The translations under genes were made by a program, and so were the position numbers. Source: Flagellimonas sp. HMM57 (GTDB lineage: Bacteria > Bacteroidota > Bacteroidia > Flavobacteriales > Flavobacteriaceae). Taken from it: a stretch of 64,000 nucleotides of DNA. Below the pieces are notes generated by a model, which was not told where the DNA came from, did not search any database, and saw only the letters and a list, made by a program, of their open reading frames with translations. The stretch's first letter is position 1, and every line of letters begins with the position of its first letter. Where the stretch lies: NCBI RefSeq assembly GCF_021390175.1, contig NZ_CP090004.1, forward strand, positions 3,091,001 to 3,155,000. Reading direction: 5' to 3'. Of the stretch, positions 1 to 64,000 are shown piece after piece.

Positions 1-1
1 T

Positions 2-529
2 TATCATCAAAATGGCTGTGTGACATTCGTAGAATTTGAAGTTGAGGAATACGAACCATTGACTCTTGAAGCTGTCAAATCAGCGGAGAATGAAGTAACG
101 GCAATCGCTACTGGTGGATTTGGAGGATATGAGTACTTCTTCCAAGGAGAATCCACTGGAGAAGTCAATGTGTTCACTGTACTCCAAGATGCAAACATTA
201 ATATCATGGTAAGAGATCAAAATGGATGCGTCGCCAATTTGGTCATGCCATTCGATTTTGACAGTATGCCAGAGATTCCTAATTTCTTTACGCCAGATGG
301 CGATAACCTCAACGATTTTTGGAGGCTTGGCAATAGTGAGCTCTTTCCAAATTTAGAAGTAAAGATTTATGATCGTTATGGTAGAGTTGTGGCTATATTA
401 AATCAGGTAAAAGGTTGGGACGGAACTTATGAAGGAAATGAGTTGCCTACAGGGGATTACTGGTACGTTGTAAATGCAAATGATGAGGATAAACAACAAT
501 TTGTGGGTCACTTTACATTGTACAGATAG
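2..529 (+). CDS. C-terminal part of a T9SS type B (gliding motility-associated) secreted protein, 5' truncated
   Basis: The reading frame is open from the window edge, so this is only the last 175 residues of a longer protein. The end matches the CHU_C / gliding motility-associated C-terminal domain: a FFTPDGDNLND segment, then VKIYDRYGRVV, GWDGTYEG and LPTGDYWYVV. In Bacteroidota this domain is the signal for export and surface attachment by the type IX secretion system. The upstream part looks like a repeat or Ig-like region (DQNGCVAN), common in large flavobacterial adhesins and SprB-like proteins. The biological role of the whole protein cannot be judged because most of it lies outside. 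A second protein with the same C-terminal signal is encoded at 30032-35104. Confidence 0.85.
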   Translation, partial: YHQNGCVTFVEFEVEEYEPLTLEAVKSAENEVTAIATGGFGGYEYFFQGESTGEVNVFTVLQDANINIMVRDQNGCVANLVMPFDFDSMPEIPNFFTPDGDNLNDFWRLGNSELFPNLEVKIYDRYGRVVAILNQVKGWDGTYEGNELPTGDYWYVVNANDEDKQQFVGHFTLYR

Positions 530-705
530 TATTTCTTGAATAATTGTGTTTTAATTAAATCTCTTAGGATTGTATGGATAGGTTTGTTTTATGAAACATT
601 ATCTTACAAAAGAGCTAGTGGATTACTATATTTTTAAATTGAAAATCACTAATTTACCCCCTCGATAGTAAAACAATCAAACTGAACCATAACATATCCT
701 TTTAA

Positions 706-1002
706 ATGAATGACAATAAGTCTACCCCAACATTTTCATTTTTGACCAATGAATATAGTGAACTTGATTCCTCGGTTTTTCTTCTAAACTTATACCTAAA
801 TGGGTATAATGCAAGTAATAAACCTTATAAGATTGACTACAATACTTTGTTGGTAAGCTATCATTTATGGGAAGGCAGCGATTTAGATGAGTTTTGTCAT
901 GATCAAGCTTTAGGCTATTTTCTTTTTAATCCACTTAACGATTCAGCTGAAGCTCGAGAGGCATTTAGCATAGAGATCAGGGAGTTTCTGTCAGGATTAT
1001 GA
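706..1002 (+). CDS. Hypothetical protein, 98 aa
   Basis: I do not recognise this gene. It is a soluble, acidic product of 98 residues with no signal peptide, membrane segment or clear motif. Leu, Tyr and Asn are frequent. It starts at an ATG about 175 bp after the T9SS protein and ends about 80 bp before the tRNA-Pro gene. It lies outside the integrative element and so probably belongs to the core chromosome. Codon use looks normal for the region, and no competing frame is convincing. It could still be a chance frame. Confidence 0.5.
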   Translation: MNDNKSTPTFSFLTNEYSELDSSVFLLNLYLNGYNASNKPYKIDYNTLLVSYHLWEGSDLDEFCHDQALGYFLFNPLNDSAEAREAFSIEIREFLSGL

Positions 1003-1065
1003 TGGACCTCTTCAAAACTGTACTTTAAATTCCTAAATCTAGTACACGAGTGTCATTAAAATTTA

Positions 1066-1073
1066 TATTTTTG
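1066..1073 (+). promoter_or_regulatory. Candidate -7 promoter element for tRNA-Pro
   Basis: The octamer TATTTTTG fits the Bacteroidota -7 consensus TAnnTTTG and ends 11 bp before the 5' end of the tRNA. No convincing -33 TTTG is seen. The identification rests on this match and its position only. Confidence 0.5.
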
Positions 1074-1084
1074 CAATCCAATTT

Positions 1085-1158
1085 CGGGATGTAGCGCAGC
1101 CCGGTAGCGCACACGCCTGGGGGGCGTGGGGTCGCAGGTTCAAATCCTGTCATCCCGA
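1085..1158 (+). tRNA. tRNA-Pro (anticodon GGG)
   Basis: A complete 74-nt cloverleaf can be folded by eye. The acceptor stem is CGGGATG (1085-1091) with CATCCCG (1151-1157) plus discriminator A. The D stem is GCGC/GCGC (1094-1097, 1107-1110). The anticodon stem is CACGC/GCGTG around loop CTGGGGG, with GGG at 1119-1121. The T stem is GCAGG/CCTGT around TTCAAAT. CCA is not encoded. The 3' end is the attachment site of the integrative element that starts here; integration restored the tRNA end. Confidence 0.97.
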
Positions 1159-1159
1159 C
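1145..1159 (+). repeat. attL: tRNA-end direct repeat
   Basis: The 15 bases TCCTGTCATCCCGAC at the tRNA-Pro 3' end recur exactly at 26060-26074. One copy lies in an intact tRNA next to a tyrosine integrase gene and the other stands alone about 24.9 kb away. This is the layout of attL and attR of an integrated element. Confidence 0.85.
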
Positions 1160-1181
1160 GAACCTAGAAATAGGTTGAAAC

Positions 1182-1217
1182 AAAACACTGTTAATCGTAT
1201 GATTATCAGTGTTTTTT
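1182..1217 (+). terminator. Hairpin terminator downstream of tRNA-Pro
   Basis: AAAACACTG (1182-1190) pairs with CAGTGTTTT (1207-1215) around a 16-nt loop and runs into a T tract. It lies inside the element, so it came with the element and replaces the original tRNA terminator. Confidence 0.65.
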
Positions 1218-1260
1218 GTTTTTGTTCATTTTTTTTGATGCCAAATAAAACCATATAAAA

Positions 1261-1282
1261 GGTGTGCAATTAGGTGTGCAAT
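1261..1282 (+). repeat. Tandem GGTGTGCAAT repeats, candidate integrase arm sites (left)
   Basis: GGTGTGCAAT occurs at 1261-1270 and again at 1273-1282. A related pair is found near the other end of the element (25983-26002). Direct repeats near both att ends are typical arm-type binding sites of lambda-like and IntDOT-like integrases. The role is inferred. Confidence 0.4.
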
Positions 1283-1373
1283 GTTTCACTAAAATTGTGC
1301 TAACTTTATGGAGCTTTGAGGCATGATTTGACTTTCGTCTTTACAAATTATTGTTGAACCAAAGTCATTGAAA

Positions 1374-2624
1374 ATGAAATCAAAAAGCACCTTCGCCATT
1401 ATTTTCTTCACCAGAAAATCAAGAAGCAATCCCAATGGGCTTTCCATCTATGTGCGAATTACCGTAGCGGGCAAACGAGCAGAAATCAGTCTAAAAAGGT
1501 GTGTAAATTCCGAGCAATGGGATTCCACTAGAAACAGGGGTAGGGGAAATTCAGAAAAAATAAGAGCCTTGAACGCCTATTTAGACCAAGTGTATGGCAA
1601 ACTACTCCAATGCCATAAACAGCTCACAGAGGAGGACAAAATAATATCCTCGGAGGCTATTAAATCCCGATACTTGGGAGAGGATTCGAACTGTAAAACT
1701 TTAAAAGAGTTAATAGCCTATCACAATGGTAGTATGATTCATGTCCTTAAAGCGGGAACGATGAAAAACTATTATACAACTGAAAAGTATTTAGAACGGT
1801 TTTTACTGAAAAATAGAAAAGTGAATGATATTTATCTGAAACAATTGAACTTTAGGTTTATCACGGACTTTGAGTATTATCTAAGAAACTGTAAAAACTC
1901 CAAAAAGGAGCTTGTTCTTGGAAATAACGGAGTGATGAAACATCTGGAACGTTTAAAGAAAATGACAAACCTAGCGGTTAAACTCGAATGGATGACCAAA
2001 AACCCATTTAACCAATTTCAACTAAAGTTCAATAAATATGACAGGGTATTTTTAAATGAAAGGGAACTAAACCTATTGGAGGGCACTGATTTTAAAAGTG
2101 AACGGTTACAGCGGGTAAAAGATTGTTTTATTTTTTCCTGCTACACAGGGCTGTCATATGTAGATGTCAAAGAACTAACTGAAATGAATATTGTCAAAGG
2201 TATAGATGATAACTACTGGATATATACCAAAAGGGAAAAGACGAATGAATCTGTAAAAGTTCCCATATTGCCCAAAGTATGGACAATACTTGAAAAATAT
2301 AGAGCAGCCCAAGATATGGGTGTCACAAACAATCTGTTGCCCATTAGCTCCAACCAAAAAGTAAATACTTACTTAAAAGAAATAATGAAATCCTGCGGTA
2401 TCCATAAGAACATTTCGTTTCATGTTGCCAGACATACCTTTGCTACTACGGTAATGCTGTCCAATGGGGTACCCATAGAAACGGTATCCAAACTCTTGGG
2501 ACATACTAAATTGTCCACGACCCAGATATATGCTAGAGTAGTCGAGAGTAAAATAAGCGAGGATATCAACAACTTATTGGAACGGTTTGAGCAAAAGAGA
2601 AGTAAAACCATAAGTAATTGTTGA
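1374..2624 (+). CDS. Tyrosine integrase of the tRNA-Pro element (phage integrase, SAM-like type)
   Basis: A 416-residue site-specific recombinase that would catalyse integration and excision at the tRNA-Pro end. Residues about 1-95 form the Bacteroidota arm-binding N-terminal domain, about 105-205 the SAM-like core-binding domain and 215-405 the catalytic domain. Visible catalytic residues are H350-x-x-R353 (HVARH), H377 (LGHT) and the nucleophile Y386 (IYARV). The position of the first conserved Arg carries Ser261 (TGLSYVD), as in the CTnDOT integrase IntDOT, so the enzyme may still be active. I chose the ATG at 1374; a TTG two codons upstream is possible. A decayed relative lies just beyond attR at 26162-26482. 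Confidence 0.93.
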   Translation: MKSKSTFAIIFFTRKSRSNPNGLSIYVRITVAGKRAEISLKRCVNSEQWDSTRNRGRGNSEKIRALNAYLDQVYGKLLQCHKQLTEEDKIISSEAIKSRYLGEDSNCKTLKELIAYHNGSMIHVLKAGTMKNYYTTEKYLERFLLKNRKVNDIYLKQLNFRFITDFEYYLRNCKNSKKELVLGNNGVMKHLERLKKMTNLAVKLEWMTKNPFNQFQLKFNKYDRVFLNERELNLLEGTDFKSERLQRVKDCFIFSCYTGLSYVDVKELTEMNIVKGIDDNYWIYTKREKTNESVKVPILPKVWTILEKYRAAQDMGVTNNLLPISSNQKVNTYLKEIMKSCGIHKNISFHVARHTFATTVMLSNGVPIETVSKLLGHTKLSTTQIYARVVESKISEDINNLLERFEQKRSKTISNC

Positions 2625-3288
2625 GCAATGATATGGGGCATTGTTGAAATAGAACAACTCTTCCCAAGGTCGAGTTGTTTCCAGTTCAACAAGCATTTCA
2701 CCATTATCATTTTTTATAGTTTTTTCGAGAATCATATTTTTTAGTGCCAAAACGTGTCAAACGGGAACAAAAACAACATTTTTCTTTTGATAATAAAGTC
2801 ACTATATCTATAAAGCTGAATACGACATTTTTTTAAGTACGGTTATCTACTTTTTTGGCTAGACTTTCCCTATAACAGTACTCATCAAAAAGGATTACTT
2901 TTTCTTTTTTTATTGAAAAAAGGCTTGACTACCTATGTTACGTTTCCCAGTAGGAATCCGAAGTGATTTTTGACGAAATGACTTTAATATCCGAGAAGTT
3001 CAAAAGCAGATTTCTATTGTCCCACCAGTCCTCTTTTTTGTCCCTAATTCAACCTATTTCAACACTTTTTTTAGCGAGCAATTATGTTAAAATTAACATT
3101 TGCTGTAGGAAATCTTCTTAATGAGATTGGTTTTTAGCACTACTGGGGTTGTCCCTACCATTAAATTAATAACTAAACCAAAATAGCTTATGAACTAAAC
3201 CAAGCACCAATAGAGGATATGTCTATCAGGGATAGGCAACCTCGTAGCAGAATAGAGTAACATTTCAATCATTTTAAATACGAGTACA
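2625..3288. other. Gene-poor stretch holding one copy of a 170-bp repeat
   Basis: About 660 bp downstream of the integrase. No convincing gene is seen; short frames antisense to the integrase end are shadows. The main content is repeat copy A (2717-2888), followed by AT-rich sequence that leads to the lipoprotein gene at 3289. Confidence 0.6.
2717..2888 (+). repeat. Diverged direct repeat, copy A
   Basis: This stretch is colinear with 7704-7874. Shared blocks include TAGTTTTTTC, TATAAAGCT and TTTTTTTAAGTACGGTTATC followed by TACTTTTTT. The two copies flank the lipoprotein, DUF4249 and TonB-receptor genes, suggesting that this module was inserted with, or duplicated, the flanking sequence. 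Confidence 0.65.
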
Positions 3289-4224
3289 ATGAAAAAAAAA
3301 TACAGAATTATACAGTTATTACTTTTAATGATGGTCGTTGGCTGTCAGACCGAAAATGATACCGACCCTACAGTCGAAAACAGTGCGGCAGAGGTCGAAG
3401 AAATTGTGAAAGCCCAATATGATTTTAAAGTGGAGGCAAAGAACGGTATTCTTTCTTTCCCGAGTCAAGATGATTTTGACAAAGCTATTGAGTACGTTGC
3501 AAATTTAGGAGATGAAAACTTCGCTAAATGGGAAAATGAAATTTCCTTCAAAAGTTTAAGCAGTATATCAAGCGATAGTGATTTGGAAAACTTGGGTATC
3601 AACGATAGGCTTTTAGCCGTCTTTCTTAATCCTGATATGATGCTAACTGTTGGTGAGAATACTTTTAAAACAGATTATTTGGCAAACGAAGTAGTTATGG
3701 TAAACAATAGCGATTTTACCTCTAAAAGAAGTTTTTCAGGTAAATCTAGAAGGGTTTTTGATACTGATGACGACATATTTGGCCTTCTGGACGGTTCTGT
3801 AACGGAGGACGAGAATTTGACTTCTAAGCGTAAGTACAAAAGATGCAAAAGAAACAAAAAAACTCAACATGTTTACATTGGTCAGGATCAATATGATCTC
3901 AAAGTGGTCTATCAAGCAGGGTGGCCTGCACGTTCTTTGCAAGCAAAAATAAAGAGAAAAGATGGTGAGCCAGCCGTTCAAGAGACCAATATCGGTCTTC
4001 AAACACAACGATCAACATTTACACAAAGAAGAAAAAGAAATTCAAATTGTGACAGAAGATATAATAACACAGGAAGAGGTGGTAATGGAAGAGAATATAG
4101 TTTAAGGATTTATTATTCTTCTAGAGCTCTAGAAGCCTTTGATTACAACGTTAATTTTTATGGAAGTAATATCAGTGGACAGATGTCCAAATTTTTAAGA
4201 ATTACATGTGGTCGGTGTCGTTGA
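3289..4224 (+). CDS. Hypothetical lipoprotein, 311 aa
   Basis: I do not recognise the family. The N-terminus is a lipoprotein signal: charged MKKKYR, a hydrophobic stretch, then VVGC with the lipidation Cys at about residue 19 followed by polar residues. The middle (about 60-140) is an acidic alpha-helical segment; the second half is strongly basic (KRKYKRCKRNKK, RRKRNSNCDRR) with scattered Cys, ending in ITCGRCR. It precedes a DUF4249/TonB-receptor pair by 130 bp and may belong to the same cargo module. Similar flavobacterial lipoproteins often accompany metallopeptidase or receptor genes, but no catalytic motif is visible here. Confidence 0.75.
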   Translation: MKKKYRIIQLLLLMMVVGCQTENDTDPTVENSAAEVEEIVKAQYDFKVEAKNGILSFPSQDDFDKAIEYVANLGDENFAKWENEISFKSLSSISSDSDLENLGINDRLLAVFLNPDMMLTVGENTFKTDYLANEVVMVNNSDFTSKRSFSGKSRRVFDTDDDIFGLLDGSVTEDENLTSKRKYKRCKRNKKTQHVYIGQDQYDLKVVYQAGWPARSLQAKIKRKDGEPAVQETNIGLQTQRSTFTQRRKRNSNCDRRYNNTGRGGNGREYSLRIYYSSRALEAFDYNVNFYGSNISGQMSKFLRITCGRCR

Positions 4225-4356
4225 TTTTTCAAAGTCAGAGAGTGAAACGAACGGAAAAGATAAACCTTTTCCGTTTCTTCTTCTTGATTACTAAGTAATT
4301 ATAAAACGGATAAATAAGCATATAATTGATTAAGCATATTCATTACTATAAAATAG

Positions 4357-5310
4357 ATGATCTGTCAAATTAACAATCTATGGGAAAAAGCTCTTTTATT
4401 GGTGGTATTCTCTCTATTAATCGGTTGTACAAAAGAAATTTCTGTCGATATACCCCAATCGAGGAAAGTCACCGTAGTAAATTCGGTGTTTTTGCCAGAT
4501 TCTGTTTTTATCGTTTCCCTCACTAAAACCCAAGGTATTTTTGACAATAGGCAAGTTGAGCCGATTTCCAACGCCGAAGTCCAATTATATCAAAACGGTA
4601 CTATTGCCGATACCTTGATTTTTGAAAACGGATCATTTGTATCTGATATAAGGGCAACAATGGCAAAAGATTACCGACTGCGAGTAGCCATTTCTGGTTT
4701 GGAGGATATAGAGGCAATGGACAAAATACCGCTGTTACCTGAAATGCTAAATACTGGTTTTATTGATTCATTATATACAGGTTCCGAAGGAGATGTTTGG
4801 TCACAGGCCACGATTACCATATCGGATAGGCCCAATGAAGTCAATTATTACGAATTGATTATAAAACAGAATTACCGTGATTCAACGACGATTGATGTTG
4901 CGAACAGTATATTCGGTACAGCCTCCGTACCGGTCATCTATGATTTTGAAATAAATGATTTAGTTCTTGTAAACGAAGGGCAGCTCGGTTTCTTTTCCTT
5001 TACGAATCCGGTTTTCAGCGATAAATTATTTGATGGGCAGACCTATACGATGAAAGTCAATTATAGGCCAAAGATTTTGTTCTCCGAATCGGACGGTGAT
5101 TTCAATAATTACGATTTGGTAGTTGTTTTAAGAGGTATCTCCGAAAATTATTATAACCATAGAAAATCATTGACCGCTCACTTAGAGAACCAAGAAAGTG
5201 ACATTTGGGACGGCACTGGCGAGCCAATACAAATGTTTACAAACATTAAAAACGGTTATGGAATTTTTGCAGGTTACAGTCAGGTGACAGATACAATATT
5301 TAATGAATAA
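4357..5310 (+). CDS. DUF4249-family outer membrane lipoprotein
   Basis: A 317-residue lipoprotein: hydrophobic leader ending LLIGC, Cys24 being the lipidation site. The start of the mature part (TKEISVDIP, then VTVVNSVFLPDSVFIVSLTKTQ) matches the DUF4249 pattern, a beta-rich surface lipoprotein almost always encoded directly before a TonB-dependent receptor. Here the receptor follows after 6 bp, so the two are almost certainly co-transcribed and form one outer-membrane uptake complex. The ligand is unknown. The position inside an integrative element means the transporter is mobile cargo. Confidence 0.85.
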   Translation: MICQINNLWEKALLLVVFSLLIGCTKEISVDIPQSRKVTVVNSVFLPDSVFIVSLTKTQGIFDNRQVEPISNAEVQLYQNGTIADTLIFENGSFVSDIRATMAKDYRLRVAISGLEDIEAMDKIPLLPEMLNTGFIDSLYTGSEGDVWSQATITISDRPNEVNYYELIIKQNYRDSTTIDVANSIFGTASVPVIYDFEINDLVLVNEGQLGFFSFTNPVFSDKLFDGQTYTMKVNYRPKILFSESDGDFNNYDLVVVLRGISENYYNHRKSLTAHLENQESDIWDGTGEPIQMFTNIKNGYGIFAGYSQVTDTIFNE

Positions 5311-5316
5311 TAATTA

Positions 5317-7671
5317 ATGAGCAAAATTGTTTTCTTAGCATTCTCCATATTTTCATTTTATAATACTCAAAGCCAAAGTGTTACATTAAGCGGGTATATC
5401 TTTGATACTGAAACGGGCGAACGTCTTATTGGCGCCAATATCTATGATGTTACTTCCAAGAAGGGAGCCATAAGTAATAACTACGGTTTCTATAGCCTAA
5501 GTATTCCGCAATCACAATCGACAACTTTAAGAATTTCTTATCTGGGTTATGCAGCTATAAATGAAATCGTTTACCCCACCGAAAATCAGAATATCAATTT
5601 CCCGTTATTATCGGAAAATTATTTGTTGGACGAAGTGGAGTTGACAGGGAGCAAGGAAATCCCGATAGAAAAAAGAAATGAAATAGGAGTGCTAAGCATT
5701 CCCATTGAACAGATCGAGGTCTTGCCCGCATTGGGCGGTGAAGTAGATGTGCTCAAAGCGTTGCAGCTAATGCCCGGTGTACAATCGGGCAACGAAGGTT
5801 CAAGCGGCCTTTATGTGCGAGGAGGAAGTCCCGACCAGAATCTGGTATTACTGGATGATGTACCCCTCTATTATGTGAACCATCTTGGCGGGTTTGTGTC
5901 CACGTTCAATATTGACGCCATCAATAACGTTTCATTGACCAAGGGAGGATTTCCCGCACGTTACGGCGGTCGGTTGTCTTCTATCTTGGATATACGTATG
6001 AAGGACGGCAATATGAAGAAATTTGAGGGTAACGGAATGTTGGGCATGGTTGCGGCGAAAGTAGCAGTGGAAGGCCCCATAAAAGAGGACACGACTTCTT
6101 TCATGATATCTGCCCGCCGTATGTTGTACGACCTTTTGACAAGACCTATCAGCCGTTCGGCCTTTAACGGGGTTTCATTGGGTTATACGTTTTATGATCT
6201 TAATATCAAATTGAACCACAAATTTTCTGAAAAAGATCGTCTGTTTCTGAGTGCCTATTTCGGGGACGACCGTAGTATTATCAAAAAGAAGGGTGAGAAC
6301 GGATTTAAAAATACCTTGCAATGGGGCAATAATCTGGTAGCATTAAGGTGGAACCATCTTTTTGGTCAAAAACTTTTTGGCAATATGACCTTATACCATA
6401 CCCGCTATCGTTTTTTGACCGAGGTAGAGGGTAATTTTACCAACAATGGAGAATCGTTCAGTTCGTCACGTGAATTTTTGTCGGGCATTTATGATCTTGG
6501 CGGGAAGCTGGATTTCGATTATTTCCTGAACCCCAATGTCAAATTTAAATTTGGGGCCAACTGTATATACCATAATTTCAGACCTGGAGCGACTACTAAC
6601 AGACAGAACCAAAACGGACAAAGTACACTGGACAGCACCATTGGCAATGAAGATATTTTCGCTTGGGAAAACTCGGCTTATGTTGAAAGTGAATTGCGAC
6701 TTGGAGAAAAAGTCAGCACCAACCTTGGGTTCCGAGGTGCTGTGTACCATGTCAGCGGTGAAGATTATATATCATATGAGCCAAGGGTATTGGCATCTTA
6801 TCTTGTATCGGACGATATGGCCATAAAAGGGGCCTATTCAAGAATGCAACAAAACGTACATTTATTGACCAATTCGGGCGTGGGGTTACCGACCGATCTA
6901 TGGGTGCCCGCTACCGATAACATTGCCCCACAATTATCCGACCAGTGGTCATTGGGCATTACCAGGTCTTTGAAGGATGGCCTTTACGAAGCTAGCGTTG
7001 AAGGCTACTATAAGAACATGGAGAACCTTATTGAATATAAGGAAGGGGCCAGTTTTTTGGGAACCACCAACAACTGGGAAGAATTGGTGGAAAGTGGTGG
7101 CCAAGGAACATCCTATGGAATCGAACTTTTACTTCAAAAGAAGCAGGGCAGAACAACAGGATGGATTGGCTATACATGGTCGAAAACAAACCGTCAATTC
7201 GACAATATCAACAATGGCAGGGAGTTTCCCTACAGATACGACAGAAGGCATGACGCCAGTGTGGTGATCGCCCACCAATGGAAGAAGAATATCGATATCT
7301 CTGCCAGTTGGGTATATGGTACGGGAGCGGCATTTACATTGCCAATCGGCAAATACGATATTATCGACGACTCAAACCAAGAGGGGGGTACATCGGAAGT
7401 TTTCATCTACGGGGAGCGTAATGCAAATAGGATGCGCGCCTACCATCGTCTCGATGTGGGTATCAATTTTCGCAAAAAGAAAAAATGGGGCGAGCGTACA
7501 TTGAATATCAGCATTTATAATCTATATGCCCGTCAAAACCCCTATTATTATTTTGTTGATGCCGAGGAGCAATATGACCAAACTGGAAACGAATTAAGTG
7601 AGCGAACCTTTTTGAGCCAACAGAGCCTATTTCCTATTTTACCTTCTATCAGTTATGGTTTTAGATTTTAA
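5317..7671 (+). CDS. TonB-dependent outer membrane receptor with carboxypeptidase-regulatory-like N-terminal domain
   Basis: A 784-residue outer-membrane transporter. It has a signal peptide (about 1-19), a carboxypeptidase-D regulatory-like beta domain (about 22-105; SGYIFDTETGERLIGANIY), a plug domain (about 120-225; DVLKALQLMPGVQSGNEGSSG, then LYVRGGSPDQNLVLLDDVPLY) and a 22-strand-type barrel ending in an aromatic residue (YGFRF). The plug motifs GLYVRGG and PARYGGRLSS are diagnostic. It pairs with the upstream DUF4249 lipoprotein, a non-SusD type of partner, so it is not part of a classical glycan locus. The cargo taken up could be a metal chelate, peptide or other small molecule; the sequence does not decide. 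GC content appears higher than in the AT-rich genes that follow. Confidence 0.93.
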   Translation: MSKIVFLAFSIFSFYNTQSQSVTLSGYIFDTETGERLIGANIYDVTSKKGAISNNYGFYSLSIPQSQSTTLRISYLGYAAINEIVYPTENQNINFPLLSENYLLDEVELTGSKEIPIEKRNEIGVLSIPIEQIEVLPALGGEVDVLKALQLMPGVQSGNEGSSGLYVRGGSPDQNLVLLDDVPLYYVNHLGGFVSTFNIDAINNVSLTKGGFPARYGGRLSSILDIRMKDGNMKKFEGNGMLGMVAAKVAVEGPIKEDTTSFMISARRMLYDLLTRPISRSAFNGVSLGYTFYDLNIKLNHKFSEKDRLFLSAYFGDDRSIIKKKGENGFKNTLQWGNNLVALRWNHLFGQKLFGNMTLYHTRYRFLTEVEGNFTNNGESFSSSREFLSGIYDLGGKLDFDYFLNPNVKFKFGANCIYHNFRPGATTNRQNQNGQSTLDSTIGNEDIFAWENSAYVESELRLGEKVSTNLGFRGAVYHVSGEDYISYEPRVLASYLVSDDMAIKGAYSRMQQNVHLLTNSGVGLPTDLWVPATDNIAPQLSDQWSLGITRSLKDGLYEASVEGYYKNMENLIEYKEGASFLGTTNNWEELVESGGQGTSYGIELLLQKKQGRTTGWIGYTWSKTNRQFDNINNGREFPYRYDRRHDASVVIAHQWKKNIDISASWVYGTGAAFTLPIGKYDIIDDSNQEGGTSEVFIYGERNANRMRAYHRLDVGINFRKKKKWGERTLNISIYNLYARQNPYYYFVDAEEQYDQTGNELSERTFLSQQSLFPILPSISYGFRF

Positions 7672-7703
7672 ATCTTCACCTCAAAATCTGGTGTTTTGAT
7701 TTT

Positions 7704-7874
7704 TAGTTTTTTCAAGAATAATTTTTTTTGGTATCAAAAAAGACCATTTGAGAACAAATACCGTTTTTGTTTCAATCATTTATGGACTACATTTATAAAG
7801 CTAACTACAGCGTTTTTTTAAGTACGGTTATCTACTTTTTTTGATTTGACTTTCCTGATGACCGTATACATCAA
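7704..7874 (+). repeat. Diverged direct repeat, copy B
   Basis: Partner of 2717-2888, with the same order of conserved blocks. It lies between the TonB receptor and the mobilization gene. The ancestral order may have been integrase, this repeat, mobilization genes, with the receptor module inserted later. Confidence 0.65.
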
Positions 7875-7915
7875 TATATAGAATAGGGTAGCATGTAAAT
7901 TCCTTAAAAAGGCAT

Positions 7916-7999
7916 CTGACTTTTTAGTCAGGTGGCTCGGAATTTTGACCAACGAGAAAAATGGAGAAGCAAGAGGGTAACGTGCTGGCGCAGCGTTAC
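7916..7999 (+). other. Two hairpins upstream of the mobilization gene, candidate oriT region or terminator
   Basis: CTGACT/AGTCAG (7916-7921, 7926-7931) forms a perfect 6-bp stem with a T4 loop. GTAACG/CGTTAC (7977-7982, 7994-7999) forms a second stem with an inner TGC/GCA pairing. Structured DNA upstream of mobilization genes is a usual place for an origin of transfer. The second hairpin is followed by GTTTTTC, so it could instead terminate transcription. Confidence 0.3.
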
Positions 8000-8149
8000 G
8001 TTTTTCATTTACTCCGTAAAGCCCCTGTTTATGGGTGGTTTGGGTTTCTATAAGTTTTGAGACGATAAAACAAATTGTCACAAAACCTTTTAGGAGCTCC
8101 ATAAACAATAAAAAATATTGTCACAATGTAATGTATAATAGAACTTAAA

Positions 8150-8713
8150 ATGGATGATTTTAAAACGGTACGAATAAAAAAGAAAACATTAATAAGATTT
8201 AAGAGCTTTTCAAAAAAAGTGTCCAATAGCTATTCTAAAACTTTGGATATGGTGATGCACTTTTTTGAGTGGCACGGTTTTTTGCCCTCAGACAGTTTCG
8301 GGAAGAGTATGGTAGAGGAAATCATAAAGAACCGAAAACGCACCAACGCCATCATAGCCATTATCAAGGATATTGAAAAGAATCAAACCCTGCCTACAGT
8401 TGCCATGTTGCAATCCCTATTTGAGGAGAATTCCAAAGCACAAGAAAATAACAGTGATTTTGAGGACGGTTTTGATTTTATAGAAAAGAAAATTGAAAAT
8501 GGGCATGAGGAGGAACAGTGGATGGAAGAGACCACAGTTCCCAAAATCCTATACGATAGACTGGAGGACAAAATGGAAATACTCAAAAAGGATTTTGACT
8601 ATGTGCTCGAACATGTGAAAATCGTTAAGAACAGTTTCAGAAAGGACTACCTAAAGCTGGAGCTTCCCATTAAAGCAATAGAAAAATATAGGAGAACCAT
8701 AAAAAATAGTTGA
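8150..8713 (+). CDS. BfmA/BtgA-like mobilization protein
   Basis: A 187-residue protein whose start (TVRIKKKTLIRFKSFSKKVS, then SYSKTLDMVMHFFEWHG) resembles the ribbon-helix-helix-like N-terminus of the BfmA/BtgA mobilization accessory proteins of Bacteroidota. These bind near oriT and help the relaxase. The rest is charged and helical, compatible with coiled coil. It is followed after 3 bp by what looks like the start of a relaxase gene (8717) that is broken, so the element was probably once mobilizable and now depends on other functions or is stranded. Family assignment is from pattern memory. Confidence 0.65.
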   Translation: MDDFKTVRIKKKTLIRFKSFSKKVSNSYSKTLDMVMHFFEWHGFLPSDSFGKSMVEEIIKNRKRTNAIIAIIKDIEKNQTLPTVAMLQSLFEENSKAQENNSDFEDGFDFIEKKIENGHEEEQWMEETTVPKILYDRLEDKMEILKKDFDYVLEHVKIVKNSFRKDYLKLELPIKAIEKYRRTIKNS

Positions 8714-8716
8714 GTT

Positions 8717-8860
8717 ATGTACATCGCCATTACCAAACAACACCAAGGAGAAATTTTAAAGGAAGCCTTGAAGATTTTGTCAAGTATCTTGAAAAGGAAA
8801 ACGAGGGATATTGAAAACGAAAATAATCATTATCAAATTTCACGCAATCAAGTATGCTAA
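8717..8860 (+). pseudogene. Broken relaxase start (MobB/BfmB-like), frameshifted
   Basis: The frame begins MYIAITKQHQGE, the typical opening of Bacteroidota relaxases that follow BfmA. After about 12 codons the continuing sense (NFKGSLEDFVKYLEKENEGY) is found one frame over, then hits a stop. A one-base loss near 8753 explains this. The remainder of a relaxase (usually over 250 residues) is missing. The in-frame product would be 47 residues and meaningless. Confidence 0.6.
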
Positions 8861-8907
8861 AATAATCTACAATATTTTATGAACCATTTAATGAAAAGAC
8901 CGTTTTT

Positions 8908-8979
8908 GTAAACTATGATTTCTAAACTTGTTCATTACTTCCATCAAGTTTACTTTAACCGTACACTTTAATAGTTTAC
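8908..8979 (+). other. Nested inverted repeats upstream of the serine recombinase, candidate res-like site
   Basis: Outer arms GTAAACTA (8908-8915) and TAGTTTAC (8972-8979), inner arms AAACTTG (8924-8930) and CAAGTTT (8945-8951). They end 25 bp before the ATG of the serine recombinase. Resolvases usually bind inverted subsites directly upstream of their own gene, which also gives autoregulation. The assignment is positional. Confidence 0.4.
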
Positions 8980-9004
8980 ATTGTATACGTCTAAATGCAA
9001 CAAA

Positions 9005-9670
9005 ATGAAGTTTGGCTATGCAAGGGTGAGCACAAAATCCCAAAAACACGATTTACAGGTAGATGCCTTTTTGAAAGAGGGTGTCAAAACAAAAAATATC
9101 TACGCCGATGTCTCATCAGGAGTAAAAAGTGAGCGGAAAGGTCTTGATGAAATGCTATCCAAATTAAGGGAGGGTGACACGGTCGTGGTCTGGAAGATGG
9201 ATCGGATTGCACGTAGTCTATCCCACTTGGTAAAGCTCATTGAAGATTTTGAGAAACGAGGTGTTCACTTCAAAAGTATTCAGGAAAACTTTATCGACAC
9301 TTCTTCCCCGCATGGTCGATTTGTGTTTAACCTGTTCGCATCCATAGCCCAATTGGAGCGTGATATCATTATAGAGAGAACACGGGCCGGTCTCGAAAGC
9401 TCAAGACGAAGAGGAGTTCGTTTGGGTCGCCAACCTGGTCTTAGCAAAAAGGCCTTACATAAGGCTATACTGGCCGAAAAATATTACCGGGATAATAAGT
9501 TGAGCATAGAGGAAATAATGAAGCTTTTAGAAATTGGTTCCAAACGTACTCTATATAAGTATTTGGCTCATCAAGGTCGGAGAACCTGTAAGGAGTGTGG
9601 TAAGTTGTTTTGGGATAAAAAGCAGGATCTTTCCAAAGCTTTTTGTGAAAAACATAAAGCCCTACAATAA
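9005..9670 (+). CDS. Serine recombinase (resolvase/invertase family) with a C-terminal zinc-ribbon-like tail
   Basis: A 221-residue small serine recombinase. The catalytic Ser9 lies in YARVSTKSQ. Other family blocks follow: WKMDRIARS (active-site Arg), GRFVFNLFASIAQLERDIIIERT and the helix leading to ARRGVRLGRQ-type sequence. A helix-turn-helix DNA-binding region spans about 145-190. The tail is unusual: CKECGKLFW then FCEKH gives a CxxC...CxxH set that could bind zinc. I use the ATG at 9005 because the residue numbering then matches the family; a TTG at 8981 is in frame. It may resolve or invert DNA within the element, probably at the inverted repeats just upstream. Confidence 0.9.
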   Translation: MKFGYARVSTKSQKHDLQVDAFLKEGVKTKNIYADVSSGVKSERKGLDEMLSKLREGDTVVVWKMDRIARSLSHLVKLIEDFEKRGVHFKSIQENFIDTSSPHGRFVFNLFASIAQLERDIIIERTRAGLESSRRRGVRLGRQPGLSKKALHKAILAEKYYRDNKLSIEEIMKLLEIGSKRTLYKYLAHQGRRTCKECGKLFWDKKQDLSKAFCEKHKALQ

Positions 9671-9870
9671 TTACTTTACTTGTAATACTTATTATGTTAA
9701 ATTTATATACTCTGGTGTAAATCAGAATCAGTTTCTAATCCTCGCCTGAAGGAATAAAAACAACTAAAATGTCTTGTTTTCTGTAAACGTACTCGGAATA
9801 TGAAACATTTATTAGCGATATAACAAGTTACTCACAATTTAAGAAAGCCGTGTTTTAACAATAATCAAAT

Positions 9871-11466
9871 ATGAGAGAACATTTTAAAAAAGCACTTCTG
9901 AATATTATTAAACACGGAGATACTGACATTTTTCCATTTCCCTTTGAAAGGTATTTGTTTGAGGAAAAAAATACAGAGGTTTTAGATATTCTCGAAGCAA
10001 TTCACTCGAATTTAGATAATGCAATTAGTGAATCACCACCATTAACTTTAGTCAAGCTAAGTCCTGTTGGCTATTATGGATTTCGACAAGCTACAATGAT
10101 TGAGCCTTTTTGGAATGGCTACTTTCTTGGATTAGTAATTTCCCTAGCCGAAAAAATTGAAACAACAAGAATTAAAGAAGAAGAGAAAAAAGTATTTTCA
10201 TATCGCTATGAATGGGATAACTCAAAAGGTTCCTTATTTAAGGACACAACTTGGATAAGCTATAAAAAGCAGTGTATAGAGTATTCAAAATCTTCTGATT
10301 TTGTATTACAAACAGATATATCAAATTTTTATCCAAGAGTTAATCATCATAAATTAGAAAATGAACTAAGGCGTGTCGACCCGAGTACAGATATACCAAA
10401 AAAAATTCTTAAACTATTAAGTGTTTTTTCTGGCACTATCTCATATGGACTTCCAGTTGGCGGACCTGCCTCAAGGATACTCGCTGAACTAGCATTAAAT
10501 CATACAGATTTTCATTTGAAATCGAGAGGAATTAAATTCTGTAGATATGCAGATGATTACACAATTTTTTGTGACTCAGAATCTGAGGCATACAAGATAT
10601 TGATTCTGCTATCTGAAAAATTAGCCAATGACCAACTTGGTTTACAAAAAGGCAAAACAAAAATAATGTCATCAACGGAATATCAAGAGATACACCAGTT
10701 TCTTGACCCTAAACCAGTAGATGATGAAATTTCAGAGGAAGAGCAGAAATTACTTAGTATTTCTATACGTTTTGACCCTTATTCCACAACTGCTGTTGAG
10801 GACTATGAATCATTGAAAGATGCTGTTCGAGAAATTGATATAATTGGAATTCTTTCAAGAGAGGTTAACAAAACTAAAATTGACCAAACAGTAACAAAAC
10901 AGGCCATTAATTCTATTAAGGCATTAACAAAAGAGAATCAAGTCCAAGCAGTAAAAATTCTTTTAGACCAAGACAATCTGACTACGTTATCACCGGTTTT
11001 TACAACAATAATGCGTTCAGTAAGAAGTGTCTATGATGAATTATCAGAAGAAGGAAAAGATATTGTTGACGGTTCACTTTTAGAATTGTTTGCGACAGAG
11101 AATTATCTAACAAAAATTGAATTGAATTTAAATTATCTGATTCAAATTCTATCAATACGGCATTCACATCAAAAAGAAGAATTATTTGTCAAACTATTTG
11201 AAACAGAGACCAATCATTTTCTAAAAAGACAGATAATTGTTGCAATGACTAATTGGGAAAGTCATTACTGGCTAGTAGATATTAAGAATCAATTCACCAC
11301 ATTAACTACTTGGGAACGAAGAGCGTTTATTTATGCTTCCTACTGTTTAGGAGACGAAGGTTCACATTGGAGAAGAAATAATAAAAGCTTATTCAGCAAG
11401 GAGGAATTACTGATAAGAGATTGGTGCTCAGACAGAAAAACTTCAAATAGACCAATACTCGTATGA
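9871..11466 (+). CDS. Reverse transcriptase of the defence-associated (Abi / unknown group) type
   Basis: A 531-residue RNA-directed DNA polymerase. Motif A is QTDISNFYP with D149; the conserved GLPVGGPAS block is at 193-201; motif C is YADD at 226-229. The C-terminal half (about 290-531) has no RT motif and appears as a run of amphipathic helices, like the alpha-repeat tail of AbiA/AbiK-type and unknown-group RTs that act against phages. No group II intron maturase/HNH domain and no retron-like msr/msd structure is seen upstream. The stop overlaps the start of the nuclease-like gene (ATGA, 11463-11466), so the two are translationally coupled. The AT-rich sequence and location on an integrative element support a transferred defence gene. 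The RT family is certain; the defence role is inferred. Confidence 0.9.
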   Translation: MREHFKKALLNIIKHGDTDIFPFPFERYLFEEKNTEVLDILEAIHSNLDNAISESPPLTLVKLSPVGYYGFRQATMIEPFWNGYFLGLVISLAEKIETTRIKEEEKKVFSYRYEWDNSKGSLFKDTTWISYKKQCIEYSKSSDFVLQTDISNFYPRVNHHKLENELRRVDPSTDIPKKILKLLSVFSGTISYGLPVGGPASRILAELALNHTDFHLKSRGIKFCRYADDYTIFCDSESEAYKILILLSEKLANDQLGLQKGKTKIMSSTEYQEIHQFLDPKPVDDEISEEEQKLLSISIRFDPYSTTAVEDYESLKDAVREIDIIGILSREVNKTKIDQTVTKQAINSIKALTKENQVQAVKILLDQDNLTTLSPVFTTIMRSVRSVYDELSEEGKDIVDGSLLELFATENYLTKIELNLNYLIQILSIRHSHQKEELFVKLFETETNHFLKRQIIVAMTNWESHYWLVDIKNQFTTLTTWERRAFIYASYCLGDEGSHWRRNNKSLFSKEELLIRDWCSDRKTSNRPILV

Positions 11467-12194
11467 TTAGTGAGAGAGACATATCAGAAAAATTTAGTGC
11501 GATTTGGAAACAGAATTTTCCTCTTATGACACCAAGTTTTATGAGAGTTTTTAATGAAGCTCAAATAAAAACTATCAATAAAGATTCTATACCAAATAGC
11601 GAAAATGTTAGATATGATATTGTAGCTGAAACAGCCTTTAATCTGTGTGAAATTGCTACAGTTGGGGACAAAACGATAGACGAGATAATTGATGATGCGA
11701 AAAGGTTTAAAAAAATAGTTTCAGAAACCGCAGAATCGATTTGGACTTCAGGTAACTATTCAAAAAGTGATTTGAAAATTGAAAAATCCGAATTGAACGA
11801 AATTCGAAATATATGTTCTAACACTTTAGAGTTCATACAGCTATTAAAAAAAGATAAAGTTGAATTTAAACCTAAATTAAAGGGATACAGTTTTATTCCA
11901 GATTTAACTGCAGATGTATCAATTGACGACACATTGTACGAAATCAAAACTGTTAATCGAAATTTTAAGTCGAGCGATTTAAAACAACTTTTTATTTACT
12001 TAGCTCTAAAACAAGTTGAGGATGGCAAAAATTGGAAATATGCTGGCTTATACAATCCGAGAAAAGGGACATTTTGCAAGTTTAACGTGAAGAGCTTGAT
12101 TTACAACTTAACTGGAGGAAAAACACCAAACGAAACTTTGGAAAACCTACTGAATGGACTGATGAGAGACATAGAAGTTGACAGCAAGTTCTAA
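11463..12194 (+). CDS. PD-(D/E)XK nuclease-like partner of the reverse transcriptase
   Basis: A 243-residue protein whose second half carries a PD-(D/E)XK pattern: P146-D147 (SFIPDLTADV), E160-x-K162 (LYEIKTV) and a following Q175-xxx-Y (QLFIYLAL), all in the right order and spacing. The N-terminal 130 residues are helical and unassigned. The 4-bp overlap with the RT gene makes a two-gene operon likely, with the nuclease perhaps as effector triggered by, or trimming, the RT product. Without homologues to compare, the nuclease call depends on the motif alone. I do not know a named system with exactly this pair. Confidence 0.7.
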   Translation: MISERDISEKFSAIWKQNFPLMTPSFMRVFNEAQIKTINKDSIPNSENVRYDIVAETAFNLCEIATVGDKTIDEIIDDAKRFKKIVSETAESIWTSGNYSKSDLKIEKSELNEIRNICSNTLEFIQLLKKDKVEFKPKLKGYSFIPDLTADVSIDDTLYEIKTVNRNFKSSDLKQLFIYLALKQVEDGKNWKYAGLYNPRKGTFCKFNVKSLIYNLTGGKTPNETLENLLNGLMRDIEVDSKF

Positions 12195-12268
12195 TAAAAC
12201 TGTGGACAACAATGTGTCCTATGAAAAGTCATAGTCTAGTCTCTCAAAGCAACTAAAAATTCAAAAAA

Positions 12269-12949
12269 ATGGCGAGAATAAATAGGATGGGGGATTCTAA
12301 ATTATGGCTTTTTCATGCTGATGAAGTTATGTTGGATTTCAAGTTTGACCCTATAATTTCTTATCTAGAGGAATCTGAAGTAATGATAAGGAGGAAAGGA
12401 GAAGAGATTAAGCTAAAATTTAAGAAATGGGAAAAAGAGCATGCAGATAATCCAGATGTTCCGGATGCTTTTGATATTTACGAAAATGAAGTGTTAAATC
12501 ATGAGAAATTTCCTGAGCTATTAAATAACTCTATTTTTCTGGTAATTTACTCTTTGTTTGAATCTCACTTTGAAGAGCTATGTGTACTTGTTGGAAAAAA
12601 GATTGGTAGTTCTCTTCACGTAAAAGATTTGGCTGGAGGAAATTATATTGAACTATGTCGCAACTATTTAGTCAAGGTAGTAGGTGTTGACCTTGAACCT
12701 TTAAATACAGAATGGGCTCAAATCAGAAAACATCAGATTCTTCGAAATGCAATAGCTCATAATAAAGGTAAGCTTAAAAAAATAGATGCTGATTTGGAAA
12801 GATTTATAGAAAACAAGCCTGGAGTGAATCTAGTTAATCATGAAATTTATATTGAAAAGATTTCATTCCTAACATCCTTCATAGATTTAATTAAGAAGTA
12901 TTTTACAAATATGAATTCAATCTTGGCCAAACATATCTATAAACAGTAA
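12269..12949 (+). CDS. HEPN-like protein with an RNxxxH motif
   Basis: A 226-residue, mostly helical protein. It contains R159-N160-AIA-H164 (LRNAIAHNKGK), the Rx4-6H signature of HEPN ribonucleases in its common RNxxxH form, preceded by helices as in MAE_28990/pEK499-type HEPN proteins. It could be a toxin RNase or a defence effector. It starts 74 bp after the RT/nuclease pair and could be a third member, but its 3' end is the first clear copy of the 18-bp array motif (12948), so it may equally be a cassette. An ACAACAATGTG boundary-like sequence lies between it and the nuclease gene. No signal peptide or membrane segment is seen. Confidence 0.65.
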   Translation: MARINRMGDSKLWLFHADEVMLDFKFDPIISYLEESEVMIRRKGEEIKLKFKKWEKEHADNPDVPDAFDIYENEVLNHEKFPELLNNSIFLVIYSLFESHFEELCVLVGKKIGSSLHVKDLAGGNYIELCRNYLVKVVGVDLEPLNTEWAQIRKHQILRNAIAHNKGKLKKIDADLERFIENKPGVNLVNHEIYIEKISFLTSFIDLIKKYFTNMNSILAKHIYKQ

Positions 12950-12972
12950 AGTTCAAAAAAAGGATAAAGTAT

Positions 12973-13362
12973 ATGCTCGAAGGTATTGCCGAAATTCTAA
13001 TTTCAGTCTTGGATTTATTCTGGCTTGGTTCCAATTCTAAGAAAAGAAGGCATTCCAAAATAAATCGAGTTGTTGAGGATTGGTCAAAAAAGGTTGGGCT
13101 TCATCCACAATATGAATATAAAGATGATAAGGTACGTTCGATGAAGGTAGTGGATGATGCTGGAAACGATTATCAAATTTGGATTGAAACTCTCAAATGG
13201 AGACGTTTGAAAGTTTGGGTATCCAATAATAAGAGTGGGAAAAAGAATAAAAAATGGAAAAGAACAGGTAGAGATTCCAATCTTACCAAAGTTTTATTTG
13301 AAGCCTATGGGGTTGTCGAACAATGGATTTTGAAAAGCGGTAACACAAGAACTATATACTAA
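12973..13362 (+). CDS. Hypothetical protein, 129 aa (array gene)
   Basis: Not recognised. The first 20 residues are hydrophobic (GIAEILISVLDLFWLG) and may form a membrane anchor; the rest is soluble, basic and rich in Trp and Lys (KWRRLKVWVSNNKSGKKNKKW). It lies between two copies of the 18-bp motif, which begin 1-2 bases inside the flanking stop codons. Its neighbours are other small, unrelated proteins, in line with a set of accessory or immunity-type cassettes. No catalytic motif is apparent. Confidence 0.65.
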   Translation: MLEGIAEILISVLDLFWLGSNSKKRRHSKINRVVEDWSKKVGLHPQYEYKDDKVRSMKVVDDAGNDYQIWIETLKWRRLKVWVSNNKSGKKNKKWKRTGRDSNLTKVLFEAYGVVEQWILKSGNTRTIY

Positions 13363-13385
13363 AAAGTTCAATTTAACGATTTGTT

Positions 13386-13589
13386 TTGAATATCAAATCA
13401 TGGATATATAAAGTTGTGGTTTTCTTTTTGGTGATTTTAATAGTGGTAGATATCCTGATATTGATTAACTACTTTTTAAAGGATTATGGAGAAACGAGAA
13501 CGATTGAGGATATTAACAGATCGGTCTTAATTTTTCTCCCAATGACAATAATCTGTTTTATCTTAGAAAAGATATTAAGAAACAGATAA
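13386..13589 (+). CDS. Small membrane protein, 67 aa (array gene)
   Basis: Two predicted transmembrane helices (about 8-28 and 48-62: VVVFFLVILIVVDILILI and LIFLPMTIICFIL) joined by a polar loop (KDYGETRTIEDINRS). The start is a TTG lying 5 bp behind a copy of the motif; no ATG gives the first helix. The function is unknown. Small two-helix proteins are common among immunity factors and stress peptides. Confidence 0.55.
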   Translation: MNIKSWIYKVVVFFLVILIVVDILILINYFLKDYGETRTIEDINRSVLIFLPMTIICFILEKILRNR

Positions 13590-13603
13590 AGTTCAAATAA
13601 AGA

Positions 13604-13981
13604 ATGAAGATAATTAAAAAAACTTTACTCTATTTATTAAGCCTGATTTCCCTATTGGCATTCTATTATCTACTAAGTTTTCTATTCATATTATTCGAAA
13701 GATTATCGAATTTCTGGATAGTTCTTATAACAATCTTAGGAGCAGGACTTATTGGTTTTATTACATTTGATTACATTCAATTGCTCAATAGACTCATACC
13801 TGCAAACAAGATTTTAAATGGAATATTTATACTTTTTGCTTTGGGATTTGGATTATTGAATGTTATGATACATTGGCAAATAGATATAGGTCAAATGCCA
13901 AGAATCTGTTTTACCCTCATTTTTGCTGGATCGTGTTTTATGATAATAAGATCCAGAATTTTTATTCCAGAAAGGCATTAG
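13604..13981 (+). CDS. Polytopic membrane protein, 125 aa (array gene)
   Basis: About four transmembrane helices (roughly 7-30, 36-56, 66-86, 95-115), short loops and a basic N-terminus (MKIIKK). The ATG overlaps the last base of a motif copy (13588-13605). Not assignable to a known family. It shares the design of the other array genes: small, single domain, membrane or envelope directed. Confidence 0.6.
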   Translation: MKIIKKTLLYLLSLISLLAFYYLLSFLFILFERLSNFWIVLITILGAGLIGFITFDYIQLLNRLIPANKILNGIFILFALGFGLLNVMIHWQIDIGQMPRICFTLIFAGSCFMIIRSRIFIPERH

Positions 13982-14035
13982 TATGTTCAAGTATTAAATT
14001 ATATATCAAAAAGTTCAAATAAAGGATTCTTATTT

Positions 14036-14269
14036 ATGGAGATTGAAGATGAATACAATAGATTGATGAAGTACTTTGGAGAATCCAATATCAAAACAGA
14101 ATATATCCTTGATTCAAATTTAGAGATACTTGACCCAAGACAATTTTCGCAAATCAAATTGACTTACCTGCCTCTGAATCTAGAAATAATTGGGGATCGA
14201 AAATTGACCCAACTTGAGAATGCAGTTGACGCATTAAGAAGGTTAAAACTAGTTGTAAACAAAGAATAA
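14036..14269 (+). CDS. Hypothetical small cytoplasmic protein, 77 aa (array gene)
   Basis: Not recognised. A soluble acidic product with a central LEILDPRQFSQIKLTYLPLN segment and leucine-rich spacing; no signal peptide or membrane segment. It is the only clearly cytoplasmic protein in the middle of the array. Motif copies lie on both sides (14010 and 14268). Confidence 0.55.
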   Translation: MEIEDEYNRLMKYFGESNIKTEYILDSNLEILDPRQFSQIKLTYLPLNLEIIGDRKLTQLENAVDALRRLKLVVNKE

Positions 14270-14287
14270 AGTTCAAATAAACAATAG

Positions 14288-14695
14288 ATGAGAATAAAAT
14301 TATCCTTGTTTATTTTATTAGCCATAATGGTAAGTTCATGCGGTCCTTATCTAACATGTGAAAAAGTTAAAACAGGGGCCTTTTATATGATATATTCCGA
14401 CAAGGATTCTGTTCTAATGGAAAGAAAAGGAAATGTCCAGGTAGAGTATTCGGGTCTTAGAGATAAAGAAAATGGCGCTTATTCTAATCTAGAATGGATT
14501 GATGAATGCACATATAGATTAAAATTTGACGAAAGCAAGCATGAACTAAACAAATCACAAAAGCTTGTCAATGATAATAATGGAATTGTTGTCACACAAA
14601 CTCCACTGAATGACAGATGTATGTACTATACAGCAGTCTTAACTCTAGCTAACGGTAAATCCGTGAAAAAAATAGGACGGATATGTTTGAAATAA
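14288..14695 (+). CDS. Lipoprotein, 135 aa, of a small GxFY...WxxECxY family (array gene)
   Basis: The leader MRIKLSLFILLAIMVSSC gives a lipoprotein with Cys18. The mature part has the pattern C-x5-GAFYMIY...VEYSG...LEWIDECTYRL. The same order (GTFFY, TEYFRG, LVWVNECEY) occurs in the minus-strand gene at 20111-20623, so the element encodes two diverged members of one envelope protein family. Family function is unknown. Motif copy 14268 lies directly upstream. The stop at 14693-14695 is followed by an ACAACAATGGC sequence like the ends of other cassettes in the element. Confidence 0.7.
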   Translation: MRIKLSLFILLAIMVSSCGPYLTCEKVKTGAFYMIYSDKDSVLMERKGNVQVEYSGLRDKENGAYSNLEWIDECTYRLKFDESKHELNKSQKLVNDNNGIVVTQTPLNDRCMYYTAVLTLANGKSVKKIGRICLK

Positions 14696-14781
14696 AACTA
14701 TCCACAACAATGGCTAAATATATAGCTAACCTTAATCAAAGTTTAAATAAACGATTCCCTTCGCAAAAGACGATTAGTGAA

Positions 14782-15288
14782 ATGACTCGACTTTTAATTT
14801 TGATATTTATGTTTTCATTTTTTGGATTAGGAAAAGGTAGAGCTCAAGAAAAAAATTCGACAGAAGAGCCAAAAGGAATAATTGGCAGATATTACGAAGA
14901 TGGTCTTCCAGTAATTATGAAATTTGTGAATGAGCCCCCAAATGATTCAATCGTAAGCAAATTTCCATTCCTTACGGTGGTCTCATGGAAATATGATGGA
15001 GGTGAGAGAAACGGAATGCCTACTAAAAGCGTTAACGAAAGAATGATTGTACTTGAGGGAGCTTTAGAAAGTTCGATGAGTAATTCAGACATTTTTACTC
15101 ACGTTTACAGTAGAACGGGAAATAGTTTAAAAGAACTGGTTTATTATACCACTAAGCAAGACGAATTTATGAAAATGCTCAACGGTGCTTTAGAAAATCA
15201 TGATGTTTTTCCTATTGAAATAAACTTTTATGAGGATAAGGAGTGGACCGATTTCAAGAGGATACTCAAAGATTTTAAACAGAAATAA
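14782..15288 (+). CDS. Secreted protein, 168 aa (array gene)
   Basis: I place the start at the ATG at 14782 because it yields a clean signal peptide (LLILIFMFSFFGLGKGRAQ) and lies just after a motif copy (14738-14755). The frame is open further upstream to 14683, but that extension overlaps the preceding gene and reads through the motif. The mature protein is soluble with no recognised domain; its tail is rich in Glu and Lys. Probably periplasmic. Confidence 0.6.
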   Translation: MTRLLILIFMFSFFGLGKGRAQEKNSTEEPKGIIGRYYEDGLPVIMKFVNEPPNDSIVSKFPFLTVVSWKYDGGERNGMPTKSVNERMIVLEGALESSMSNSDIFTHVYSRTGNSLKELVYYTTKQDEFMKMLNGALENHDVFPIEINFYEDKEWTDFKRILKDFKQK

Positions 15289-15305
15289 AGTTCAAAAAAA
15301 CGATT

Positions 15306-15746
15306 GTGAAGAGTTCAAAGATTTTAGCAATAGTGGTTCTGGTTTTAGTCGGATGGATTTTTGGATTTTACTTAATGAAAAAAAAGGTCAATAACGCCAT
15401 AGGGCTTAATGATGATTTTTTCATAAGGGTTGCAAACACATATTACAATGATAGTTTTAGTGGGGTTATATCAAAAAAGCTTGTTGACTGGGAGCAACAT
15501 GGATATAAAAAAGTTGTTCTTGTAAATCAATATGAAACAAGAGAGGTAAGGTTTGACTATGAGTGGGCAGAACTATTTAAGTTCTTAAAGATAGGTGACT
15601 CGGTTACTAAAGAGAAGAAAACCTTGGATATGAGATTAAGAAGGAGAGAACTAGATACCATGATTAGGCTTAACTTTTCAAACATAAAGGATAGCTGGGA
15701 CTATATTGATTTCTTACATGAATTAGATAGTATATACGATAGATAA
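15306..15746 (+). CDS. Membrane-anchored hypothetical protein, 146 aa (array gene)
   Basis: One N-terminal transmembrane helix (about 5-24, ILAIVVLVLVGWIFGFYL) followed by a periplasmic domain with many aromatic and charged residues (ANTYYNDSFSGVISKK; DYEWAELFKFLKIGDS). It uses a GTG start lying directly behind motif copy 15287. Proteins of this shape, with a segment like FSGVI..K, occur in flavobacterial genomes as uncharacterised cassettes; no activity is known. Confidence 0.6.
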   Translation: MKSSKILAIVVLVLVGWIFGFYLMKKKVNNAIGLNDDFFIRVANTYYNDSFSGVISKKLVDWEQHGYKKVVLVNQYETREVRFDYEWAELFKFLKIGDSVTKEKKTLDMRLRRRELDTMIRLNFSNIKDSWDYIDFLHELDSIYDR

Positions 15747-15782
15747 AGTTCGATAAAACCATGAGTCTTTAATGACAGCTTT

Positions 15783-16055
15783 ATGATAAGAAGCTTTAAG
15801 CAAATACCTGCCGCACTTGTTGTTTTTCTAAATATCTACTTCCTGTGGTGCACTTTTGTAATAATTAAAGACGCCGGAGGGTCCATGGGAATTGGATTAA
15901 TAGCCTTGCCAATAACACTTTCTATCAACTTATTGTTGCTTCCTGCTATTGTAGAAATTAGGTTTAGTAGAAAAGGTATCTGGCTAACAATTATCAATAT
16001 ATTGGGTTTGATTTGGTCCTTATTCTGGTTAATTTTTTTCCTAAAAACTAAATAA
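15783..16055 (+). CDS. Membrane protein, 90 aa (array gene)
   Basis: Three predicted transmembrane helices (about 8-27, 34-56, 66-86). The ATG is 20 bp behind the least conserved motif copy (15745). Not recognised. The small size and lack of soluble domain fit the rest of the array. Confidence 0.6.
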   Translation: MIRSFKQIPAALVVFLNIYFLWCTFVIIKDAGGSMGIGLIALPITLSINLLLLPAIVEIRFSRKGIWLTIINILGLIWSLFWLIFFLKTK

Positions 16056-16076
16056 GTTCAAATAAACGATTGTAGC

Positions 16077-16490
16077 TTGAGTCTAAATTTTAAACTTCCT
16101 AAAACACTATGGATAACATGGATATCTCTTTTGTTGGGAATAGTTGTACTTGGTTTGATTGGGGAAATATCCGACTTTGACAGCGAGGTTGATAGTATAA
16201 GTCAAGTGTTGGGAATTGGTATTTTAGGTTCAATTTTTTCCTTTTTTACCTATGGTATTATAATATGGCCACCGACATTAATTTTCATGTTAGTTTTTGA
16301 ACTCGCATTTTCAAAAAAGAAATTACGATATACCGAAATCAAAAGGTTATTGATGATCGAGTTTATTATTGTTTCTATTCCATTTGCAATCTGGGCCATG
16401 ACAGAAGATTATCTTTACTGGTATTATTTCATTGGCGTACTTGCCATAAGTCAAGTATTTAGATTTCGAGACCTAACAAAAGTTCAATAA
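16077..16490 (+). CDS. Membrane protein, 137 aa (array gene)
   Basis: Four predicted transmembrane helices (about 12-30, 44-72, 88-106, 110-126). The start is a TTG 6 bp behind motif copy 16054; no ATG preserves the first helix. The last codons and the stop lie inside the next motif copy (16479-16496). Not recognised. Confidence 0.55.
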   Translation: MSLNFKLPKTLWITWISLLLGIVVLGLIGEISDFDSEVDSISQVLGIGILGSIFSFFTYGIIIWPPTLIFMLVFELAFSKKKLRYTEIKRLLMIEFIIVSIPFAIWAMTEDYLYWYYFIGVLAISQVFRFRDLTKVQ

Positions 16491-16494
16491 AACA

Positions 16495-17037
16495 ATGACA
16501 ACACAGTTAGATAAATCACTAATCCTCATGGCCATTATCTTAATATGCTTTTGGGGTTGTAAAAATGAGGTTTCGTTGGAGTTGATTCAACAAAGTGACT
16601 TAAGTGAAAAGTTTACTGTTGGCAGCCCAAAAAATTGGCATGTTGAAAAAGAAAATTCAGAGCGCCACTCTACCATCATTGCTAGCGATACATCACAAAC
16701 AATTAAAGAAACAATATTGGTTCATTTGACATGGAATGATTGGGAAATTTTTTTGAATGATCACTTTGAAAGCTCCATGGACTCCATAAATAAAAACGGA
16801 GGATTTCAAACTTCAAATCAAAAATTTTACACTTTAAACAGTTTTGATATCTACGAATATTCTGCAAAGGGGATAGATTCTTTGAACAACTTGAACCTTC
16901 GCACGAGGAACTTTTTCTTAAGAAAAGATGGACTAGATGGTTCATTGAATTTGAACATCAGTGCCCACAATAGAGAATTTGACAGACAAGATTCTTTACT
17001 GATAAATCGTATTTTGGGTTCCATAAAGGGCAAATGA
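16495..17037 (+). CDS. Lipoprotein, 180 aa (array gene)
   Basis: The leader ends LICFWGC, giving a lipidation Cys at about residue 22. The mature domain has a FTVGSPKNWHVEKE opening and a beta-rich body resembling PsbP/Mog1-like folds (short surface lipoproteins with a W-containing first strand). That comparison is a guess. The ATG overlaps the end of motif copy 16479. It is the last complete gene of the array. Confidence 0.6.
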   Translation: MTTQLDKSLILMAIILICFWGCKNEVSLELIQQSDLSEKFTVGSPKNWHVEKENSERHSTIIASDTSQTIKETILVHLTWNDWEIFLNDHFESSMDSINKNGGFQTSNQKFYTLNSFDIYEYSAKGIDSLNNLNLRTRNFFLRKDGLDGSLNLNISAHNREFDRQDSLLINRILGSIKGK

Positions 17038-17049
17038 AAATTTTGATAA

Positions 17050-17439
17050 AGTTCAAATAAACGATATTTAAGGGCTTCCAATTTTGAAGAATCAGACTTA
17101 AAAAATACTGCATTGATAAATACAGACTTAAGAGAAACAAAATGGAAAAGGAGTAGTTTGAAAGGAGCGGTATTGTGGGGAGAGAATCTGCATCATGCTG
17201 ATTTTACAGATATTTGGTCACTGGATAGTGTAAAAGTAGATAGGTATGATTGGTTGACTTACATTAAGGACAGCCTAAATTTAAAGGGGGCTAATGATAT
17301 TTTCAAACAATATAGAATGGACAGTATTTTGTATTTTGAAGATTCAATTGTTAAGGTCCATATTATAATTAGAAAAACACCTTATAGCACAAGAGAATTA
17401 CCAACTTTTGAGTTAGGAAGAAGAATCGCCATCGATTAA
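17050..17439 (+). pseudogene. Pentapeptide-repeat protein, 5' truncated at the array motif
   Basis: The frame is open from 17050, inside motif copy 17048, with no ATG. Read from the motif it gives pentapeptide-type repeats (LRASNF EESDLKNTALI NTDLRE TKWKR SSLKGA). A TTG at 17113 could start a 108-residue product, but this would cut the repeats. The repeat region is followed by a 60-residue unassigned tail. The coding sense runs right up to the motif, suggesting that the gene's 5' part was lost by recombination there. Confidence 0.55.
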
Positions 17440-18070
17440 TAATTATGAAAATTACTTGATATGACATCTCTAAATATAATAGCCGACCAGTTCGACCAGT
17501 TTCGTTATGTATCCTCTCCGCAATTCACACGGCGGCATACGTGCTTTATCGACCAATAGCCTGATGTGCGACCGCATCCATTAGTCCCAAATTTTGGTCT
17601 TTAGAGTATTTTTTGTGAGGCCGTGCCAAACCCTTGTGCAATAATTCTTTAGATAAATCCAGCCCATCACCACGTTTATTCACTTATCAACAATAGATTA
17701 AATCAATGCTAAATTTTGTATTTATATCATTCTTTTCGAGAATAGCTGTTTAGTATTAATCTATTGAGTATTAATTTTTTATAAATGAACAGGCGTTAAC
17801 GTAATAAAAATCAGATTCTAAAAACATGATATTTGTAATTTTTTTCTTATTAGATTATTAATACTTTTCCATCAATCAAACATTCATGTATAATCTAACA
17901 ATCCAATATGAAAAATCATCGTTTTTAGAGTTCCTTTTATTACATATATACAATATGTAATATAGATTATAATGACCAGCTCTTTTCCCAGTATCCTTTA
18001 TTGTGAATTTCTGAGAATTCCAATAAGGCGTTTATTGTTTTCATTTTACATCTAATTATTTCAAACAAAT
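17440..18070. other. AT-rich intergenic region between the array and the RHS locus
   Basis: About 630 bp without a supported gene. The first third is of mixed base composition (around 17500-17600) and could be a decayed gene end; the rest is very AT-rich with several short inverted stretches. The promoter of the RHS-type gene is expected here, but I cannot point to it. Confidence 0.5.
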
Positions 18071-18748
18071 ATGACCATGAACAAAAATAAGTTTCTACTT
18101 CAATTAGTAGTTACATGTTCAATTTTGATATCCAAAACCTATGGGCAAAGGATTACCGGTAACGAAAAAATTGATCATGATATTCCAGGGGAACTGACAG
18201 AATTCCAGGACTTCAATGACTTTGTAGATTTGAGTACGGGAAAAATTCACCCTACAATCGGACTTTTCAGTCTCGAAGGAATCAATTTAAAGCACGATAT
18301 ATCACTTACCTATAACAGTGCCAGTAATCGAGTAGATGCCATAAATGGTGAACTGGGAATGGGGTGGACCTTGAATGTCGGAGGTTACATTACCAGGAAA
18401 GTTAGGGGTGTCCCTGATGAATCAACGGTTTTCACCTCTATACCAAGTTCTGCTGATGAAACGGAATGTTTGAATTATAGAGAAGATGGTCAGATACAAG
18501 CTGAACAGTGTTTTTTTAACAAGGGGTATTTTGATATGGGAGTCCAAGGAAAAGCGCATCGAAAAGGATATTTGGATTACCATGTAAAGAATTGCGTTGG
18601 ATCAATATGCGATCTGACTTTTTTGTATGGTGATCGTGATGAAAGTTATACCTATGGGGAATTGATTGATGACTTCTTCTGTAAGCCTATTATTAGTCAA
18701 ACATACCCAAGAAGTGGTACTATTGGTGGGTCAGAGTGGTGGTCATAG
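18071..18748 (+). CDS. N-terminal part of an RHS/YD-repeat secreted protein, truncated
   Basis: 225 residues with a signal peptide (FLLQLVVTCSILISKTYGQ) and the typical opening of Bacteroidota RHS/YD-repeat proteins: DLSTGKIHPTIGLFSLEG, then SLTYNSASNRVDAINGELGMGWTLNVGG. In such proteins, usually well over 1000 residues, this is the start of the beta-sandwich/YD barrel. Here the frame ends at TIGGSEWWS, and a C-terminal-like part follows in another frame at 18736. The central YD repeats are absent, so a large deletion with a frame change is likely. Full-length relatives are polymorphic toxins or surface proteins; this copy is probably inactive. Confidence 0.7.
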   Translation: MTMNKNKFLLQLVVTCSILISKTYGQRITGNEKIDHDIPGELTEFQDFNDFVDLSTGKIHPTIGLFSLEGINLKHDISLTYNSASNRVDAINGELGMGWTLNVGGYITRKVRGVPDESTVFTSIPSSADETECLNYREDGQIQAEQCFFNKGYFDMGVQGKAHRKGYLDYHVKNCVGSICDLTFLYGDRDESYTYGELIDDFFCKPIISQTYPRSGTIGGSEWWS

Positions 18749-19425
18749 GGAATTTTTGGAAACGTTTGAAAAGAGGTGTCAAGCGAGTGACACAGGGCAA
18801 GCAGTGTAGCTGTGATGCCATTGAATCAGTAGCGGATGCTTTTGAAAGGCCTGACTTTTTACCAAGACAAGGAAAAGGAAAGCGTAAACGTTCTAAAAGT
18901 TCTGGAAGTACCGTAAAGAGAGAAAGAAAAGCTAGGGCTGGCAACACCTCTGGCATAGCTGCAATAGATTTGCCGCATGGTTTTGCAACACCTAATTTGG
19001 GCAACATCCTTTTTCCAAGACCTTCAATTCCTATGTTTCAAGGAAGAGAAATCGCTACGAGACTTACAGTGCCAACCCGTATCAACTTCTCGGGCAACGA
19101 TGGCACGGTCTTGGATAGAAACGATAATGTGAACAACAGGACGTTGAACGCCATCGTAAAGACCTTACAGGACTATCCACAATTAAAGATGTTCATGTAC
19201 GTGAACTTCCTGACGGATATAAAGGCAAAGGGCAGTTTTGACAAGGACAGGCACAGAGGGCTTGTCTCCAAGAGGGCTGCGGCGATTATCAAGTTCTTCG
19301 AGAACCAGGGAATCGACCCTGAAAGGATAAACTGGGATTTTGACCCGAAAAGGTTCGAGACCAGGAGAAGGCCAGACAATACGATACGTGACGACCAAAA
19401 GTTCGAGTTGAGAAACAACAACTAG
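18736..19425 (+). CDS. C-terminal part of the RHS-type protein with an OmpA-like end
   Basis: The product begins in the basic linker often seen after the RHS core (FWKRLKRGVKRVTQGK, then KGKRKRSKSSGSTVKRERK). The last 120 residues resemble an OmpA-family peptidoglycan-associated domain: INFSGNDGTVLDRN, a helix (LNAIVKTLQDYPQLKMFMYVN) and LVSKRAAAIIKFFENQGIDPERI. The start codon would be GTG; there is no signal peptide, so on its own it could not reach the envelope. It is most likely the tail left by the deletion that removed the YD repeats. The stop lies 2 bp before the next gene. Confidence 0.55.
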   Translation: MVVIGNFWKRLKRGVKRVTQGKQCSCDAIESVADAFERPDFLPRQGKGKRKRSKSSGSTVKRERKARAGNTSGIAAIDLPHGFATPNLGNILFPRPSIPMFQGREIATRLTVPTRINFSGNDGTVLDRNDNVNNRTLNAIVKTLQDYPQLKMFMYVNFLTDIKAKGSFDKDRHRGLVSKRAAAIIKFFENQGIDPERINWDFDPKRFETRRRPDNTIRDDQKFELRNNN

Positions 19426-19427
19426 GT

Positions 19428-19982
19428 ATGAGGAACATAGTATGTTTGATATTGCTCTTTGTCTTCGGCAAAGTTCTATCGCAGGAGGTTGTCATAGAAA
19501 ATGACAGCCTGCTCCTGTGGCAGGCGGACAGATCTTTGACATGGAAAGATTTTAAGGGCAAGCAATTGAACTACCACGGTAATGTATTGGCAGAAATTTT
19601 TGGTGAGATCAAAACGATTGGCACTAAATGGTCGGCAAACAATACCCCAATATTTACAGTTGGCGTTTTCATGGATAAATGCAGTTCTTGGACAATAACC
19701 GATGATCTAGAATCATTGGAGCATGAACAAATCCATTTTCACATTTTTGAGCTATCAGCAAGAAGAATACGGAAAAAGTTTGCGGAATTGAGCAAAAATG
19801 GAGTGTCCGATGTAACGGTTTATCAAGAGATTTTTGGAGAAAATCTACAGATGAACAAACAGCTCCATAAAGAATATGATATTGATGTCGTCACTGACCA
19901 AAAGAAACAATTGGAGTGGAAAGTCAAAGTATTAAAAGAGCTTGAAGAACTGAGGGAGTACGAGTACATACCCGAGGAATAG
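19428..19982 (+). CDS. Secreted DUF922-like putative zinc peptidase
   Basis: 184 residues with signal peptide (IVCLILLFVFGKVLSQ). The mature part starts with LWQADRSLTWKDFKG, and the motif EHEQIHFHIFE supplies an HExxH zinc site followed by ELSARR, as in DUF922 secreted peptidase-like proteins of flavobacteria. It is 2 bp behind the RHS/OmpA-like gene, so the two are co-transcribed. It may process, or be the cognate partner of, the original RHS toxin. A terminator follows the stop. Confidence 0.65.
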   Translation: MRNIVCLILLFVFGKVLSQEVVIENDSLLLWQADRSLTWKDFKGKQLNYHGNVLAEIFGEIKTIGTKWSANNTPIFTVGVFMDKCSSWTITDDLESLEHEQIHFHIFELSARRIRKKFAELSKNGVSDVTVYQEIFGENLQMNKQLHKEYDIDVVTDQKKQLEWKVKVLKELEELREYEYIPEE

Positions 19983-19991
19983 AACAGAGAG

Positions 19992-20015
19992 CCGCCCCAA
20001 GTTGGGCGGTTTTTT
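19992..20015 (+). terminator. Rho-independent terminator
   Basis: CCGCCC (19992-19997) pairs with GGGCGG (20004-20009) around CAAGTT and is followed by six T. It closes the RHS/DUF922 transcript. Confidence 0.85.
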
Positions 20016-20110
20016 ATGCCTTAGTATAGGCCTTTTTGGTCTTTATGGCAGAAGAAACGCCTCGGTGCTAAAAAATAACGATATGGGATAAAGAAAAACT
20101 GAAATAGTAC

Positions 20111-20623
20111 CTATGTTTTATACACGCTGTTGTGACCAGTTTTTTTATTTCCTTTCTCTTTTATTTTTTTAATCACTTTTCCTTCCCAACTCTTACCATT
20201 TCTCGATGCAGTATAAAATATTTCGTTTTCTATTATTCTATTAATTTTGACATTTAAAACATCTCCAACACTAAATATATGATTCCTATATTTTCTTTCT
20301 ATTCTTTCCGGGACATAAAAATCTCTATCATTTCGTGACCAATCTATATTCTTTTTTTTCTTAAGATAACTTGGAAGTTTAACACTTGTTATAGTCCTAT
20401 TATATTCACACTCATTTACCCAAACCAGTTTACCTTTTATCGTATAACCTCTAAAATATTCAGTGACAATACTTCCATTGATAATAATCATTTTATCTTC
20501 TTTTTTTCCATAAAAGAAAGTGCCATCACGCATTATTGAACACTTATTGTCATCGGTTTGAGCTGTGACTTTTATAATACCTAGTATTATAATAAATGAT
20601 GTATAGAGTAAAATTTTCTTCAT
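20111..20623 (-). CDS. Secreted small protein, 170 aa, related to the array lipoprotein at 14288
   Basis: The frame is open to 20656, but the ATG at 20623 gives a proper signal peptide (MKKILLYTSFIIILGIIKV, then TAQ). The mature part has the pattern C...GTFFY...VTEYFRG...LVWVNECEY, also found in the product of 14288-14695, followed by a basic extension (KIKEKGNKKTGHNSVYKT). The last codons are formed by an ACAACAGCGTGTATAA-type sequence, the usual end of cassettes of the second type in this element. Function unknown. Confidence 0.65.
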   Translation of the reverse strand: MKKILLYTSFIIILGIIKVTAQTDDNKCSIMRDGTFFYGKKEDKMIIINGSIVTEYFRGYTIKGKLVWVNECEYNRTITSVKLPSYLKKKKNIDWSRNDRDFYVPERIERKYRNHIFSVGDVLNVKINRIIENEIFYTASRNGKSWEGKVIKKIKEKGNKKTGHNSVYKT

Positions 20624-20666
20624 AATTATTGAGTAATCCTCCAAAAATTGTTCCAATTTATAAATT

Positions 20667-20828
20667 GGCTACAACGGTCTCGTATAACTATCAGTTACGG
20701 TTTTATATGCGTTAATTTTAGGTTAGGTTTAGCACTGAGATTAACAATTCCGAGTGGATTCAATTGCACTGAGCGTAGTCGACGCATAGTCAAATCCGCC
20801 GTAATTGCGGTTATACATTGTTAGCCAC
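20667..20828 (-). repeat. Palindromic cassette-boundary element, about 160 bp
   Basis: Between the two minus-strand genes lies a structured element. Its ends can pair: GTATAACTATCAGTTACGG (20682-20700) with CCGTAATTGCGGTTATAC (20799-20816). The inner part contains further partial palindromes (CAATTG/CAATTC). The far end carries GTTAGCCAC (20820-20828), whose inverse GTGGCTAAC lies at 21441-21449 on the other side of the HEPN-like gene. The last five codons of that gene (V-A-N-N-V) are encoded inside the element, as is usual for gene cassettes ending in a recombination site. It recalls repeats seen in other flavobacteria, but this is from memory. Confidence 0.6.
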
Positions 20829-21428
20829 AGATTTTTCATCGATATAACTTATATAAAAACTATGTGATTTTACTTCTTGACCATCATCAAGTTGGGCAAA
20901 AATGTCTTTAATAGAAATAAATACTTTTTCCAAATCAACTAAATTGTAAATTTTTTCGTCTTTATTTTTCTCCAATGTTTCAAAAGTCATTCTTTTCGAT
21001 TTCCAATGAATCAATTTATTTCTTGCAGATATTAACTTAGAAATAAACTCAAACGATTTTTTTGAACGGTCTATTTCAACTCCAGAAATGATTTTTGGAA
21101 TAATAACCCACTTAGACATTGTGTCCAATTTATCTAGATATTTTGAAATATATTTATCACTAGTATTCCTCGCTCCAAAATCGTAAATATAACTTTCCAA
21201 GAACATAGAACAAAAAATAACACTTATAACATAATATGTCCCTGTTTCATCTCTAAGCGAGCTATGTTTTTCGTGGAAGTATAAGTTTAAGTCATCACTT
21301 ATTTCATTTTCAATTTTTTCAAGTTCTTTTCTACATTTTGAGTAAGCTAAATAGTTATCGACACTAATTTTCAAGTAAGATTGACTCAAGTTAGCAATTC
21401 GCGCATATGACTCATCAGTTTTATTCAT
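20811..21428 (-). CDS. HEPN-like protein with an RNxxxH motif (cassette gene)
   Basis: 205 residues, helical and charged. R136-N137-KLI-H141 (SARNKLIHWKS) matches the HEPN RNxxxH signature, and the surrounding helices (VISVIFCSMFLESYIYDF before, DLEKVFISIKDIFAQL after) fit that fold. I use the ATG at 21428; a TTG three codons upstream is in frame. The gene is flanked by the 9-bp inverted pair GTTAGCCAC/GTGGCTAAC and ends within the palindromic element, so it is a discrete cassette. It has no adjacent antitoxin such as an MNT-type nucleotidyltransferase. Role: probably RNase-type toxin or defence protein, inferred. Confidence 0.65.
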   Translation of the reverse strand: MNKTDESYARIANLSQSYLKISVDNYLAYSKCRKELEKIENEISDDLNLYFHEKHSSLRDETGTYYVISVIFCSMFLESYIYDFGARNTSDKYISKYLDKLDTMSKWVIIPKIISGVEIDRSKKSFEFISKLISARNKLIHWKSKRMTFETLEKNKDEKIYNLVDLEKVFISIKDIFAQLDDGQEVKSHSFYISYIDEKSVANNV

Positions 21429-21671
21429 TGTGTTCAATTTGTGGCTAACAATTGGATATAATCATTAACTAATATAGGGATGTATAGTTAATGATCATAT
21501 TCAATTTATATGACTTATTGACCACGATTTTTAGGGTCTCATAAATGTGAACAGGTCTATTGCGGCGGCGTGTCGAAGGGAATAGCTGTTCTTTTCCTTA
21601 GGCCTCATCCTTTATCTTCCTTTTACAACTGTTTTCCAATAAGATTTCTTTGAATTTGGGCTTCGAAATTA

Positions 21672-21812
21672 TTACTCATCGTTTTTGTAAGAGAAATATA
21701 TGGTTCGAATTATTATCACCAACAGGATTATTCCACATGCCCAAATGGCAAGCATCTCTATTAAATCTGTGATATCACTACTCTCAGGTGGCTTTGTTGA
21801 ATTTTGAATCAT
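21672..21812 (-). CDS. Very small membrane protein, 46 aa
   Basis: An ATG at 21812 opens a 46-codon frame beginning MIQNSTKPPESSD, with one transmembrane helix (LAIWACGIILLVIIIRTIYF) and a short polar tail KNDE. It starts 3 bp after the stop of another small membrane protein (21816-22004), so the two look like a mini-operon. Function unknown; the short length keeps confidence moderate. Confidence 0.5.
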   Translation of the reverse strand: MIQNSTKPPESSDITDLIEMLAIWACGIILLVIIIRTIYFSYKNDE

Positions 21813-21815
21813 CGC

Positions 21816-22004
21816 TTATTTAGATTTCAATAATGAAAGAACGTATTTAATATTTGCTCCAATCAATGCCCCTGGCATAATTGCATGAATGAGACCTTGG
21901 TTAAGACAGAAAGAAGCACTAAGTATTATTATGCCTAGAAGAAATAAGGTTACTGAATGCGTGACCTTATAGAAAAAGTCCGGTGTTGGTTCTTTTGAAT
22001 TCAT
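21816..22004 (-). CDS. Small membrane protein, 62 aa
   Basis: About two transmembrane helices (15-34 and 38-57; HSVTLFLLGIIILSASFCL and GLIHAIMPGALIGANIKYVL) after a polar start MNSKEPTPDFFY. It precedes the 46-residue membrane protein by 3 bp. Not recognised; membrane-toxin or immunity-type peptides have this size, but nothing in the sequence decides. Confidence 0.5.
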   Translation of the reverse strand: MNSKEPTPDFFYKVTHSVTLFLLGIIILSASFCLNQGLIHAIMPGALIGANIKYVLSLLKSK

Positions 22005-22683
22005 GTTATCGTTTGATTAGGTATCATTTTAATCGTGCAGGGTTTTGTACAAGAACGAACGCCAACAGTCCTATGATCTTAAAATAACGACGGAGGTTTT
22101 AATAACAGCCTCCGTCGTTAATACTAACTACTAACTCAAAGAATATTTCAATTCTCATTCGTTGGTTAAAAATCAATCCTTTGTAGAAACTATCATACAA
22201 TAAGTGCTGGTATTATTAAAAAATGTGACGTAGGAGGGGAATATTGGGATGTTACAAATTTTTCTTGGGATTATAAGGAAATAAGCAATCCCCATTAATA
22301 TTTTTATATAAATTCTCGTTTCTCTATTACACAAGTTTATTTGGGTCTTTATTGCCGCCAAAAGCACTTTGTTCATTCCCTTAATGACCCAGTGACCATA
22401 TTAGGTGTGAAAAACGACAAAGTCCTTGGGAGGCCCTGTAAATAGGCATTTAAAAATCCACAGATTTCTCTTTTTAACATTTTTCGTTGTTTTCAGAATC
22501 TCTTTGTTTATAGGGCCTGCAAAACAAGTTGGCCAAATATGCAGCTATGTGGTCACTAACCCAATATCAGAGAATCAAAGCTCTATTAAAAATTGTAATC
22601 ATTAGGTTAAATAGGCATCTTTTTAAAGTAGGTTAATTTTTTTCGGAATATGAGGAGAGTTAAAAAGTATTCTCCATTGAGTA
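22005..22683. other. Intergenic region downstream of the terpene operon
   Basis: About 680 bp. It contains a perfect 11-bp inverted repeat, AACGACGGAGG (22086-22096) with CCTCCGTCGTT (22109-22119), which is not followed by a T run on either strand. A weak minus-strand frame of 67 codons (22173-22376, starting MNKVLLAAIKTQINLC) has an ATG and a hydrophobic middle but nothing recognisable. The rest is AT-rich with no visible signal. Confidence 0.45.
22086..22119. repeat. Perfect 11-bp inverted repeat
   Basis: AACGACGGAGG and CCTCCGTCGTT with a 12-nt spacer. It is the most GC-rich short stretch of the neighbourhood. It could be a bidirectional terminator or a protein-binding site; neither is shown by flanking sequence. 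Confidence 0.6.
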
Positions 22684-24045
22684 CTAATATTGCTTTGTTA
22701 TGGGTTTTATAATACGGATATCAGTTTTTGGCCTATAGGCAAGGGTTACTTCGTATTCGATTTCTGTATTGGAAGGAACTTCTATTTCAAAGTTCGATTT
22801 TAGCATATGATACAAAATAACTTGCATCTCCATAAGTGCGAGATTCATTCCAATACACATTCTGGGACCTCTTCCAAATGGTATATAAGCATATTTATGG
22901 GGAAGTTCTTGATCAAAACGATCTGGGTCAAAAACATTCGGATTTTTCCAAAATTTTTTGTGACGATGAATCAATTGTGAAACCATTAGAATTGTATCTC
23001 CTTTCTTAATGGGATAACCGTTCATTTTCTCATTTTTAATCGCTTCCCTCCCTTGCATAAAGGCAGGAGACCATAACCGTAAGCTTTCATTGATTACGTT
23101 ATTGACATATTGAAGCTGATCGACGTGTTCAACTTTAATAGGGCCGCCTTTGGTGACACGATCATATTCTTCGACCACTTTTTTTCTGATAACGTCATCT
23201 TTATATACATTTACTATCAATGAAAACAGGGCTGTTGCAGTAGTTTCATATCCCGCTGACATAAGGGTCACGAACTCATTATAAATCTGTTTTTTGGGGA
23301 TCTCTCCACTTCTTTCGAGGAGGATGAACATGGTCATCAGATCATTTCCCGTAAGGTTTTCTTCCTTTTCTTTGCTTCTTATGACCTCAATTAGAAATTT
23401 TTTGAGTTTCGTAACTGATTTATTGAATTTTCGATTTTTTGCCGTTGGAAACCATAAAGGTGGCTGTATAGGGGATTTGACACGCCCCATTATTGTAACC
23501 ATGCCATTAAAAAGATTTTCTTTAATGATTTTGGCACCACCTTCTACATTCTCTCCCATAAAACATTTCGAGGTGACATCCAGCACAAGATCGCCCATCT
23601 CGGAACGAAGCCATAGCTCGGGCTTTGATGGCCAATCCTTGAACATCTTTTTTGCATGATTATTAATTATTGTAAAATAGGAGCGAACCATTTCTTTATG
23701 AAAATAGGGTTGCATCAAACGGCGCTCTTTCTTCCATTGTTCGCCTTCTAAAGCAAAAAGACCATCACCTATTACTTTTATGATCAGTTTGACAAGAGAA
23801 AACTGTTTATAATTACGATGGTTTGTTTGTAATACATGTTGTATATGGTCTGGATGATTGATTGCTATAAATCTTTTATGCGCTATTCTGAACTGAAAAA
23901 TATCACCATAGGTTTCTGCACATTTTTTCAAAAACCTATCTGGATCTTTGGAGAAAGATTTCATGTTACCAAATAACCAGCTATCGGGCTTGACTTTGGG
24001 AATCTGTTTGGGTGTCATATCATTATAAATTATTAAATTTTTCAC
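22684..24045 (-). CDS. Cytochrome P450 partnered with a terpene synthase
   Basis: 453 residues. All P450 landmarks are visible: C-helix W104-xxx-R108, I-helix AGYETT (264-269), ExxR at E320-R323 (NESLRLW) and the haem loop FGRGPRMCIG with proximal Cys397. There is no membrane anchor, as in bacterial soluble P450s. The gene follows a terpene synthase after 3 bp, so the pair is an operon that would make a cyclic terpene and oxidise it. No dedicated ferredoxin or reductase is encoded in the window, so host redox partners are needed. The location within a tRNA-borne element marks the pathway as horizontally transferred. Confidence 0.95.
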   Translation of the reverse strand: MKNLIIYNDMTPKQIPKVKPDSWLFGNMKSFSKDPDRFLKKCAETYGDIFQFRIAHKRFIAINHPDHIQHVLQTNHRNYKQFSLVKLIIKVIGDGLFALEGEQWKKERRLMQPYFHKEMVRSYFTIINNHAKKMFKDWPSKPELWLRSEMGDLVLDVTSKCFMGENVEGGAKIIKENLFNGMVTIMGRVKSPIQPPLWFPTAKNRKFNKSVTKLKKFLIEVIRSKEKEENLTGNDLMTMFILLERSGEIPKKQIYNEFVTLMSAGYETTATALFSLIVNVYKDDVIRKKVVEEYDRVTKGGPIKVEHVDQLQYVNNVINESLRLWSPAFMQGREAIKNEKMNGYPIKKGDTILMVSQLIHRHKKFWKNPNVFDPDRFDQELPHKYAYIPFGRGPRMCIGMNLALMEMQVILYHMLKSNFEIEVPSNTEIEYEVTLAYRPKTDIRIIKPITKQY

Positions 24046-24048
24046 ATG

Positions 24049-25293
24049 TTATTCTTTTATGAAGTATTTCTTACAAAGCTCCAGATTATAGCGGGGAGAT
24101 AGAATATGGAATGTTGTAGAGCTAAAGCATACAAAGAATAGAACCTCAATATAGAGATCATATATTTTTTTGTCCAATTCCGAAGAGATGGACATATTTT
24201 CTAGCAACTTTATAAGCTTCGAGAAAGAAGCCCGTGCAATATCAATGGACATATCAATTCCGGCATACAATTGTTCTTCCTTGGACTTATCCGGATATTC
24301 TTGCTTACCTAGAAATACGACCGGATTAGCAACTAGATGTTCTGAATCGCTAAGAATGGAAAATATATCATTTATCAAACAACAATATTCTGCAGCAGAC
24401 CGCACTGAAGATTTTATCTTCTCCGATCTTAGAAAATCAGTTATCCGTGAGTGGTCATTAATACTACGTTCTTGACCAAGAATATGCATATGATTTACAA
24501 TGACCCATTGAAACCCTGATGAAAGAACACGGGTCTTCATATATTCCTCAAGAACAGGTGAATCATTTGAATGTGTATACTTTTCTATTTCACCATGGAA
24601 GTATACGATCTGTCGTCGATATTCATCAAATACAATTTTAAGGGTTTCGGATGTAAGTACCTTATATCCTTCTATATAACAAAGATCAAATAGAATGCAA
24701 AATTCATAGAACACTTTTTGGATCTGTTTGTTTTCCGTAATATTGGAAACATCCTGAGGTGTTCTGACCTCGTGTACATTTTTATATTCAATTCCATCAA
24801 AATGAACTAAAACTTGATCCACAATTCCAAGAATTGATTTCCCATTAACGTACAGTTCACGTACATCATCAAATAACATATCAAGGAGCCATATCGATGC
24901 TGTTGCCAACACCAAATATGTATGTGCCTTTGAAAACTTGCCAATACGTTTCCGATTACTGGCATCTTGGGGTTTAATACCATGGGGATAAGTATAGAAA
25001 CAGTACAATAGACCAAGATCGGTAGCTTTTTGGGAAAACATACCTAGGTCATATTGTTTCAACAGATTATGAACATATTCTGTTCTTTGTTTTTGGTACC
25101 CGCAATTTGATTTTGGGGAAAGCTCGGACTTCTTACCAATATCAATCCATTTTGATAACCAATCGTCACATAAGTACATAGCTTTAAGGACTTCTTTCCA
25201 TTGGTCATCATCATATGTTATATGAGGACCGAACACTTCATGAAAACGATCAGATAATGCTTCTTGACATCCAAGATTTGTATTTACTTCCAT
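24049..25293 (-). CDS. Class I terpene synthase (terpene cyclase) with variant metal motifs
   Basis: 414 residues, helical. The first metal-binding motif is DMLFD at D138-D142 (WLLDMLFDD), a DDxxD variant with Met at the second position. The second motif is N308-D309-x-x-S312-x-x-x-D316 (NDIFSILSD), the NSE triad with Asp replacing Glu. The pyrophosphate sensor Arg255 lies in EYMKTRVLSSG and the C-terminal R401-Y402 pair in SPRYN. Together these identify a cyclase acting on farnesyl or geranylgeranyl diphosphate; the chain length cannot be read off. It is the first gene of the operon with the P450. The N-terminus contains no second (prenyltransferase) domain. Confidence 0.9.
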   Translation of the reverse strand: MEVNTNLGCQEALSDRFHEVFGPHITYDDDQWKEVLKAMYLCDDWLSKWIDIGKKSELSPKSNCGYQKQRTEYVHNLLKQYDLGMFSQKATDLGLLYCFYTYPHGIKPQDASNRKRIGKFSKAHTYLVLATASIWLLDMLFDDVRELYVNGKSILGIVDQVLVHFDGIEYKNVHEVRTPQDVSNITENKQIQKVFYEFCILFDLCYIEGYKVLTSETLKIVFDEYRRQIVYFHGEIEKYTHSNDSPVLEEYMKTRVLSSGFQWVIVNHMHILGQERSINDHSRITDFLRSEKIKSSVRSAAEYCCLINDIFSILSDSEHLVANPVVFLGKQEYPDKSKEEQLYAGIDMSIDIARASFSKLIKLLENMSISSELDKKIYDLYIEVLFFVCFSSTTFHILSPRYNLELCKKYFIKE

Positions 25294-25383
25294 AATAGGT
25301 GAGGTTTATCTTTCAAATTACATATCCTGGATATGCTAAACCATGGACAATTTCCCATTTAACATGGAAAGGCAGTTAATTAT

Positions 25384-25578
25384 ATGTTAACCACTATATC
25401 TAAAAAAACAGGGATGAAGGTTGCGCCTCATATGCAGAGGCATGGTTGCGGGTACTATCTGGCGGACACCGGGACCGATCTTAGGACCATCCAGGAATAC
25501 CTTGGCCACCAAGATTCGAAAGATAAAGTCACCTACACCCAGATAGCGGGGAGCAGGTTCAACAATTTGTGGAAGTAA
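25384..25578 (+). pseudogene. C-terminal remnant of a short tyrosine recombinase
   Basis: 64 codons giving the end of a XerC/FimB-like catalytic domain: HMQRHGCGYYLAD (the HxxR box), DLRTIQEYLGHQD (the third His box) and TYTQIAGSRF (nucleophile Tyr), then NNLWK. The upstream two thirds including the first Arg are missing. It differs clearly from the element's integrase and belongs to the compact recombinases of about 200 residues. 34 bp behind its stop lies a copy of the 18-bp array motif, making it the best candidate for the enzyme that once built the array. Confidence 0.75.
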
Positions 25579-25612
25579 CATGAGGAAAAATAATTGGGAG
25601 TTGTTACCTTTT

Positions 25613-25629
25613 AAGTTCAAATAAACGAT
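25613..25629 (+). repeat. Isolated copy of the 18-bp array motif
   Basis: AAGTTCAAATAAACGAT, identical to the array copies at 16054 and 17048 over 17 bases, directly downstream of the recombinase remnant and 8.5 kb from the rest of the array. Confidence 0.8.
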
Positions 25630-26059
25630 AACACTTGAAATTCGAATTGCGATTAATTAGAGTCGTGAAAATTATCAAACTTAATTTGACATAATAATTA
25701 TTGATTTCACGACTTTTTCACAAAAGTTTTCACGAAATAAATTTGTAGTTTATTGTTGCTGAATTTTTTAGCTTATTAAGCAATCAAAGATTGTATTGAT
25801 TTTAAAACGTAAGTGTCTTGATTTTAAATTAGCGCTTACATGTTGAATCAAAACTACATATATATCAATCTGTACTATAATGTTCTTATGTTGAATGAAG
25901 TTCATTAATATTTACATAAACTGTACCTTTATGACATCAAAGAAGATCAAATTATATCTTCAAAGTTCTTTTTTTGGTTTTAGTGTACAATTAGGTGTGC
26001 ATGTTTTGAAAAAATGAAGTAAAATACTGAATAACAGTGTAATATGGAATTTCGGTTAG
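25630..26059. other. AT-rich right end of the element
   Basis: About 430 bp without a gene. It contains palindromic stretches around 25665-25735 (AAAATTATC...ATAATTATT, TTTCACGA/TCGTGAAA types) and, close to attR, a pair of GTGTGCA-type repeats at 25983-26002 that mirror those at the left end. Confidence 0.5.
25983..26002 (+). repeat. GTGTACAAT / GGTGTGCAT repeats, candidate integrase arm sites (right)
   Basis: TGTACAATTAGGTGTGCA (25984-26001) matches TGTGCAATTAGGTGTGCA at 1263-1280 with a single base difference. Having the same sequence close to both ends of the element fits arm-type integrase binding. Confidence 0.45.
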
Positions 26060-26074
26060 TCCTGTCATCCCGAC
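26060..26074 (+). repeat. attR: direct copy of the tRNA-Pro end
   Basis: TCCTGTCATCCCGAC, identical to 1145-1159 but without a tRNA around it. It marks the right boundary of the element of about 24.9 kb. Confidence 0.85.
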
Positions 26075-26104
26075 AAAATGGGTTTCAAGCGAAACCATAA
26101 AAAT

Positions 26105-26158
26105 GCTAACTAAATGATTTTCAGTGAAATTCGTTTTTTCTGATTCCATTTAGTTAGC
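26105..26158. repeat. 12-bp perfect inverted repeat beyond attR
   Basis: GCTAACTAAATG (26105-26116) and CATTTAGTTAGC (26147-26158), with GTTTTTTC in the loop. It sits where the left end has its terminator and may have the same role for an older element. Confidence 0.6.
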
Positions 26159-26161
26159 TTT

Positions 26162-26482
26162 AATATCACAACAAAAGTTATCTATTGGGACACCAAATCC
26201 AAGAAAACCACCTCCATAACACCAGAAGGCAAGGAATTAAACGCTTATTTGGACCAAGTGAAGTCCAAACTATTACTATATTACAAGCAGCTAACTTCTG
26301 ATTTTGAATTGGTTACGACGAATTCAATAAAAGCTAGGTTCGTCGGACAGGACGAAAAACATAAAACCTTGATGGATTTGGTGATTTACCATAATGAAAA
26401 TATGGTGGGAGTCCTTAGGCAAGGCACTTTAAAGAACTACTATAGACTTTTGGCAATTCAGTTCTTTGTTGTACCTCCGTAA
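26162..26482 (+). pseudogene. Remnant of a second tRNA-Pro integrase
   Basis: The translation VIYWDTKSKK...ELNAYLDQVKSKLL...IKARFVGQDEKHKTL...NMVGVLRQGTLKNYY aligns with residues about 45-135 of the element integrase (LNAYLDQVYGKLL, IKSRYLGEDSNCKTL, VLKAGTMKNYY). No ATG start exists and the catalytic domain is lost after KNYYR. It lies directly right of attR in the same orientation and relative position as the active integrase has to attL, as expected for an older element in tandem at the same tRNA end. Confidence 0.8.
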
Positions 26483-26483
26483 T

Positions 26484-27302
26484 TTACTTAACAAATTTTG
26501 ATATGATTTCAAATACTTCATCATTTAGGGCTACTTCATGTCCCAGACCTTCCAAAACAATAAAATTGAATTTCTTCTGATTCTCCTCTAATTCACGAGC
26601 ATATTCTGAAGCAATATTAATCGGAACACTTTTGTCATTATCTCCATGTATTAACGTTATTTGAGTTGAAAAATGAATTTTTTTCACACCTTCAATTGGG
26701 GAAAGACTCTTTACCTCTTTATCCCAAATTTGGGTTTCAGGCTGTAACCTCTTCATATGTTTCCTCCATTTATGAAGATTACAAGGACAGGAAATAAGTA
26801 ATGCGTTGGAATATGTGATTGGATACTCGGAAATTAAGTTCGCAGATATGGCAGCACCTCCTGAATGTCCTACTAAAACTATTTTCGAAGGATTGTACTT
26901 ATCTTTCAACTTGGTAGTGAGGTTGTTTATGGATTCAAGAACTTCTCTTGTATAGTTATCACCTGCTGCTTCCCCCCGTTCTCCTTGTGAACTATTTCCT
27001 TCGTTGTCCTTGTATCCGGGCCTAAGTATTCCAACAGCGACAATATTTTTATTCTCGTCCGCAATTTTTTTAGCGATAATATATTGATAAGAAGGGTTAT
27101 TAAATGGTGCGTCTCCATGAAGGACCAGTACTAATTTTGGATTATTCAATTCTCCTGAACTTATATGGGTAATATGAAATAATTCGGTGGATTTAGGATC
27201 GCTAGAGTTTACGATATCATGATTTTTATTCTTGGATTGTTGACAATTCAAAAAAGTAGAAATCATAAAAAAAAATAGTCCAATACTTTTTTTATATATC
27301 AT
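26484..27302 (-). CDS. Alpha/beta hydrolase lipoprotein, 272 aa
   Basis: The leader ends STFLNC, a lipoprotein signal. The mature part is an alpha/beta hydrolase: LVLVLHGDAPF (oxyanion strand), nucleophile elbow GHSGGA with the Ser, ITLIHGDNDKSVP with the acid Asp and GLGHEVAL with the His. It would be a periplasmic or outer-membrane esterase or peptidase; substrate unknown. It lies next to an AraC-type regulator transcribed in the same direction, 100 bp upstream, which might control it. The gene's stop is 2 bp from the integrase remnant, so the remnant's loss of sequence may be linked to the arrangement here. Confidence 0.8.
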   Translation of the reverse strand: MIYKKSIGLFFFMISTFLNCQQSKNKNHDIVNSSDPKSTELFHITHISSGELNNPKLVLVLHGDAPFNNPSYQYIIAKKIADENKNIVAVGILRPGYKDNEGNSSQGERGEAAGDNYTREVLESINNLTTKLKDKYNPSKIVLVGHSGGAAISANLISEYPITYSNALLISCPCNLHKWRKHMKRLQPETQIWDKEVKSLSPIEGVKKIHFSTQITLIHGDNDKSVPINIASEYARELEENQKKFNFIVLEGLGHEVALNDEVFEIISKFVK

Positions 27303-27403
27303 TTTATTAATTTAAATTACATGTAATACAACGTTCCCTATAAGATGTCGTAACTATACCACCGGGCGGTTTTGTATTTCACATCTTGTTGTGTGGTCCT
27401 TTT

Positions 27404-28813
27404 TTATTGTTGAAGTATAGTTTTAAGCTCTTCCATAAACTTCATTGATTCCTTTTCAATCTTTTTGGTCAAACTTCTCTTATTATTAAAATTTGGCTCT
27501 TTAACAATAATTTGCTCTATAATTGATAAACTGTTATCAATTGATTCTGCCAAATGATATTTTTTCCAATCACTATCTTTAAAAATTTCCCAATACTTTT
27601 TTCGAATAATTTTGTTTTGACCAGATAGGCAAATTGAAAAATATAGCTCTTTGTGATTCAGTATAATAACAAATTTAAGTTTTTGGTTTTTTAATGCCGT
27701 TGTTGCTAAAGAGAAATAAGAAAAATTTGGGTTACCTTGATAGATGTTTCCAAGTCTAAAACAAGTGTCATATTCCTTCAGAAAAAAAGCTCTCAATTCT
27801 TTCATGTAGTTTATCAGGTAATGATAATCTAATTCTTTCCCACATTGTTCGCTTTGTGTTTTGTTTTGCGAAAAGTTTAAGGTGTGAGCTCTTCCAAGTT
27901 TAATGTTCTGTGTTTTTTCAAGTGGAATATAAATATCAATTATAAATTTTTGTTCAGGATGGGTTTTATGGTCATTAAGATATATTTCAAAATAATCTCC
28001 ATCTCTGAACTTATAATTGTTTTCTATGACCCAAACGGACATACTCTTCCATGCTTTTGGAAAATCGTTCGCTTCAATTTCAAAATTGCCAACTGCATAA
28101 TACCCTTTTGGGATTTTATAGGGTCTAATTTCCCCATCAGCATCAATATTCTTATTAACCGATACACAAGCACTATACCTCACTTTTGAAATTTGTGTAA
28201 CATTAGGATTGTCATGGTAAATGGTTATCGTTTTAAAATCAGAGGTAGACAATAGCCCTCTTTTGTGTCCCCATTCCATTAATCTTTGATACATATTGCC
28301 AATTTCTTCAAACTCACCAATATGCATTATGCCAGCAAGTTTTGTCTCCCTTAGCTCTTTTACTCCTATTTGTGCATTCATATCAATCCATTTTTTGATA
28401 TCATCAATGCTACGAATGTATCTTTCCGTACTAAAAGGTTCTATACCAATCTTGCGAAGTGTTGTTATTCCATCAGATTTAAATCTTGTAGGGCTAACTC
28501 CATAATATTTTTTGAATGCTCTGGAAAATGAACTTTGACTATTAAACCCATAATTGTAAGCAAGTTCTTTTATAGGAGTGTTTGTATTCAGAAGCAAAAT
28601 AGATGCAATACGCTCTATCCTTTTTCTATTAAGGTATTCGTTTAATGTTTCCCCAACTATAATCGAGAAAACTCTATGAAAATGGAAAGTTGAGTAATGA
28701 CCTCTCTTTGATAGTGTCTCCAAAGATAAACTTGCCTCAAGATTTTTTTCAATGAAATCCAAGACATAGTTCACACGCTTTATATATTCTTGTCTTGTAT
28801 TATTTGATTTCAT
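27404..28813 (-). CDS. AraC-family regulator with GyrI-like domain and a C-terminal DUF7000-like domain
   Basis: 469 residues in three parts. Residues 1-110 hold a double helix-turn-helix AraC domain at the N-terminus (SLETLSKRGHYSTFHFHRVF; IKELAYNYGFNSQSSFSRAF; YYGVSPTRF). Residues about 155-305 form a GyrI-like ligand-binding domain, as in Rob/SoxS-type fusions. Residues about 325-469 resemble the stand-alone flavobacterial DUF7000 family (YQGNPNFSYFS; LKFVIILNHKELYFSICLSGQNK). The first two domains in this order are common; the third being fused is unusual. It probably senses a small molecule and acts on neighbouring genes such as the hydrolase. Confidence 0.8.
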   Translation of the reverse strand: MKSNNTRQEYIKRVNYVLDFIEKNLEASLSLETLSKRGHYSTFHFHRVFSIIVGETLNEYLNRKRIERIASILLLNTNTPIKELAYNYGFNSQSSFSRAFKKYYGVSPTRFKSDGITTLRKIGIEPFSTERYIRSIDDIKKWIDMNAQIGVKELRETKLAGIMHIGEFEEIGNMYQRLMEWGHKRGLLSTSDFKTITIYHDNPNVTQISKVRYSACVSVNKNIDADGEIRPYKIPKGYYAVGNFEIEANDFPKAWKSMSVWVIENNYKFRDGDYFEIYLNDHKTHPEQKFIIDIYIPLEKTQNIKLGRAHTLNFSQNKTQSEQCGKELDYHYLINYMKELRAFFLKEYDTCFRLGNIYQGNPNFSYFSLATTALKNQKLKFVIILNHKELYFSICLSGQNKIIRKKYWEIFKDSDWKKYHLAESIDNSLSIIEQIIVKEPNFNNKRSLTKKIEKESMKFMEELKTILQQ

Positions 28814-29068
28814 TTAGAATAACATAATCTTGATATGGGTACTAAAATACTAAATATGATAAACGGAATATTTTAGTAAAACATAGCTCCACTCCTTTCC
28901 ATTTTAAGCTTCCCTTAGTTTTTTAATTCACTTACCGAGCCCACGCCATCACACTTTTTAGACAGCAAAACACCAACATTCAGAAGTTGACCAGACTGCA
29001 TAAAGCCAATCGAAAACTCCTTTTTTATAAGTCTTTGTTCAATTAGTAAAGGACATGAGGTCTAAAGA

Positions 29069-29105
29069 AAAAGTGTGAGATATTTGAATCATACCCCACA
29101 CTTTT
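29069..29105 (-). terminator. Terminator of the PorP/SprF-adhesin transcript
   Basis: AAAAGTGTG (29069-29077) and CACACTTTT (29097-29105) form a 9-bp stem; on the minus strand it is followed by a T-rich run. It lies 16 bp beyond the porP-like stop. Confidence 0.75.
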
Positions 29106-29120
29106 GTTTTGATTCTTATG

Positions 29121-30008
29121 CTACATGGTCAGTCGCATAAACAACTCATGAGAGCTATTATCAATGTTGTTAATATCATTTTCCATTGCTGCTTCATAGG
29201 CATAACCTATCTGTAGCCCCGAACTGATATCGAACATGAACATTCCACTCAAAGCCTCATCCAATCTGTACGAGGCACCCACTTTGAACCGTTGTCCAAA
29301 ATCCAATATCGAGGTCAGATCCACGGATATGGGAGATGCATCCACATATCGCAACATACTACTGGCCAGTAGGTTCATGTTCTTTCCCAGTTTAAAATCA
29401 TACCCGCCCGATAGATAGACATGCCTACGGTCCGTGCTAGAAAAAGCGTTACCGTTGCGTTCTTCCAGACGATCTGGGGTCATCAATTTCGGAGCGGAAA
29501 GAGAAAGGAAAAAGTCTTCGTTCTTCAAATAGACACCTGCCCCTATATTTGGCGTAAACCTGTTTTCAAAATCCATAAGGGTACCATCTTGCCCCACTCC
29601 ATATGTAATCAAACCTGTGGTGTTGGCACTGTATGAATTGCCGCTTGCCTTTAATCCGAAATAAAGCATATAATCTTCATTCAGTTTCACCCGATATGAA
29701 AAGTCTATTGCAACCCAAGTCTGATTTTCAATAAAAGTCTGATCGTTCAAGATGGATACGCCCAAACCAACATTTGCACCGACCGGCATAGAAAAGAGTG
29801 CGCTCTGGCTTTCAGGGGCTCCTTGTACCCCTGCCCATTGACTTCGAAGGCCTAGGGTAAGCTCGGCACCTTCACTGCTTCCGGCAAAAGCTGGATTTAT
29901 CAAGTTCATACTATACCTGTAAAATGTGTATTGTGGGTCTTGTTGGGCAAAGATGGACTTTGTTCCCAAAGTTATGGCCAGACCTAAAACCAATATTAAA
30001 TGTTTCAT
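29121..30008 (-). CDS. PorP/SprF-family type IX secretion system outer membrane protein
   Basis: 295 residues from the ATG at 30008, which begins a clean signal peptide (LILVLGLAITLGTKSIFAQ); an upstream in-frame extension overlaps the adhesin gene and is unlikely. The mature start QQDPQYTFYRYSMNLINPAFAGS is diagnostic for PorP/SprF proteins, 14-strand outer-membrane barrels that help T9SS cargo with type B signals to reach or stay on the cell surface. It follows the giant adhesin gene, whose C-terminal type B domain it is expected to serve. Such pairs are usual in gliding flavobacteria. Confidence 0.92.
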   Translation of the reverse strand: MKHLILVLGLAITLGTKSIFAQQDPQYTFYRYSMNLINPAFAGSSEGAELTLGLRSQWAGVQGAPESQSALFSMPVGANVGLGVSILNDQTFIENQTWVAIDFSYRVKLNEDYMLYFGLKASGNSYSANTTGLITYGVGQDGTLMDFENRFTPNIGAGVYLKNEDFFLSLSAPKLMTPDRLEERNGNAFSSTDRRHVYLSGGYDFKLGKNMNLLASSMLRYVDASPISVDLTSILDFGQRFKVGASYRLDEALSGMFMFDISSGLQIGYAYEAAMENDINNIDNSSHELFMRLTM

Positions 30009-30031
30009 TGTTGTTTTTGTTTTTTGTCTTT

Positions 30032-33000
30032 TTAATAGTTGATATAGATCCAACCTTGAATCGGAGCTGATCCATCCCCAAGATCAATCATATACATGTA
30101 AGAACCTGCTGGAAGCTTCTCGTTGTTGTTCTTATAGAACCCTTCCCAGTTGTTTCGGTAGCTTTTTGTTGAGAAGACAACATGTCCCCATCGATTGAAC
30201 ACTTTGACGGTGTTATTGGGATAGTTGTCAATTCCAGGAATCACCCAGGACTCGTTAATTCCATCGCCATTTGGCGTAAAGGCCTCCGCTGGCACAATCT
30301 TCGGTTCGGAACTGAACGGGAAGCTATCCTCACTATCGGGAAGACCATCGTTGTCGTCGTCCGTGTCACAAGGATCTGCTATCAAATCGCCATCATTGTC
30401 TTCTCCTGTTAGTGTAAGTATGGCTGTCTCTATCGTAACATTACCATTAGAATCCATTATTGTTAAGGTAATGGTATAATCACCCAAAACACTACAGTTG
30501 AAATCAGTGCGATCAGCATTGATCTCAGAAATACCGCAATTGTCCGAACTTTCATCTATAAAATCCTCTGCTGTAATGCTAAGAAAGCCATTGGCATCTA
30601 ATGGTAAAGTAAGGTTTTGGGTTACTACAGTCGGTGATATCATATCTTCCACAGTTATGATGGCGGTGGCGGTACCACTGTTCCCGTTGACGTCGGTTAC
30701 GGTCAACGTGACCGTGTTGCTTCCCACATCGGCACATGTGAATGCGTTCGTGTCCAGTCCATAAGAGGCGATACCACAGTTATCGGTGGAACCGTTGTCT
30801 ATTTGGGAAGCGGTTATGGAGGCATTGCCCGTGACATCCAATTGTACCGTAATGTCACGTGCCACTACCGTTGGATCGACGTTATCCTCAACGGTGACGG
30901 TGGCGGTGGCCGTACCACTGTTCCCGTTCACGTCGGTTACGGTCAACGTGACCGTGTTGCTTCCCACATCGGCACATGTGAAGGCGTTGGTGTCCAGTCC
31001 ATAGGAGGCGATTCCACAGTTATCGGTGGAACCGTTGTCTATTTGGGAAGCGGTGATCGATGCATTGCCCGTGGCATCCAATTGTACCGTAATGTCACGT
31101 GCCACTACCGTTGGATCGACGTTGTCCTCAACGGAGACGTTGGCCGTGGCGGTACCACTGTTCCCGTTGACGTCGGTTACGGTCAACGTGACCGTGTTGC
31201 TTCCCACATCGGCACATGTGAATGCGTTCGTGTCCAGTCCATAAGAGGCGATTCCACAGTTATCGGTGGAACCGTTGTCTATTTGGGAAGCGGTTATGGA
31301 GGCATTGCCCGTGGCATCCAATTGTACCGTAATGTCACGTGCCACTACCGTTGGGTCGACGTTGTCCTCAACGGTGACGGTGGCGGTGGCCGTACCACTG
31401 TTCCCGTTGACGTCGGTTACGGTCAACGTGACCGTGTTGCTTCCCACATCGGCACAGGTGAATGCCGTGGTATCCAATCCATAGGAGGCGATACCACAGT
31501 TATCGGTGGAACCGTTGTCTATTTGGGAAGCGGTTATGGAGGCATTGCCCGTGACATCCAATTGTACCGTAATGTCACGTGCCACTACCGTTGGATCGAC
31601 GTTATCCTCAACGGTGACGGTGGCGGTGGCCGTACCACTGTTCCCGTTCACGTCGGTTACGGTCAACGTGACCGTGTTGCTTCCCACATCGGCACAGGTG
31701 AATGCGTTCGTGTCCAATCCGTAAGAGGCGATGCCACAGTTATCGGTGGAACCGTTGTCTATTTGGGAAGCGGTGATCGATGCATTGCCCGTGGCATCCA
31801 ATTGTACCGTAATGTCACGTGCCACTACCGTTGGATCGACGTTGTCCTCAACGGTGACGGTGGCGGTGGCGGTACCACTGTTCCCGTTCACGTCGGTTAC
31901 GGTCAACGTGACCGTGTTGCTTCCCACATCGGCACATGTGAAGGCGTTGGTGTCCAGTCCATAGGAGGCGATACCACAGTTATCGTTGGAACCGTTGTCT
32001 ATTTCCGCTGCGGTGATCGATGCATTGCCCGTTGTGTCCAATTGTACCGTGATGTCGCGTGCGACGACCGTTGGGTCGACATTGTCCTCAACGGAGACGT
32101 TGGCCGTGGCGGTACCACTGTTCCCGTTGACGTCGGTTACGGTCAACGTGACCGTGTTGCTTCCCACATCGGCACATGTGAAGGTGGTCGTGTCCAGTCC
32201 ATAAGAGGCGATGCCACAGTTATCGGTGGAACCGTTGTCTATTTGGGAAGCGGTTATGGAGGCATTGCCCGTCGCGTCCAACTGTACCGTGATGTCACGT
32301 ACGACGACCGTTGGGTCGACGTTGTCCTCAACGGTGACGGTGGCGGTGGCGGTACCACTGTTCCCGTTGACGTCGGTTACGGTCAACGTGACCGTGTTGC
32401 TTCCCACGTCCGCACATGTGAAGGTGGTCGTGTCCAATCCATAAGAGGCGATGCCACAGTTATCGGTGGAACCGTTGTCTATTTGGGAAGCGGTTATGGA
32501 GGCATTGCCCGTCTCGTCCAACTGTACCGTGATGTCGCGTGCGATGACCGTTGGGTTGAGCTCATCGGTAACAGTTACCTCTGCGGTTGTGGTCGATACA
32601 TTTCCATTGTTATCAGTAACCGTAAGCGTAACTATGTTCGGATTGTTGGCAATATTTGAACAATTAAAATCTGTTTGACTTAGGGATAAAGATGCTATAC
32701 CAGAAGCATCATTTGAACCATTATCCACAAGTGCTGCTGTTGTAGAGCCATTTCCAGAAGCATCTAACTGAACAGTGACGTTTTGAGCTATAGCAATTGG
32801 ATCAGTGTCATCACTTACCCGAATACTCATTGTATATGCATCAGTACTGATGCCGCCACGGGAATCAAAAACTTTAAATGTAAAGGTCGAATAGGGGTTT
32901 CCAGATGCATTTGAAGGTGCTTTAAAGTTTAAAAGTGTAATATCATTAACTACCGTGCCATCAAACACATCTGACCCATCATACTCTAAATCACCAGCTG

Positions 33001-35104
33001 TTTCTATGGTTTCTATCCTGATACCACCAAATGTATCACCATCCGTATCCGTGAATGAAAAGTCATTACTACCAAATAGGTAATTGGAACCACTATCCAA
33101 CTGAATTTGTCCATTGGCACTGGTGGGTTTAGCATTACTGATTACACTTATGGTAAAATTCTTTTCATGAAATTCTCCCATTAAATCGGTAGAACGGACT
33201 GTCACAACATAATCACCAGGAGTTAAAAGCGAGGAATTGGCCACAATCAAGCTATTTCCATTTACCGTAAACCGACCTCCACCATTGTTAGAAAGTGAGT
33301 AGTCGTGCTGGTCATTGGGGTTATTACCATCTGTAGTGGTTAGCGTGCCAATATTTGTATTGTCTACTGCTCCCTCACTTATCGAAGTATTGGACAGCTG
33401 AATGTCAGTAGGTGCTTGGTTGCTGGCTATGATGCCGAAAGTAACGGTACGCACGGCAGACTCAGCCCCATCACTGTCCTGGACCAATTTGTATGTAAAC
33501 TGATCTGCACCTTCATAGCCAGCTGTAGGCGTATAGGTAAAACTACCGTCATTGGTGTTCAAGGATAAGCTACCATGACTTACATTGGAAACCTGAACAA
33601 TGGTAAATTCATCTAGGTTGGCGTCATAATCGTTTTTAAGGATTCCATCCAAAAAGTCAACATTTAAAGTGGTATTTGGTTCCATTCCATAAGAATCATC
33701 TTGAGCAGAAGGTGGTATTGGATCGTCCGTAGCCGAGGCCTTTTGTATGTTACCAAAGGTTACATTTCCCTGCGAATAGTTATAAAAACCAAATCTTCCG
33801 GCTGGAAATTGAGCAACCCCGGCCTCCGCTGCCGATACATCAAATTTCTCTATACCATTAACCCGTACACGTATTCTATTTGCTGTATATAAGATTTCTA
33901 TTTGATAGGTCACCCCATGCTGCCAAGGATCATTATTGGGTCCTTGACCAATTAATGTACCACTGACTGAGCTCCAGGACATGGCAGCTGTTTTTTTGAA
34001 TAACAAATGAGCGCCTCCACTGCGAACACCCATACTGATTCCTCCCATATCCCAAGACCATATATAGGTATCGTTTACACCATTAAAGCCAAAAGCAAAT
34101 CCAATATCATCATCATCACCAGCACCTGCATCGACTGTAATTGTCCCTTTAAATACCTCGTCTATATATCCGGAATCTGGACTTAAAAGGTAGACCGGAT
34201 TACTAGTATTTCTGGACTGATAAGCGGTACGTCCAGTATTCTCAGGATAAGTCCAATGACCGTCACCTCCTGACCCCTCATTCACTTCTTCAAAAGTTCT
34301 TAAGTCTTCAAAATTCAACGATTGTAAGGTATGTGCATAACCTCTTACGTGTTCCGAAAATGCAATTTGAGATTCTATGGTTCCCGTTTTGTATTCCAGT
34401 TCCCAATCCGCATTTTTGGAAGCGTGCCCTGTTAGGTCTGTTGACGCCGTGACATCCATACCAGTGAGCGAAGCCATCAAATCAACCATCTGTTTTCCTT
34501 TTACTGTTTCCGCTAAGGAACAACCATATAAAAACAGATCGGCATTAGTAGAGACATGGCTTTTCCAAGAATCTAGTTCTGATTTAATCATATTCAAGTC
34601 ATCCATCCAAAAGCTGTCAGATCCAAGAATAAGCTCTGCTGGTTTGGCATGGCCCACAATATGTATGGATTCCAAGCCATTATACTTTTGAATTTCCTGC
34701 GTCATTTTCAGAATCCCTTCATTATTGTTCGGATTCAAAAAAACGATTGCTGAATTCTTTAAATCAACATTAGCTTCTAAGATTTCATAATCAGGTAAGG
34801 AAGTATCTATGAAAATCAAATGTTCAATTTGGGATCTATATCCTTCAAATGATTTTTTATCAATAGACATTATGTGCTTGTCTGAATAAAAATCAGGAAG
34901 TTTTTTCTTTTTAAAAGAATCCCCTAATATTACTAATTCAGTAGATGTTTCATTGACATTCCCAAGTTGTTCCTGTTCTTCAATACCCTGATCGATGAAA
35001 GCCAAATCATTTGATTGAACAGAAAAAAGAAACATAAAGAATACGACGACGAGCATAGCCATCCTATTCTTTTTGAAGCCGTTTAGGTGTAAAGGTTTTT
35101 TCAT
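30032..35104 (-). CDS. Giant T9SS-secreted adhesin with DUF4347, TSP-C-like, cadherin-like and ten tandem Ig-like repeats
   Basis: 1690 residues. N-terminal hydrophobic segment (about 15-32); DUF4347 (about 55-250; LFLYGCSLAETVKGK, MASLTGMDVTAS); a jelly-roll domain like the thrombospondin C-terminal one (about 262-450); cadherin/Ig-like modules (about 465-760); ten tandem modules of about 80 residues, of which eight (847-1486) are nearly identical and each holds one Cys pair (DNCGIASYG...FTCADVGSN); a thrombospondin type 3 calcium segment (DNDGDLIADPCDTDDDNDG); and a CHU_C type B secretion domain (EAFTPNGDGINESWVI; KVFNRWGHVVF). It should be displayed on the surface through the T9SS with help from the PorP/SprF protein behind it. 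Function: probably adhesion to surfaces or cells. Confidence 0.92.
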   Translation of the reverse strand: MKKPLHLNGFKKNRMAMLVVVFFMFLFSVQSNDLAFIDQGIEEQEQLGNVNETSTELVILGDSFKKKKLPDFYSDKHIMSIDKKSFEGYRSQIEHLIFIDTSLPDYEILEANVDLKNSAIVFLNPNNNEGILKMTQEIQKYNGLESIHIVGHAKPAELILGSDSFWMDDLNMIKSELDSWKSHVSTNADLFLYGCSLAETVKGKQMVDLMASLTGMDVTASTDLTGHASKNADWELEYKTGTIESQIAFSEHVRGYAHTLQSLNFEDLRTFEEVNEGSGGDGHWTYPENTGRTAYQSRNTSNPVYLLSPDSGYIDEVFKGTITVDAGAGDDDDIGFAFGFNGVNDTYIWSWDMGGISMGVRSGGAHLLFKKTAAMSWSSVSGTLIGQGPNNDPWQHGVTYQIEILYTANRIRVRVNGIEKFDVSAAEAGVAQFPAGRFGFYNYSQGNVTFGNIQKASATDDPIPPSAQDDSYGMEPNTTLNVDFLDGILKNDYDANLDEFTIVQVSNVSHGSLSLNTNDGSFTYTPTAGYEGADQFTYKLVQDSDGAESAVRTVTFGIIASNQAPTDIQLSNTSISEGAVDNTNIGTLTTTDGNNPNDQHDYSLSNNGGGRFTVNGNSLIVANSSLLTPGDYVVTVRSTDLMGEFHEKNFTISVISNAKPTSANGQIQLDSGSNYLFGSNDFSFTDTDGDTFGGIRIETIETAGDLEYDGSDVFDGTVVNDITLLNFKAPSNASGNPYSTFTFKVFDSRGGISTDAYTMSIRVSDDTDPIAIAQNVTVQLDASGNGSTTAALVDNGSNDASGIASLSLSQTDFNCSNIANNPNIVTLTVTDNNGNVSTTTAEVTVTDELNPTVIARDITVQLDETGNASITASQIDNGSTDNCGIASYGLDTTTFTCADVGSNTVTLTVTDVNGNSGTATATVTVEDNVDPTVVVRDITVQLDATGNASITASQIDNGSTDNCGIASYGLDTTTFTCADVGSNTVTLTVTDVNGNSGTATANVSVEDNVDPTVVARDITVQLDTTGNASITAAEIDNGSNDNCGIASYGLDTNAFTCADVGSNTVTLTVTDVNGNSGTATATVTVEDNVDPTVVARDITVQLDATGNASITASQIDNGSTDNCGIASYGLDTNAFTCADVGSNTVTLTVTDVNGNSGTATATVTVEDNVDPTVVARDITVQLDVTGNASITASQIDNGSTDNCGIASYGLDTTAFTCADVGSNTVTLTVTDVNGNSGTATATVTVEDNVDPTVVARDITVQLDATGNASITASQIDNGSTDNCGIASYGLDTNAFTCADVGSNTVTLTVTDVNGNSGTATANVSVEDNVDPTVVARDITVQLDATGNASITASQIDNGSTDNCGIASYGLDTNAFTCADVGSNTVTLTVTDVNGNSGTATATVTVEDNVDPTVVARDITVQLDVTGNASITASQIDNGSTDNCGIASYGLDTNAFTCADVGSNTVTLTVTDVNGNSGTATAIITVEDMISPTVVTQNLTLPLDANGFLSITAEDFIDESSDNCGISEINADRTDFNCSVLGDYTITLTIMDSNGNVTIETAILTLTGEDNDGDLIADPCDTDDDNDGLPDSEDSFPFSSEPKIVPAEAFTPNGDGINESWVIPGIDNYPNNTVKVFNRWGHVVFSTKSYRNNWEGFYKNNNEKLPAGSYMYMIDLGDGSAPIQGWIYINY
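30647..32566 (-). repeat. Eight tandem 240-bp repeats inside the adhesin gene
   Basis: Period exactly 240 bp, eight units, nearly identical at DNA level with changes concentrated at a few codons (for example D-T-T-T / D-T-N-A / D-T-T-A and A-T-V-T / A-N-V-S). Diverged units lie on both sides. The identity indicates recent duplication or gene conversion, so unit number may vary between strains and assembly may be unreliable here. The repeats keep the opposite strand open over 600 codons, which explains a long antisense frame that is not a gene. Confidence 0.95.
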
Positions 35105-35682
35105 GTTAAAGTTTGATAATTAATTATTGGTACAACTGATTTTTATTAGCCTAGAGATTCCGACAACATCGTTTTCCTTAAAACCATGTCTTTTGAATTT
35201 TTGGAATCTGTTAAATCTTAGAGATTGAAAGCTCTACACAAGGAGTTATTGATTACATATTGAAGTGCAGTAAAGCAAATAATGGATTTTTGAACGTAGA
35301 TTTGAATCATTTGTTATCAATTTAATATTGTAGTATTATTCTTGTTTTTTATGTAAGATTGATAACGGACTTTTTTTTCTTTCGTTCAATTTTTTTTCAA
35401 TTCGCTTGATAAATATCAATTATTGGATTTCTAGATTGGTTTTCATTAACACGAAAAGCATAAAAATTGACTTTTCTGGTAACCAAATAATAGGGATAGA
35501 TTCAAATGAGGTAGTATATTTTTGGTGTGATCAAGTTCTCAAAATAGATTGGTTCCCTGAATTTTATGTAATAGTGTTACTGTCAATTTCAATTAAAAAA
35601 GGAGCCTTAAGAGGTTTTAAGGTTTTGAAATTGGAGGGTTCTGTGTAGTTCTACCAAAAAGTTTGTGAAGGTGACATCTAGA
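35105..35682. other. Promoter region of the adhesin and intergenic sequence
   Basis: About 580 bp, AT-rich. It must contain the promoter of the adhesin operon. A plus-strand frame at 35406-35648 (TTG start, 80 codons) has no recognisable feature and is not called as a gene. Confidence 0.5.
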
Positions 35683-36306
35683 CTATTCCCTTTCTCCTTT
35701 TACTATCAGTCCAGTATGCTCTTTAATAATTCTTGAAAGCGTCTCTGGTCGCATAACAAGTAATGAAGCAAGGTATTTATTTGGAATTCTGTTCAATAAT
35801 TCTGGTTTATTGGTTTCCACAAAATAATTCCACCGTTCAAGAGCACTCGGTATTCTGGCCATATACGCTCTATTCTCAGCATGAATGTAATAATCTATCA
35901 ATAACCTACGGTATAGTTCACTGATCTCAGGAAATGTCTGTAACCCATATTCCAAATCTTTATATTCTAAATATAAGCAATCGGTATCCTCAAGGCATTG
36001 AATGCTCTCCTTGGCGGGCTTAGCTATAAAAAAACCTGTTATGGATGTAAAAATCTCATTATCCGTACTTATCCAAGTCGTAATATCTTTTTTGCCACTT
36101 ATAAAATACCCTCGAACCAATCCTTTTTTAATTAAATGTAATTTGGTACATAGCTCTCCTTTTTGGTAAACAATATCACCTTTTTGATATTGGACACTTC
36201 TTACATGTTCTGCCAAAAAGACCTTTAGCTCTTTGCTTAAAGGAACTATGGAATTGAGATAAAGTAATGCAAAAAAGTTTTGATGAATCTTCTTGTTCGG
36301 CCTCAT
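35683..36306 (-). CDS. Crp/Fnr-family transcriptional regulator
   Basis: 207 residues. The N-terminal cyclic-nucleotide-binding-like domain (about 15-140) shows VQYQKGDIVYQKGE and LIKKGLVRGYFISGKKD; the C-terminal winged helix (about 150-205) shows IPNKYLASLLVMRPETLSRII, matching the recognition helix of the flavobacterial Crp/Fnr group. The GE..L and RS..A residues needed to bind cAMP are not conserved, as usual in this group, so the signal is likely not cAMP. No linked target gene is evident; neighbours are far or convergent. Confidence 0.88.
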   Translation of the reverse strand: MRPNKKIHQNFFALLYLNSIVPLSKELKVFLAEHVRSVQYQKGDIVYQKGELCTKLHLIKKGLVRGYFISGKKDITTWISTDNEIFTSITGFFIAKPAKESIQCLEDTDCLYLEYKDLEYGLQTFPEISELYRRLLIDYYIHAENRAYMARIPSALERWNYFVETNKPELLNRIPNKYLASLLVMRPETLSRIIKEHTGLIVKGERE

Positions 36307-36846
36307 TTAAAAAAGCAAAGCTGGTTATGAACTAACATCCTTGTTAATGGTATATGAACGAAATATACTGTCCTGTTTAGTCCATAACGAATTTAATAAA
36401 TACAGGAATAAAAAAACGAAAAGATAGTGCTGATAAAACAAAAGGCTAAGGGTAATCCCACCTAAAAATTGGAACCTCCTGAGATATCGCAATACCAACA
36501 TTTGGTCCGGATTGACGAAAAACCATGTGATTGCATTGTTTCCTCCATTAATTTTCGATTAATCCTTGATTATTATAACGGACTCATGCTGATTTAAGAA
36601 GAGATTGAGATGTGCTATTAGCCGAGACACAAAGGACTTTAAGCTTACAGACAGATATAGGGATTTGGAAATATATGTTTCAGATTTGTGTTCTAAAAGC
36701 TCAAAATTGTTTGGTCTTAGTATACAAATACATCCATAAATTTTACAATAGAATGTACTGATTTGAGCTTAGTTTAGAGCTTGGAGAATCAAGCTAGATG
36801 ATAAATGTAAAATTATGATATACAGATTTCTATGGTGGATTAAAAG

Positions 36847-36862
36847 ATTCTTTCGTCCCGAC
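36847..36862 (+). repeat. Degenerate tRNA-end-like sequence, possible old outer att site
   Basis: ATTCTTTCGTCCCGAC differs from the tRNA-Pro attL at three of 16 positions. No tRNA lies upstream. It is followed by a terminator, as expected for the original downstream flank of a tRNA gene. Confidence 0.35.
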
Positions 36863-36883
36863 TTCAACTTTTTTTAACAATAG

Positions 36884-36917
36884 AAACCTTGGTGATTTTT
36901 GAATTATCAAGGTTTTT
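36884..36917 (+). terminator. Rho-independent terminator without an upstream gene
   Basis: AAACCTTG (36884-36891) pairs with CAAGGTTT (36908-36915), then T run. No plus-strand gene precedes it within 1 kb; it would make sense as the terminator of a lost or displaced tRNA. Confidence 0.75.
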
Positions 36918-37117
36918 TGTTTTATGAGAAGCTTCTTCCTTTTTACTAATTTAAATCCAATCAAAAAAATGTACATTTGATTTGTAAATTAAAAAGGGGC
37001 TTATAAACTTCCAAATTTGGTTACCTATCTTACAAAAAAAGCACAAAGCATTGCTATTTGAATGAGTACATTTTTGTTCTTCGCACAGTTACGTCTCAAA
37101 ACTAAAAATACCCAGTA

Positions 37118-37735
37118 ATGGAGAAAACCTCCTATGTTTCAATTTGCTCACCAGGAAGAATAAACTTGATAGGAGAACATATTGATTATAATAATGGTTT
37201 TGTATTGCCAGCTGCAATTGATAAATCAATACGAATGGATTTCAAAATCAATGGTGATAAAAGCAGGTGTACAATAAAAAGTAAAGGATTCGATAATATT
37301 TTGGTGGCTGATTTGTACAACTTAAACTTAGGAACGAAGGGATGGCATAATTATGCACTTGACGTTTTACACGAAATACAATTGTTGGGGAAAAGCTTGA
37401 AGAGGTTTGATAGTGAAATGGAATCCAATGTACCTGCAGGTTCTGGGGTAAGTTGTTCGGCTGCTTTGGAGTGTGGACTTGCATTTGGTCTTAATGAATT
37501 ATTTGACTTGAGACTTAGTGAATGGGAATTTTCAAAAGATGAGCCTGATATTTTAGGAAGTCGTATGATAGGTGGTGGCTTTGGCGGATGCACCTTGAAT
37601 TTAATTCATAAAGACGCAATTGATGCATTCATTGAAAGAGCCTCAAAAGCATATAAAAATAAATTTGGCATTGAACTCTCCTATTTTGAGACCATTCCCA
37701 GCCAAGGAACCCATGTAACCAGTCAATACATATGA
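37118..37735 (+). pseudogene. galK: Galactokinase with a large in-frame internal deletion
   Basis: 205 residues instead of about 380. The start is normal: SPGRINLIGEHIDYNNGFVLPAA, then VPAGSGVSCSAALE (the ATP-binding motif 2). After LRLSEWEF at residue 138 the sequence jumps to SKDEPDILGSRMIGGGFGGC, which belongs about 170-180 residues further on in the family. The missing part includes the catalytic Asp in GxMDQ and much of the C-terminal lobe, so the product cannot phosphorylate galactose. The frame is preserved across the junction (near 37532), and the overlap ATGA with galT is intact. Either a real deletion has removed Leloir entry, or another kinase replaces it. Confidence 0.85.
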
Positions 37736-38781
37736 AATTTGATCTAAACGAACACCCGCACAGAAGGTATAATATCTTAACAGGGGAATGGGTCCTTGTA
37801 TCGCCCCATCGCACCAAAAGGCCCTGGCAAGGTAAACAGGAAAAAACAAGCGATGAGAAAAAGCTCAGCTACGATCCAAACTGCTACCTCTGTCCGGGAA
37901 ACACCAGAGCCAATGGCATAACCAATCCCAATTATGAATCGACCTATAGTTTTGTCAACGATTTTTCGGCCTTACTTCAGGATTCACCATCAGAATTAGT
38001 TGAAAATGGACTGTTGAGGGCTAAGGGTGAAAGTGGAATCTGTAAAGTGGTCTGTTTTTCCCCCGATCATTCGCTGACCCTGCCGCTTATGGAAGTTGGA
38101 GCCATTGAAGAAGTGATTTCGCTTTGGCAAGCGGAATATAGTGCTTTGGGTGAAATGGACGATATTAACCATGTACAGATTTTTGAGAACAAAGGAGCCA
38201 TCATGGGCTGTAGCAATCCCCACCCGCATGGGCAAATTTGGGCGCAAAGCTCTATTCCACAAGAAGTGGCAAAAAAGACATCCTATCAAAAGCAGTACTG
38301 GGAAAAACACAATAGAAGCCTTTTAGGAGATTATTTGGAGCAAGAAACCCGAGAAAAGGAACGCATACTTTTTGAGAATGAACATTTTATTGCTATTGTG
38401 CCTTTCTGGGCTGTTTGGCCATATGAAGTTATGATAGCTCCAAAAAAACACTTGCAACATATTGGGCAGCTAAATGCTGATCAAAAGACCAATTTTGCCC
38501 ATATCATGAAAGATGTCACTACCGCTTATGACAATCTGTTCGAAACATCGTTCCCATATTCGATGGGAATACACCAAGCACCAACAGATAAAACTATTCA
38601 TGAAGAGTGGCACTTCCATATGTCATTTTATCCCCCGTTGTTACGATCGGCCTCGGTTAAAAAGTTTATGGTCGGATATGAAATGTTTGCTAATCCACAA
38701 CGTGACATTACTGCGGAACAGGCGGCACAGAAGCTTAGGGAACTGCCATTGACTCATTATTCCAGTAATAATGAGGTATAA
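37732..38781 (+). CDS. galT: Galactose-1-phosphate uridylyltransferase
   Basis: 349 residues, the normal length. Features: HPHRRYNILTGEWVLVSPHR at the start, zinc-site Cys in YLCPGN, and the catalytic CSNPHPHGQIWAQ block with the nucleophilic His; EWHFHMSFYPPLLR near the end. It would exchange UMP between UDP-glucose and galactose-1-phosphate in the Leloir pathway. Its first codon overlaps the stop of the deleted galK, so it depends on the galK transcript. With galK inactivated, its substrate must come from elsewhere, unless another galactokinase exists in the genome. Confidence 0.95.
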   Translation: MKFDLNEHPHRRYNILTGEWVLVSPHRTKRPWQGKQEKTSDEKKLSYDPNCYLCPGNTRANGITNPNYESTYSFVNDFSALLQDSPSELVENGLLRAKGESGICKVVCFSPDHSLTLPLMEVGAIEEVISLWQAEYSALGEMDDINHVQIFENKGAIMGCSNPHPHGQIWAQSSIPQEVAKKTSYQKQYWEKHNRSLLGDYLEQETREKERILFENEHFIAIVPFWAVWPYEVMIAPKKHLQHIGQLNADQKTNFAHIMKDVTTAYDNLFETSFPYSMGIHQAPTDKTIHEEWHFHMSFYPPLLRSASVKKFMVGYEMFANPQRDITAEQAAQKLRELPLTHYSSNNEV

Positions 38782-39086
38782 TGAAGTTATGAACTGAGTT
38801 CGTAAATCGATTTACTTGGTAGGCTAAATTTGTGGTAAAAGGTTTTCCGATTTTCAATTTACTATAACGGTGGTAGTTCAAAAAGCTAATCTCATGTTTG
38901 ATAAGTATTTATACCTTACGCTACACAATTTTAGCCTTCCTACTTTGTTCTTTCAATCCGTTAAACTAGAAAATCCTTTTGCTGAATGGAAAAGTCTCCA
39001 TTTTAGAAGAAATAAGAATGGTAGTAGATATTGATTAGGGTGAATACGCTTAAAATAACATGAAATAAATTAACTTACGATAGTGT
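38782..39086. other. Intergenic region, nothing recognised
   Basis: 305 bp of AT-rich sequence between galT and the cytochrome gene. No terminator hairpin or promoter box is convincing. Confidence 0.5.
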
Positions 39087-40349
39087 ATGAATACAAAACC
39101 TCTTCAGAACACGGCTATTGGAATCGTTTTATGCATATTTTGCATCATTATTTCTTATAAATGTAATTCTTATGAAGCCAAGGAGTTGAAACTCGAAATC
39201 GTGTCCGATTACGACGGAAACCAATTTGTAGGTTCAATAACTTGTCAATCTTGTCATGAACAAATGTATTCAGATCATTTAGAGACCGCCCATTACTTAA
39301 CCTCAAAGAAAGCTGATAAGTCATCCATACTGGGCAGTTTTGAAGATAATAATAACCACCTTGAGTTAAAAAAAGGAATTGTTTACAAGATGGTTGAAGA
39401 AAATGGACAGCTTTATCAAGCTGTGTACATAAATGGCACTTACCTCAACAAAGTTCCTTTTCATATTATAGTTGGTTCAGGAGTTAAAGGGCAATCCTAT
39501 TTATACTGGCATCAAAATACATTATCACAACTACCGGTATCTTACTCCCAAGTAGAAAAAAGCTGGGTAAATAGTCCAGGCTATGTGGACAATAAGGTTC
39601 AGATGAACAGATCCATAATTCCAACATGTCTTACTTGCCACACCACTTTTGCTAAAAATATTCAACCGGATGATTTTTTCAGTCCCGCCTATGATAAAAA
39701 ACAAGTCATTCTGGGAATACAATGCGAAAGTTGCCATGGACCTTCGTCCAAACATGTGGACTTCCATCAACAAAATCCTAATGAAAAAAACCCAGAATTT
39801 ATACTGGATATTACAAAATTGAGTCGGCAGCAAAGGTTAGATGCTTGTGCTAAGTGTCATTCAGGGCTTAGGGAACCAATCAAGAGACCTTTTTCTTTTA
39901 AAACTGGTGATGTTTTGGATGAATTCACAAAAGCCAATTACTTGCCGGAAGAAATCAATAGTTTAGATGTTCATGGCAACCAATACGGCCTATTAACTTC
40001 TAGCAAGTGCTTCATTGAGTCCGAAACGATGGACTGTTCGTCATGTCATAATCCCCATCGGAAAGAACGACAAAATCTAAAATTGTATTCTCAGAGATGT
40101 ATGGAATGTCACCAGGAACCAGAACAAATTCACAAATCGTCTTACGTAAAAGAATCTGTGTCCACTAATAATTGCATAGACTGCCATATGCCAAAACTCC
40201 CTTCTTCAGTTTTAACAATTCAATCGCAAGATTTGACCAATATAGATTCGCTATTGGTCAGAACGCATCGAATTGCCGTTTACGAAAAAGCATCGGAAGA
40301 TTTAATGGAATATATAAAAAAACTTACAACAGAGTCCAAAAATCGTTAG
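39087..40349 (+). CDS. Seven-haem c-type cytochrome, exported
   Basis: 420 residues with an N-terminal hydrophobic segment (AIGIVLCIFCIIISY). Seven CxxCH haem motifs are present: CQSCH, CLTCH, CESCH, CAKCH, CSSCH, CMECH and CIDCH. The layout resembles the cytochrome c554/doubled-CXXCH proteins that in marine Bacteroidota often carry TPR repeats; here the C-terminus has none, ending shortly after the last haem. Other His residues in HNPHRK and HVDFHQ may be axial ligands. It would carry electrons in the periplasm or at the cell surface. No oxidoreductase partner is adjacent; the neighbours are gal genes and the polysaccharide locus regulator. Confidence 0.85.
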   Translation: MNTKPLQNTAIGIVLCIFCIIISYKCNSYEAKELKLEIVSDYDGNQFVGSITCQSCHEQMYSDHLETAHYLTSKKADKSSILGSFEDNNNHLELKKGIVYKMVEENGQLYQAVYINGTYLNKVPFHIIVGSGVKGQSYLYWHQNTLSQLPVSYSQVEKSWVNSPGYVDNKVQMNRSIIPTCLTCHTTFAKNIQPDDFFSPAYDKKQVILGIQCESCHGPSSKHVDFHQQNPNEKNPEFILDITKLSRQQRLDACAKCHSGLREPIKRPFSFKTGDVLDEFTKANYLPEEINSLDVHGNQYGLLTSSKCFIESETMDCSSCHNPHRKERQNLKLYSQRCMECHQEPEQIHKSSYVKESVSTNNCIDCHMPKLPSSVLTIQSQDLTNIDSLLVRTHRIAVYEKASEDLMEYIKKLTTESKNR

Positions 40350-40457
40350 AACATTCAATGGGTAATGAAACAACAGGTGTTGAATCTTTTTTGATAATTA
40401 AATTTGAGCTGATTTATGACTTTGTGTTTTTTAGCCTTCAAAGTGTCTACAGCGCAA

Positions 40458-41486
40458 TCAATTGATCAGATTGGCAACATTTCTAGTGGACGACCTTCTA
40501 ATTTTTAATTCCCCATTTAGAACAATGGTCTTGGTTTTCTGTGATTTATGTTTCATTAGTTCTAATAGAAGTTCTGCGGCTCGCCTGCCCATTTCGAAAG
40601 TAGGCTGTTTCACACTGCTTAGGGGAGGAGTGACCAATTCTGCCATTCGAGTCTCCGTAAACCCCATGATAGCTATATCCTCAGGAACACGATATCCATT
40701 ATCCTTCAATTTTTTCATTGCACCAATGGCCACTAAATCGTTTTCACAATAAAAAGCGTCAGGCAAATCATGCTTGTAAATAAGGTCTTCAATGATTTCT
40801 ATACCTTCTTTAGCCAATAATCCTGTTTCTATAATCTTGTAATTCCCTTTTGGAAATTTGTGTTTTCTGATAGCTTTTAAAAATCCTTTGATCCTTTCGT
40901 TTGAAACGCATAAGTTCTTGTGTCCAGCTAGATGGTATATTTTTTTATAACCTTGTGATATTAAATGTTCCGTAGCAAAAAAACTCCATTTTTGGTTATT
41001 AAAAAGCACTTTGTCTGCTTGCAATGATTCCTCCACCCTTCCCAAAAAAACTATTGGGTATCCATTTTGTTTTTGTTCCAAATAGTATTCCATATTATTA
41101 CTTTCTGTCGCTGGGGCAATTATTAGCCCATCAATCATATTGTTAATCAAAGTTTTAACATTTTTTAATTCCTGTATCGGACTTTCTTCAGATTGCATTA
41201 CCAATACTTGATAGCCTTCATTTATAAACACTTCTTGCACTGCCATTATAATTTCCGAGAAAAACTCACTTATGAACTCAGGTACAACAACGCCGATATT
41301 AAATGTTTTGTTCTGGCTCAATTTTTTGGCAATAGGGTTTGGAGAATAGCCCATTTCCTTTGCGGTAGTTAAAATAAGTTCCCTAGTTTCTTTCTTAATA
41401 TCATATTTATCGTTAAACGCTCTTGAAACAGAAGAGATGGAAACATTGAGCCTTTTAGCAACATCCTTTATAGTTATACGTTTCAT
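40458..41486 (-). CDS. LacI-family transcriptional regulator of the polysaccharide locus
   Basis: 342 residues. The N-terminal helix-turn-helix (ITIKDVAKRLNVSISSVSRAF) and the periplasmic-binding-protein-like effector domain (from about 60; FNIGVVVPEFISEFFSEII) are typical. The C-terminal part ends in the LacI-type motif PTFEMGRRAAELLLELM. The gene is divergent from susC, with several CCGG-centred palindromes between them, including one just upstream of this gene, so it likely represses both susC and itself until a sugar derivative binds. Confidence 0.93.
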   Translation of the reverse strand: MKRITIKDVAKRLNVSISSVSRAFNDKYDIKKETRELILTTAKEMGYSPNPIAKKLSQNKTFNIGVVVPEFISEFFSEIIMAVQEVFINEGYQVLVMQSEESPIQELKNVKTLINNMIDGLIIAPATESNNMEYYLEQKQNGYPIVFLGRVEESLQADKVLFNNQKWSFFATEHLISQGYKKIYHLAGHKNLCVSNERIKGFLKAIRKHKFPKGNYKIIETGLLAKEGIEIIEDLIYKHDLPDAFYCENDLVAIGAMKKLKDNGYRVPEDIAIMGFTETRMAELVTPPLSSVKQPTFEMGRRAAELLLELMKHKSQKTKTIVLNGELKIRRSSTRNVANLIN

Positions 41487-41523
41487 AACATTTTTTTAAG
41501 AAAATTAAATATATAGCTTATAT

Positions 41524-41539
41524 AAATTTCCGGAAATTT
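41524..41539. promoter_or_regulatory. Perfect 16-bp palindrome, candidate LacI-family operator (lacI side)
   Basis: AAATTTCCGGAAATTT, 38 bp upstream of the regulator start. It shares the TTTCCGGAAA core with the sites near susC. Confidence 0.6.
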
Positions 41540-41757
41540 TATAAACTAGAAGGATAAACTTACAAAAACCTTGGTAAATTTTAAATAAACCCTTAAAATG
41601 TTTAGCAATTTTCAATTTTAGATAAACATTATATTACTGAATCCAAATATGTTGAGCATTTTGGTTAGGTATAGATTGTAGAGATAATCATATCAAAAAA
41701 AGTAGAGCCAAAATTTGGATACTTCCTAAAAAAAGACTGTTTAAACACAGATATAAT

Positions 41758-41837
41758 AAATTTCCGGAAACGATTCCGTAAATTTAAAACGTTTCCGGTA
41801 ACGTTTTCAGAAACTTTAATCACGTTTTCCGGAATAA
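41758..41837. promoter_or_regulatory. Cluster of candidate LacI-family operators upstream of susC
   Basis: Three related sites: AAATTTCCGGAAACG with GGAAACGATTCC (41758-41777), AACGTTTCCGGTAACGTT (41788-41805, near-palindrome) and CACGTTTTCCGGAATAA (41821-41837). All contain the CCGG core; AACG/CGTT arms fit the central CG preference of LacI proteins. The cluster ends about 53 bp before susC. Confidence 0.6.
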
Positions 41838-41890
41838 TATAATAGTTGTGTATATCTTTCCACTTACTAATTAACTAAACATTTAATTTT

Positions 41891-44800
41891 ATGAAAAAGC
41901 TACTCTTTGTTATGTTTTTTCTATCCATTAGCGGGATGCTGTGGTCACAGGAAAAGCAAATAACAGGTACAGTGAAGGACACGGACGGTATGCCTCTTCC
42001 TGGTGCCACTATTGTTGTCCAAGGAACAACAAATGGTACTCAAACTGATTTTGACGGGAATTATACGATTAAAGTCGCTGAAGGAAGTGTATTGTCATTT
42101 TCTTACATTGGCTTTGCTTCGCAAAGCATTACAGTCGGGAGCAGTTCTACCATAAACATTACCTTAGAGGAAGATTCTGCCCAACTAGATGAGGTGGTTG
42201 TGGTTGGGTATGGCACCCAAAAGGCAGTGAATCTCACTGGGTCGGTAGAGACGGTAAAGGCTGAGGAAATTACTAGGCAACCTGTCATACAAACTTCACA
42301 GGCCTTAGCCGGACTGGTGCCAGGATTAACCGCGGTGCAGGGCAGTGGGCAACCTGGTAATGACGGGGCTACCCTACGTATAAGGGGGCTTGGTACAATA
42401 GGTTCGGGGGATAACAACAATCCATTGGTTTTGGTTGATGGAATTCCAGATGATATTAATGGTCTAGATCCTTCTGATATTAAATCCATTTCGGTTTTAA
42501 AAGATGCTTCGGCTTCAGCTATTTATGGGTCTAGGGCTGCGAATGGTGTAATACTGATTACTACAAATAGGGGTAGGGATGGTGTTTTGCAAGCAACGTA
42601 CAATACGTATGTAGGTGTGCAGGGGCAAACCCAAAACTTGAATTTTGCCAATGCATCGGAATATCTCCAAGCATTTAACGATGCCGACCCAGCTGGTGTT
42701 CCTCAGGAAACTCTCGATGCTTACAGAGAAGGTGTGGGTTTAGGAACAGAAGCTTTGCCAGATACAGATTGGCTTGACCTATTGTTTTCTGAGCAGGGTT
42801 TGCAGCAGTATCATAACTTTAGTGTTAGGGGAGGGTCTGAAAAAGCAAGGCTTGCAGCTTCTATCTCCTACACGAATCAAGAAGGAAATATTCCAAATTT
42901 CGACTTTGAGAGGTTTACAGGGAGGTTTAATACGGATTTAAAATTTAGTGAAAAATTTGATGTTGCTTTTGATATTAATTTTAGGCGAGACGTTAATACC
43001 CAGCCCGCATCATTGCAAGATGTTATCCGTCAAGCTAATCGTTTGAGTCCTACGTTTATCGCTATAAATGATAATGGGACTTGGGGAGAAGGTTTTAGTG
43101 GAGGAAATCCGGTTGCACTTGTGAATACGGGCTCAGAAGACGAAAGAATAGTAAATTATTTTAGAGGAGTTCTTAAAGCTACGTATAGACCTATTGAAGA
43201 ATTGTCGCTAACCGCTACATATGCTCCACAGTATACGGGTATCAGTCGTAATGATTTTAACCGACCATGGGTATGGCAAAGTAGTTCAAATGCAGACCCT
43301 GTACAACTTGGTTTATCTTCAGTGGCCCAAGAGAAACAAGAACGTTTTATTGATAACTTTAATTTTATCGTAAATTATAGCAAAGATTTTGGAGACCACA
43401 GTGTGTCTGGTCTTGTGGGGTATGAATTTATAAAAGACCAATCCGAAACATTTGGAGCTGCTAGAGGTGGGTTTGTTATACCAGATTTTCGTACGTTGAA
43501 TAACGGAGATGCCGATACTGCGACTAACTTTGGAAGAGCTACGGTCAGTGGTTTGGAATCGGTATTTGGGAGGGTGAATTATGCCTATAAGGGGAAGTAT
43601 TTGCTTGAAGCCAATGTAAGAAGGGATGCCTCTTCAAGATTTGCCCCAGGATTCAGATCTGCAACTTTCCCTTCTGTATCCTTAGGTTGGCGTGTAACAG
43701 AGGAAGATTTTTTTCCAGAAGACTCTTTTGTTTCAAACCTGAAATTTAGAAGTTCGTGGGGGCAATTGGGGAATCAATTTATCTTTGCCAATCTTACAGA
43801 AAATGGGGTCAATATCCAAGACTATTTTGGCAATCCACTTTCCGTTCCTATCAACTTTATTTTTCAATCGCAGTTTGGTGTAGGGAATGCAAACCCAGTT
43901 CTTGGTGGGGCCGCCACCGTCGGAGGGGCGCAACCTAACTTGGCAAACTCTGAACTGGAATGGGAAGTATCAGAAACATTTAATGTAGGGGTCGATGCTG
44001 CTTTTTTTGATAATAGATTGACCTTTACCGGTGAATACTATGTCAGAACAACAAAGGATATCCTACTTGGAGTGACTTTACAACCTTCAACAGGTTTTGC
44101 ATCCGTACCCCCACAAAATGCCGGGGAGGTTCAAAACAAAGGATGGGACTTTTCCATAGGATGGCAAGGTGCTATCGGGGATAACTTTACCTACGGAATC
44201 AATGCCAATTACTTCTTTTTTGAGAATGAGGTCACAGATTTGGGGGGACTGGATGAGTTGCCGCCAGCAGATACAATCACCAGGGTTGGAGAAAGTATAG
44301 GTGCAATATTTGGGTTTAGAGAGGAAGGATTGTATCAAGAGAGCGATTTTGATGCTGATGGTAACCTAAACGCTGGATTACCGGTCCCGAGTTTTGGCGA
44401 CTTTCAAGCAGGAGACATAAGATTTGCAGATATTTCCGGTCCAGATGGTGTTCCAGATGGGATTATTAATAATGATGACCGTACAATAATCGGTAATAGT
44501 ATTGATACAAGTAATTGGGGTGTTGATGTCTTTGCAAAGTATAAAAGTTTCGATGTATCAGTTTCAGTAATAGGCGCTGGTGGTAGAGATGTGTTTTTAC
44601 GTGATGATATAGGATGGTCCTTCTTCAACGCCGGTAAAATTCAAAGATGGCAATTGGATTACTGGACTCCCACAAATACGGATGCTTCATTGCCAAGACC
44701 AACAGCATTAAGTTCACATCATAATTTTAGGGTAACTGAAACTTGGGTGCATGATGCTTCTTATGTGCGAGTTAGAAATATCACTCTCGGGTATGAATTG

Positions 44801-44965
44801 CCTGATCTTAACGGCACATCCGTTAGATTGTTCGTTTCGGGCCAAAACCTATTTACCTTTGATAAGTTGCCTGAGGGTATAGATCCTTTAGTGCCAAACT
44901 TTAACACGGGGAATTTTTTCCCTATAGCTAAGGTATATACTGCAGGCTTAAATGTTAGATTTTAA
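41891..44965 (+). CDS. SusC-family TonB-dependent outer membrane transporter
   Basis: 1024 residues. Signal peptide (about 1-20); carboxypeptidase regulatory-like domain (about 23-100; ITGTVKDTDGMPLPGATI); TonB-box-like LDEVVVVGYGTQ; plug with SusC signature (LRIRGLGTIGSGDNNNPLVL, then VDGIPDD; DASASAIYGSRAANGVILI); and a large barrel ending AGLNVRF. It forms the import channel for oligosaccharides together with the SusD lipoprotein encoded 18 bp downstream. It heads the polysaccharide locus and is preceded by the operator cluster. Confidence 0.96.
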   Translation: MKKLLFVMFFLSISGMLWSQEKQITGTVKDTDGMPLPGATIVVQGTTNGTQTDFDGNYTIKVAEGSVLSFSYIGFASQSITVGSSSTINITLEEDSAQLDEVVVVGYGTQKAVNLTGSVETVKAEEITRQPVIQTSQALAGLVPGLTAVQGSGQPGNDGATLRIRGLGTIGSGDNNNPLVLVDGIPDDINGLDPSDIKSISVLKDASASAIYGSRAANGVILITTNRGRDGVLQATYNTYVGVQGQTQNLNFANASEYLQAFNDADPAGVPQETLDAYREGVGLGTEALPDTDWLDLLFSEQGLQQYHNFSVRGGSEKARLAASISYTNQEGNIPNFDFERFTGRFNTDLKFSEKFDVAFDINFRRDVNTQPASLQDVIRQANRLSPTFIAINDNGTWGEGFSGGNPVALVNTGSEDERIVNYFRGVLKATYRPIEELSLTATYAPQYTGISRNDFNRPWVWQSSSNADPVQLGLSSVAQEKQERFIDNFNFIVNYSKDFGDHSVSGLVGYEFIKDQSETFGAARGGFVIPDFRTLNNGDADTATNFGRATVSGLESVFGRVNYAYKGKYLLEANVRRDASSRFAPGFRSATFPSVSLGWRVTEEDFFPEDSFVSNLKFRSSWGQLGNQFIFANLTENGVNIQDYFGNPLSVPINFIFQSQFGVGNANPVLGGAATVGGAQPNLANSELEWEVSETFNVGVDAAFFDNRLTFTGEYYVRTTKDILLGVTLQPSTGFASVPPQNAGEVQNKGWDFSIGWQGAIGDNFTYGINANYFFFENEVTDLGGLDELPPADTITRVGESIGAIFGFREEGLYQESDFDADGNLNAGLPVPSFGDFQAGDIRFADISGPDGVPDGIINNDDRTIIGNSIDTSNWGVDVFAKYKSFDVSVSVIGAGGRDVFLRDDIGWSFFNAGKIQRWQLDYWTPTNTDASLPRPTALSSHHNFRVTETWVHDASYVRVRNITLGYELPDLNGTSVRLFVSGQNLFTFDKLPEGIDPLVPNFNTGNFFPIAKVYTAGLNVRF

Positions 44966-44983
44966 TTAAAAAAAATTGTAGAA

Positions 44984-46810
44984 ATGAAAAAACTAAAATT
45001 AATTCTTGTTTTGTGTCTTGTCATGACCGGAATATCCAGTTGTGCAGACAATGTATTGGATTTAGAAGATCCGAGCGCCCCAGCCGATACGAATTTTTTC
45101 TCTACCGAAGCAGAATTGGAAATTGCTTTGGGTGGTATATATGAAAGCTTGGCATATGTAAGAGGTGTTCCTTTTCCTCAACTTTTGGACCATGTAACCG
45201 ATTTAGGCTTTAGTAGGGGCGGTGTTGTGGGTACTGGAGATGTGACCCAAGGTAGTTTATCATCAACAAGTGATATAACCGAAGCGTATTGGGAAAACTT
45301 TTATATAGGGGTGCAACGAGCCAACACATTATTGGCCAACATGTCTAGGGCCGAAGAAGTTAGTGACCCAGACAGATTTAATGAAATTCGTGCTGAGGCT
45401 CTATTTTTAAGAGCCTATTTTTACAGTTACTTAGTTGAATTGTACGGAGATGTACCGTTGAGACTAGACATTGTAACATCTTTGAATGATGAAAATTTGG
45501 TTTTGTCTAGAACACCTAAAGCAGAGGTGGTTGCCCAAATATTGGGAGATTTAGATATTGCAGCAGGCATACTGCCAACTAACGCAGCTGAAAGAGGTAG
45601 GACTTCTGCAAATGCAACCAATGCCTTAGCTTCTAGAATTGCACTATATAATGGCGACTACAGCCTTGCCATAAGTAAAGCGGAAGAAGTTCAAAATGCG
45701 GGTGTATCGTTATACCCTGATTATGAATCATTGTTTCTTCCAGAAAATATTGATGCAGAGGAGATTTTGCTAAGTGTCAATTTTGCGGAAGGAGCAAAAA
45801 TACATCGCTTGTCAGTAGAACAAGGCTCGCGTTTTGGTGGATGGGCCCGATTGGTACCACTTCAACCAACGTTGGATACCTATGAGACCATAAATGGATT
45901 GCCAATAGACGAAGATCCAGCTTTTGATGCAGTAAACCCTTTTGAAAATAGAGACCCAAGGATGAAAGCAACTATTGTGACCCCTGGTGATGTATGGACC
46001 AACCATGAATATTATCAGCATAGTGATAGTCTAGCTTGTTGGAGAATAGAAAATGGTCAGAGAGTAGAACGTGTTTTTAACGCCAACTCAGCTAATCCTT
46101 CAGGTGTTAGCATTGTCGATAATGTTCTTGATCCAGTTTCAGGTACCTTCAGGGAATTTGATAGTGGAGGGTCTAACCAGTTTACCTCGTTCACAGGTTA
46201 TATATGGAAAAAATTCTCAGATGAGCCGGCCTTGGCTGGAGAACGTGCGTTCCCTGCTACCCAGTCCGAGCAACCATTAACCCTAATACGTTATGCAGAG
46301 GTATTGTTAAACTTTGCCGAAGCTAAAATAGAATCTGGAAACATTGACCAGGCGACATTGAATGCTATCAATGCGGTAAGGGAGCGCGGATATAATGGTT
46401 CGGGCATCACTTATCCTGAAGTTACGACTATGGATCAAGCAGAACTTAGAAGGATAGTCAGACGTGAACGTAAGGTGGAGTTGGCCAATGAGGGTCTCCG
46501 TTTATTTGATATTAGAAGATGGCGTACTGCTGAAAAAGTAATGAATGGAGCAGCTGTAGGTGGCCCAGCCAATGGATTCAGTGTGATTGGTGGAGATTTA
46601 GGATTGGTTCCCGTCATAGATGATGATGGACACGTCACATATCCTGGTGCTCCTATAGAACCAAGAGGAGAGCTGGGGAATTTTAGTTATAGGGATGTAG
46701 AGGCAAGGCTTTTTCAGCCAGCAAGAGATTATTTATGGCCCATACCTCAGTCAGAAATTGATGCCGCGGCCGGCGCTGGAGTTGAAGTACAGCAAAATCC
46801 CGGTTATTGA
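44984..46810 (+). CDS. SusD/RagB-family glycan-binding lipoprotein
   Basis: 608 residues. Lipoprotein signal (LCLVMTGISSC). The N-terminal SusD-like domain shows FFSTEAELEIALGGIYESL and the TPR-type helices (ADRAEALFLRAYFYSYLVELYGDVPLR-like sequence). The C-terminal RagB domain shows RRERKVELANEGLRLFDIRRW and PIPQSEIDA near the end. It sits over the SusC barrel and captures the glycan. The SusC-SusD order and tight spacing are standard. Confidence 0.96.
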   Translation: MKKLKLILVLCLVMTGISSCADNVLDLEDPSAPADTNFFSTEAELEIALGGIYESLAYVRGVPFPQLLDHVTDLGFSRGGVVGTGDVTQGSLSSTSDITEAYWENFYIGVQRANTLLANMSRAEEVSDPDRFNEIRAEALFLRAYFYSYLVELYGDVPLRLDIVTSLNDENLVLSRTPKAEVVAQILGDLDIAAGILPTNAAERGRTSANATNALASRIALYNGDYSLAISKAEEVQNAGVSLYPDYESLFLPENIDAEEILLSVNFAEGAKIHRLSVEQGSRFGGWARLVPLQPTLDTYETINGLPIDEDPAFDAVNPFENRDPRMKATIVTPGDVWTNHEYYQHSDSLACWRIENGQRVERVFNANSANPSGVSIVDNVLDPVSGTFREFDSGGSNQFTSFTGYIWKKFSDEPALAGERAFPATQSEQPLTLIRYAEVLLNFAEAKIESGNIDQATLNAINAVRERGYNGSGITYPEVTTMDQAELRRIVRRERKVELANEGLRLFDIRRWRTAEKVMNGAAVGGPANGFSVIGGDLGLVPVIDDDGHVTYPGAPIEPRGELGNFSYRDVEARLFQPARDYLWPIPQSEIDAAAGAGVEVQQNPGY

Positions 46811-46881
46811 GTTAGTTTTTTTTATTCAATTTTTAAATGGGGGTAGGGTCAACTACCCCTATTTAATGTAAGTTGGTTTAC

Positions 46882-49800
46882 ATGTATTTGAAAGTGAAAT
46901 TAGGTTTACAAATTTGTGCCATTGTTATGCTGGTTTATGGTTGCTCCGATAATGATAAAGCAAGGGCAACTGATGGAAACTCCAATTTTACACTCTTCGA
47001 AATTGTCCCAGATTCAATAACGCAACTTGATTTCAATAATAGAGTACTCGAAAGTCTTGAAATGAATGGCTTAAACTATGAATACATGTATAACGGTTCT
47101 GGTGTATCTGCTGCCGATTTCAACAATGATGGTCTAACGGATTTATATTTTGTGTCAAGTCAGGGAAGCAATAAATTATTTTTAAATGAAAGTCATCTAA
47201 AGTTTAAAAACATAGCGAAGACTGCTAAAGTAGAGGGAGAACCCGGTTTTAGTACGGCATCAACTGTAGTGGACATAAACAATGATGGGCTTCTTGATAT
47301 TTATGTATGTAGATCTGGCCCATTTATAAATGCTGACGTAAGAAACAATGAGCTTTTTGTCAATCAAGGAAACAACAAAGACGGTATTCCTGTTTTTAAA
47401 GAGCAGGCCAGTTTATATCAATTAGACCTTAACCATTATTCCACACAAGCGGCATTTTTTGATTATGACAAAGATGGAGATTTAGACCTGTTTCTCATAA
47501 ATCATAATCCAGATACCAAAGTCCTGTATGATATGGACAATCTAAAAAAAATAAAATCGCCTTTAACCAGTGACAGGTTGTTTAGAAACGACGATAATCT
47601 ATTTTATGATGTTTCTGATAAAGCCGGACTTATAAATGATGGTATCGGATTTGGATTGGGTATCTCCATAGGAGATTTGAATAACGACTCTTGGCCTGAT
47701 GTAATTGTAGGGCATGACTATGAATCTAAAGACAGAATTTACATTAACCAACAAGACGGGAGTTTCAAAGATGTTGGGAATAGTTCTACAGGGCATATTT
47801 CTAATTTTTCTATGGGAAATGATATTGCAGATTTCAATAATGATGGTTGGTTGGACTTCATGTCCGTAGATATGGTATCAGAGGATAATTATGGCATTAA
47901 GGCCAGTATGAGTGGTATGAATACAGAACGATTCAACAATTTGGTCGAAGATGGGTTCCATTACCAATACATGTACAATACTTTACAATTAAATAATGGA
48001 AATAGTGTAGAAACCAATGCGCCGCTTTTTTCTGATATAGCTTCTTTTAGTGGTGTTTCCAGTACAGATTGGAGTTGGGGACCACTATTTTTTGATATGG
48101 ATAACGATGGGGACAAAGACCTTTTTATTTCAAATGGAATAAAAAGGGATTTTAGAAATGTTGATTTTATCCATTACAGACAGCGAAAGGAAAGTGAGTA
48201 TGATGAAAAAATAAAAGAAGCACCGGAAAAGGCTAAAATCTTACTGGAAAGACAAAGAGACGAAGATCTTCTTCGTAGAATGCCCTCCAGAAAAAAAGAC
48301 AACTACTTCTTTGAAAATGATGGAGGATTGGCTTTTAAGAAAAAGAATAAAATTTGGGTCGAAGAAAAATTAACAGCTACGAACGGAGCAGCATACGCAG
48401 ATTTAGACAATGATGGAGATCTTGATATCATCACAAATAATATGGATGATAAGGCCTTTATCTATAAAAACAATGCTTCAGAGCTAGGCATGGGAAACTA
48501 CTTAAAAATAAATTTAAAAGGTTCTTCAAAAAATACAGACGGTATTGGAGCTAGGGTGACAATTACCACAAAAGATGGAATACAGACTATAGAACAATAC
48601 CTCTCCAGAGGTTTTCAGTCATCTGTCGATAAAACAATTCATTTTGGTGTTGGCTCAGAAGACAAAATAGAGCAATTGACCATTGTGTGGCCCGATGACA
48701 CAAAACAAACCCTAAAAAACATTAATGCCAATACAACCATAAACTTAAACCATTCGGAAGCAGAAAAAGCAGACCAAATAGCACATCAATCAGAAACGAA
48801 TAAAATTTTTGACAACATAACCAACCAAATTTCCCTTGATCATCGCGTGGTGGAAAACCAATTTGATGATTTTGAAAAAGAAATCCTGTTGCCACATAAA
48901 ATGTCAGAAGAGGGCCCTGCCTTGGCAGTAGGTGATATTGATAACGATGGACTCGAAGATATTTACATAGGAGGAGCCAAAGGTATTTCAGGGGCTTTGT
49001 ACTTGCAGCAAAATGATGGTGGATTTTCCAAATCCAATATATCTACTTTTAGTAGAGATGCAGAATGTGAAGACGTTGATGCCATCTTTTTTGATATCGA
49101 TGGTGATGGTGATCAAGATTTATATGTGGTCAGTGGAGGCAATGAGCACGAATTCGGTTCCAAATACTATGCAGACAGAATTTATATAAACAACAAAGGT
49201 GCTTTCACAAAAATGGGCACTTTTGATGTTGTCCCTGCAAGCGGTTCCATTGTAAAACCATTTGACTATGATTTTGATGGTGATTTAGACCTTTTTGTTG
49301 GAGGAAGGCAATATCCTGGCAACTATCCACATCCTGGTACCAGTTTCTTGCTCCGTAACGATTCCGATCAGGGAAGGCTCCATTTGACATCTGTGGCTGG
49401 TGAGGCTTTGAAATCCTTGGGTATGGTTACCGATGCTACATGGGCAGATGTAGATGGTGATGGGATGGAAGATTTAACTGTGGTAGGCGAGTGGATGCCC
49501 ATAACGTTTTTAAAGAATGATAAAGGGACTTTTCAAAATATTACAGAATCATCCGGATTGGAAAATACGAACGGATGGTGGTTCAGTGTCAAGGCTCATG
49601 ATTTTGACAATGATGGCGATGTTGATTTCATAGCGGGTAATTTAGGACTGAACAGTAAATATCAGACCTCGGTTGAAGAACCTTTTTCAATTTATGCCAA
49701 AGACTTTGACCAAACTGGAACCACTGATATCGTTTTGGGCTATTACCAAGAAGGTAAGCAATATCCACTAAGGGGTAGGGAATGCAGTTCACAGCAAATG

Positions 49801-50316
49801 CCCTTTATCAAGAAAAAATTTGAGAATTATCATTCGTTTGCCTCTGCAGAATTAATAGACGTTTACGGAGAGGAGAATATTTCAGATGCCCTAAAATATG
49901 AGGCTAACACATTTACGACATCCTATTTTGAAAATTTAGGTGACGGTCAATTCAAGGTCAGGGAATTACCTGGTGAGGCACAGATTACTGCTGTTACGTC
50001 TATTATCAACGAAGATTTTAATAATGACGGGTTCATGGATGTATTGCTAATGGGTAACATCTATGGCTTTGAAGTGGAAACTCCACGACAAGATGCGGGA
50101 TATGGACTTTATCTTGAAGGAGATGGCAAGGGCAATTTTAATCCGCTGATGCCTTATGAAAGTGGTCTTTTCATAAAAGGCGACGTGGCCAAAGCTAAAA
50201 AAATAAATATGGCAACGCATAAAGATGTTTTGATTGTTGCCCTTAAAAATGACAGCGTACAATTCATCAAATCAAATCAAAATCAGAAAAACAAACAAAG
50301 CAAAGCAGATATATAA
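46882..50316 (+). CDS. FG-GAP/VCBS and ASPIC/UnbV repeat lipoprotein (CRTAC1-like)
   Basis: 1144 residues from the ATG at 46882; the leader ends MLVYGC, a lipoprotein signal. Many FG-GAP/VCBS calcium motifs of the type DFNNDGLTDLY, DINNDGLLDIY, DLDNDGDLDI and DFDNDGDVDF make a beta-propeller in two halves. Between them (about 545-630) lies an ASPIC/UnbV domain (GARVTITTKDGIQTIEQYLS; VGSEDKIEQLTIVWPD). Such proteins are often encoded beside SusC/SusD pairs in marine Bacteroidota; a role in surface binding of substrate is likely but unproven. A TTG three codons upstream is also in frame. Confidence 0.92.
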   Translation: MYLKVKLGLQICAIVMLVYGCSDNDKARATDGNSNFTLFEIVPDSITQLDFNNRVLESLEMNGLNYEYMYNGSGVSAADFNNDGLTDLYFVSSQGSNKLFLNESHLKFKNIAKTAKVEGEPGFSTASTVVDINNDGLLDIYVCRSGPFINADVRNNELFVNQGNNKDGIPVFKEQASLYQLDLNHYSTQAAFFDYDKDGDLDLFLINHNPDTKVLYDMDNLKKIKSPLTSDRLFRNDDNLFYDVSDKAGLINDGIGFGLGISIGDLNNDSWPDVIVGHDYESKDRIYINQQDGSFKDVGNSSTGHISNFSMGNDIADFNNDGWLDFMSVDMVSEDNYGIKASMSGMNTERFNNLVEDGFHYQYMYNTLQLNNGNSVETNAPLFSDIASFSGVSSTDWSWGPLFFDMDNDGDKDLFISNGIKRDFRNVDFIHYRQRKESEYDEKIKEAPEKAKILLERQRDEDLLRRMPSRKKDNYFFENDGGLAFKKKNKIWVEEKLTATNGAAYADLDNDGDLDIITNNMDDKAFIYKNNASELGMGNYLKINLKGSSKNTDGIGARVTITTKDGIQTIEQYLSRGFQSSVDKTIHFGVGSEDKIEQLTIVWPDDTKQTLKNINANTTINLNHSEAEKADQIAHQSETNKIFDNITNQISLDHRVVENQFDDFEKEILLPHKMSEEGPALAVGDIDNDGLEDIYIGGAKGISGALYLQQNDGGFSKSNISTFSRDAECEDVDAIFFDIDGDGDQDLYVVSGGNEHEFGSKYYADRIYINNKGAFTKMGTFDVVPASGSIVKPFDYDFDGDLDLFVGGRQYPGNYPHPGTSFLLRNDSDQGRLHLTSVAGEALKSLGMVTDATWADVDGDGMEDLTVVGEWMPITFLKNDKGTFQNITESSGLENTNGWWFSVKAHDFDNDGDVDFIAGNLGLNSKYQTSVEEPFSIYAKDFDQTGTTDIVLGYYQEGKQYPLRGRECSSQQMPFIKKKFENYHSFASAELIDVYGEENISDALKYEANTFTTSYFENLGDGQFKVRELPGEAQITAVTSIINEDFNNDGFMDVLLMGNIYGFEVETPRQDAGYGLYLEGDGKGNFNPLMPYESGLFIKGDVAKAKKINMATHKDVLIVALKNDSVQFIKSNQNQKNKQSKADI

Positions 50317-50422
50317 TTCACCTAAGAGATCATAACCTAAAAACACAGAAAAACAACTGCTCCAATAGAGATGAATTAAAGTTTTGGAGATTAGCCAAAA
50401 CAGACTAAAAGCAAACCAACTA

Positions 50423-52756
50423 ATGATGTCGCAATTAAAAAACGCTACTGTAAATACTAGGAACAGCACCGCCAGTGCTTTACTTTTTGTATTGATTTTT
50501 CTTTGCGGTCTATCGCTTAGTGCACAGAATAACCTCTCATCTACAGCTACGGCTACATCTAGCGGATTTGATGGAGAGAATGAACCTAGTCTGACAATCG
50601 ATGGAGATGCTACAACAAAGTGGGTTGGCAAAATTGGGGAAGATGGGCAATGGTTATTGGTTGTTCTTCCTGGAGCTACGGAAATAGTTAGGGCAAAAAT
50701 CAGCCTAGTAGATGGTAAAGGAAACGCCATTCCGTCATTTGCACTTCAAACCTATCTCAACGGTTTTTGGGAAGATGAAGCCATCAAAGAAAATAATACC
50801 GAAAAAGAAGTGGTTTTTGATTTCAAAAAACCGCTGCTTACAGATAGATTGCGATTGTCTGTTACCGGAGCATATAAAGTGACGGTTAGCGAATTCGAAA
50901 TCTATGGTCAGGATTATGTCTCCAAAGATGCTACCCCTGTTCGTAAGATTCTGGTAAACCAGAGTGGTTATAATTTAGGAAAACCCAAAAGGTTTACAGC
51001 ACCTGAATTGAAAGACGGAGCGCTTTTTTCAGTCATCAATCACAAGACGGGCAAAAAAGAATATCAAGGAAAAATCAAAGGCGGTATAGGTGATTTTTCT
51101 GAATTCAACCCGCTATCCGATGTTGAATATCAGGTTGCTGTAGATACGAGTAGGTCCCATCCTTTTAGAATTGGACCCTTTTGGTTGGAAAGGGTTTCCT
51201 ATCAAAACATGATGGATTTCATGGCGGGTGCAAGGCACTATACAGGCACAACCGATGAAATTATGAATTTATCATGGGCATGGCGTGATGGTGACTTTTT
51301 CAATTGGGCACTGCAAACACTGATAGCGCAATACCTGTCCAATCCCGAAGCGTACAAGCAAATGGACAGTAAAATAAGTTATGTCCCTAATACAAAATTT
51401 CCAAAAGACTATGAAGGCAAATGGGGAGAGCTTAAGCCATACAAAGAAACGGCGCCTGATATTGTAAAACTGATTCATTGGGATGTAGATGTGAAGATTT
51501 CCCAAGAATTGGAACACGAACACCAAAAAGCCGAACTGGCCCATTTCTTATATGCATTCCCTTACCTAAAAGAATGGTTGCCCCAGCAGAATTTCGAGAT
51601 TGTTTACAAATACTTGAAACGAAAATGGAGCAAGGAAGCCGTAAGGCCAGGGTCTACAACAAAATATGATAAAAGTGAAGGGCATAATCTGTTTGCCCTG
51701 AAAACAAAATTGGGAACTACCAAAGGAGAACTGCCACCAGGACATTCGGTAATTCCCAACTTAATGATGTATGAAGTGGCCAAAAGGCAAGGAGATGGCG
51801 ATGCCGATAGTTACTTCAATGCAGCATATCGTCAAATGGAATGGATGATTGCCCATTTAAATTGGGAAGATCCCATAACCACCAAAGGGCAACGCATGTC
51901 CGAGCATATGACCATGCGGGCATTTGCCTATTTCTTGAATCAATACCCGAAAAAGGCTCCTTCAGGGTTATATGAAAAAGTTATGGATTGGGCTCAAATT
52001 GTAGTACGTCGATCCAACAATATGTGGGATTTCAGAAAATATACGGACAACGAAGAATGGATTCCCATAGGATGGAACGAAACAGGAAATGTTCTGGGGT
52101 TTCCTGCCTGTGCGCTGGCCGCGGCCAGTATCATTAAGGATGGGGATTTGAACAAAAGACTGATGCAATTGGTTTGGTCCCATTTTGACAATGCTTTTGG
52201 AAGAAATCCAACGGGAAGGCACTTTTCCTATGATGGTCCTAATGAAATAGAAGGAGTGGATTTGGGGTGGTACTCTTACCATGAAGGTGGTATTGGGCGT
52301 TTGTCCCCAGTTCGTTTTGTTTTTGATGGTTCCCCCAAAACGAACCACTACCCCAATTACCCGGCAATTGGAAACTACGGATGGACAGAAGGCTGGGTAC
52401 AATTCAATACAGCATTCAACATGAGTATGGCCTATTTGGCTAATAGCGACATCAAGATTGAAGTACGGCAAATAGATAAGAAGACCCTAAAAATTAAACT
52501 GAAAGCTCCTATTAACTTTAATCAAGGTGAGTTGGCTAAAGCTAGGATTAATATGAGTTTGCCCAATGGCGATAATACAGAAGTAGAATTGGTCAGTGAA
52601 GGTAAATATGCTACCTATTTAAGTGGAACTATTCCTATTGAAACAGGAGGTGCAACTAAGAATAATGTATTTCTCCCTTTAAAAAAAGGAGATGAGGTTA
52701 CCGTAAGCTATGGATATGGCTATTTCGAGAAAGTGGCAACGCTCACTATAGAATGA
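50423..52756 (+). CDS. Exported protein with discoidin (F5/8 type C) domain and GH9-like module
   Basis: 777 residues. I start at the ATG at 50423; a TTG at 50384 is in frame. Signal peptide ends in LSLSAQ. Residues about 30-165 form a discoidin-like carbohydrate-binding domain (ATSSGFDGENEPSLTIDGD, TKWVGK, ITVSEFEIYG-type end). Next comes a cellulase-type Ig-like domain (RKILVNQSGYNLGKPKRF), then a helical region of the (alpha/alpha)6 kind (MMDFMAGARHYTG; WAWRDGDFFNW; PTGRHFSYDGPN), the order seen in GH9 enzymes. The catalytic residues cannot be fixed by eye, so it may be a GH9-like hydrolase or a related inactive protein. Confidence 0.65.
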   Translation: MMSQLKNATVNTRNSTASALLFVLIFLCGLSLSAQNNLSSTATATSSGFDGENEPSLTIDGDATTKWVGKIGEDGQWLLVVLPGATEIVRAKISLVDGKGNAIPSFALQTYLNGFWEDEAIKENNTEKEVVFDFKKPLLTDRLRLSVTGAYKVTVSEFEIYGQDYVSKDATPVRKILVNQSGYNLGKPKRFTAPELKDGALFSVINHKTGKKEYQGKIKGGIGDFSEFNPLSDVEYQVAVDTSRSHPFRIGPFWLERVSYQNMMDFMAGARHYTGTTDEIMNLSWAWRDGDFFNWALQTLIAQYLSNPEAYKQMDSKISYVPNTKFPKDYEGKWGELKPYKETAPDIVKLIHWDVDVKISQELEHEHQKAELAHFLYAFPYLKEWLPQQNFEIVYKYLKRKWSKEAVRPGSTTKYDKSEGHNLFALKTKLGTTKGELPPGHSVIPNLMMYEVAKRQGDGDADSYFNAAYRQMEWMIAHLNWEDPITTKGQRMSEHMTMRAFAYFLNQYPKKAPSGLYEKVMDWAQIVVRRSNNMWDFRKYTDNEEWIPIGWNETGNVLGFPACALAAASIIKDGDLNKRLMQLVWSHFDNAFGRNPTGRHFSYDGPNEIEGVDLGWYSYHEGGIGRLSPVRFVFDGSPKTNHYPNYPAIGNYGWTEGWVQFNTAFNMSMAYLANSDIKIEVRQIDKKTLKIKLKAPINFNQGELAKARINMSLPNGDNTEVELVSEGKYATYLSGTIPIETGGATKNNVFLPLKKGDEVTVSYGYGYFEKVATLTIE

Positions 52757-52842
52757 TTTTGAAAAAAAGCGAACAACAAACTGATAATACGATTTAAGAT
52801 AAAATTGAAAACTTACCGAAATAAAAGTATAAAGACGAAATA

Positions 52843-54510
52843 ATGAGCCAAATAGACTATATCACCATCATTGTGTTTTCGCTTCTCATTGTAGGGGCCG
52901 GTTTGGCTTTTCGTAAGAGCGGTACAGATATGAAATCCTATTTTGCGGCAGGTGGAGCTGTTCCATGGCCTATTAGTGGGCTGTCACTGTTTATGAGTTT
53001 TTTCTCAGCAGGTACTTTTGTGGTTTGGGGTTCCATTGCCTATGAGTTGGGATGGGTTGCTATTACTACCCAAATGGCGATGTGTATTGGAGGATTTTTG
53101 GTAGCCTATTTCATAGCACCTGCTTGGCGAAAAACAAATAGCCTTACCACTGCCGAATTTGTGAGGAAACGTTTGGGTGAAAAAAGCCAGAAATTTTATA
53201 CTTATATCATCCTCTTTTTGTCCTTGGGATATGCAGGTTCCTTCCTTTATCCTGTTGCAAAGATCATCAATGTATCCACAGGTTTTCCAATTGATGCTTG
53301 CGTTATCGTTTTAGGACTACTGATTCTCTTGTACACTGTAGTGGGTGGGTTGTGGGCAGTTATGATTACGGATGTGTTACAGTTTGTCATTTTGACCGCT
53401 GCTGTGATTATTGTAGTCTATTTGTCCTTTCAAGAAGTTGGAGGAATCAGTCAATTTGTAGAGAAAGCCCCTGAAAATTTCTTTGATTGGACGAGTGGAG
53501 AGTATTCGTGGTGGTTCATTGTTGGTTTTGTGGTCTATAGTACCATTTTTATAGGAGGGAATTGGGCTTACGTACAACGATATACTAGCGTAAAAGATAC
53601 GAAAAGTGCCAAAAAAGTGGGACTCACCTTTGGATGGCTATATCTGCTGTGCCCATTTATTTGGATGTTGCCCCCAATGGTCTATAAAGTGTTGAACCCG
53701 CAACTGAGTGGGCTTGAAAACGAAGGCGCTTACCTTTTAATGTGTAAACAAGTGCTTCCAATGGGTATGTTGGGATTGATGCTAGGTGGAATGGTCTTTG
53801 CCACCGCAAGCTCTGTCAATACAACTCTGAATTTAGCGGCCTCAGTAATCACCAATGACATTTTCAGGGTCATACGGCCCAAAGCATCTCTTAAATCAAC
53901 CATGTTTGTGGCTAAGCTATCCACTGTTTTGTTCGGTATCGGAACCATAATAGTGGCCCTATTGGTTCCCGCAGCAGGTGGTATTGTGAATGTCGTATTG
54001 AGTATTGGTGCTTTAACTGGATGTGCCTTGTACGGACCACCGATATGGGCCTGTTTTTCAAAACGGCATACAGGCAATTCCATCTTATGGATAACGATTA
54101 TAAGTCTGATTATCAATATAGGCTTGAAATTTCTTGCAGAACCTCTGTTCGGTGCACCGTTATCAAGGGCTAATGAGATGTTGTTCGGGGCCATTCAACC
54201 ACTATTGTTTTTGGCTGTATATGAGCTATTTGCATGGTATAAAGACAAAGAAAGCGAACAATACCATGAGTTTAAAACGATGATTGGAGTTACCCAAGTG
54301 GTGGATATTGAAGAGAGTGAACAGAATACTTTTGGATTGAAGGTTTTGGGTGTCACTTTGGCCATGGTAGGAATCTTGGTGATGGTACTTGGAAGCATAG
54401 CAAAAGAATCTCGGGGAATCGTTTTGACTGTAGGTTTGATAATACTGATAGTATCGGCTTTTATCCATCCAAAAATGAAAATAAAGACACTTTTAAAACA
54501 TAATCAATGA
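52843..54510 (+). CDS. Sodium/solute symporter (SSS family)
   Basis: 555 residues with about 13-14 transmembrane helices. SSS family blocks are visible: GAGLAFRKSGTDMKSYFAAG at the start (as in many sugar symporters), GGLWAVMITDVLQFVIL, GNWAYVQRYTSVKDTKSAKK and FATASSVNTTLNLAASVITND. It would take a monosaccharide or sugar acid, released by the locus enzymes, across the inner membrane with sodium. It lies between the GH9-like gene and the FAD oxidoreductase gene in the same direction. Confidence 0.93.
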   Translation: MSQIDYITIIVFSLLIVGAGLAFRKSGTDMKSYFAAGGAVPWPISGLSLFMSFFSAGTFVVWGSIAYELGWVAITTQMAMCIGGFLVAYFIAPAWRKTNSLTTAEFVRKRLGEKSQKFYTYIILFLSLGYAGSFLYPVAKIINVSTGFPIDACVIVLGLLILLYTVVGGLWAVMITDVLQFVILTAAVIIVVYLSFQEVGGISQFVEKAPENFFDWTSGEYSWWFIVGFVVYSTIFIGGNWAYVQRYTSVKDTKSAKKVGLTFGWLYLLCPFIWMLPPMVYKVLNPQLSGLENEGAYLLMCKQVLPMGMLGLMLGGMVFATASSVNTTLNLAASVITNDIFRVIRPKASLKSTMFVAKLSTVLFGIGTIIVALLVPAAGGIVNVVLSIGALTGCALYGPPIWACFSKRHTGNSILWITIISLIINIGLKFLAEPLFGAPLSRANEMLFGAIQPLLFLAVYELFAWYKDKESEQYHEFKTMIGVTQVVDIEESEQNTFGLKVLGVTLAMVGILVMVLGSIAKESRGIVLTVGLIILIVSAFIHPKMKIKTLLKHNQ

Positions 54511-54579
54511 TTATCCTATAAAAAGGGTATGAGATGGAAATATTATAGAACAACTGAGCATTAAGTAGTAGATAATAGA

Positions 54580-56870
54580 ATGATCAAAAAAGAATTTGAG
54601 AAATCGAGAGATAATAAGCAGAATATAATTGAGGCCGATTTTGTTGTTGTTGGAGGGGCTTGTCAGGTGTGTGTGCTGCGGTAGTTGCTGCCAGAGATAA
54701 CTTGAAAGTTGTTTTGGTCCAGGATAGGCCTGTTTTGGGGGGAAACTCCTCAAGTGAGGTAAGGCTTTGGGCATTGGGAGCAACATCCCACATGGGCAAC
54801 AACAATAGATGGTCCCGTGAAGGAGGATTTATCAATGAAGTTTTATTGGATAACCTCTATCGTAACAAAGAAGGAAACCCACTTGTTTTTGATACGATTT
54901 TGCTTGAAAAAGTTTATGAAGAGTCCAACATACAGTTGTTGCTGAATACAGCTGTTTACGATGTAACGAAATCGGATGATAAAAATATCGGACAGGTTAA
55001 AGCATTTTGTAGCCAAAACTCCACAACATATATATTGAAAGCACCGCTTTTCTGTGATGCTTCGGGTGATGGAATCGTGGCCTTTAAGGCAGGAGCTTCA
55101 TTTCGTATGGGTGCTGAAACTGCGGAAGAATTTGATGAGCAATTTGCCCCAAACATTGAGGACTATGGAAATCTATTAGGGCACTCACTCTATTTTTATT
55201 CCAAAGATGTAGGTAAACCTGTTGAATACGTACCGCCTTCATTTGCGATAGACAATGCTGGAGAATTACCACGTATAAAAAACTATCAACTTAACGAGCA
55301 TGGTTGTAAACTTTGGTGGGTAGAATATGGTGGACGATTGGATACAGTGCATCAGTCAGAAGAAATAAAATTTGAGCTCTGGAAGGTTGTCTACGGTATT
55401 TGGGACTATGTAAAGAATAGCGGTAAGTATCCCGAAGCGGAAAACCTCACATTGGAATGGGTAGGAACTATTCCAGGAAAAAGAGAAAGTAGAAGGTTCG
55501 AGGGAGACTTTGTGCTGACCCAAAAAGATATTATTGAGCAACGGGATTATTATGATAGCGTGGCTTTTGGGGGCTGGGCCATGGACCTTCACCCTGCTGA
55601 TGGTGTATACAGTGAGCATAATTCCTGTACCCAATGGCATAGTAAAGGAGTGTATTCCATTCCCTATCGATGCTATTACAGCAAAGACATTGAGAACCTT
55701 TTCTTTGCAGGAAGAATTATCAGTGCGTCACACGTAGCATTCGGTTCATCAAGAGTAATGCTCACCTGTGCCCATGGTGCACAGGCAGTCGGTAAAGCGG
55801 CTGCAATTTGTATCAAAAATAATTGGTTGCCTAGAGTGTTGTCCGAAGAAGAGAAGATCGGCATGCTACAAATGGAGTTGAATCGGGATGGCCAAAGTAT
55901 TCCTAGATTGGAAACCGAAGATTCACAAGATTTAGCCCAGTCTGCCTCATTGGTGGCTTCCTCGGAACTAAGTTTGAGTACAATGAACAGTTCGAAAGAA
56001 TGGCAAGCACTCACGGTAAGTACTGCACAGTTGTTACCATTGAAATCAAACACGAAATATAGCTTCACAGGTAAATTACGAGCAAAAGAAAATACAACAG
56101 TAACCATAACATTAAAGCATAGTTCATCTAAAAAGCACTATACTCCTGATGTGGAATTGGAATCCAAAAGCTTTCAGTTGCATGAAAGCGAACAGGAAAT
56201 CACGTTCACAAGCGAAAAGGAATTGGATTCTGACGGCTATGTCTACCTATGTTTCATGAAGAATGAAGTAGTGGAAATAGCGTTGTCAGATGAAAGATTT
56301 TCGGGAGTTATGACCGTGCAGCATAAGGTGAATCCGGCCGTATCAAACTATGGAATACAAGAACCGCCTGAAGGTATCGGGGTTGATACCTTTGAATTCT
56401 GGACCCCGCAAAGATTTCCAAAAGGAAAAAACTTGGCTCTGGACATTACCCCTCCAATACAAGGCTTTTTTACGGAAAATCTAAAGAATCAGCAGTTGAG
56501 GCCAACCTCATGCGGAAATACAAACGTATGGCTGTCTGACATTGATGATAAAAACCCAAAACTCAGTTTGCAATGGGACAAAAAACAGACCATAGGGCGA
56601 ATTAAACTCTTTTTCGATTCGGACTATGACAATGCGCTCGAATCCATTTTAATGACGCATCCAAAGTCTGTCACCACATTTATGCAATCTGATTATGAAA
56701 TACATGATGCCGAGGGAAATGTGATTTTTTCAAAAAATAATAATTACCAAGCCATCAATACCATCGAACTGGACAATCCTATCCAGACAGATGCGATTTC
56801 TGTAGTGTTTAAGAAAAGTGAAAAACACATACCCGTTGCATTGTTTAAGGTTGCCGTATACCCTTCTTAG
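54580..56870 (+). CDS. FAD-dependent oxidoreductase (FAD_oxidored family), frameshift in the dinucleotide-binding motif
   Basis: The natural start is the ATG at 54580: MIKKEFEKSRDNKQNIIEAD then FVVVGG. In the next codons the frame shifts at the run GGGG (54654-54657); the frame ending at 54684 stops, while the frame from 54660 continues with LSGVCAAVVAARDNLKVVLV, completing the Rossmann GxGxxG motif. Adding one G restores a 764-residue protein. The body shows GGNSSSEVRLWALGA, LGHSLYFYSKDVG and SHVAFGSSRVMLTC, typical of FAD_oxidored proteins found in Bacteroidota glycan loci, followed by a beta-rich C-terminal half. It may oxidise a sugar or act on a side group. Either a real mutation or a homopolymer sequencing error. 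Confidence 0.85.
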
Positions 56871-56880
56871 AACAGTGTAC

Positions 56881-58062
56881 ATGATTAGTAGTGATTACAA
56901 AAAGCGTATCGTGGTAAACCGTAACCTATTTGGCCTAAAAGGTATTTTTCTTGTTTGTCTACTTGTAGCTTGTGGTCAGAAAGAAAATGAGCTCAACCTA
57001 GGGGCCATGGTGCAACCAGTTTCAGACAATCATATAAAGATTAGTCAGGATTATCATATTTGGGGAGCCTCGGTAGTCAAGGGATACGATGGTAAATACC
57101 ATATGTATTATTCCAGATGGAAATATGAGTTGGGGCATATGGGTTGGGTTACTGATTCAGAGATTGCTTATGCGGTAGCTGATAAAGCTGAAGGACCTTA
57201 CGTAGATGTGAATGTGGCATTACCTGCAAGAGGGAAAGCGTTTTGGGACGGAACTACGACACACAACCCCAATATCATTAAAGTTGATGGACAGTACTAC
57301 CTATACTACATGGGCACGACTTCTTCGGTGGAAGCGGTACAACCCACTTCCATGAAGAACAAAGACTGGTGGATATATAGGAATAATCAAAGAATTGGGG
57401 TAGCATGGTCAGATAAACCGGAAGGTCCATGGAACAGATTTGATGAACCTGTTATTGACATTGATAAAGATCCAAAAGCTCTTGATGCACTTGCAGTGAA
57501 CAATCCTGCAGTGAACATAGGTCCAGATGGGAAAATATTCGCTGTGTACAAAGTGGTTGCAAAGACCGACGATTGGAAACCAGTGGACATGGAAAACAAT
57601 GATACTTGGCATGCTTCCAAAGGTGGTCGTGTACGTTTTCTTGCTGCTTTCGCCGATAGTCCACTTGGACCATTTACCAAGCATGAAGAACCCATTTTTG
57701 AACTGAAAGAATCAGAAGATGGTCACATGTTTGCCGAAGACCCCTACGTATGGAGTCAGGACGGAAAATACTATGCTCTTGTGACCGATATAAAAGGTCT
57801 ATTTACAGGGGATACCGGGGCTATTGCATTGATGGAATCGGATAATGGATACGATTGGGTACAATCAAAATATCCTTTGGTAGTGCCTGGAAAAATACTC
57901 AAGGCTGATGGTACCAGAACCGAGTATAAAATTGAACGACCACAGTTATTGGTCGAAGATGGTACCCCAACGTTCCTTTTTGGCGCATTAGGTATCACGG
58001 TTGATGGAGTGCACAGGGGACATGCCTGCAACTTGAGGATTCCATTGAACAGTTCAAAATAA
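56881..58062 (+). CDS. GH43-like five-bladed propeller lipoprotein, paralogue of 60558-61664
   Basis: 393 residues from the ATG at 56881, which gives a lipoprotein signal ending LLVACG; upstream codons overlap the oxidoreductase gene. Repeated propeller blades are visible: YHIWGASVVKGYDGKYHMYYSRW, THNPNIIKVDGQYYLYYMG, NNQRIGVAWSDKPEGPW, NNPAVNIGPDGKIFAVYK and EDPYVWSQDGKYYALV. This pattern is that of GH43/GH117-type hydrolases (furanosidase and related). The exact family cannot be decided. A close relative follows two genes later with the same blades, suggesting action on two linkages of the same glycan. Confidence 0.8.
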   Translation: MISSDYKKRIVVNRNLFGLKGIFLVCLLVACGQKENELNLGAMVQPVSDNHIKISQDYHIWGASVVKGYDGKYHMYYSRWKYELGHMGWVTDSEIAYAVADKAEGPYVDVNVALPARGKAFWDGTTTHNPNIIKVDGQYYLYYMGTTSSVEAVQPTSMKNKDWWIYRNNQRIGVAWSDKPEGPWNRFDEPVIDIDKDPKALDALAVNNPAVNIGPDGKIFAVYKVVAKTDDWKPVDMENNDTWHASKGGRVRFLAAFADSPLGPFTKHEEPIFELKESEDGHMFAEDPYVWSQDGKYYALVTDIKGLFTGDTGAIALMESDNGYDWVQSKYPLVVPGKILKADGTRTEYKIERPQLLVEDGTPTFLFGALGITVDGVHRGHACNLRIPLNSSK

Positions 58063-58167
58063 AAAGTCTAATAGTGTACAATTTCAAACGATGTACAGAA
58101 TTGTAGAAATCTATTTCGGAAAAATAAAAATGTATTAAGGATAAATAAAAAATCAAACTACTAATTA

Positions 58168-60549
58168 ATGAGAATCTACATAAAACAAATTAGTGCGACA
58201 GTTATTATTGCCATTATTTCAATATTAAGTGTCAATGCTCAAATTCCGGGATACAAATTGGTAAACGAACCTGTTGATATCAGTTCCGACTTTTTTGATT
58301 TTCAGAATACCTACTATTTTGCAGATAGTTTGGCCTCTTTTGACCCTAAAACGGGTATTGGGGAAATCAACTACAAACGCCATGAGTACAAAACAAGAAT
58401 AGCGTTCAACAATATGCTGGGCGTTTTGAAGCCTGTTACGCCCAATGAATTTCCTGATGCAGAGTACCCAGCATCGCCCAACAAGGCATTTGCCCTTGAA
58501 TTCGTGTCGGATAGAGCGGTACGATTGAAAGTATACAGTGGAGTTGATGCAACTCCGGACGAATCTTCATTGATGTTGGTCAATGGTACCGTGCCTAAGG
58601 CAAAACCATGGAAATACACATATAAATCTGGTGAGCACACCTATGCGAGCAAGCATGCGAAACTGGTTATTTCTGTATACCCATGGAAGGTGTCACTCTA
58701 TGATAATAAAGGAAAATTACTTACTTCAACCAGTCATCATGTGGACCATGCAGAGAATACCTACACGCCCGTAATGCCTTTTTCCTTTGTACAACGAGCA
58801 ACGGACTATTCGCGAAGCTTTAATGCTGCTTTTTCACTTTCGCCCAACGAGAAGATTTATGGATGTGGGGAATCCTATACCGAATTCAATAAAAGAGGAA
58901 GCAAAGTAGTATTGTTTTCTGATGATGCCAATGGTGTTCAGAATGAATCGAACTACAAACCTATTCCTTTTTTTATGAGTAGTCGGGGGTATGGCATGTT
59001 CATGCATACGTCTTCGCCCATTACTTGTGATTTTGGCAGATATTTTAGCGGTGTCAATGCGTTGATGGTCGGTGATGAGACTTTGGATTTGTTCATTTTC
59101 ATCGGAGATCCTAAAGAAGTACTTAATGAGTACACTGATCTCACTGGAAAGGCCCAAATGCCACCACTGTGGTCCTTTGGGTTTTGGATGAGCCGTATTT
59201 CTTACGCCAGTGAAGAGGAAGGTCGTGCCGTTGCAAAAAATCTGCGTAAGCATAAGATACCAAGCGATGTGATTCATTTCGACACGAATTGGTTCGAAGA
59301 AGATTGGCGATGTGATTATAAATTTTCAGAGAATCGTTTCGATGATTCGGAGGGCATGATCGCTGATTTCGATAAAGATGGATTCAAAACATGCCTATGG
59401 CAGCTTCCGTATTTTGTGCCTCACAATAAACTGTTCGATGAAATTGTAGGTAATGGCCTTCATGTAAAAAATGGAAAAGGAAATGTGCCTTACAATGATG
59501 CCGTGCTGGATTTTTCCAATCCCAAAACTGTGGAATGGTACCAAGGTAAAATAGGAAGATTACTTGAACTTGGAGTAGGTGCGATTAAAGTTGATTTTGG
59601 TGAAGCAGCTCCCTATACTGGGATTTATGCTTCGGGCAAAACTGGGTTTTATGAGCATAATTTATACCCATTACGATACAACAAAGCCGTAGCAGAAATC
59701 ACTCAAGAAATAAAAGGAGAGCAGATTATGTGGGCACGTAGTGCTTGGGCGGGGAGTCAACGTTATCCGGTACACTGGGGTGGAGATCCTGCCAATACAA
59801 ATACGGCCATGGCCGCTACATTAAGGGGAGGACTATCCATAGGGCTTAGCGGTTTTTCATTCTGGAGTCACGATATTGGAGGTTTTGTTCACCCTTGTCC
59901 TGAAGATTTATATAGGAGATGGACTCCTTTCGGGATGCTTACATCCCATACGCGTTCCCATGGTTTTCCACCAACTGAGCCTTGGGAGTATGGAGAGCCG
60001 TTTCTCTCACAATTTAGGAACGCCGCGAATATGCGCTACCAGTTGATGCCATACATCTATGCACAGGCTAAAAAATGTACCGAAACCGGATTGCCCATGA
60101 TGCGTGCACTTTTTGTTGAATTTCCAGATGACCCGGGAACTTGGTTGGTGGATGACGAATACCTGTTCGGTGAAGACATCTTGGTTGCTCCTTTATTCGA
60201 AGAGATCAAAGAACGAAGCATATACCTGCCTGAAGGAAAGTGGATAGACTATCAAACTGGAAAAGTTTATGATAAAGGATGGCACACGATTACAGCAGGA
60301 GAAATACCTGTCGTTATGTTGGTTCGGGATAATACGATTATTCCACATATCAAGCTTGCGCAATCGACCAAATTTATGGACTGGTCCAAAATTGACCTGA
60401 AAGTGTACAGTACAGGAGGCGCTAACTCCAATGGAGATATCTGCTTGCCAGAGGATGACAAACTGATTGAAATTTCCGCTACAAAAAGTGAAAATTCTTG
60501 GACCTTGAATAAAAACGGAGTAAATACCAAATTTAAAATCATACAATAA
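58168..60549 (+). CDS. GH31-family alpha-glycosidase, secreted
   Basis: 793 residues with a signal peptide ending SVNAQ. GH31 features: N-terminal beta domain (about 40-250; NEKIYGCGESYTEFNKRG), barrel (WSFGFWMSRISYASEEEG; DVIHFDTNWFEEDW), nucleophile D476 in AIKVDFGEAAPYTG and acid/base D540 in HWGGDPANT, followed by GFSFWSHDIGGF. The layout is closest to the YicI-like alpha-xylosidase group, but family members also act on other alpha-linked sugars. It would act in the periplasm on imported oligosaccharides. It lies between the two GH43-like genes. Confidence 0.93.
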   Translation: MRIYIKQISATVIIAIISILSVNAQIPGYKLVNEPVDISSDFFDFQNTYYFADSLASFDPKTGIGEINYKRHEYKTRIAFNNMLGVLKPVTPNEFPDAEYPASPNKAFALEFVSDRAVRLKVYSGVDATPDESSLMLVNGTVPKAKPWKYTYKSGEHTYASKHAKLVISVYPWKVSLYDNKGKLLTSTSHHVDHAENTYTPVMPFSFVQRATDYSRSFNAAFSLSPNEKIYGCGESYTEFNKRGSKVVLFSDDANGVQNESNYKPIPFFMSSRGYGMFMHTSSPITCDFGRYFSGVNALMVGDETLDLFIFIGDPKEVLNEYTDLTGKAQMPPLWSFGFWMSRISYASEEEGRAVAKNLRKHKIPSDVIHFDTNWFEEDWRCDYKFSENRFDDSEGMIADFDKDGFKTCLWQLPYFVPHNKLFDEIVGNGLHVKNGKGNVPYNDAVLDFSNPKTVEWYQGKIGRLLELGVGAIKVDFGEAAPYTGIYASGKTGFYEHNLYPLRYNKAVAEITQEIKGEQIMWARSAWAGSQRYPVHWGGDPANTNTAMAATLRGGLSIGLSGFSFWSHDIGGFVHPCPEDLYRRWTPFGMLTSHTRSHGFPPTEPWEYGEPFLSQFRNAANMRYQLMPYIYAQAKKCTETGLPMMRALFVEFPDDPGTWLVDDEYLFGEDILVAPLFEEIKERSIYLPEGKWIDYQTGKVYDKGWHTITAGEIPVVMLVRDNTIIPHIKLAQSTKFMDWSKIDLKVYSTGGANSNGDICLPEDDKLIEISATKSENSWTLNKNGVNTKFKIIQ

Positions 60550-60557
60550 TCAATCAA

Positions 60558-61664
60558 ATGAGACTAGCTATTATTTGTATCCTTACAGTAGTATTATCCT
60601 CTTGCCAACCAAAAAAAGAAAAAGAACCAGCTAAAGAGTTTGCTCTCGAATTTGGTGCTGCACCCAGTACCGCTGTATTCAAAGACAGCACATATAGTAT
60701 TTGGGGAGCTACGCTTACTAAAGGAAATGACGGATTGTATCATATGTTCTATTCCCGATGGCTTAAATCTTTGGGCAGTGCATGGACAACGCATTCAGAG
60801 ATTGCACATGCCGTTTCTGAGTCTCCTTTTGGTCCTTTTGAACATAAAGATGTAGCACTTCCACCGAGAGGAGCTGAATATTGGGATGGTCTTTGTACGC
60901 ACAACCCCACAATCCATAAGTTTGGCGATACGTATTATCTCTACTATATGGGAAATACGGGAGATGGAATCAATTATTCCACGCCAACAAAAGGAAAATT
61001 GAATTGGGTGCATCGTAACAATCAACGTATTGGTGTAGCGGTTGCTAAGGATCCAAATGGTCCATGGGAGCGAATGGATGTACCATTGGTAGATGTGGGC
61101 AAAGATTCTACATCCATAGATGCGTTATGTGTAACCAACCCTTCGGTAACCCAAGGCTCAGATGGGAAATTTTTGATGGTCTACAAAGCAGTAGGTAAAA
61201 AGAGACCGGGTGTCTTCGGAGGACCTGTTGTACATTGCGTGGCTACATCAGACTCCCCGACGGGACCATTCAAGAAACACCCTGATCCAATATTCACTGT
61301 TGAGGGAAGTGACTTTCCCGCAGAGGATCCGTCAATTTATTATTACAAAGGTAAATACAGGGCCATTGTTAAAGATGTACGCGGAGATTTTACTGGTATA
61401 TGGAACACACTGGCATGTTTTGAATCAGAAAATGGAATTGACTGGCAACTGTCAGCTAACCCCCTGGCCTCTAAAAGGCAAATTAAGTGGGAAGATGGAG
61501 AAATTGAAGAGGTTGAATTGCTCGAGCGTCCTCAAGTGTATATGGAAAACGGGGAGCCTAAACTAGTACTATGTGCTGTTAAAACGACAACTGCAGAAGG
61601 CCATGAAGACCTAAGAAATGTGCAAATACCTCTGATTATCGGAGAGAAGATACTAAATAAATAA
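60558..61664 (+). CDS. GH43-like five-bladed propeller lipoprotein, second paralogue
   Basis: 368 residues; lipoprotein signal ICILTVVLSSC. The blade motifs match the other paralogue (56881-58062): YSIWGATLTKGNDGLYHMFYSRW, THNPTIHKFGDTYYLYYMG, NNQRIGVAVAKDPNGPW, NPSVTQGSDGKFLMVYK and EDPSIYYYKGKYRAIVKD. It begins 8 bp after the GH31 gene. Two diverged copies in one locus suggest neofunctionalisation. No exact GH family assigned. Confidence 0.8.
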   Translation: MRLAIICILTVVLSSCQPKKEKEPAKEFALEFGAAPSTAVFKDSTYSIWGATLTKGNDGLYHMFYSRWLKSLGSAWTTHSEIAHAVSESPFGPFEHKDVALPPRGAEYWDGLCTHNPTIHKFGDTYYLYYMGNTGDGINYSTPTKGKLNWVHRNNQRIGVAVAKDPNGPWERMDVPLVDVGKDSTSIDALCVTNPSVTQGSDGKFLMVYKAVGKKRPGVFGGPVVHCVATSDSPTGPFKKHPDPIFTVEGSDFPAEDPSIYYYKGKYRAIVKDVRGDFTGIWNTLACFESENGIDWQLSANPLASKRQIKWEDGEIEEVELLERPQVYMENGEPKLVLCAVKTTTAEGHEDLRNVQIPLIIGEKILNK

Positions 61665-61720
61665 TGGAATTCTAGAAGTGTAGTGATCCTACCGGGGTTT
61701 AACTCAATTATAAAGACAAG

Positions 61721-64000
61721 ATGAAGAAGAGTCCTTTTTTAATTCTAATTTCTGTATTGCTTTTCAGCTGTAATTCAAATGAGAAGCTTTCTGGCAACGA
61801 TACACTTTCCTTAAATGGTGATTGGAAATTCAACACCATTTATGGTGAAGGATCCAATTACATGAATATTAGGGAGACGGATAGCGATTTAGTAATAGAT
61901 AATACAGATGCCAACATAAAAATTCTCGGTGATTGGAGAATTGTCACAGAAGGTGAACGGGATACTTATTTTTATGGTAAAGACTATGTAATGCACAACT
62001 TCACCAATACCGATCTAGGGGGTGGCAATAAGGCTGATACTTCCTATGTTAGGTTTTATCCAAAGTTTAAAAAATCAGGGTTTTACGAAGTGTTTTCAAG
62101 ATATCCCTTTGCTTCAAATATGACGGCACAATACAATATAAAACACGTCACGGGCATTACTACAAAGTATTTCAATCAAAGGGTCTTTTGTAACGAATGG
62201 AATAGTCTCGGCATTTATGAATTTGGTAATTCAGATGAAGACTATGTAGAATTGACGGCTATTGTCAGTGGAGAAGTTGCTGCGGATGCCGTTATGTTCC
62301 GGGAAATTTCGGAAGAGAAGTATATAAAAGCGCAGGAAGAGCCTAAACGTGTTTTCTTGAGCGATTTTGATGATTCAAACTGGTACGACCTAAAAGTGCC
62401 TGGACATTGGGGAATGATCAACGATTTTTCAAATTATACCGGGATTGGATGGTATCGAAAAGCCATAGAACTTCCTGAAAATTGGGAAAAGGGGACCGAT
62501 GATCGCTATTATTTAAAATTTGAGGGGGTATACCATCTTTCAAAGGTCTATATCAATGGAAAATTTATTGGTAAAAATCGAGGGGGATTTACACCTTTTG
62601 AATTTGATGTGACCGAAGCATTGAATTTTAATGGGACAAATGTTATTGCCGTCCAGGCGGATAACAGTGCCATTGTTAGCGCTACCTGGAACTGGGGGGG
62701 CATTATTAGGGATGTAACCTTGACCAAAAACAAGGATATACGATTGGATTATCAATATATTCATGCCGATCCCGACCTATCATCGGGCATGGCCCAAGTA
62801 AAATTGAAGGTACGTGTTGAAAATAATTCCAATGCAAAGCGAACAGTAAATGTCCATGCTCAACTCATGCATTCTATAGAAATAGGAACCTTGGATGGCA
62901 GTCTTGAAATTGACCCGCATACTTCAAGAGATATTGATTTGGAAACCACCTTGGATGCAGATAAAGTGCAGCTTTGGCATTTTGACCATCCTAAACTTTA
63001 CAGTGTAGTGACCACTGTTTCCGAAGGTGGGGTGCTCTTGGACCAAAGGACAGATGATTTTGGTATACGTAAAATAGAACTTACTGATTCCAAAATGCTT
63101 TTAAATGGAGAACCAGTGCGTTTGGCAGGCTACAACAGGGTAAGCGAAAGCCGTTTTTGGGGCTCTTCAGAACCTTTGGAAGTGCTTGAGGAAGATGTTG
63201 ACCTTATGAAGGAAGCCGGAGCTAATTTTATGCGTATCATGCACGGGAATCAGAACAAAAAACTTTTTGAATTATGTGACAGAAAAGGGATAATGTTGTT
63301 TGAAGAAGTCAATGTAAGGGACTTGGCCAATGATGAGTTCCGGTTAAAGTATTATCCGCTGTCCGAATCTCAACCGGGTGGAGAAGGTGTCATTGACCCC
63401 AAAAGTGAAGATGAAGAAGTATTGATGCTAGATGAACCCTATGTTATGTTAAAGGGTGAGCATGGACTGGATGTGATGAAGAACGATTATTTCTTGCCAA
63501 AGTATTGGTTGAAAAAAATGATTGAACGTGACATCAACCACCCAAGTATCATAGGTTGGAGCGTAGGTAATGAATTGAATAACCATTATGAATATGGCAG
63601 GGCCGCCATTGAATATGTAAAAAAGGAACTGGATCCTTATAGACTGGTTACCTGCGTTAGCAATTCTGGTCAGCAATCAGAATATACCCCTGATACGGAT
63701 CCGAATACCTTTTCAGATTTGATTATGCACAATATGTATCCTTGGCAAGGAGAACCCCAAGATGTATTGGATACACTTAGGTCAAAATGGCCCAATAAGC
63801 CCATATTTATATCAGAATTTGGTTTTGGCCCCCTTCCTTCTACAGGATTGGATGTCGATCAAGATATCATCTCAGAATGGATGGAATATTATAGAGGGAA
63901 AAATGATTTTGTGGTGGGTACATCGCTCTGGACATTCAATGATTACCGAAGTGCTTACGCTGGAACCACGGCAGAAGAAAATAGGGTATGGGGAGTCATT
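61721..64000 (+). CDS. GH2-family beta-glycosidase lipoprotein, 3' end outside the window
   Basis: The ATG at 61721 opens a frame that is still open at 64000 (760 codons seen). Lipoprotein signal ILISVLLFSC. After a beta-rich extra N-terminal part (about 20-210, perhaps a carbohydrate-binding module) come the GH2 sandwich domain (LKVPGHWG; GIGWYRKAIELP; VYINGKFIGKNRGGFTPFEF) and the barrel, with acid/base E618 in GWSVGNELNNH and nucleophile E699 in FISEFGFG. It would cleave a terminal beta-galactoside, glucuronide or similar. The adjacent gal genes make galactose plausible but do not show it. Confidence 0.9.
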   Translation, partial: MKKSPFLILISVLLFSCNSNEKLSGNDTLSLNGDWKFNTIYGEGSNYMNIRETDSDLVIDNTDANIKILGDWRIVTEGERDTYFYGKDYVMHNFTNTDLGGGNKADTSYVRFYPKFKKSGFYEVFSRYPFASNMTAQYNIKHVTGITTKYFNQRVFCNEWNSLGIYEFGNSDEDYVELTAIVSGEVAADAVMFREISEEKYIKAQEEPKRVFLSDFDDSNWYDLKVPGHWGMINDFSNYTGIGWYRKAIELPENWEKGTDDRYYLKFEGVYHLSKVYINGKFIGKNRGGFTPFEFDVTEALNFNGTNVIAVQADNSAIVSATWNWGGIIRDVTLTKNKDIRLDYQYIHADPDLSSGMAQVKLKVRVENNSNAKRTVNVHAQLMHSIEIGTLDGSLEIDPHTSRDIDLETTLDADKVQLWHFDHPKLYSVVTTVSEGGVLLDQRTDDFGIRKIELTDSKMLLNGEPVRLAGYNRVSESRFWGSSEPLEVLEEDVDLMKEAGANFMRIMHGNQNKKLFELCDRKGIMLFEEVNVRDLANDEFRLKYYPLSESQPGGEGVIDPKSEDEEVLMLDEPYVMLKGEHGLDVMKNDYFLPKYWLKKMIERDINHPSIIGWSVGNELNNHYEYGRAAIEYVKKELDPYRLVTCVSNSGQQSEYTPDTDPNTFSDLIMHNMYPWQGEPQDVLDTLRSKWPNKPIFISEFGFGPLPSTGLDVDQDIISEWMEYYRGKNDFVVGTSLWTFNDYRSAYAGTTAEENRVWGVI

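Follow-up and report, generated by a model that had tools for sequence, protein, structure and literature searches.

A run of short co-oriented genes in the window (the whole stretch of DNA that was analysed, 64,000 nucleotides) very probably belongs to an integron-like system that captures gene cassettes by means of a serine recombinase of the resolvase type. The reading builds on two observations: units bounded by an 18-bp motif turn up in different species with unrelated surroundings, and the motif goes together with a serine recombinase. Both bear out the original prediction of a gene-capture array resembling rAID. It is likely, with somewhat less confidence, that the system, present in several marine Flavobacteriaceae genera, arose separately from the integron as its counterpart. 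A small serine recombinase of the resolvase type, equipped with a res-like control region, would then take up, store and reshuffle cassettes of one gene each, using an 18-bp site in double-stranded form.

Results

Layout of the array

Scanning of the 64-kb window with the 18-bp motif returned 11 matches at ≤3 mismatches, all on the + strand; shuffles of the window gave a mean of 0.32 matches and a maximum of 2. Ten of these matches lie within 12948-17065 and one at 25612. Together with an extra copy at 4 mismatches (15745-15762), this yields the eleven predicted copies within 12948-17065, and they separate about ten small genes, every one in the + direction. The motif is overlapped by several stop codons (...TAAAGTTC...). 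The predicted extent held for the motif copies but not for the start, as the array is headed about 4 kb upstream of 12948 by a small serine recombinase (9005-9670), and a DRT8 defence operon (9871-12949) separates that gene from the first motif. The copy at 25612 stands outside the array, and about 33 bp upstream of it a frame resembles, by eye, the end of a tyrosine recombinase. The parts of the array and its head are:

8899..8916, - strand: site-I-like inverted companion of the motif, here in degenerate form (sequence comparison)
8946..8979, + strand: 34-bp conserved block, site-II-like (consensus AGTTtA.TTT..CggtatAatTaAaTAGTTTAc, both recombinase clades)
9005..9670, + strand: small serine recombinase, 221 aa, Resolvase domain (Pfam PF00239, E 3.2e-43)
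9871..11466, + strand: DRT8-type defence reverse transcriptase, first-position cargo (PADLOC Drt8, E 1.4e-164; Pfam RVT_1)
11463..12194, + strand: DRT-associated PD-(D/E)XK nuclease (PADLOC RTasPDDEXK, E 4.2e-66)
12269..12949, + strand: HEPN-like protein, last of the three genes ahead of motif 1 (weak, RTasHEPN E 4.6e-4)
12948..12965, + strand: motif 1, putative recombination-site motif, 2 mismatches
12973..13362, + strand: cassette gene, 129 aa, no Pfam family above cut-off
13363..13380, + strand: motif 2, 2 mismatches
13386..13589, + strand: cassette gene, small membrane protein, 67 aa, protein relatives in L025 and L096 cassettes
13588..13605, + strand: motif 3, 2 mismatches
13604..13981, + strand: cassette gene (ORF), membrane protein, 125 aa
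14010..14027, + strand: motif 4, 1 mismatch
14036..14269, + strand: cassette gene (ORF), 77 aa, without assigned family
14268..14285, + strand: motif 5, 1 mismatch
14288..14695, + strand: cassette gene, lipoprotein-like, 135 aa, protein relatives in L024 and L026 cassettes
14738..14755, + strand: motif 6, 1 mismatch
14782..15288, + strand: cassette gene, secreted DUF695 protein (PF05117, E 5e-12, obtained with a longer frame of this protein)
15287..15304, + strand: motif 7, 1 mismatch
15306..15746, + strand: cassette gene, 146 aa, membrane segment at the N-terminus, matched at 79% identity by a 440-bp cassette in L026
15745..15762, + strand: motif 8, degenerate, 4 mismatches
15783..16055, + strand: cassette gene (ORF), membrane protein, 90 aa
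16053..16070, + strand: motif 9, 1 mismatch
16077..16490, + strand: cassette gene (ORF), membrane protein, 137 aa
16479..16496, + strand: motif 10, 3 mismatches
16495..17037, + strand: cassette gene (ORF), lipoprotein-like, 180 aa
17048..17065, + strand: motif 11, exact consensus (0 mismatches), the array's last copy

The recombinase and its upstream region

A short tyrosine recombinase had been expected as the partner of the motif, but the Pfam match and the matches in PDB (DNA-invertase 4m6f, E 4.5e-38; gamma-delta resolvase 2gm4, E 1.1e-32) identify the array-head enzyme as a serine recombinase, in which a C-terminal CxxC...CxxxH stretch was recognised by eye. It scored 64.6 bits against the model of the Mpi-type DNA invertase of Bacteroides (NF009949), below the cut-off of 272, and 50-56 bits against large serine recombinase (Ccr) models with cut-offs of 700-900. 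Homologues stand at array heads in relatives too, and stops are present in many of the relatives' recombinase genes. Next to the window's recombinase no transposase was seen. In a check for carriage by phages or plasmids, no relative of the enzyme was found in viral_contigs, and the best 5000 plasmid records matching it were all <60% identical. Six viral contigs hold one exact motif apiece.

The res of Tn3-type resolvases is composed of sites I, II and III. The region upstream of the recombinase appears res-like, with an inverted copy of the motif. In most of the 82 upstream regions compared, this companion (ACCGTTTTATTGAACTTT) lies about 105 to 88 bp before the start of the recombinase gene; in the same set a third conserved site next to the recombinase gene was found mainly in one clade, and the 34-bp block may be a res accessory site. 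Across the 23 loci with a recombinase at least 54% identical, the sole sites with ≤2 mismatches upstream of the gene had the opposite orientation, at offsets of -6 to -93. On the far side of the inverted companion, no motif array was found in the 23- and 80-locus sets.

A promoter-like leader (TACATTTA) abuts the first site in L019, L027, L033, L068, L069, L097 and L188/L010; it is called promoter-like on the strength of the Bacteroidota -7 box. The window gave no leader at up to 5 mismatches, BLAST with the leaders as query gave no match, and the general Bacteroidota promoter consensus occurred once in cassette starts and once in the control. No Rfam family was found within the first 6 kb of L068. 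A related leader of about 90 bp opens some cassettes: loose 13-mer matches numbered 35 of 473, vs 19 in a control stretch, and about 16 of the 30 displayed look genuine by eye.

Distribution of the motif and its tie to the recombinase

The genome itself holds 19 matches (≤2 mismatches) to the 17-bp motif core vs 3 in the reversed control, 10 of the 19 falling in this window, and no match was found in 39 genomes from other families of the order. Recombinase and motif arrays occur together in Allomuricauda/Flagellimonas and other Flavobacteriaceae genera, and the site sequence is conserved across genera. Only 18 bp of the site are conserved, its flanks carrying ≤0.45 bit (128 sites).

Same-direction copies were found downstream of the recombinase in 60 of 80 loci and upstream in 1, with 269 motif matches in the set vs 1 in the reversed control. 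When the recombinase was at least 54% identical, 20 of the 23 loci had same-direction copies downstream and none had them upstream (reversed control, 0), and four loci with a 42% recombinase relative had zero copies. The other 20 of the 80 loci showed no same-direction copy at ≤2 mismatches, 14 of them with >10 kb of downstream sequence, and recombinase loci L064 and L074 were likewise devoid of one. A motif-profile search of 19 loci without clear copies returned few sites, several being the inverted companion. Within the genus, the median number of copies was 10 in the 31 genomes with the recombinase vs 3 in the 29 without (p ~1e-5, relatedness uncorrected).

Evidence for cassette mobility

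Cassettes were compared using one genome per species, with same-place duplicates removed beforehand. This gave 156 similar pairs, 61 matching over their full length and 95 in part. Both flanks were unrelated in 55 of the full-length pairs, one neighbour was common in 6, and both were common in none. The 55 pairs represent 38 families; 49 are between genomes (39 of these ≥90% identical), and one involves the window. The cassette at 15306..15746 and its counterpart in Flagellimonas beolgyonensis (L026) align across the whole motif-bounded unit, and their flanks are unrelated. The DUF695 cassette has an 87% identical DNA copy in L172 over 527 bp that diverges just past the downstream motif, and no motif was recognised upstream of the L172 copy. 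Order also changes: cassettes of 1044 and 420 bp that are neighbours in L025 are separated and in reverse order in L029.

A segment test, which needs no cassette definition, considered DNA of 180-6000 bp common to arrays at ≥85% identity (78 segments, 82 loci). As many as 120 of the 156 segment ends lay ≤5 bp from a motif vs 4.1% under random placement, including 118 of 154 ends for the 77 between-genome segments. Eight segments were common to arrays of both recombinase clades, and 21 of the 78 had one or both ends >20 bp from a recognised motif. Judged from these comparisons of sequence, the motif is the end mark of what appear to be mobile gene cassettes. The longest frame is co-oriented with the array in 441 of 473 cassettes, with median gaps of 16 and 22 bp from the motif to stop and start codons.

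No single crossover point emerged from mapping with motif variants. Motif position 0 goes with the preceding gene (0 of 58 differences in the downstream site against an expected 12.8). Positions 9-10 go with neither flank, and variation at positions 14-15 is greater in the upstream site than in the downstream one; the patterns at 9-10 and 14-15 count against a simple central crossover. A clean empty site was sought in G009, which is syntenic with G023 until about 115 bp before the inverted site and then differs; the right end of the difference was not found, so the pair gives no proof of an insertion boundary.

Cargo

In the window, the first position is occupied by the DRT8 operon, whose HEPN-like gene reached E 0.0048 with HEPN_RiboL-PSP, below cut-off, and has a stop codon that overlaps motif 1. 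Anti-phage defence is also frequent among first-position genes elsewhere. After the first position the cargo is mostly unfamiliar small membrane, lipo- and secreted proteins, and 453 cassette proteins formed 355 protein clusters. Immunity or toxin-antitoxin proteins make up a small share: among the 25 of 98 families listed for 140 sampled cassette proteins were SUKH (2) and Imm33-like (1). The sizes of the cassette proteins fit the ~100-300 codons of the orphan T6SS immunity genes of rAID. The protective role foreseen for the cargo is clear for phages in the window's first-position operon, and is supported only partly for the toxins of neighbours.

Discussion

Proposed mechanism and alternative explanations

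In the proposed system, a cassette would consist of one small gene, at times an operon, and the 18-bp motif that follows. Two direct motif copies would recombine to release the cassette between them as a circle, which could recombine with a motif elsewhere and so be inserted, presumably at the first site. The one-way layout of the array follows if the motif core is asymmetric. The array-head serine recombinase, whose gene reads the same way as the array, would act on the motif, and in some relatives the cassettes may be expressed from the leader between the recombinase and the first site. Resolvase and invertase crossover sites span ~26-28 bp, and the shorter conserved stretch of 18 bp counts against the serine-recombinase reading.

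It is possible, though unlikely, that the cassettes are mobilised by another enzyme (XerCD of the chromosome, or a tyrosine recombinase acting in trans) and that the serine recombinase is a linked passenger resolving its own element. Motif clusters with no recombinase nearby are common (2 of the 4 in G017), G049 has 25 motif copies with no recombinase at ≥50% identity, and tyrosine recombinases lie near some arrays (1368-2624 of the window, by Pfam; L025:8573-9847, by eye), as such a passenger role would allow. It is opposed by the position of the serine recombinase upstream of same-direction copies in three-quarters of the 80 loci, in many genera, and by the inverted motif-core copy in its own upstream region. 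Reshuffling without a dedicated enzyme, through homologous recombination or microhomology between scattered 18-bp repeats, would accommodate the apparently variable crossover position inside the motif; yet 18 bp is short for homologous recombination, and the polarity behind one recombinase and the conservation of the site across genera would be left unexplained, making this account very unlikely.

Most improbable of all is an ordinary polycistronic operon in which the motif serves as a conserved leader for translation or as a spacer. The motif abuts stop and start codons, and some variants (AAAGGAT) have the look of a ribosome-binding site, but in other species the same units have unrelated DNA on either side, and the motif is seldom found outside arrays and has no match in the 39 genomes from the order's other families. 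Its rarity, the mobility of the units and the segment ends at the motif rule this explanation out. The original prediction had itself been set against a widespread leader and a stable operon; neither was seen, with over half of the genome's few core matches in the window and with order and neighbours changing between species.

Significance

To our knowledge, known gene-cassette arrays (integrons, pdif modules) all rest on tyrosine recombinases. If the serine-recombinase system proposed here is true, the integron lifestyle has arisen more than once, and there is a second enzymatic route to gene stockpiling, often with phage defence first and many unfamiliar small genes behind. Because serine recombinases break and reseal double-stranded DNA, the system could serve as a simple gene-stacking tool. 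The cassettes form a catalogue of mostly unfamiliar proteins, and their clusters are therefore candidate sources of new proteins for defence against phages and against other bacteria.

Comparison with known systems

A literature search, mostly without subscription journals, found no serine-recombinase cassette array among the papers listed. Integrons comprise IntI, attI, attC gene cassettes and the promoter Pc. Like them, the present arrays have a recombinase gene at one end and co-oriented small genes, each followed by a putative recombination site; some have a promoter-like leader at the first site, recombinase-less arrays exist, and the cargo is mostly unfamiliar with some toxin-antitoxin and defence genes. 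Unlike in integrons, the array-head enzyme is a serine recombinase rather than the tyrosine IntI, the recombinase reads with the array, an inverted site lies upstream of it, unlike attI, and the 18-bp site is without the folded single-stranded structure of attC. Folding of four sites with flanks was no better than shuffles (z 0.96, 0.02, -0.23, 0.35), and attC identity was ruled out by the lack of conserved flanks and folded structure. Co-oriented, apparently mobile, motif-bounded cassettes show a system that would work like an integron, which is not proof of being one.

rAID (recombinase-associated acquired interbacterial defence) consists of a recombinase and then co-oriented short genes with conserved intergenic motifs, and is defined by a predicted tyrosine recombinase, on which it also rests, and orphan immunity genes in Bacteroidales (PMC12247911). 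The present arrays share the Bacteroidota host and a recombinase heading co-oriented short genes with intergenic motifs, and differ in the serine recombinase, the Flavobacteriaceae host and the mixed cargo with few recognised immunity proteins.

The pdif sites are 28 bp, bound by XerC/XerD and alternate in orientation. The pdif modules of Acinetobacter plasmids are likewise gene modules that have short recombination sites on either side and are reshuffled among replicons; the present sites differ as direct 18-bp repeats in one orientation behind a dedicated serine recombinase. Ccr enzymes, which belong to the large serine recombinases, each insert a single large element. SCC/Ccr resembles the arrays in that gene cassettes are moved by a serine recombinase (putatively here), but the window's enzyme is small and scores far below the Ccr-type cut-offs. 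DNA invertase systems, in which a segment between inverted sites occurs in both orientations, differ in that the array sites are direct repeats with 441 of 473 longest frames co-oriented, opposite-orientation sites lying only just upstream of the recombinase. With Tn3-type resolvases the arrays share a resolvase-family enzyme, and the conserved upstream core site, 34-bp block and, mainly in one clade, third site resemble res I-II-III; what sets them apart is that the core site is repeated as a direct array behind the gene, with cargo between the copies.

The array and its recombinase

The motif AAAGTTCAAATAAACGAT occurs in 11 copies within 12948-17065, all on the plus strand (ten with at most three mismatches and one with four), and these separate small co-oriented genes. 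Shuffles gave a chance expectation of 0.32 copies per window, confirming the co-oriented small-gene array with an 18-bp motif described in the original prediction. The whole genome (one contig, 4.16 Mb) held 19 matches with at most two mismatches to the 17-bp core (reversed pattern, 3), ten of them inside the window and nine of these in the array. A lone copy with one mismatch (25612-25629) lies about 33 bp past a frame that by eye resembles a tyrosine-recombinase C-terminus. Three co-oriented copies with small genes at 1.358-1.366 Mb (L002:18632, L003:268 and L003:5658, in locus coordinates) form a possible second, decayed array; a search of this genome for a second recombinase found none.

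The recombinase and the three genes between it and the first motif are as follows:

9005-9670: serine recombinase, 221 aa, about 4 kb upstream of the motif array (Pfam Resolvase, E 3.2e-43)
9871-12949: DRT8-type defence operon, the first-position cargo (DRT8 reverse transcriptase, PADLOC, E 1.4e-164)
Second gene of the operon: PD-(D/E)XK partner of DRT8 (E 4.2e-66)
Third gene of the operon: weakly HEPN-like protein

Against the PDB, the recombinase matched DNA-invertase 4m6f (E 4.5e-38) and gamma-delta resolvase (E 1.1e-32), and its scores fell short of the Mpi, Ccr and XisF model cut-offs.

Shortly past the array (18071-19425) lies a 225-aa fragment resembling the N-terminus of SpvB/Rhs proteins, with DUF6531 and SpvB matches both below cut-off. 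An unrelated frame comes after it, and this may be the remnant of a polymorphic toxin gene. Two neighbouring minus-strand genes at 22684-25293 look, by sequence, like a cytochrome P450 and a terpene synthase.

Probable mobility of motif-bounded cassettes

We excised 473 distinct cassettes (median length 553 bp) from the loci. Among 156 similar pairs, 61 matched from motif to motif and 95 partially. Unrelated DNA lay on both sides in 55 of the 61, and the other six had one common neighbour. These 55 pairs (49 between genomes, six within one genome) represented 38 families, and 43 were at least 90% identical, 39 of these between genomes. In the window, the cassette at 15287-15745 is 79% identical to one of Flagellimonas beolgyonensis with unrelated sides, and the DUF695 cassette has an 87% identical counterpart in locus L172, the similarity being lost just past the downstream motif; L172 has no recognised motif ahead of this cassette.

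To avoid the circularity of cassette cutting, whole loci were aligned (82 loci with at least three copies, after 12 that repeated stretches of longer ones were dropped), and segments of 180-6000 bp with at least 85% identity inside arrays were compared, distances being taken from a single locus of each pair. The 78 common segments had 156 ends, of which 120 lay within 5 bp of a motif (4.1% for random placement) and 133 within 20 bp (7.9%); both ends were within 20 bp in 57 segments. One segment is within-genome, and in the between-genome segments 118 of 154 ends lay within 5 bp. Of the 21 segments with an end more than 20 bp away, inspected in part, five involve L018, a locus that likely has a motif copy too degenerate for counting. 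The motif-bounded units are very likely mobile.

Among moved cassettes, the downstream motif differed at its first base in 0 of 58 cases against 12.8 expected, and the upstream motif in 15 against 12.8, as if unlinked, in counts that pool non-independent family members. The left end of the motif therefore belongs to the preceding gene. Positions 9-10 showed no linkage on either side. At positions 14-15 there were 11 and 7 differences upstream versus 3 and 2 downstream, a pattern at odds with a simple cut at the centre.

Linkage of the motif to the recombinase

The recombinase was present in 27 larger loci, in 23 of which the enzyme was at least 54% identical to that of the window. Same-direction copies followed it in 20 of these 23 and preceded it in none; the exceptions were L064 and L074, with no such copies across 17-18 kb downstream, and the short locus L088. 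All four loci with a 42% relative lacked motif copies. In a set from named genomes (80 of 86 loci retained, overlapping in part with the places in the 27-locus set), same-direction copies lay downstream in 60 of 80 loci, with 269 motif matches versus 1 in the control and a single same-direction match upstream (L137). Of the 20 loci lacking downstream copies in this direction, 14 were covered for more than 10 kb downstream.

A quick tree with two long-branched outgroup rows resolved two array-bearing recombinase groups (64-91% and 51-60% identical to the recombinase of the window; support 92 and 96), and eight segments were common to arrays of both. The median number of copies per genus genome was 10 with a recombinase at ≥50% identity (n=31) versus 3 without (n=29; p ~1e-5, ignoring relatedness). 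Motif clusters without a recombinase were common, and several recombinase genes carried stops or frameshifts. Two genus genomes (L079 and L080) have a common array with four cassettes 100% identical and the recombinase broken in both.

A search allowing up to one mismatch found the motif in 54 of 60 genus genomes, that of the window included, and in 0 of 39 from other families of the order; the genus genomes gave 463 matches versus 11 for the reversed pattern. In a family draw of 299 genomes, 50 had a match, spread over 45 of 236 genera, and many single matches there may be chance because 17 genomes match the reversed pattern. Eight genomes of the draw outside the genus had 4 to 29 copies. Recombinase relatives also occur in Euzebyella, Pareuzebyella, Maribacter, Arenibacter, Aquimarina, Robiginitalea, Winogradskyella, Pricia and others. 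One relative (L122) comes from a metagenome bin that carries the label Oleispira (Gammaproteobacteria), which may reflect a binning error.

Cargo of the cassettes and of the first position

The longest frame was co-oriented in 441 of 473 cassettes, and 453 cassette proteins formed 355 clusters, 294 of them singletons. No Pfam family was matched by more than two of 140 sampled proteins; the families listed (25 of 98) included SUKH, Imm33-like, RES, RhuM, GNAT, DinB and beta-lactamase-like families, and PADLOC gave at most two members per family among the matches listed. One cluster appears ParE-like.

First-position genes, those between the recombinase and the first motif, were taken from 88 loci (up to three per locus; 6 kb where no motif was detected), and the family search covered 129 of 133 proteins. 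Pfam matches listed were AAA_21 (7), AAA_15 (7), Methylase_S (5), HsdM_N (4), N6_Mtase (4), OLD-like TOPRIM (3), Schlafen AlbA_2 (3) and MmeI (2), and also TPR (3), AhpC/Redoxin (3), Amidohydro_3 (2) and beta-lactamase (2). PADLOC matches listed were type I methyltransferases (8), AriA (6), and specificity subunits and Mads proteins (5). By these family counts, first-position genes look richer in defence than the cassettes.

Upstream regions and leaders

Most of the 82 upstream regions compared have a core site, ACCGTTTTATTGAACTTT, in the orientation opposite to the motif, and after it a 34-bp conserved block with TAGTTTAc at its end; L084, L086, L160, L169 and L171 depart from this layout. 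A third site adjoins the recombinase ATG in the second group and in L026 and L028 of the first. We take the site order to be reminiscent of res I-II-III of Tn3-type resolvases, as a likeness only. A dispersed non-coding repeat of about 50 bp (about GGTCTTTTTTAGTAGTTTCGTTAATT) lies just left of many recombinase platforms (L068:1665-1717, many genomes), and also beside 42% recombinase relatives and elsewhere in several genomes.

In part of the first group (L033, L068, L069, L097), a block, ACCGAAAACCCAATTTTTGATTAATGGAAATTTCCTACATTTA, lies between the recombinase and the first motif and abuts the latter. It also precedes the first motif in L019, L027 and L188/L010, loci without a detected recombinase, and the window has none with up to five mismatches. 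TACATTTA is similar to the Bacteroidota -7 box and may be a promoter element. Some cassettes start with a conserved leader of about 90 bp (L028:17655, L021:7477, L174:2020, L176:109, L181:3803 and others), which contains the inverted repeat GATGTATTTTACATC and resembles one behind some second-group recombinases. Such leaders are possibly mobile promoters.

Comparison with known systems

The serine recombinase at the array head likely moves the motif-bounded units. At both the enzyme and the site, the system departs from the definition of an integron and from that of rAID, but it works like an integron.
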